In this document: in pieces, positions 1 to 20,145 of the stretch | Numbering within the stretch: position 1 is the first letter of the stretch | Layout of the letters: each line of letters opens with the position of its first letter | IMG/VR virus record: IMGVR_UViG_3300006916_000536 | Location: 1 to 20,145 of that record | Origin: a virus | Reading direction: 5' to 3' (one strand) | DNA: 20,145 nucleotides | Notes under the pieces: generated by a model | What the model saw: the letters and a program-made list of their open reading frames with translations, nothing else | Told to the model about the DNA's origin: nothing | The model's database searches: none | Translations under genes and position numbers: made by a program

Positions 1-1
1 C

Positions 2-130
2 CGGATTGAGCGTTTAGGGAACGGTATTTATAGGATTTGTACGCCCGGTGGCGGTATGTGCGTGGATTGCACAAGCCGTCGTCGGGCGCAGTTAATTGAA
101 CGGATCTGGTTTCCCGCTGAGGATCGCTAG
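2..130 (+). CDS. possible C-terminal end of a plus-strand gene (partial)
   Basis: An open frame enters from the left edge and ends at a TAG at 128-130, giving 42 residues. It contains a Cys-rich stretch (CTPGGGMCVDC) followed by an arginine-rich helix-like tail ending WFPAEDR. The CxxC spacing and the mix of residues look protein-like, but 42 open codons can occur by chance. It would be the only plus-strand gene here and would overlap the minus-strand gene at 92-229 by 39 bases, tail to tail. A competing minus-strand frame is also open from about 74 to 1 (TTG start at 72-74, tyrosine- and arginine-rich). I cannot decide between them. No function is recognised. Confidence 0.3.
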   Translation, partial: RIERLGNGIYRICTPGGGMCVDCTSRRRAQLIERIWFPAEDR

Positions 131-229
131 GGCTCGTTTGTAAAAAATCGAGTCGGTTTTGCCCGCACGTTCCAGGGCCTCTTTTACCTTTTTCCAGTTG
201 TCAAAAGTGTGCTTATCCATGAGACTCAT
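92..229 (-). CDS. small hypothetical protein, 45 aa
   Basis: This 45-residue protein begins MSLMDKHTFDNWKK and ends FYKRALAILSGKPDPFN. It is charged and probably helical, with no membrane segment or Cys. Two in-frame ATGs exist, at 227-229 and 218-220. The first is preferred because AGGG lies 8 bases upstream of it, inside the last codons of the HNH gene; the second has only a weak GAG. It follows the HNH gene with a 5-base gap, so the two are probably co-transcribed. The pattern of Lys/Glu helix, then FYKRA, then GKPDP resembles small proteins I associate with cyanophages, but that is memory, not a search. Function unknown. Confidence 0.6.
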   Translation of the reverse strand: MSLMDKHTFDNWKKVKEALERAGKTDSIFYKRALAILSGKPDPFN

Positions 230-235
230 GAGTCT
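222..235. repeat. 14-bp perfect palindrome at a gene start
   Basis: AGACTCATGAGTCT is its own reverse complement. It lies between the HNH stop codon and the body of the 45-residue gene, and contains the preferred ATG of that gene at its centre. Symmetry of this length could be an operator or a nuclease site. As RNA it could only form a hairpin by giving up its central bases. Confidence 0.5.
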
Positions 236-555
236 TACCCTGCTAATCTACTGTCGATCCACTCTTCGATCGCAGTTTCTCTTGCTTCGGTCCAGTATTC
301 GCGACCTCTAAACCATTCGCGCCAAGGGTGGGCTGACTTATGGGAATTGCAACTTAAGCAACATGCGACGATGTTGGATTCGTGGGTCGGACCACCTTTT
401 ACTTTTGGGTGGACGTGATCTAACGTCGCGTTTTTGCCTAGGGGTTCGGCGCAATAGGCGCAGCAGTAGCCCCAGGCCGTCAAAACTTTTTCGCGGAAGC
501 GCACCTTCGCGGCTTTCCGCGTGACGAGTTCGGTCTCGTCAATTTGGTGGTCCAC
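235..555 (-). CDS. HNH endonuclease
   Basis: This is a small HNH nuclease. On the 108-residue reading from 561 the zinc-binding pairs are C34-x2-C37 and C68-x2-C71, with the metal site D48-H49 in LDHVHPKVKGG, then N63 and CLSCNSHK, the usual HNH order. The open frame reaches a GTG at 561, but the GTG at 553-555 is preferred: it has AGGG 5 bases upstream, while the first GTG has no usable spacing. Phage HNH proteins of this size often sit next to terminase genes and help packaging, or act as free-standing homing nucleases. Here the gene is at the end of the late operon after the lysin, separated from it by 70 bases or so, and terminase is not visible. Its precise job is therefore open. The fold call is firm. 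Confidence 0.9.
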   Translation of the reverse strand: MDHQIDETELVTRKAAKVRFREKVLTAWGYCCAYCAEPLGKNATLDHVHPKVKGGPTHESNIVACCLSCNSHKSAHPWREWFRGREYWTEARETAIEEWIDSRLAG

Positions 556-631
556 TACCACCCTGAGCCAAGCAATGCCAAAAGGTTTGACTTGCAGCTA
601 ATTAAATTGTATCGGTATTTACCTTTACTTT

Positions 632-1747
632 TTATTTGGGATCAACTAGGATTGCCCACCCCGTTCCAGGGCCGTCGCATTCCCAGCGGCGCAGCCAATT
701 GCTGCGGCTGTAATGCACGAACTTGCCGCTTTCTTGGGTGTTTGATTCATAGCCGCCCTTCAACATGTTGGCTTTACCGTTTGGGTCGTGGAAAATAAGG
801 GCCTCTGGGGTGTAGCCCACACAGCAGCTCCAGTGGCCGCCGCCTTTGGGATCACCGATTGGTCCGTTATGTAGCCAGCCGACTGCAACGGGGCGGCCTG
901 CATCGATCTCTTTTTCTAAAATCTCAGCCGTTCCATTGGTAATAAACCGGGGCTTTAAGCCGCACTCTCCAAGGGCATCGAGTTGCGCTCCAACGGATGT
1001 TGTATCGCCGAACTCGCTGCGGATAAGGTTATAGGCATCGTCGCTGCTGACTTCGCCGTAAAACTTGGCGATCATTGCGCAGCTACTTGAGAAGCATTCT
1101 CGATAGCCGGTGCCGGATGCGTTGTCCAGCTGGTATTCGTATGGAACGTCCAGAACTTTTTCGCTCGATCCGGTGGTCTCGTTTTCGTCCATTAGGCGGA
1201 TTAGCTTCTCGGCATACTCTGGATCGGTTGCGTATCCTTCACGCACCAGGGCACGGGCGCAGTCTTCGCGGTTGGGTGCGTTGTTGACACCCCAGTAGCT
1301 TTTATAGTTTTTGTACCAGCGTTGGACGAGGTACTCGACGCAAGCGGTGATGCTTGGGAAGTCGATGAAGCTATCCGTAATCTCGATCCAGGTGCCGTCG
1401 ATGTATTCGGAGGTGGAAGTCTCCGTTCCATCGCCCTTAAGGCCGAAGAAGTTGTTTTTGCCTGAAGTGTGGCGGCCCCAACCGGATTCCAGTGCCCATT
1501 GAGCAGCTACGCATTCCGGGTACTTTGCACCGGCTTGTTTTGCTGCTGCTTTGATGCCGTCCCAGCTGTTTTCACCCTTTGGGTCAACGGCGGATTTCCA
1601 TGTTGCGTACCAGGGCTGGTCGCGGTCGAAAGCGGTTGGGTTGGATTTGAGGATGAGCTGCTCGAGTTCAATCAGCGCAGCGTTTTGGTGCGGTAACGCT
1701 TGGTAATAGCGGAACAGATCACTCAGGCGGATCGGTTTTTGCGTCAT
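632..1747 (-). CDS. two-domain endolysin: GH73-type glucosaminidase plus C39-like peptidase
   Basis: This 371-residue peptidoglycan hydrolase has three parts. Residues 1-60 form a short helical N-terminus. Residues about 62-185 match the glucosaminidase (GH73) family: AAQWALESGWG with the catalytic Glu at 87, then NNFFGLKG. Residues about 198-371 look like a C39-type papain-fold peptidase: C218 in ECFSSSCAMIAKFYG matches the CGPxSxxM motif, H305 lies in GGHWSCCVGY and D321 in FHDPNG. It would cut both the glycan strand and peptide bonds of the cell wall at the end of infection. There is no signal peptide, so it would need the holin-like proteins encoded just upstream. Its ATG lies 29 bases inside the preceding frame, suggesting translational coupling. 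GGAG lies close (2 bases) to the ATG. Confidence 0.88.
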   Translation of the reverse strand: MTQKPIRLSDLFRYYQALPHQNAALIELEQLILKSNPTAFDRDQPWYATWKSAVDPKGENSWDGIKAAAKQAGAKYPECVAAQWALESGWGRHTSGKNNFFGLKGDGTETSTSEYIDGTWIEITDSFIDFPSITACVEYLVQRWYKNYKSYWGVNNAPNREDCARALVREGYATDPEYAEKLIRLMDENETTGSSEKVLDVPYEYQLDNASGTGYRECFSSSCAMIAKFYGEVSSDDAYNLIRSEFGDTTSVGAQLDALGECGLKPRFITNGTAEILEKEIDAGRPVAVGWLHNGPIGDPKGGGHWSCCVGYTPEALIFHDPNGKANMLKGGYESNTQESGKFVHYSRSNWLRRWECDGPGTGWAILVDPK

Positions 1748-1967
1748 CGCTCCAGGGAGAATGGATGCTCATTTTCCACCCGTCCTCTTTGTAGACGGGT
1801 GTGGGTGGTTCGTCGGGGGCTGTTGCACGCCAAATTTCAATGGCGGTGTCCAGACGGTGCTTCAAGGTTGCGTGGAATTTACGCTTTGCAATCGCGCGTT
1901 CCACGGCAGACCATGCGGAGCGGGTGCTAAATCTTACGATCCAGCGGCCATCCGGCGGGGTCAGTTC
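1719..1967 (-). CDS. 82-residue soluble domain, reached by a predicted -1 frameshift from the upstream membrane protein
   Basis: After the slippery site the -1 frame reads ELTPPDGRWIVRFS and continues to WRATAPDEPPTPVYKEDGW and HSPWSDDAKTDPPE. The protein is soluble, rich in Arg, Trp and Pro, with no membrane segment. In this frame there is no ATG, GTG or TTG between the upstream in-frame stop and the protein-like N-terminal part. The first usable start is a GTG at 1902-1904, which has no ribosome site and would cut away about 21 residues that look genuine. The simplest reading is a fusion of 130 residues starting at 2110. Alternatives are a CTG start at 1962-1964, or one missing or extra A in the A6 run. 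The stop overlaps the endolysin start by 29 bases. Function unknown. Confidence 0.65.
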   Translation of the reverse strand, partial: ELTPPDGRWIVRFSTRSAWSAVERAIAKRKFHATLKHRLDTAIEIWRATAPDEPPTPVYKEDGWKMSIHSPWSDDAKTDPPE

Positions 1968-2110
1968 TTTTTTGGCTTGATGGAGCGGAGTGCGGTGAAG
2001 ATCAGTTGGATTACGGAGTTATCTTTGAGTTTGCTCATTCCGATGAGTTCAGATGCTGCTGCCAGAACAACCCAGAATGCTGGGTGGGCAATGATTTCTT
2101 CGAGGTGCAT
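1961..2110 (-). CDS. small membrane protein, 49 aa (holin-like candidate)
   Basis: The protein begins MHLEEIIAHPAFWVVLAAAS and ends RSIKPKKN. Residues about 10-25 form one hydrophobic segment, followed by a short polar turn, a second partly hydrophobic helix (VIQLIFTALR) and a basic tail. The ATG at 2108-2110 has AAGGG 9 bases upstream. It lies in a run of three small membrane proteins directly before the endolysin, which is where holins and their partners are found. Small size, one or two membrane helices and a basic tail suit a holin or antiholin, but I know no motif that proves it. The last three codons carry the slippery site that would replace the final Asn with an 82-residue extension. 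Confidence 0.75.
   Translation of the reverse strand: MHLEEIIAHPAFWVVLAAASELIGMSKLKDNSVIQLIFTALRSIKPKKN
1967..1973 (-). promoter_or_regulatory. predicted -1 ribosomal frameshift site A AAA AAG
   Basis: On the minus strand the heptamer AAAAAAG is phased A_AAA_AAG relative to the 49-residue gene (codons CCA AAA AAG AAC TGA). This is the same heptamer that drives -1 frameshifting in bacterial dnaX. The zero-frame stop follows after one codon, and the -1 frame then stays open for 82 codons. Downstream sequence is GC-rich (around 1945-1960), but I see only short candidate stems and no clear Shine-Dalgarno-like stimulator upstream. Confidence 0.55.
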
Positions 2111-2135
2111 GGTAGTGAACCCTTGTGCTTCAATA

Positions 2136-2381
2136 CTAGCTATCGCGGTTCTCGAGAATTGTCAGGCGGTGATCGTGGCTGCTCAGTTTGCTATAAATCT
2201 CCTTGCGGTCGGATTTCATGTCTTGGTGTAGTTCCTCTAGCTTTCCGGCGATGCTTTCCACCGCCATTGTTAGGCGGATTACGGCGTCTCGCGATTCGCT
2301 GGTACGGCGGCTGAAGCCAGATGCGGACGCACCAGCAACACCGATGCAGGCTCCTATAGCTGCGGCGGCAATTTCAATCAC
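2136..2381 (-). CDS. small membrane-anchored protein, 81 aa (lysis-region)
   Basis: Residues 1-20 (MIEIAAAAIGACIGVAGASA) are a hydrophobic, small-residue membrane segment. The rest is a charged helix with heptad-like spacing (VESIAGKLEELHQDMK, then KLSSHDHRLTILENR), probably a coiled coil lying outside the membrane. This N-terminal anchor plus coiled-coil stalk is common among small phage lysis-region proteins of holin or spanin-like type. The start codon is GTG at 2379-2381. It is flanked by membrane proteins at 2406-2684 and 1961-2110, with gaps of 24 and 25 bases. No lipobox or second membrane segment is seen, so I cannot call it a holin with confidence. Confidence 0.75.
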   Translation of the reverse strand: MIEIAAAAIGACIGVAGASASGFSRRTSESRDAVIRLTMAVESIAGKLEELHQDMKSDRKEIYSKLSSHDHRLTILENRDS

Positions 2382-2405
2382 AGCTATAGAACATCTGTTT
2401 TTATT

Positions 2406-2684
2406 TTATCGGCACTGCTGCCGTTGGCGTAACCGCTCAACCTCAGCTTGCAATACATGGATAGCGCTATCTTGCTTTACGTCATCAGGTAATGCGCCCA
2501 TCTCGCCGCGAGGCCATTTGATGCGAAACTCAGTGTTCTGATCGACGTTCATGTGCATTTTGGTGATTTCATGCTCCAAGTGATAAATCTTGGAGTGAAT
2601 CCCGGATGCCCACCAAACAGCAATACCAGCCTGAACAGCAAGCGCAAGGATGCCTCCTATTAACTCAATGTTGATTCTGTCCAT
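2406..2684 (-). CDS. small membrane-anchored coiled-coil protein, 92 aa (lysis-region)
   Basis: One membrane segment (about residues 8-27, LIGGILALAVQAGIAVWWAS) is followed by a helix rich in His, Lys and Glu (KIYHLEHEITKMHMNVDQN), a short Pro-containing linker and a final coiled-coil helix (VLQAEVERLRQRQQ). The ATG at 2682-2684 is preceded by AAGG. Architecture resembles the next gene at 2136-2381, although the sequences are not obviously related; the two could form a hetero-complex. Placed in the lysis region by position only. Alternatives are a holin, a holin inhibitor or a spanin-like protein. Confidence 0.75.
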   Translation of the reverse strand: MDRINIELIGGILALAVQAGIAVWWASGIHSKIYHLEHEITKMHMNVDQNTEFRIKWPRGEMGALPDDVKQDSAIHVLQAEVERLRQRQQCR

Positions 2685-2708
2685 CCAGCCTTCACAGCTA
2701 GAAATACT

Positions 2709-2837
2709 TTATCGGCCTTGACCACGAGGAAGTTTGCGGCTCCCCCGTGGGCGGCTGTGTTGACCGTTGCCTTGACGGGTTTTCTTAGGCTTTCCTTGAA
2801 TAAAGGTCAGCCCATTTAAGCTTTTAGGCTTTGCCAT
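2709..2837 (-). CDS. small basic protein, 42 aa
   Basis: The gene runs from ATG at 2835-2837 to TAA at 2709-2711. The product starts MAKPKSLNGLTFIQGKPKK and ends KLPRGQGR. It has about 13 Lys or Arg residues, almost no acidic ones and many Gly and Pro, so it is probably unstructured and may bind nucleic acid. Small proteins of this kind (KPKKTRQGNG, RGQGR) recur in cyanophage late regions as far as I remember, with no known role. It overlaps a possible 18-codon minigene upstream (2824-2880) by 14 bases. The gene is too short for most gene finders but fills an otherwise empty gap exactly. Confidence 0.7.
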   Translation of the reverse strand: MAKPKSLNGLTFIQGKPKKTRQGNGQHSRPRGSRKLPRGQGR

Positions 2838-2880
2838 CAGTCGTTACGCGAGCTGGATAAGTGCGGGATTTAGTTGCCAT
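2824..2880 (-). CDS. possible 18-codon minigene
   Basis: The ATG at 2878-2880 overlaps the stop of the preceding gene as TAATG. The frame encodes MATKSRTYPARVTTDGKA and ends at TAA 2824-2826, inside the start of the small basic protein gene. The stop/start overlap at one end and the 14-base overlap at the other suggest a coupling peptide that carries ribosomes to the next gene. It may equally be chance, because 18 open codons are weak evidence. Confidence 0.3.
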   Translation of the reverse strand: MATKSRTYPARVTTDGKA

Positions 2881-3362
2881 TAACTAGGTTCTTGAGGCCA
2901 AATAACATTATGCGGAAACCCGTCTTGCGTAGTGATGTCGCGTAAAGCTTGACGATACTCAGCCCATACCTGCGGATACTGAACACCTAAACCATCAATT
3001 GCTGCACGTTCCATCTCATAAACAACACGCCAATCAGTCAGCGACAGCTTTGTATTCCGCTCTTGACGTACTTCAACTGTTCTCGCGGCTGTTCGTTCAG
3101 CAATTTCATCTGCGGAAGCGTTGGTGACTTCCCAAGTCATTACCCATTTGCCGTTTTCAAGCGTAGGGTTGACTTGATTGCAATTTTCTGTTGCGTAGTC
3201 AAACGAAGGCGCCGAACGCTCAACGACTGGAAATACGTTCCAAGCGGCCAATAGGTCAGCACTTGGGTTGCGTGGAAAACTTGTAGACGGGTTGTCTCGT
3301 CTCAAATCGCCGATTGAGTAGGGGAAAATCTCGACGGTTTGATTGGGGGCTAAAACGTACAT
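2880..3362 (-). CDS. tail fibre assembly chaperone-like protein (Phage_tail_APC type)
   Basis: This 160-residue protein ends with the pattern typical of phage tail assembly chaperone proteins of the Phage_tail_APC family: RNTKLSLTDWRVVYEMERA, then WAEYRQALRDITTQDGFP and VIWPQEPS. The first 90 residues are variable and probably contact a partner. In other phages such proteins are encoded straight after fibre genes and help fibre folding or attachment. Here it follows the two fibre-like genes at 3383-5458, which agrees. The stop overlaps the next ATG as TAATG. Confidence 0.75.
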   Translation of the reverse strand: MYVLAPNQTVEIFPYSIGDLRRDNPSTSFPRNPSADLLAAWNVFPVVERSAPSFDYATENCNQVNPTLENGKWVMTWEVTNASADEIAERTAARTVEVRQERNTKLSLTDWRVVYEMERAAIDGLGVQYPQVWAEYRQALRDITTQDGFPHNVIWPQEPS

Positions 3363-3382
3363 GGTTCAGAGAACCAAAAGAG

Positions 3383-4021
3383 CTAGCTTAGTCTAAACCC
3401 GATACCAGTGAAAGAGTTTGCCGCCGCTGATCTTACAACTGTTGCGCTTGCATTGCTCGCGGTTGTGTCATAGAAACCATTTACAGAGAAGAAACTACTA
3501 CTTCGGCCAGGACCAACTTTTGTATAACCGGTTGGAGCAGTTATGGTCGCAGACCAGGCCCTGTCAACAGCTGTAAGTATCGCAACATCACCAAGAGTGG
3601 TGGCCGCTGGTGGTGTGATGGTCAAATTAGCTGTGGTTGTTGTTGCCCAGCTACCCACAGATACAGTGGTTTTATCGGTGCCGTCGTAGATTACAGCAAT
3701 TCCATCGCCCCCGGAAAAAGTTAGCGTTGCACTTTCTGTGCCGTTGCAAACGCGATAATACGTGTTATTCCAATAACCTCCAGTACTAAGTGTTGTGCCA
3801 ATCTGCGTGTAACCCGCTGTTGTCATTGTCGCTGGGTTGTAAACCAACTGAACAACAATGATATTTCCTGCAGCAGGAGTAACTGGTAATGTCATATCGT
3901 GACTTGCACCAATTCCGCCCGGATTAGTAACGGCGCCAGTCGCGTAAACATTACCTTGCGGCAAAGGCGTAGAAACTACACCAGCAGCGCCAAGGGCAAT
4001 ACGTTGGGAAATCGGATCCAT
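3383..4021 (-). CDS. beta-rich tail fibre or receptor-binding-like protein
   Basis: This 212-residue protein is rich in Thr, Ser, Gly and Ala. It starts MDPISQRIALGAAG, then has alternating short beta strands (IIVVQLVYNP, YYRVCNG, SATLTFSGG, ANLTITPPA) and ends FTGIGFRLS. This looks like a beta-sandwich domain such as those at fibre tips. It sits between the tail fibre and a fibre assembly protein, 6 bases after the fibre stop, so a distal fibre or receptor-binding part is likely. No catalytic motif is visible. Its low-complexity composition limits certainty about the family. Confidence 0.6.
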   Translation of the reverse strand: MDPISQRIALGAAGVVSTPLPQGNVYATGAVTNPGGIGASHDMTLPVTPAAGNIIVVQLVYNPATMTTAGYTQIGTTLSTGGYWNNTYYRVCNGTESATLTFSGGDGIAVIYDGTDKTTVSVGSWATTTTANLTITPPAATTLGDVAILTAVDRAWSATITAPTGYTKVGPGRSSSFFSVNGFYDTTASNASATVVRSAAANSFTGIGFRLS

Positions 4022-4027
4022 CAGAAA

Positions 4028-5458
4028 TCAGTTGGTGTAATCAACCAAAGAAGAACCGCGCACAGTTGTTCCGCCGTCAGAAGTGACGAATATAAAAAGA
4101 TGCGTGCGGGCATCTGTCAGTGTTGGCGCGGTCTGGCCTGCATCACCGTTCCAGTAGACAGAGGATGGCCAAGTGATCGCAGTTGACGAGCCTGTCAATG
4201 TTAGTTCAAGAGTGAACGCAAAAGCAGTGCCAGAAGAAGGAATATTACTAAAAGTAATTGTCGAAGACGTGCTGATAGATTTTGTGAAGTAATTTCCACT
4301 TGAACAATCAACATCAAGAGCTGCCATCGCTTCGGCGGTTTGCTCATAAGGACCATCAACACTTAAACCTGCACTTAAAGTTTGCTCCGAGGAAAACGTA
4401 TTAGCTGCATTCGTCTTGGCGACGTTCGCACCATTCGCCGCTGAAGTTAAACGGCCTTGCGCATCGACAGTAATATCTGCTGCCGTATAACTACCGGCGG
4501 TTACAGCGGTGTCATCAAGATCAACGGTAATTGATCCGCTGCTTGTGATCGGACCACCGCTAGAAGTCAGTCCGGTTCCGCCAGTAACGTCAACACTGGT
4601 AACTGTGCCACCAGAACCAGTAGCAGCAATTTCAATTGTTCCGCTGCCGTTAGTAATCGTGACGCCAGAGCCAGCAGTAAGAGTCGCTTTGCTCAGTGTG
4701 TTGCCGGTGCTATTGCCAATCAGCAGCTCACCGTCGGTGTAAGTGCTTTGGCCCGTGCCGCCATACGCCGGATCTACTGCGGTGCCGTTCCAGGTGCCGG
4801 TGGCAATCGTACCAACGCTGGTAAGGCTTGATCCTGTTACGCCACTGCCGAGAGTCGTGGCGTTAAGGACTGAAGTGCCGTTGATATAGATCTCTTTGCC
4901 GGTAGCAAGATCAATATGCTCGCTAAACGTCCAGGCATCAGTCGAATCGACCCAGTTGATCGTTTTATCGGTCGCGCCCTTCAATGTGATGCCGCCGCCG
5001 TCAGCAGTGACATCTGTTGGGGTGCCAACGACACCCATTTCAATGTTTTTATCCTTTACCGCTAGCGTTGTTGTGTCGATAGTCGTTGTTGTGCCTTGGA
5101 CCGTAAGGTCAGCAGTGATAATCAGCGAACCTGTAATGGTTCCACCTGTTGTCTGAAGAGCACTATCTGCCCTGTCGTAAGCGAGCTTGACGCTGTTGGC
5201 GGTCGCAGCAGTTGTAGTGCTAGTTGAATCAGTGGCGTCCGTTAGCTGGACCGTGCCACGGTCTGTGGTTGTTGCGGCTTCAATAATGTCGCCGTCTAAA
5301 GTGCCGCTGCTGATTAGGCCATAGCCGTAACGAACCAGCTCGACTGACGTGATCTTCTTGGTCTCGCTTGCCGAGGTATCGACAACGGCTAATACGTCAT
5401 TGTTGGCGAGGGACGTTCCAGCGAGGCTATTTAGCTGTGAGATCTTAAGATCAGCCAT
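4028..5458 (-). CDS. tail fibre protein
   Basis: This 476-residue fibre protein starts with a small N-terminal domain, probably for attachment (MADLKISQLNSLAGTSLANN). A Thr/Ser/Gly-rich shaft follows, with modules also common in cyanophage fibres: DLTVQGTTTTIDTTTLAVKD and IEMGV (about residues 115-145), PAYGGTGQSTYTDGELLIGN (about 230-250) and GGTVTSVDVTGGTGLTSSGG (about 285-305). The C-terminus (about 375-476) is a beta-rich head containing SSTITFSNIPSSGTAF. The protein would form trimers at the tail tip and recognise the cell surface. GAGG lies 8 bases before the ATG. No chaperone-type self-cleaving domain is seen at the end. Confidence 0.85.
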   Translation of the reverse strand: MADLKISQLNSLAGTSLANNDVLAVVDTSASETKKITSVELVRYGYGLISSGTLDGDIIEAATTTDRGTVQLTDATDSTSTTTAATANSVKLAYDRADSALQTTGGTITGSLIITADLTVQGTTTTIDTTTLAVKDKNIEMGVVGTPTDVTADGGGITLKGATDKTINWVDSTDAWTFSEHIDLATGKEIYINGTSVLNATTLGSGVTGSSLTSVGTIATGTWNGTAVDPAYGGTGQSTYTDGELLIGNSTGNTLSKATLTAGSGVTITNGSGTIEIAATGSGGTVTSVDVTGGTGLTSSGGPITSSGSITVDLDDTAVTAGSYTAADITVDAQGRLTSAANGANVAKTNAANTFSSEQTLSAGLSVDGPYEQTAEAMAALDVDCSSGNYFTKSISTSSTITFSNIPSSGTAFAFTLELTLTGSSTAITWPSSVYWNGDAGQTAPTLTDARTHLFIFVTSDGGTTVRGSSLVDYTN

Positions 5459-5461
5459 GGT

Positions 5462-6358
5462 TTAGCCCTCGTCGTAAAGCAAGCGTCCTGTACCAGATTC
5501 TAGGTCTAGTGCGCTCGTATCTTCTTGGAGCAGCAGATCACCCGCGACGCTGCCGCCTCGGCTATATCGCAGCTTGATCTCACCTGTAGTGACAAATTCA
5601 ATCGTTGACTCGATCGCGTCGGACGGGGAAAACGAAATTCCGACGTTAGTAATCAGGCCCTCAATTAAATAGAACAACTGCGTTTCATCGCTTGGGTCCG
5701 GTCCATCGGTCGTTGATCTGTAATCAGCTCGCTTGATGGTCAGGGCTGCGCTGAAGTTGCTGCCCAGCTTTTGGCGAAGGATTAGCTCATGGATGTACTG
5801 AGATACTTCGGTGTCGCTGCGTTCACCGAAGTCCCAAAAACATGTAAACCGACCTCGACCGGAGATAAGACCGCTGATCTGACTCGAAAACTCTTCTCCC
5901 AGCGCCGTAACGTCAAGAGAAGCACGGCTTGTGCTCAGCTCGTAGGAACTGACATTACCTAGCGTCTTGTACCCAGACTCAGCAACGCGGGCAGAAATCG
6001 GGTAGCTGCTGCCGGGTGTTTGCAGTGGTACGGCGTCGTCAACATTGCTATTAACGGCATCGCCAAAATTGCGGAATAACCGAATGCCGCCGACCGCATC
6101 GACGTTGACGTACCAGGCACCGGCAGGAGCTTGGCCCGGTGGGCTAAAACCGGAGGCGTCGATAAAGTCGAGATCTCCGCCGCCGTCAGTACGGCTGATC
6201 TCTATGTAGTCGCCTGTAATGAAAGTCGTATTTGGGAAATCAAAGCTGAAGCGCTTTTGAGCGACGTTTACGTCAGCTGGGTCGAGAGTTGAAGCGTATG
6301 ACGTTCCACCGGAGCGCTGAAGCGAAACTAGACCTGCATCACCTAGATAAACCGCCAT
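5462..6358 (-). CDS. tail tube-like / tail tip structural protein
   Basis: Of 298 residues, the segment around 135-175 (SSYELSTSRASLDVTALGEE and the following strands) matches the core of the main tail tube protein encoded at 13092-13838 (REWSFEITRSEIDVTTIGQ). Both also carry a similar insert near the N-terminus: GDYIEI, then WYVNVDAVGGIRLF here, against GSYLGF, then YYVLTYDEATGVMTL there. It lies in the tail-tip region between hub and fibre genes, so it may form a tube-fold ring at the tip or a collar to which fibres attach. The C-terminal part (ALDLESGTGRLLYDEG) is acidic. The relationship is by eye and needs a profile comparison. Confidence 0.65.
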   Translation of the reverse strand: MAVYLGDAGLVSLQRSGGTSYASTLDPADVNVAQKRFSFDFPNTTFITGDYIEISRTDGGGDLDFIDASGFSPPGQAPAGAWYVNVDAVGGIRLFRNFGDAVNSNVDDAVPLQTPGSSYPISARVAESGYKTLGNVSSYELSTSRASLDVTALGEEFSSQISGLISGRGRFTCFWDFGERSDTEVSQYIHELILRQKLGSNFSAALTIKRADYRSTTDGPDPSDETQLFYLIEGLITNVGISFSPSDAIESTIEFVTTGEIKLRYSRGGSVAGDLLLQEDTSALDLESGTGRLLYDEG

Positions 6359-6360
6359 GA

Positions 6361-6783
6361 TTAACCACCAATCGTTGCAGTCGTTAGATTGCCGGTCACT
6401 TGAAAGCTTAGCCGAGCCGTTACAACCTGCCCAACTGCAGCACTGATGCTAGCTTCCGTAAAAAGCACAGTTGCTTGAACTTGTCTATCGCTAGCTAACT
6501 GAAGCAAGAGCGTATTGGTAGAGGTTGCTGGGGTGTCGCTAGTCCTAAAGACGTTGGACAGCAATGAGGACATCGCCAACGCTCCAGCGCTGTCTTCGTA
6601 GTACAAAGCAGTGCATTGACCGTTGTATTCTTGGCGCCCGTAGATAAACGTTCTGGCGTTATCACCTGTCGTCGTGGTTTCGAGTGCTTCGGCTGCGCCA
6701 CTGATTGACCAGCTACTGATCTTGGCTACTTCCGTTCCATCAACGAGTAACGCGCCGTCGGCACCTGTAAAGTAAGTTGCCAT
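6361..6783 (-). CDS. small tail tube-like protein, 140 aa
   Basis: This compact beta-rich protein has the motif ISSWSISGAAEALETTTTGD at about residues 22-41, which parallels EWSFEITRSEIDVTTIGQ of the main tail tube protein. Its size and C-terminus (ARLSFQVTGNLTTATIGG) fit a minimal tail tube fold without the insert seen in the other two. The start overlaps the previous stop as TGATG, so it is translationally coupled to the gpM-like gene. It may be an alternative tube subunit or a distal tail ring. Clear family membership needs structure-based comparison. Confidence 0.65.
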   Translation of the reverse strand: MATYFTGADGALLVDGTEVAKISSWSISGAAEALETTTTGDNARTFIYGRQEYNGQCTALYYEDSAGALAMSSLLSNVFRTSDTPATSTNTLLLQLASDRQVQATVLFTEASISAAVGQVVTARLSFQVTGNLTTATIGG

Positions 6784-7157
6784 CAGGCTGCCACACCTAG
6801 TAATTCAATACTAACGCTTTGATAACCGGGCCGACCGTAAGTCACCTGTGGTGGAGCGCTGTAACGCCAAGCGTTGTCTGATTCGTTTGTGTAGCTGTAA
6901 GAGCCCTGACCAGCAAATACCTCAGCCGGAAGGTCAAAAGTGCCGTAAGTGGTGCCGTTAGCGGCGTAGTGATCAGTAATTGATTTGCCCTGAGCTTCAG
7001 TAATGTTGCTAAATGTCAGGGATAAACGCTGCTTTGTTGTCCTAGAACCATGGACAAAACGTACCTCAATTCCGTCCAGCGACTCGTAAAGAGACTGAGG
7101 GCGTTCGCCCGGAGACCACACGCGAGTGCTTGGTTCGATCGACGGGAAGATGCTCAT
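6783..7157 (-). CDS. minor tail protein, possibly lambda gpM-like
   Basis: The 124-residue protein contains IEVRFVHGSRTTKQRLSLTF, then ITEAQGKSITDHYAANG and YGTFDLPAE. This resembles the layout of lambda gpM-type minor tail proteins (a short strand with VRFGDG, a helix that starts at EA, then a loop and a F/W-x-x-P segment). Such proteins form part of the distal tail ring joining tube and hub. The ATG at 7155-7157 overlaps the stop of the hub gene as ATGA, and its own stop overlaps the next start. The family assignment is tentative; the role as a minor tail protein is supported by position. Confidence 0.55.
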   Translation of the reverse strand: MSIFPSIEPSTRVWSPGERPQSLYESLDGIEVRFVHGSRTTKQRLSLTFSNITEAQGKSITDHYAANGTTYGTFDLPAEVFAGQGSYSYTNESDNAWRYSAPPQVTYGRPGYQSVSIELLGVAA

Positions 7158-9106
7158 GTCTCAATCGTAAAAGAGCCCGAGATTATGCTGTTACTGATAA
7201 TGCTAGCGTTCGACCCATCAACAGGGAAGTGCTCTGCTTCTATCTCGTAGATGCCATCCTCGCCAGCGGTTACCGAAGAAACTAGGTAGTAATCCGACTC
7301 GGTCGTATTGTCGCCTTCGCTGTTTACACGATTCAGGGTTACGGTGATTAAATCATAAGGCGCAGTAAAGTTAGTTTGAAGGTTTCTAGGAGTCCTGAAC
7401 TTTACTACATGGGTGCTGTACCTTCTTGTGGCCAGTAGATATTTGGCGAATATGGTGGCGTGATCCGCGTTTGTGCAAAACTCAGTCATATCGAAAGATT
7501 CTTCCGGCGCGTCCTCGTCATAGTCCGAATAACGAACTTTTGTCGTCTTGCTTGTTTCAACGCCGTATTCATCTTGTCCTCGCCAAGATACCAGCACTTG
7601 GAAAGGCTTTCGCTGCTCACTGTCAATGTAGGTTTTTAGGTACGAACCAGCGATAAGTGCATTCGCGAAGCGGTCTTCCCTTGTCTCGGTATCATTAAAA
7701 CTTTCGTTGACTGAGCTACTCAAATCTCCGGTGTTTATGGTGTAGTCCGTATTTAGAGGTAGTAAAGGCACAGCGCGATGGAGCCCTAATTCCACAAAAA
7801 TCCCGCACAAGAAGTAGGGTGCTATTTGTTGAGCCCAGCTAGAGAAATTGGTTGTTGTCGGTAAAACACCGTTGTACCTTATGTTGTACGTGTTATGAAA
7901 ACCGGCACCTATTGCAGCATCGTAAGCAATGAAAGCGCTATCTCCATCTGAATCGTAGTCATTGGCTTGAGGTTCAGAAGAGATATTTCGCCCTCCCCAT
8001 AACAGGAGATCAATAAACTTATCGCTAGCCCCGAAAGTCTTAGTAAGAGGTGAACCTCCCGGCGTGGGCTCCCGGAATTTCCATACCCGCAAACCATCCT
8101 CGACAAAAGCATGAAGCTGTTTTAGATCGCTAGGGCTGCTGTAGCTTCTGCTTGGATCATATAGATTACCTTCAATGACCAGTAGCGATAAATCGTAATA
8201 GCTACTTGTTCGATCGTGGCTTGTTGGGAAAGTATTGTTTTGTTGAACCTCAAGCAAAATAGCTTCTGGAACTGTTCCTGCGCCAACAACACCTGTATTT
8301 TCAATCGAATATATGTACGCACCAGCAGTAACCGTATCTGTGATGGTTGAAATTGCGCCGGTGCTGCTTGTTGTGAAGGATCCAACGGTTGTAACTGTTC
8401 CGCCGATGCCGTCGAGCGACATTCTTTTAACTGTTACGCCGTAGGTTGAAAACGTGCCACTGGCACCTGGTACGTGAAATGGTTTTGCACGGAAGGTTAC
8501 GCTTGTGGCATAATTGCCCACTGTGTTGTAGATAACTTTACTTCCACTTGAATTGCCTAAAGATTCGATTGCGGTGAAGAAATTAGTATGATCGCAAGTG
8601 ATGTCGTAACTACTTATCGGACAAACAGCAGAATCGCCGGAGTAAACGACATTGAAGGTAAACCCCGAACTTGCGAGTGCCGATAAGCGTGTCTTTCCTA
8701 CAAAAAAGTTTGAGTAACTTAGGGTTGCCCAAGCCTCTCCTTGTGAAAAAGCGTAGATAAAAGTTCTGTCGAAATTCTTAGATCCTGCGTCTAGCAAGGG
8801 GAAACTTACCCATACGCCTCCAGCATTGTTTACCCTGTCGCAGAACACAACAGGCATTGTGTCGCCAGCAGATGCCCAGGATTGGGCTTTGTCCAGACTT
8901 TCGTAGGGCGAGTAGTCCAGCGAGACAATGTTTTCAAGGCGCGTTTGCCCGCTGTTTACCTGCGTTGCTCGGTTGCCGGGAGGCGTAGTCGACCGCACAG
9001 AACCGCCATAGGTAGGCAGCTTTACTGTCGGCAGCTTTACTGTCGGCAGCTTTACTGTCGGCAGTTTTACTGTCGGAGTCCTTACCGTTGGCTGATTAGA
9101 AGTCAT
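7154..9106 (-). CDS. tail hub / tip attachment protein (gpJ- or Dit/Tal-like)
   Basis: This 650-residue protein is the largest after the tape measure and sits where tail hubs are encoded. It has an unusual Pro-rich N-terminus of PTVKL repeats (residues 6-32), a beta-rich middle, and a region around residues 330-440 (DLKQLHAFVEDGLRVWKF, DKFIDLLLWGG, PYFLCGIFVELG). The C-terminal part around 540-635 (DMTEFCTNADHATIFAKYLL, then PYDLITVTLNR and IYEIEAEHFP) matches the layout of phage tail hub proteins, with the Ala-rich helix followed by DLI-V strands. It would close the tube tip and carry the fibres. No peptidase motif is seen. Start ATG at 9104-9106. Confidence 0.7.
   Translation of the reverse strand: MTSNQPTVRTPTVKLPTVKLPTVKLPTVKLPTYGGSVRSTTPPGNRATQVNSGQTRLENIVSLDYSPYESLDKAQSWASAGDTMPVVFCDRVNNAGGVWVSFPLLDAGSKNFDRTFIYAFSQGEAWATLSYSNFFVGKTRLSALASSGFTFNVVYSGDSAVCPISSYDITCDHTNFFTAIESLGNSSGSKVIYNTVGNYATSVTFRAKPFHVPGASGTFSTYGVTVKRMSLDGIGGTVTTVGSFTTSSTGAISTITDTVTAGAYIYSIENTGVVGAGTVPEAILLEVQQNNTFPTSHDRTSSYYDLSLLVIEGNLYDPSRSYSSPSDLKQLHAFVEDGLRVWKFREPTPGGSPLTKTFGASDKFIDLLLWGGRNISSEPQANDYDSDGDSAFIAYDAAIGAGFHNTYNIRYNGVLPTTTNFSSWAQQIAPYFLCGIFVELGLHRAVPLLPLNTDYTINTGDLSSSVNESFNDTETREDRFANALIAGSYLKTYIDSEQRKPFQVLVSWRGQDEYGVETSKTTKVRYSDYDEDAPEESFDMTEFCTNADHATIFAKYLLATRRYSTHVVKFRTPRNLQTNFTAPYDLITVTLNRVNSEGDNTTESDYYLVSSVTAGEDGIYEIEAEHFPVDGSNASIISNSIISGSFTIET
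9015..9089 (-). repeat. 15-bp tandem repeat encoding PTVKL
   Basis: Four consecutive 15-base units (GGCAGCTTTACTGTC on the plus strand) occupy 9015-9074. Three are identical and the fourth differs by one base. A degenerate fifth unit lies at 9075-9089. On the minus strand they encode PTVRT followed by four PTVKL units near the N-terminus of the hub protein. Near-identical DNA copies suggest recent slippage expansion. Confidence 0.95.
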
Positions 9107-9586
9107 TTACTTATCGCGGAAGGACAAAGGCGACAGAACGGTCCAGGGGATCTTCCTCCCCGGAAAGTCCGAATCCACTGTTTTAGCGTAGGTCTCCACC
9201 TCAAGCGTGATACTCGAAAAGTCTGTTGATCCTCTGGCGGCCTTACCCGCTATGTACGAGAAGCTGTTAAAGGTTGAAGGATTCTCCAAACCCTCAGTAG
9301 CAGACCAGCGAAACATGGCTTGAGCGACATATAACTTGTTTTCAATGGCGTTTTCCACTATGTCTATGTATTCGACTGTCGCTGGAAATGTAAGAGAAAA
9401 CGATTGATAAAGCGAGCTTTTTGATGTCGTGACGGCGCTGCCCTTAAAAGGCGCGTGAGTATAGGTTGTTGAGCCTATCACCGTTGGGTCAGGAAAGTAA
9501 TTCTGAAACTCGTGTAAAAGAGGGTCGCCGATTGTATAAGGCGAAGGATAGATCTGAATAGTCGTAAGGACGCCACGTACTGCCAT
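9107..9586 (-). CDS. minor tail protein, unknown family
   Basis: The protein has about 159 residues. The frame opens at a TTG (9587-9589), but the ATG at 9584-9586 is preferred: it overlaps the tape measure stop as TGATG and has AGGGG 7 bases upstream. The sequence is beta-rich with a segment (SLYQSFSLTFPATVEYIDIV, ENAIENKLYVAQAMF) suggesting a small mixed domain, and ends WTVLSPLSFRDK. Its position between tape measure and hub is that of distal tail or minor tail proteins (lambda M, L positions). I do not recognise a named family and see no Cys cluster. Confidence 0.6.
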   Translation of the reverse strand: MAVRGVLTTIQIYPSPYTIGDPLLHEFQNYFPDPTVIGSTTYTHAPFKGSAVTTSKSSLYQSFSLTFPATVEYIDIVENAIENKLYVAQAMFRWSATEGLENPSTFNSFSYIAGKAARGSTDFSSITLEVETYAKTVDSDFPGRKIPWTVLSPLSFRDK

Positions 9587-12438
9587 CAACCCACCCCTAA
9601 GTCACGACGCGCACCACCACTGGAGGTGATCATCTTAAGTGCCATCTCGGCGCCCTGTGTGCTAGCCGATTGTAGCCCTGCCACAAAGTCGCTCTGGTTT
9701 ACGTAGTTTTGACCGTCCATGTTCATCACTGGTCCGGTCGTCACGTTTACCGTGGGATTGACTGACGCGGAACCCTGATTTCCGCCTGATGGGCTATACC
9801 GCAGCATCGCGCTGGCCCTCCTAGCTTCGCTAGTAGTTCTAGTAGTTCGAGGGTTAGTTAGAGACTCTTTTGGCCTCGTCGCTATCTGCAGGTTTCGCTC
9901 TCGTTGCGCTTTCTCAAGCGCTCCAACCATCTCCTCGACAGATTTAAAGTTACCCCTGCCTTGTACTCTTGCCTTAATATCTGGATCAATTGGCATACTA
10001 GTCGTTACTGTACTGGTTCGAGTTGCACCCAACTTGCCTCTTTCGTAGCCCTCATCTTGGCTCACCACAGTAGTTTTTCCTGTTCTCTTTTTAGCTGTAC
10101 TGCTAGCTTCACTTTGAACTGATTTTGTTGCAGCTGCTACGGTGTAAAGCTCCTTTTGTGCAGATACTGAACGCGCCAGGAACGCTGCTCGTTTTTGCTC
10201 AGCTGCCGAAGCCTCGATTGCTTCGATCTTGCCTTGTAAGGTGTAACCAGCGGCTAGCTTTTGGTTCTTCGCGATTTCGCGGGTAGTCGCTAACTGCTGA
10301 TCAGCGGCTGCGACCATCTCTTCAGCGATCTTTAGTGTTGACTGCTCTTGAGCGTGTATTCGATCCAAAGCAGCTTTGCGTAAACCAAGATCTTTGATGC
10401 TTTGCGCTTCAAGTTTCAGGCTCTCTACCTGCAACTGAATACGCTTGACTTCAAAGTCAACCTGCTTACGGGCCGCTTCAGCTTTTGCGACGCCTTGGTC
10501 GATGGAGAGAAGGTTATTTTGATGCTCAATTCGAGCTTGTCGAATCTGCCTTTGGGCAATCTGATCAATGATTTCACCGCGAACGATATGGCTGCCGTTG
10601 ATGCTGTTGAGTTGATCAAGCTGTCGCTGTAAGCGGCTCTCTTCTAAATCAAGCCTTGCGCTGACTAGATCGTTGCGGGAACGCTCCAGGTCAAGAATGC
10701 CATCGATACTTCTTTGCTGGATGCTGAAGATCTTTATTTCGCCTTCCAGTGTCGCCTCTCTGGCTTTAAGGTATTCGTTGATGTCTTGGTACTTCCCTTT
10801 TATTTCTTCAAGTTCTATTTGTTGCTGCTCCAAGAGGTAATTTTGGTTATTCTGTTTCTGTTCTTGTTCTTCGAGTTGATCCAATAGTGTAAATCGTTCC
10901 TCTATTTCTTTGCCGGTTAGACCGGCTGTTTCTATACGTGCCAGGCGAGTTTTTTCCTCAAATTCTTGTTCAATCTTTTTCTGCCGGATCTGGTAATCCA
11001 GCATTGCGTTGTGCTCCTTATCGGCGGTGGAGCGCGCAGATACTCGCTGACTTTCTAATGTGAGTATTTCCGCATTTGAAGTCAATTCACGCTTGAGCCC
11101 ATCGTTGGTTTTTATTACTGCGGCTATACGCTTTTCGGTTTCTTCGGTAACAGACTGTGTATCCCCAATCTGCTGTTTTATGAGGTCTTGCGCAAACTTT
11201 AGAGGCCCAATAATAGGGTTTAGGTATTGATGCCATGAGCCGAAACTAGGGCCTATCTGATTGTTGAGTTTTAATATGTCTTTAGACAGGTCGAGAATAA
11301 GTGTAAATGAATCAATGATTGGCTCAACGTAAGATCCTAGATATGCTGACGTTACTGCGATGAGTTCGTTCCAGGTGTTGGTCAGTCGATTAACACTCTC
11401 GGAGATTGACTCTACTTTTCCTGGTGCTATGCCCAGCTGATTTGCAACTTGTTCGGCGGCAAACTCCTGTGCTTGTAGTGCCTCTCCGGACTCAGTTAAG
11501 CGGCGAACTGTGGTCTCAAGGTCTGCGTTTACATAAACTACGCTATCGCGTAGCGCATTCATATCCAACTTATCGAGTGCATTACCTATGTCCGCAATCC
11601 GCTTGACGGCGTCTTCTAGTTGTTGGCCGAGAGCGGAACCTATGATCTGGCCGCCAAAGCCGGTGCCAGCAAACGAACCAAGCAAGCCACCGGCAACTTG
11701 ACCAGGGCCGCCGCCAAACAGAAGTGGGAAGCCTGCGCCGAGCATCAAGTTTTCGGCTTGCTTGCCTCTATCGGCTTTGGCACTCTGTTTAGCTTTTGTT
11801 CTTTTGCTTAGCTCTTGGTCGAAGCGGTTAAGAGCCTCCTTATCTTTTGCGATCCTGTCCTTAAAAACCTTATCGTTACTTTTTAGTCTTGCTTGTGCGT
11901 ATTTTAAATCATTATTTATTTGTTCGTTTAGTAAAGCCCTCTCTTGTACCCGACGTTGATTGATTTCTTTGATCGACTGCTGTTCAGCAAGAGCTGTTCT
12001 GACTTGAGAGGCACCGGCAGCCGGATCAAAGCCCGCCGCAGGCTGAGGGCCGTATTCAGTTGCTGTGAAACCTGTGGCTTGGCGTGCGACGCGGGCCAGT
12101 TCTTTTTGTTTACTTATTTGTTGGTCAATAAGTCTGTTTGTTAGTTCTTGAGCACCATTTGCTTTACCTAAAGCAGCGACGTATTGGTTAATAGCGGAGC
12201 TGTAATTGCCTGTTGCCTGACCGGCGCTATTTAGGCGGATCCGGGTCTTGCTTAAGTTTTCCTGGGCATCTTGTAGAGCTTTATTGTATGTGTTTATACT
12301 TGCTACGGTCTTTGAGCCGAATACTTCTCTACTGTTTACGCGATCAATATCTGTAGATAGCCTGTCTATCTTGCTGCGTAATTCGTCGAGCTGCTTGGTG
12401 CCCTTTACGCCGATTTGTATCTCTGTCTTGTAAGCCAC
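9586..12438 (-). CDS. tail tape measure protein
   Basis: This is the longest gene, 950 residues. It is mostly helical with long coiled-coil stretches (about 1-225 and 430-760). A Gly-rich hydrophobic segment at about residues 231-272 (LMLGAGFPLLFGGGPGQVAG and following) is typical for tape measures that insert into the membrane, and a second hydrophobic stretch lies near 350-375 (LIAVTSAYLGSYVEP, then LILDL). The C-terminal 200 residues are basic and Ser/Thr-rich. The protein sets tail length; at about 0.15 nm per residue it predicts a tail near 140 nm, if not processed. It follows the tail chaperone as usual. Confidence 0.93.
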   Translation of the reverse strand: MAYKTEIQIGVKGTKQLDELRSKIDRLSTDIDRVNSREVFGSKTVASINTYNKALQDAQENLSKTRIRLNSAGQATGNYSSAINQYVAALGKANGAQELTNRLIDQQISKQKELARVARQATGFTATEYGPQPAAGFDPAAGASQVRTALAEQQSIKEINQRRVQERALLNEQINNDLKYAQARLKSNDKVFKDRIAKDKEALNRFDQELSKRTKAKQSAKADRGKQAENLMLGAGFPLLFGGGPGQVAGGLLGSFAGTGFGGQIIGSALGQQLEDAVKRIADIGNALDKLDMNALRDSVVYVNADLETTVRRLTESGEALQAQEFAAEQVANQLGIAPGKVESISESVNRLTNTWNELIAVTSAYLGSYVEPIIDSFTLILDLSKDILKLNNQIGPSFGSWHQYLNPIIGPLKFAQDLIKQQIGDTQSVTEETEKRIAAVIKTNDGLKRELTSNAEILTLESQRVSARSTADKEHNAMLDYQIRQKKIEQEFEEKTRLARIETAGLTGKEIEERFTLLDQLEEQEQKQNNQNYLLEQQQIELEEIKGKYQDINEYLKAREATLEGEIKIFSIQQRSIDGILDLERSRNDLVSARLDLEESRLQRQLDQLNSINGSHIVRGEIIDQIAQRQIRQARIEHQNNLLSIDQGVAKAEAARKQVDFEVKRIQLQVESLKLEAQSIKDLGLRKAALDRIHAQEQSTLKIAEEMVAAADQQLATTREIAKNQKLAAGYTLQGKIEAIEASAAEQKRAAFLARSVSAQKELYTVAAATKSVQSEASSTAKKRTGKTTVVSQDEGYERGKLGATRTSTVTTSMPIDPDIKARVQGRGNFKSVEEMVGALEKAQRERNLQIATRPKESLTNPRTTRTTSEARRASAMLRYSPSGGNQGSASVNPTVNVTTGPVMNMDGQNYVNQSDFVAGLQSASTQGAEMALKMITSSGGARRDLGVG

Positions 12439-12465
12439 GGCGCGGCACTAGATCCTCAGCTAAGT

Positions 12466-12663
12466 CTAGCGACCGCGGCGTTTGGCTTTCTCGTACGCTT
12501 TGTTCTCTTGGTCTGCTTTATACGAGTAGTAGGCGTGCCAGCCAAGCAGTTCTTCCTGGGTCATTCGGGACTGAAGCTCGCCAAGCGTCATCTTCAGTTC
12601 GGTTGCCAGAAAGAACTGGAATTGCAGAGCGTGATTTTTTTCGATCTCACTCTGCAGTGCTTT
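12466..12663 (-). CDS. tail assembly chaperone, second (gpT-like) part, frameshifted
   Basis: This frame opens just after a TGA at 12664-12666 and ends at TAG 12466-12468. The product contains LQFQFFLATELKMTLGELQS, then MTQEELLGWHAYYSYKADQE and a basic tail. The xMTxEELxxWxAYY pattern is the hallmark of the T part of G/T-type tail chaperones. It is in the +1 (equivalently -2) frame relative to the gene at 12647-13000, which it overlaps by 17 bases, and its conserved region begins before the first ATG. Production as a G-T fusion by frameshifting is therefore likely. Separate translation from the ATG at about 12603, giving 41 residues, is the alternative. The tape measure starts 27 bases downstream. 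Confidence 0.75.
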   Translation of the reverse strand, partial: KALQSEIEKNHALQFQFFLATELKMTLGELQSRMTQEELLGWHAYYSYKADQENKAYEKAKRRGR

Positions 12664-12664
12664 T
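12647..12664 (-). promoter_or_regulatory. frameshift window of the tail chaperone (+1 or -2)
   Basis: The change of frame must happen between the T-frame stop (12664-12666) and the G-frame stop (12647-12649). Within it the minus strand reads ATG AAA AGC ACT GCA GAG TGA. The run AAAA at 12661-12664 lets a Lys tRNA on AAA slip +1 onto another AAA. I see no codon pair that would allow a good -2 slip. A run of seven A at 12635-12641 is beyond the stop and cannot serve. Confidence 0.45.
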
Positions 12665-13000
12665 CATGTCGGCATCAACATCCGAGTCCTCATTCAAAAT
12701 AGCCAGCATCAAAGCCTGCAGATCCCTGTCCTTGACTTCGTTCTTCAAAACGTCGATCTCACCAGGTCTGAACAGCTTTTGGCCGCTGTCGTCGATGGCC
12801 TTGTTGATCAGTAGCTGGAGCGCAAAAGCGGTGGCATCCTCCGATTTGGCTTGGCGTTGAGCACGCTCACGCTCTGCCATCGTCAGGGGAGTAAACCAAA
12901 GCTCAAAAGTCGATCCATCCGATAACTCGACTTCCTTTTTGATCGGCTCCATGTTGGCAGCCTTGCGGAGGCGATCAATTGCGCGAAGTGCGACAGGCAT
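12647..13000 (-). CDS. tail assembly chaperone, first (gpG-like) part
   Basis: The 117-residue protein begins MPVALRAIDRLRKAANMEP and contains a small N-terminal beta domain (KKEVELSDGSTFELWFTPLT) and a helical body (MAERERAQRQAKSEDATAFA, ALMLAILNEDSD). It would bind the tape measure and tail tube protein during tail assembly. Position between tube protein and tape measure is diagnostic. The frame opens at ATG 13000. A second ATG at 12950-12952 has AAGG 8 bases upstream and gives a start (MEPIKKEV) closer to what I expect for the family, so translation may begin there. The stop lies inside a shifted frame that encodes the T part. Confidence 0.8.
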   Translation of the reverse strand: MPVALRAIDRLRKAANMEPIKKEVELSDGSTFELWFTPLTMAERERAQRQAKSEDATAFALQLLINKAIDDSGQKLFRPGEIDVLKNEVKDRDLQALMLAILNEDSDVDADMKSTAE

Positions 13001-13020
13001 TGAAATAATTGTGTATGTGA

Positions 13021-13032
13021 TTAGTGTAGCGG
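13021..13032 (-). promoter_or_regulatory. 12-base element, copy B, downstream of the tail tube terminator
   Basis: On the minus strand this reads CCGCTACACTAA, 13 bases after the terminator stem. An identical copy follows the capsid gene terminator at 15860-15871. TACACT within it resembles a -10 hexamer and could restart transcription for the tail chaperone and tape measure. At the normal spacing the -35 position falls in the terminator hairpin and shows no match. Confidence 0.4.
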
Positions 13033-13040
13033 TTTACAGC

Positions 13041-13064
13041 AAAAAGCCCCGGTAAAACCGGGGC
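13041..13064 (-). terminator. intrinsic terminator after the tail tube gene
   Basis: The minus strand reads an 8-bp stem GCCCCGGT / ACCGGGGC with a 3-base loop, followed at once by five T. It starts 28 bases after the stop of the tail tube gene. It should cut or reduce transcription into the chaperone and tape measure genes, which are needed in far smaller amounts. Confidence 0.93.
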
Positions 13065-13091
13065 GATTGCCATCTGCCTTGTAACAGCTTA

Positions 13092-13838
13092 TTAGGACTT
13101 GCTGAAGTCGAAGGTAGGTGCGGCACTTGGACGGAAGGCGATCTCGACGCTTTGACCATCGTCGGGGTTCACGGTGAGGCTGGCGGAAGTCAGAATCACA
13201 GGAACAGTGACGGAACGGCTTTGGGTGTCGTCCACAGAACCGGAGCTGATGATGCGGTCGATGTACAGCTTCATCTCGGCGCCGTTCTGCTCGCGCTCGA
13301 TTACGTCCTCGATCAGGCGACTGGAGAGCAGGGTGTCATCATCGGTGGTATAAACGGTGGCTGAGCCGGAACCGTCAGCAAAACCAGGGATGTAAGCCCG
13401 GAAAGGAGCAGTGCCGGTAACAGTCTGACCAATCGTGGTGACATCGATCTCAGAGCGGGTGATCTCAAAGCTCCACTCGCGAACCTGGCCAACTGCAGCA
13501 GCAGCGGTATAGCTGATGCTTGCAGTGTCGGAACCGAATCCGGTAGGGGCTGCAGTTGCAGTCTCCTCCGAACCACCCGCAGTTGAGCTGAGGGTCATCA
13601 CACCGGTTGCCTCGTCATAGGTCAACACGTAGTAATCACCAGCAGCAATTGCGCCAGTGGTGGTCGCTCCAGCGGGGTAGGCCAGGGTCACGGGGTCGTT
13701 AACCCGGAAACCCAGATAGGAGCCGACGGTGATGTCGCCGCCAGTGGCAGGGAACGCGGAAGCGGTGAGGGTGGTAACAGAAGTTCCGGCTGGTTTGTAA
13801 TACAGGGCGCCGGAGGTGCCCGAGAGGACGGTTGCCAT
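13092..13838 (-). CDS. major tail tube protein
   Basis: This 248-residue protein lies between the tail terminator and tail chaperone, the fixed place of the tail tube protein. The core motif is REWSFEITRSEIDVTTIGQ at about residues 120-138, followed by strands (FRAYIPGFADGSGSATVYT) and a C-terminal region ending SVEIAFRPSAAPTFDFSKS. A beta-rich insert at about 35-95 (YYVLTYDEATGVMTL) probably faces outwards on the tail. It would polymerise as hexameric rings. It is flanked by leader hairpins, one overlapping its start codon, and by a strong terminator, as expected for a highly made protein. AGG lies 8 bases before the ATG. Confidence 0.88.
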   Translation of the reverse strand: MATVLSGTSGALYYKPAGTSVTTLTASAFPATGGDITVGSYLGFRVNDPVTLAYPAGATTTGAIAAGDYYVLTYDEATGVMTLSSTAGGSEETATAAPTGFGSDTASISYTAAAAVGQVREWSFEITRSEIDVTTIGQTVTGTAPFRAYIPGFADGSGSATVYTTDDDTLLSSRLIEDVIEREQNGAEMKLYIDRIISSGSVDDTQSRSVTVPVILTSASLTVNPDDGQSVEIAFRPSAAPTFDFSKS

Positions 13839-13851
13839 AGGTAAGACCTAT
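13837..13851 (-). promoter_or_regulatory. hairpin over the start of the tail tube gene
   Basis: The minus strand reads ATAGGT CTT ACCTAT followed by G, a perfect 6-bp stem with a 3-base loop. It takes in both the AGG ribosome site and the first two bases of the ATG. It could limit initiation unless opened by ribosomes or a protein. The stem is AT-containing and short, so it is only moderately stable. Confidence 0.5.
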
Positions 13852-13865
13852 CGGTAGGGTGTCGC

Positions 13866-13896
13866 GGGCACAGCCCGGCTAACTCTAGGTTAGCCG
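13866..13896 (-). other. two adjacent hairpins in the tail tube leader
   Basis: On the minus strand an 8-bp stem CGGCTAAC / GTTAGCCG with a 5-base loop (13876-13896) is directly followed by GGGC / GCCC with a 3-base loop (13866-13876); the two share one base. No T run follows, so this is not a standard terminator. It begins 11 bases after the stop of the tail terminator gene and may stabilise or process the tail tube mRNA. Confidence 0.6.
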
Positions 13897-13906
13897 ATGT
13901 TGCTAT

Positions 13907-14362
13907 TTACGAAATAACCTGCGCCGTAAAGTCTGTCTCAATGCGAGAAATAAAATAAGGCGTAAACGCAAGCCTAGATTCCTGGTCCGTTGATCCGGTG
14001 CCGAAGCTAGGACCATCAATTGATCCAGTACGGACGTAAATACCGCTACCCGGTTTTCCGGTGGCGTTTATCGTTGATAATGCGGTGAAAGCCGTGTTGA
14101 TTAGCGTTTGGTTGCGACCGGGGCCTTTGCCTTTTTCGCTATAGGCGCGGACTACTACAATCCCACGCACCAGGTCAGTTTGGCCTGTCAAAGTTGCTTC
14201 GGTGGTTAAGCCAAATTGGATGTTGACTTCGATAAATTCGGAGTCGCCATCGGATGCTGTGTTTAGTACGTTGTCAAAGTAAATGGGTACGGCGGGGCTC
14301 AGTGCGTTATACGCCGTGTAAAGCGGGGATTCAAACTTGGCGCGAATACCTTGATAGTTCAC
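13907..14362 (-). CDS. tail terminator protein (DUF4128-like)
   Basis: The 151-residue protein starts at GTG 14360-14362, overlapping the previous stop as GTGA. It contains the alternating strands and helices expected of lambda gpU-like terminators: helix (YQGIRAKFESPLYTAYNALS), PIYFDNV, strand with IEVNIQFGL, then LVRGIVVVRAYSEKGKGPGR and a helix (NTAFTALSTI), ending in strands (RLAFTPYFISRIETDF). This layout matches the DUF4128 tail-terminator-like group. It would cap the finished tail and join it to the head. Gene order (just before the tube protein) agrees. Confidence 0.8.
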   Translation of the reverse strand: MNYQGIRAKFESPLYTAYNALSPAVPIYFDNVLNTASDGDSEFIEVNIQFGLTTEATLTGQTDLVRGIVVVRAYSEKGKGPGRNQTLINTAFTALSTINATGKPGSGIYVRTGSIDGPSFGTGSTDQESRLAFTPYFISRIETDFTAQVIS

Positions 14363-14925
14363 TTAAACCCCCTAGAACCCCTCAATACCTTATCCATTGT
14401 AATTTGGACGGTTTTATCGAACTCCCCAGCTCGGACGTACTTGGTGAACCAGTCCAGTTCTGCGGTGCGGCGGTTGCCCCCTGCGCCGGAGATGTCGCCT
14501 CGGACTCCACCGGGTCGGCGCTTGCCGACTTTGTCGATTGGTTTGATTGGGTCGTCGTCAAAATTTGACAACCCAGGGCTAAATGGCGCTAAGTCAGCCG
14601 CTTGATCTGCGTAGGGTGAAAAGTTGGAGATGCTGAAAACCAGCTTATTCTTTGTTAAAAAACTGCGCGTGACCTGACGACCCGACAGTGATGGCGTGTA
14701 AATCGGTTGGGGTTTTCCTTCTGCACCAGTGCCTTTTTTGGTGCGGTCTGGGGTATCGATTTGCCAGGAGTTAGAGAACTTTCCGGTCCAGCCAGGACCG
14801 ATTTTTTGTAGATCTCTTACTGCTCGCTCGACTGCAGCTTTTGGGCCGTTATAAACAGTCGTTGCGGCTATACGGTCGAGATCTTTGCTCAACTTATTGA
14901 GTTCATTTAGGAAACCCTTGGCCAT
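14359..14925 (-). CDS. neck / tail completion protein, HK97 gp10-like
   Basis: The 188-residue basic protein begins with a helix (MAKGFLNELNKLSKDLDRIA, then NGPKAAVERAVRDLQK), followed by WTGKFSNSWQ, a motif commonly seen in HK97 gp10-type proteins (helix, then x-G-x-L-xx-S). The middle (LVFSISNFSPYADQAADL) is the usual strand and 'N-x-x-x-YA' section. It lies between stopper and tail terminator, matching this family's place. The start overlaps the previous stop as TAATG. The C-terminal half is longer than in many homologues, with a Gly/Arg-rich loop (KRRPGGVRGDISGAGGNRR). Confidence 0.7.
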   Translation of the reverse strand: MAKGFLNELNKLSKDLDRIAATTVYNGPKAAVERAVRDLQKIGPGWTGKFSNSWQIDTPDRTKKGTGAEGKPQPIYTPSLSGRQVTRSFLTKNKLVFSISNFSPYADQAADLAPFSPGLSNFDDDPIKPIDKVGKRRPGGVRGDISGAGGNRRTAELDWFTKYVRAGEFDKTVQITMDKVLRGSRGFK

Positions 14926-15302
14926 TACTGCGGCCTCACTACGAGAATATGCAGGATTGCTTGCTCGCCTCGGTAAATATCAACGTCGACGATCCGTCCC
15001 ACCCGAGTGGATCCGGCTTCGTCGTATTCGAGACGGTCGCGCACGTTCGGGTAGTAGTCACCAAGCTCGGAATTGCCAATGATCACCTTAATATCGGTGG
15101 TTTGGTACTGACCACGGAACTCTTTTGGGTTCAGTTTGGTGATGATGCCTTTGACAGTGACGTTGGTTTCACTGCCGCTGATCGTTCCAGTGGCTGGATC
15201 GTAGGTTTCGGTTGTTGCCGCTTTGACGTACGTAAGGTTTTGACCCCACTTGTTCAAAAGTGGGGCGGGGATACCCTTGAAAACGTCGTCAATGAGTGAC
15301 AT
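14925..15302 (-). CDS. head closure / stopper protein
   Basis: This 125-residue protein has a short N-terminal helix, then a small beta barrel: NLTYVKAATTETYDPATGTI, VKGIITKLNPKEF, DIKVIIGNSEL, VRDRLEYDEAGSTRVGRIVD and a final strand (ILHILVVRPQ). A barrel of this size following an adaptor and preceding a gp10-like protein is the mark of SPP1 gp16-type stoppers, which close the head after DNA packaging. Its stop overlaps the next ATG and its start lies 2 bases after the adaptor stop, so the neck genes are tightly coupled. No divergent feature is noted. Confidence 0.7.
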   Translation of the reverse strand: MSLIDDVFKGIPAPLLNKWGQNLTYVKAATTETYDPATGTISGSETNVTVKGIITKLNPKEFRGQYQTTDIKVIIGNSELGDYYPNVRDRLEYDEAGSTRVGRIVDVDIYRGEQAILHILVVRPQ

Positions 15303-15303
15303 C

Positions 15304-15834
15304 TCAACCCCTCACAACACGGACTTGGTAGCTGCCGGAGCCGCCGATTGTGTACGCGCCAAGGTAAGACTGCAGCCAGGGGTAAACGTCGAAGACGTTG
15401 TTGATTGTGCCGACTGCTTGGCTTTGTTTGCTGTATTTCACTTCCAGCTCGCCTAGCTTCACCTCGTCGTAGATGCCCTCGGTGCCGGTATTGCCGGTTA
15501 CGGCGTCTGGATCGTTTGCTAGGGCACGGGCCAGCTCATAGGTTGCGTATTTGATTTCGGCGGGGATTGCGCTGCAGACCAGCTCGATGCGGTCGACGTG
15601 GTAATTGTTGCGGGGCCAGCTCAAAGCTTGGCTTGTGCTGCAGCGGTCGCCGTAGAAATTAAGGCTGTCGATCCAGCGGGTTGCTGAGATTAGAGAGCGG
15701 TTCTTTTGGTCGTCGGTTTTATCGTCCCAGGTGCTGCTTTCGGGTGTGGTTTCAAAGTACGAGTTTGCCTCAGCCAGCGTTACGTAGCTGTTGGAGGAGG
15801 CCCCCTTTAATGTGGCGTCGATTACTGCGGCCAC
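15304..15834 (-). CDS. head-tail adaptor, DnaT-like (PF20557 type)
   Basis: The protein has about 176 residues. It starts VAAVIDATLKGASSNSYVTL with a GTG at 15832-15834, and continues AEANSYFETTPESSTWDD, SLISATRWIDSLNFYGDRC, ALSWPRNN and IPAEIKYATYELARAL. The order SYVTLAEA-YF, LI-AT-WID, G-R, WPR, IP-xx-IK-A matches the phage group named putative DnaT-like ssDNA-binding protein, which acts as the adaptor between portal and stopper. The open frame reaches 15888, but those extra 18 codons are made of terminator stem and are rejected. The weak start, with only GAG close by, may restrain expression after the strong capsid gene. Confidence 0.78.
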   Translation of the reverse strand: MAAVIDATLKGASSNSYVTLAEANSYFETTPESSTWDDKTDDQKNRSLISATRWIDSLNFYGDRCSTSQALSWPRNNYHVDRIELVCSAIPAEIKYATYELARALANDPDAVTGNTGTEGIYDEVKLGELEVKYSKQSQAVGTINNVFDVYPWLQSYLGAYTIGGSGSYQVRVVRG

Positions 15835-15859
15835 CGCTCTACACAAAAAAGACTTTGTT

Positions 15860-15871
15860 TTAGTGTAGCGG
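15860..15871 (-). promoter_or_regulatory. 12-base element, copy A, downstream of the capsid terminator
   Basis: The minus strand reads CCGCTACACTAA, 10 bases after the terminator stem and 26 bases before the adaptor start. It is identical to the copy at 13021-13032. TACACT could be a -10 hexamer that restarts transcription for the neck genes; there is no -35 match at 17 bases. Confidence 0.4.
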
Positions 15872-15875
15872 CAAC

Positions 15876-15899
15876 AAAAAAGCCCCACCGAAGTGGGGC
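15876..15899 (-). terminator. intrinsic terminator after the major capsid gene
   Basis: The minus strand reads a 7-bp stem GCCCCAC / GTGGGGC closed by a TTCG tetraloop and followed by six T. It starts 22 bases after the capsid stop codon. A UUCG loop on a GC stem is one of the most stable hairpins known, so this should end most capsid transcripts. Confidence 0.95.
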
Positions 15900-15921
15900 C
15901 TTAGTCGACTTAGTTCGGTTA

Positions 15922-17004
15922 TCAGGCGATAACGGAGGTGTCGAGGGGGCTGTTGACGGTGAGCTGAACCATGGGGATCAGGTCGATGTCGTAGGTGGCG
16001 CTCCAGTTGCCTGCGGTGGCCAGACCGGTGTTGGTCGGGTTGTCGCCTGCGTTGGTCCACTTGGTGCCCATCACGTGGTAGGCGGTGTGGTAATCCACGG
16101 AGAGGACGTCCTGCTTCGAGAGCACGTTGCGGTCGGCTTCGATGCGGAGATCCTGCTGCACACCCTCGAGGATCGTGCCACGCTTGGTCAGGTAGCAGTA
16201 GAACTCGATTTGGTGGGTCGAGGTGCCAGGAGCCACGGTGTTCACCGAGGGATCCATGATCACGTCGCAACCGGCGAATTGGCCGATGGAACGGGCGCCA
16301 ACGCCCACGCCGCCGCCGCCCCAGACCACAGCGCCGGATGCGGCGAGTGCAGAGGTGGAGAAGGTCAGCAGGCCCACCTGATACAGGTAGAAGCCCACGG
16401 AGGGGTGGACAACCAGCACGTCCAGTTCGTCGCCGCGCTCACCCAGAAGGGCACGGGCACGGGCTACGGAGGCGCCGGTCAGGAAGTTGTCCTCGTCCGC
16501 GCCAGAGGCAGCAGCAACACCCAAGTCAAGGGCGTTGGCGCTCAGAGCGGTGCCGAACAGACCGGCAAGCTGGGAGAACAGACGCTCGCTGTTCTTCTTG
16601 TTGATTGCATCGGCAAGCTGGTTGCGGATGTGACCCATGGGATCCTCACCAGCAGCAAGCATTGCCACGTCATCCACGGCATACGCGAAACCGCGATGGC
16701 AGATGGTTGCAATTTGGGTGGCGGTGCCGATCTTCTGAGGAGTCAGATAGCCAGCAGTTGAGGTGCCCCAGGTTGCCGTTCCATCCATGATCTCCTCGGT
16801 GGGAGACACAGGGTTGAACTCAGGAACCTGAATCCGGGTGCCGCCTTCGCGGGCATCCAGCAGGGGGTTGCGAGCAACAGCACCGCTCTTCAGGAACAGG
16901 CTGCGCTCTTTGATTGCCTCAGACACATAGGTGCTGAGATTATTCCTTTTTACGATGTCCGCGAGAAGGACACCGCCGGAATAATTCTGAAATGGTGCGG
17001 CCAT
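15922..17004 (-). CDS. major capsid protein (HK97 fold)
   Basis: This 360-residue protein follows the scaffold gene. An N-terminal arm (MAAPFQNYSGGVLLADIVKR) is followed by segments consistent with the HK97-fold coat: LFLKSGAV, TRIQVPEFNPVSPTEEIMDG, an E-loop-like region, then a long helix (GHIRNQLADAINKKNSERLF), a P-domain section (ELDVLVVHPSVGFYLYQVGL) and C-terminal strands (TILEGVQQDLRIEADRNVLS). The hydrophobic Gly-rich loop VVWGGGGVGVGARS is unusual. The protein builds the icosahedral head. No upstream Shine-Dalgarno is seen before the ATG (CTAAAATGG), so leader structure or coupling may drive translation. A strong terminator follows. Confidence 0.9.
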   Translation of the reverse strand: MAAPFQNYSGGVLLADIVKRNNLSTYVSEAIKERSLFLKSGAVARNPLLDAREGGTRIQVPEFNPVSPTEEIMDGTATWGTSTAGYLTPQKIGTATQIATICHRGFAYAVDDVAMLAAGEDPMGHIRNQLADAINKKNSERLFSQLAGLFGTALSANALDLGVAAASGADEDNFLTGASVARARALLGERGDELDVLVVHPSVGFYLYQVGLLTFSTSALAASGAVVWGGGGVGVGARSIGQFAGCDVIMDPSVNTVAPGTSTHQIEFYCYLTKRGTILEGVQQDLRIEADRNVLSKQDVLSVDYHTAYHVMGTKWTNAGDNPTNTGLATAGNWSATYDIDLIPMVQLTVNSPLDTSVIA

Positions 17005-17037
17005 TTTAGAAAACCAACGTCAAGGTGTTTGCGGGGT

Positions 17038-17076
17038 CCAAGTCACGGACTTGGTGAGGCAACGTCCCACGGGGAC
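17038..17076 (-). other. two hairpins in the capsid gene leader
   Basis: On the minus strand, GTCCC / GGGAC with a 3-base loop (17064-17076) touches the scaffold stop codon, and a 7-bp stem CCAAGTC / GACTTGG with a 3-base loop lies at 17038-17054. Neither is followed by a T run, so they are not standard terminators. They form the whole space between scaffold and capsid genes apart from the last 33 bases, and could protect or process the capsid mRNA. Confidence 0.6.
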
Positions 17077-17798
17077 TACAGGGAAGCCTCTCTCTTCAGC
17101 ACGGCTGCGAGTTCGGGTTCCTGTGCTTCTAGTTGCATTTGCCTCGTTATGTTAATACTACCGTCCTTCCAGGGGTTAGCCATTCCTGGTGCAATCGCTG
17201 AGTTCGGTGTGGGTTTTGCGCCCATACCTGCAGCGGTGCTTGGTTTGAAATGGTGTTCGTAGCCCGATCCAGGGTTCTTTAAGTTATTCAAATAGGTGCT
17301 GATGTCCTGTTCGACACCGCCCTGCAATACGACTACTTTGCCGTCTGCATTTTTCTGTAGATTGTTTTGCAAAAGCATCAACATTTGGTCGGAGTTGATG
17401 GCTCCGGCTTGGTTGATTGCGGATAATGCGCTTGCTTTTGTTGCGGCCTGTTCGTTGGAAATTCGTAGGTCGTCAAGCTGGCGTTCCAGGTCGGAGATGC
17501 GGAGGTCTTTGTCCTGGGCCGTTTTGTTGGCTTCTTCCCAGAGGTCTTTCCATTGGCCCTGGTCTTCCAACGTCTTTTTGCGTTGGTCGTCCTGCTTCTT
17601 GTAGACCTCGTCGAGTTTGGATTTGATGCCTTGGAAACGTTCCTCGGCTTCGGCGGCTTGCTGCTTGAAGGCGGCTAGCTGGGTTTCGTACTCGGCGCGG
17701 ATTGAAGCGGTTGGGTCGGGTTGTGAAGCGGTGTCGGCTCCAGCCACGGGCTGGTCAGGGCTCGCCACGGGCGTGTCCTGGATGACTTGCTCTTCCAT
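17076..17798 (-). CDS. capsid scaffold protein
   Basis: This 240-residue protein lies immediately before the capsid gene. Residues 1-35 are acidic and unstructured. Residues about 35-130 form a long coiled coil (YETQLAAFKQQAAEAEERFQ, KTLEDQGQWKDLWEEANKTA, LRISDLERQLDDLRISNEQA). A small middle part (LSAINQAGAINSDQMLMLLQ) is followed by a Pro/Gly linker and a C-terminal basic helix (ITRQMQLEAQEPELAAVLKR), the usual capsid-binding end. It would guide head assembly and then leave. There is no protease domain, and no separate maturation protease is seen in the window. Confidence 0.85.
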   Translation of the reverse strand: MEEQVIQDTPVASPDQPVAGADTASQPDPTASIRAEYETQLAAFKQQAAEAEERFQGIKSKLDEVYKKQDDQRKKTLEDQGQWKDLWEEANKTAQDKDLRISDLERQLDDLRISNEQAATKASALSAINQAGAINSDQMLMLLQNNLQKNADGKVVVLQGGVEQDISTYLNNLKNPGSGYEHHFKPSTAAGMGAKPTPNSAIAPGMANPWKDGSINITRQMQLEAQEPELAAVLKREASL

Positions 17799-17800
17799 GC

Positions 17801-17983
17801 TCAGTATTCGTCTGGGGTGGTTACGGGTGTGGAGTCAATTGACTTGGTCCGGCGCTTTGCGCGGGGCTCGGACTTCACCTCTTTAGGTTTGTCCTTCTCA
17901 TACAGATTCGCAGCGCGGAGTTCTACAAGTTCCCACTTGTATGTCCCATCGGGCTGCAGAACCTTGTCAAGTGATTCGGCCAT
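17801..17983 (-). CDS. small hypothetical protein, 60 aa
   Basis: This charged 60-residue protein (MAESLDKVLQPDGTYKWELV at the start, KRRTKSIDSTPVTTPDEY at the end) lies between portal and scaffold. It is spaced 2 bases from the scaffold ATG, which indicates co-translation. The N-terminal half has a helix (VELRAANLYEKDK), and the C-terminal half is basic then Thr/Pro-rich, probably disordered. It may be a head-assembly accessory factor by position, but I do not recognise it. An inverted repeat lies upstream (17998-18015). Confidence 0.75.
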   Translation of the reverse strand: MAESLDKVLQPDGTYKWELVELRAANLYEKDKPKEVKSEPRAKRRTKSIDSTPVTTPDEY

Positions 17984-17997
17984 GACAAGTTTTATTG

Positions 17998-18015
17998 GCA
18001 GTATTAGTCTACTGC
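17998..18015 (-). other. inverted repeat in the gap after the portal gene
   Basis: GCAGTA / TACTGC, a perfect 6-bp inverted repeat with a 6-base spacer (GACTAA on the minus strand), lies in the 40-base gap between portal stop and the next start. There is no T run, so it is not a standard terminator. It could be an mRNA processing hairpin or an operator. Confidence 0.45.
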
Positions 18016-18023
18016 ACTACTTA

Positions 18024-19454
18024 CTAAACGCTTTCGTTCGCAGTTGGTAGCACCTCGCCACGCACCAGCACCTGGCGGAACTCGTCGCGATCTAGGACAC
18101 CTTGGTCGAAGAGGGAGGTTAGTGCGGTGATGTCTTGGCCGATCAGTTTGTCGATGTCGAAGTCGCGGCTGATGCTTACTTTCGGTGGTTCGAGTCCTAA
18201 GTAGTTCGCGGCTAGGTCGAAGGATTTCTGCAAACTTTGCTCAAGGTCCAGTGAAACCATGGAGAGCATGGAGTTGGTGTCGACACGATCCAGGCGGCGG
18301 GCGTCGGCGGACTCTGCGACGAATTTTTGTTGGCTGAGGGTGCTGATGCCTAGCGTGGCCATTTGCATCTGTAGCTCGCGGATTTCGGAGGTTTGGGCCT
18401 CGAATGCGCTGGATGCTGGCTCGACGTAGTAAACCTTGTTGCCTGGTTGCGTGGAAATGGCGTAGTTCACGCCTACGGCCATGTCCTTGGTTTGGTCGTC
18501 CCAGCCCTCTAAAACCAGCATGGGTTGGCTGGCGATGTGCAGGCTGTGGATTAGGTCGGCTTGGCGTTGGAAATGGGCCAGGTTTAGGTAGGCGATGTCC
18601 AGCAACGGGGGCTTGCTGACCATCGTGTCGGTTTTGTTGGAATAGATCGTGACGAGGGGGATTTCGCCCAGGCTGTAGTCGCCAGACTCGACTAATTCGT
18701 AGTCGGAGGTGGCGTCGCTAGCCTCGTAGGCGTTTGGATAGGGGAAGCCGCCTGCTGCTGCCTTTACAGATTCGGTTTGGCGGTAAATTCGGTAGCGGCC
18801 TGGTTCGATGACGCGGATTTGGTCGTAAACTTTCTCGCCAAACTCTCCATCGGCAACGACTGCGCGTTCTTTGATGCGGATTTGGGTTAGTTGGCCGTAA
18901 TTTGTCTCGCGGTCCAGGCGCCAGCCGTAGATGTTGGTTGGGTCAATCTCAATCCAGTAGGGACGGCGGTTGAGTGCGCGTTCCTCGGCCAGACTGCGTG
19001 CTCCAGTCGGGGCGGGGAAGTCGACTAGTGTGTGGCAGTGGCCGTAGGTTAGGGCGCAAATCAGTGAGCGGCGGGCATACTCGTCTAGGTCGGAGCCGCA
19101 TCCGTCGACGTTCTTTGCGAAAACTTCTGTCCAGTACGGGTCGCCATCGAGGGTGATGGGGCGGCGCAGAATTAGACCGGCAGCGGCACGCACCAGGCGC
19201 TGGGTGTAGGGGGAGAAGACGGCGCGGTTTACGCGGGCGAGGTAGGCCGAGTAATCCTCGCGGGGTTCGATTGGGAGGAAGGCTTCGCTATTCTCGCGGA
19301 GATATTCGGTGCCGAGAGTCACCGCTTTCATGATCTCCCAGCCGCGCATTTGGTCCAGCACTGCTTGCGTGCGGACAAATGGACTGTCCGGTCCACCCGG
19401 ATAGGTGGAGCTGACGAGGTGGGTGCGGATTTGGCCGGGGACAGAATAAGTCAT
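18024..19454 (-). CDS. portal protein (DUF4055-like)
   Basis: This 476-residue protein is the first long head gene. Features seen in DUF4055 portal proteins include the helical N-terminus (WEIMKAVTLGTEYLRENSEA), YLPI-like text as FLPIEPREDYSAYLARVNRA, then FSPYTQRLVRAAAGLILRRP, the aromatic strand RPYWIEIDPTNIYGWRLD, and the Leu/Ala helix (LLDIAYLNLAHFQRQADLIH). The C-terminal helix region (AESADARRLDRVDTNSMLSM, LEQSLQKSFDLAANYLGLEP) fits the portal stem and crown. It forms the dodecameric vertex ring for DNA packaging and exit. Terminase should lie upstream, beyond the window. Confidence 0.88.
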   Translation of the reverse strand: MTYSVPGQIRTHLVSSTYPGGPDSPFVRTQAVLDQMRGWEIMKAVTLGTEYLRENSEAFLPIEPREDYSAYLARVNRAVFSPYTQRLVRAAAGLILRRPITLDGDPYWTEVFAKNVDGCGSDLDEYARRSLICALTYGHCHTLVDFPAPTGARSLAEERALNRRPYWIEIDPTNIYGWRLDRETNYGQLTQIRIKERAVVADGEFGEKVYDQIRVIEPGRYRIYRQTESVKAAAGGFPYPNAYEASDATSDYELVESGDYSLGEIPLVTIYSNKTDTMVSKPPLLDIAYLNLAHFQRQADLIHSLHIASQPMLVLEGWDDQTKDMAVGVNYAISTQPGNKVYYVEPASSAFEAQTSEIRELQMQMATLGISTLSQQKFVAESADARRLDRVDTNSMLSMVSLDLEQSLQKSFDLAANYLGLEPPKVSISRDFDIDKLIGQDITALTSLFDQGVLDRDEFRQVLVRGEVLPTANESV

Positions 19455-19458
19455 GGGG

Positions 19459-19737
19459 TCACCACTTCACCTTGTCAGCCCAGTAGGCCGCAGACATTTT
19501 TCCTTTTTTGATGTTAGCTGCGTGGCGGGCTTTGAATGATTCGCGACGCTTGCGGTAAGACTCACTTTCGTTTTGCTTTTTGGGGCTGCCCTTGACGCCC
19601 TGTTGGCCGAAACGGATTAACTTCACCTCGTTGCCGACCTTCGCTAAAACGGCGTGGCTTTTGTTCGGGTGGTTCGGGGTGCGCTTGGGTTTGTTATAGC
19701 CCTCGAATTTTTCGCCGCGATACTCAATCATCGTCAT
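19459..19737 (-). CDS. small basic hypothetical protein, 92 aa
   Basis: This Lys- and Arg-rich protein begins MTMIEYRGEKFEGYNKPKRT and contains VKLIRFGQQGVKGSPKKQNE, then YRKRRESFKARHAANIKKGK and ends YWADKVKW. I associate the RFGQQGVKGS and FKARH...YWA-KVKW pattern with small conserved proteins next to portal genes in marine phages, but no function is known to me. It could bind DNA or the portal. Its ATG overlaps the end of the 59-residue gene upstream by 14 bases, and the portal ATG lies 4 bases after its stop. Confidence 0.85.
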   Translation of the reverse strand: MTMIEYRGEKFEGYNKPKRTPNHPNKSHAVLAKVGNEVKLIRFGQQGVKGSPKKQNESESYRKRRESFKARHAANIKKGKMSAAYWADKVKW

Positions 19738-19903
19738 CCTCCACTTCGATCATTACCTCGACCCCTGATGCAAGGCGGGTCATTAACGCGCCAAAGTCAA
19801 CTGGGTCTTGAGGGGTCATAAAAGTAAAACTAGCCTCGGTCATGCGGCTCTCCGCATCAACCTCCAGGTGGATACAGAATCCGGGGATGATGCGGGTGCC
19901 CAT
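19724..19903 (-). CDS. small acidic hypothetical protein, 59 aa
   Basis: The frame runs from ATG 19901-19903 to TGA 19724-19726. It reads MGTRIIPGFCIHLEVDAESR at the start and ends EVMIEVEDDDD, a clearly acidic tail. The ATG overlaps the stop of the upstream gene as TAATG and the end overlaps the next gene by 14 bases, so it is tightly packed in the operon. No known motif. It fills an otherwise unexplained gap and has codon use like its neighbours. Confidence 0.7.
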   Translation of the reverse strand: MGTRIIPGFCIHLEVDAESRMTEASFTFMTPQDPVDFGALMTRLASGVEVMIEVEDDDD

Positions 19904-20145
19904 TAGCTGCTGTACGAAAGGCCGATGTGGGGGGTAACGCTGGGCGTTCCAGAGCTGATGCTCTTGATTCTCATGCGGATACGGTTTACGGGTTTGCCTG
20001 TGTAGAAGTAGATGTATTCGCCGTCGGCGTTGATGGTTTTGCTGGCGTCGATTTCGTACCAGGTGCCTGCGCCGCCGTTAAATTCGGTTTCGAAGGCGAT
20101 GGTGAAGTTGGCGCCGCCTGTTACGACAGCGGCGAAGCAAAATTC
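19903..20145 (-). CDS. C-terminal part of a beta-rich protein (partial, start beyond window)
   Basis: The frame is open from the right edge to TAA at 19903-19905, giving 80 residues. Strands such as ANFTIAFETEF, GTWYEIDASKTI and EYIYFYTGKPVNRIRMRIKS suggest a small beta sandwich of the kind found on virion surfaces. The start and N-terminal part are outside the window. No named family is recognised. It is upstream of the portal gene and coupled to the next gene by TAATG. Confidence 0.75.
   Translation of the reverse strand, partial: EFCFAAVVTGGANFTIAFETEFNGGAGTWYEIDASKTINADGEYIYFYTGKPVNRIRMRIKSISSGTPSVTPHIGLSYSS

Follow-up and report, generated by a model that had tools for sequence, protein, structure and literature searches.

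A small membrane protein gene of cyanophages likely to be extended by −1 ribosomal frameshifting

We describe a lysis-region gene, present in widespread cyanophages that include siphoviruses and podoviruses, in which −1 programmed ribosomal frameshifting very likely occurs at the heptamer A_AAA_AAG. The evidence is comparative and comes from sequences; no product has been measured. The frameshift is supported because relatives retain the heptamer in the same phase, the −1 frame is coding, and the heptamer and the domain that it gives access to are linked. The explanation that best accounts for all the data, and which we consider likely, is that one gene encodes two membrane proteins by means of −1 frameshifting. 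Most ribosomes would be expected to terminate after a 49-residue, holin-like protein with a single transmembrane (TM) segment. Some would slip back by one base on the two lysine codons of A_AAA_AAG, and these would add an 82-residue domain with a predicted long helix and β hairpin, giving a form of 130 residues.

The sequence analysed is a virus record of 20,145 bases (IMGVR_UViG_3300006916_000536), the whole of which we call the window. The 0-frame ORF of 49 codons lies on the minus strand at 1961..2110, and its translation is MHLEEIIAHPAFWVVLAAASELIGMSKLKDNSVIQLIFTALRSIKPKKN, followed by the stop codon. This small single-TM, holin-like protein would be the short product. It has one hydrophobic segment at approximately residues 7–25, assigned by hydropathy and not by a dedicated TM predictor (the peak spans residues 1–27), together with a basic end. 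The 3′ end of the ORF reads CCA AAA AAG AAC TGA, with CCA at 1975–1973, AAA at 1972–1970, AAG at 1969–1967, AAC at 1966–1964 and TGA at 1963–1961, all on the minus strand. The slippery heptamer A_AAA_AAG (1967..1973, minus strand) is therefore in the X_XXY_YYZ phase for −1 slippage, one codon 5′ of the 0-frame stop (TGA, 1961..1963, minus strand). The −1-frame ORF (1719..1967, minus strand) has 82 codons plus a stop, and would encode the C-terminal domain of the fusion. It begins with E (1967–1965), continues LTPPDGRW and ends at a stop at 1721–1719. The earliest possible start in this frame is GTG 1904, and the fusion has 48 + 82 = 130 residues. The coordinates, counts, heptamer phase and lengths that the original prediction had given all held. 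On shuffling the sequence, 45 or more open codons after the slip site have a probability of ~0.18, and the open −1 frame in one phage alone is therefore weak evidence.

Relatives were gathered by protein similarity from viral contigs, isolate phages and bacterial genome contigs, and possession of the heptamer was not a criterion. The viral collection holds more than 500 relatives, and only the best among them were fetched. The pooled relatives were made distinct around the stop, giving 188 sequences; these are related to each other and do not represent 188 independent events. An earlier set of 118 clustered at 85% identity into 58 groups. The isolate relatives are Synechococcus phages, for example KBS-S-2A, S-CBS1, S-CBS3, S-B28, WH11-B and S-EIVl.

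An in-phase slippery heptamer lies just 5′ of the 0-frame stop in 173 of the 188 distinct relatives. It is A_AAA_AAG in 168, G_GGA_AAG in three (S-EIVl and the contigs L358 and L404) and A_AAA_AAA in two. All but one of these 173 sequences (172) have an open −1 frame, of median length 81 codons; in the sole exception, L071, the slip is followed at once by a −1 stop, and the frame is open in its sister L074. Retention on this scale goes well beyond chance. The distance from heptamer to stop was tallied in 121 sequences, where it is one codon in 102, zero in 17 and two in 2. The heptamer and the domain are also both kept in three divergent contigs from bacterial metagenome-assembled genomes (L183, L184 and L186). 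These carry the labels Hyphomonadaceae, bacterium TMED88 and proteobacterium, and are likely cyanophage contigs that have been mis-binned.

These data bear on the simplest alternative, that an ordinary gene of 130 residues has been split by an indel in the A6 run, introduced in sequencing or assembly. The homopolymer does sit exactly where the frame changes. Yet the same frame change is present in the 173 heptamer-bearing relatives, which come from many assemblies and from isolate genomes, three relatives have GGGAAAG and no A6, and no relative has both parts in one frame. The A6 is thus not an isolated error, and the indel explanation, which the original prediction had allowed for, is all but excluded.

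The heptamer is conserved beyond what the protein requires. The codon preceding AAA-AAG encodes any of nine amino acids (A, P, G, S, Q, E, T, V or R), with A in third position in 120 of the 121 sequences. In the same set AAA is always followed by AAG, and the final G is nearly invariant. At the lysine two codons further upstream, AAA and AAG are both freely used. The count of 120 was taken from sequences already classed as carrying the heptamer, and the unbiased figure is the 173 of 188 given above. The constraint on the third base at the slip site exceeds that needed to specify the amino acids.

Moreover, heptamer and domain are found together and lost together. When loci were collected by searching with the domain first, 80 of 80 had an in-phase A_AAA_AAG with a TM ORF in front, and none of the 80 had an in-frame fusion of the TM ORF and the domain. 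The 15 relatives that lack the heptamer also lack the domain. An Oinezvirus-like clade keeps the Lys-Lys dipeptide, written AAG-AAA or AAG-AAG (AAG-AAR), and has no homologous −1 domain. L218 (IMGVR_UViG_3300010299_000518) has lost domain and heptamer together, and in P60, L185 and L370 an unrelated tail follows in frame.

Purifying selection on the −1 ORF is strong and extends to the codons upstream of any start codon. The median pairwise dN/dS of this ORF is 0.17–0.19 (about 0.18), compared with 1.2 and 2.0 for the other frames of the same region; the median for the 49-residue ORF is 0.22. Immediately after the slip, the stretch L-I-P-x-D-G-R-W is conserved as protein in 95 sequences while its codons vary synonymously. 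In most relatives the first ATG, GTG or TTG of the −1 frame is at least nine codons downstream of the slip, so that this conserved stretch can be reached only by frameshifting.

An alternative is that the downstream ORF is a separate gene with an internal start, and that the heptamer is incidental. In its favor, GenBank gives separate ORFs in S-CBS1 (gp23) and S-CBS3 (gp22), and the window itself has a possible start at GTG 1904. Against it, the peptide is conserved from the first post-slip codon, with synonymous variation there. The first possible start varies across relatives from 0 to 57 codons into the frame, and the heptamer persists although codon usage would be free to vary, and disappears along with the domain. 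We consider an internal start very unlikely. The original prediction had interpreted the gene as a −1 programmed frameshift with a −1 frame that looks like protein from its first codon, and both points are upheld by the comparison. It had also named observations that would tell for or against this reading: relatives do keep A AAA AAG in the same phase, none was found with the two parts in one uninterrupted frame, and there is no fixed ATG directly before the domain.

The added domain consists of the linker LTPPDGRW, a predicted long helix and a predicted β hairpin ending in an IHSPW motif, and the C-terminal motif (I/L)xxPW is conserved among relatives. An AlphaFold2 model of the domain is of intermediate confidence (mean pLDDT 73.8, pTM 0.37). 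A fold search of this model against viral predicted structures gave no match, with no E value below 0.5. The domain has no match in Pfam or NCBIfam, and a search of PHROG gave only one marginal and apparently chance match (E = 0.083). The frameshift gene defines a domain family that is absent from Pfam and NCBIfam.

The slip site closely resembles that of E. coli dnaX (tau/gamma), with the same heptamer, as the original prediction had pointed out, in the same phase. Strong slippage on A_AAA_AAG in E. coli has been linked to its sole tRNA-Lys (review, PMC5009743), which has the anticodon UUU. In a complete genome of a Cyanobium-group genus, taken as a stand-in for the putative host, the 46 tRNA matches include a single tRNA-Lys, whose anticodon is UUU, and CUU is absent. 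No tRNA gene lies in the window. Both lysine codons of the cyanophage heptamer would probably be read by the sole tRNA-Lys(UUU). The dnaX frameshift gives the shorter protein, and uses a Shine–Dalgarno (SD)-like element and a hairpin. By contrast, the cyanophage frameshift gives the longer protein, and we found no consistent stimulator. Folding of segments around the slip in 58 non-redundant relatives gave no conserved downstream stem-loop or pseudoknot. The mean folding z-score just past the slip is ~−1, but it is about the same throughout the −1 ORF and so is not site-specific. Hairpins after the slip are clade-specific only, and the fold of the window itself has z = −0.7 to −1.6. No SD-like stimulator was seen by eye upstream of the slip site.

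Slippage could in principle be made by RNA polymerase on the A run and not by the ribosome. Thermus dnaX relies on such transcriptional slippage (PMC5009743), and 168 of the 173 relatives have at least six A. Against this, the G_GGA_AAG of S-EIVl and the two other relatives has only three A, so that a long homopolymer is not shared by all members. G_GGA_AAG keeps the two-tRNA slippage rule X_XXY_YYZ and not the homopolymer, and ribosomes are therefore favored over RNA polymerase. The nearly invariant final G is also as expected of a ribosomal A_AAA_AAG site. A run of six A is short for polymerase slippage. Taken with these points, transcriptional slippage is a very unlikely source of the −1 frame.

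Conserved −1 frameshifts in double-stranded DNA phages are best known from the tail-assembly chaperones. The lambda pair gpG/gpGT resembles the cyanophage gene in having a conserved −1 frameshift that gives short and extended forms at a ratio. The slip site of lambda is G_GGA_AAG, the heptamer also used by the three cyanophage relatives. The cyanophage gene differs in encoding a membrane protein; it is another gene in another module and not a tail chaperone. To our knowledge there is no other conserved −1 frameshift of this kind in a lysis module. We found no earlier description of this frameshift in the open-licence literature that we searched, which included papers on frameshifting and on cyanosiphoviruses, nor any annotation of it in the reference genomes that we examined: the record of KBS-S-2A has no annotation for the domain, and in those of S-CBS1 and S-CBS3 it is given as a separate small ORF. 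As far as that literature goes, the mechanism is a known one but the gene family that uses it is new, and the case illustrates how recoded genes are concealed by annotation.

We turn now to function, where the conclusions are inferences. The minus-strand gene order in the window is tail genes, a 92-residue and an 81-residue TM and coiled-coil protein, the 49-residue ORF, the endolysin and an HNH endonuclease. The endolysin (632..1747, minus strand) comprises a glucosaminidase and a C39-like peptidase, and its first 29 nt are shared with the 3′ end of the −1 ORF. The 81-residue protein (2136..2381, minus strand; PHROG 26178, unknown function) adjoins the frameshift gene and is likely part of the lysis cassette; the 92-residue protein (2406..2684, minus strand), with weak PHROG matches of unknown function, is a possible member. 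In 121 of the 173 relatives the endolysin directly follows the frameshift gene, and because of this a role in lysis is inferred. On balance we think that a role in lysis or at the membrane is the better inference. The same 121 relatives satisfy the expectation that a holin be encoded next to the endolysin. There is, however, no match to a curated holin family in Pfam or NCBIfam, and PHROG 22542, to which the 49-residue protein belongs, is of unknown function.

The reading that we favor, by inference, is that the gene acts in lysis or at the membrane, its short product as effector and its longer one as regulator. The short form would be the holin of these phages. The cytosolic domain of the long form would adjust the short form, probably restraining or anchoring it, and so set the timing of lysis. 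That the long form is an antiholin-like regulator is a tentative inference, inhibition being untested, and we lean slightly against it. The original prediction had suggested a holin and an inhibitor, and this remains an inference, given the absence of a curated holin match and the ~50 relatives where no lysin was recognized directly downstream. There is a likeness to the lambda S105/S107 holin and antiholin, where one gene beside the endolysin yields a small membrane protein in two related forms. A second start makes those forms differ in their N termini, whereas the cyanophage forms would differ at the C terminus, with a domain added by frameshifting.

A different and less likely possibility is that the frameshift mainly delivers ribosomes to the endolysin start by translational coupling, the domain protein being secondary. 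Of the 121 lysin-linked relatives, 119 have their −1 stop 4–41 nt inside the endolysin gene, counted from its start, and ribosomes ending there would help to translate the endolysin. In L218, which has no domain, the endolysin ATG overlaps the 49-residue stop directly as ATGA. There is a precedent in MS2, where the lysis gene overlaps the coat gene and relies on translation of the latter for its expression (references in PMC5009743 and PMC10885494), although MS2 has neither a slippery heptamer nor a fusion product, and coupling in the cyanophage gene is only a possibility. Against coupling as the main function, the domain protein is itself under purifying selection, short overlaps are common in phages, and the gene and its frameshift persist where no lysin is recognized downstream. 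Since the next gene in ~50 relatives is not recognized as a lysin, a strict role in lysin coupling cannot be general. Coupling might be an extra function in siphoviruses alongside the effector and regulator that we favor; that it contributes is inferred, and we are inclined to doubt it. One contig (L226) has a −1 ORF that continues in frame into the endolysin (324 codons), and would encode a fusion of TM segment, domain and lysin. This is a single contig, and an assembly error is possible.

It is also possible, though we think it less likely, that the gene encodes a two-product membrane protein that acts outside lysis, with some other role in the membrane of the infected cyanobacterium. The relatives lacking a recognized downstream lysin support this, as does the lack of a holin family match. 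In three relatives that we inspected (L349, L359 and L362) there are a tyrosine recombinase-like integrase gene, an HNH endonuclease and small TM/coiled-coil genes nearby. Against it, most relatives sit directly before an endolysin, and in the podoviruses S-B28 and WH11-B the frameshift gene has the tail fibre on one side and the small terminase on the other. That is the position of the holin gene 17.5 in T7, another small membrane protein. The cyanopodovirus gene has no detected sequence relationship to gene 17.5, and differs in possessing the −1 domain. A BLAST comparison of the window's 81-residue neighbor with its S-B28 counterpart found no similarity, so a conserved partner gene has not been shown. 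The lysis or membrane role remains our preferred reading.

A bolder reading is possible, though we think it unlikely, namely a lysis switch controlled by recoding in phages of picocyanobacteria. If true, how often one slip occurs would determine how much holin is made relative to the domain-bearing regulator and also how many ribosomes reach the endolysin start, and slippage would govern the timing of lysis in these phages. The gene offers a concrete way, open to experiment, of learning how phages that infect the main photosynthesizers of the ocean might time lysis.

Elsewhere in the window, the region 12466–13000 (minus strand), which lies 5′ of the tape-measure gene, probably encodes a pair of tail-assembly chaperones. 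An ORF of 117 residues ends near 12647, and a second ORF is open from ~12664 to 12466 in the +1 (or −2) frame. It is likely that this is the site of a second, different frameshift.
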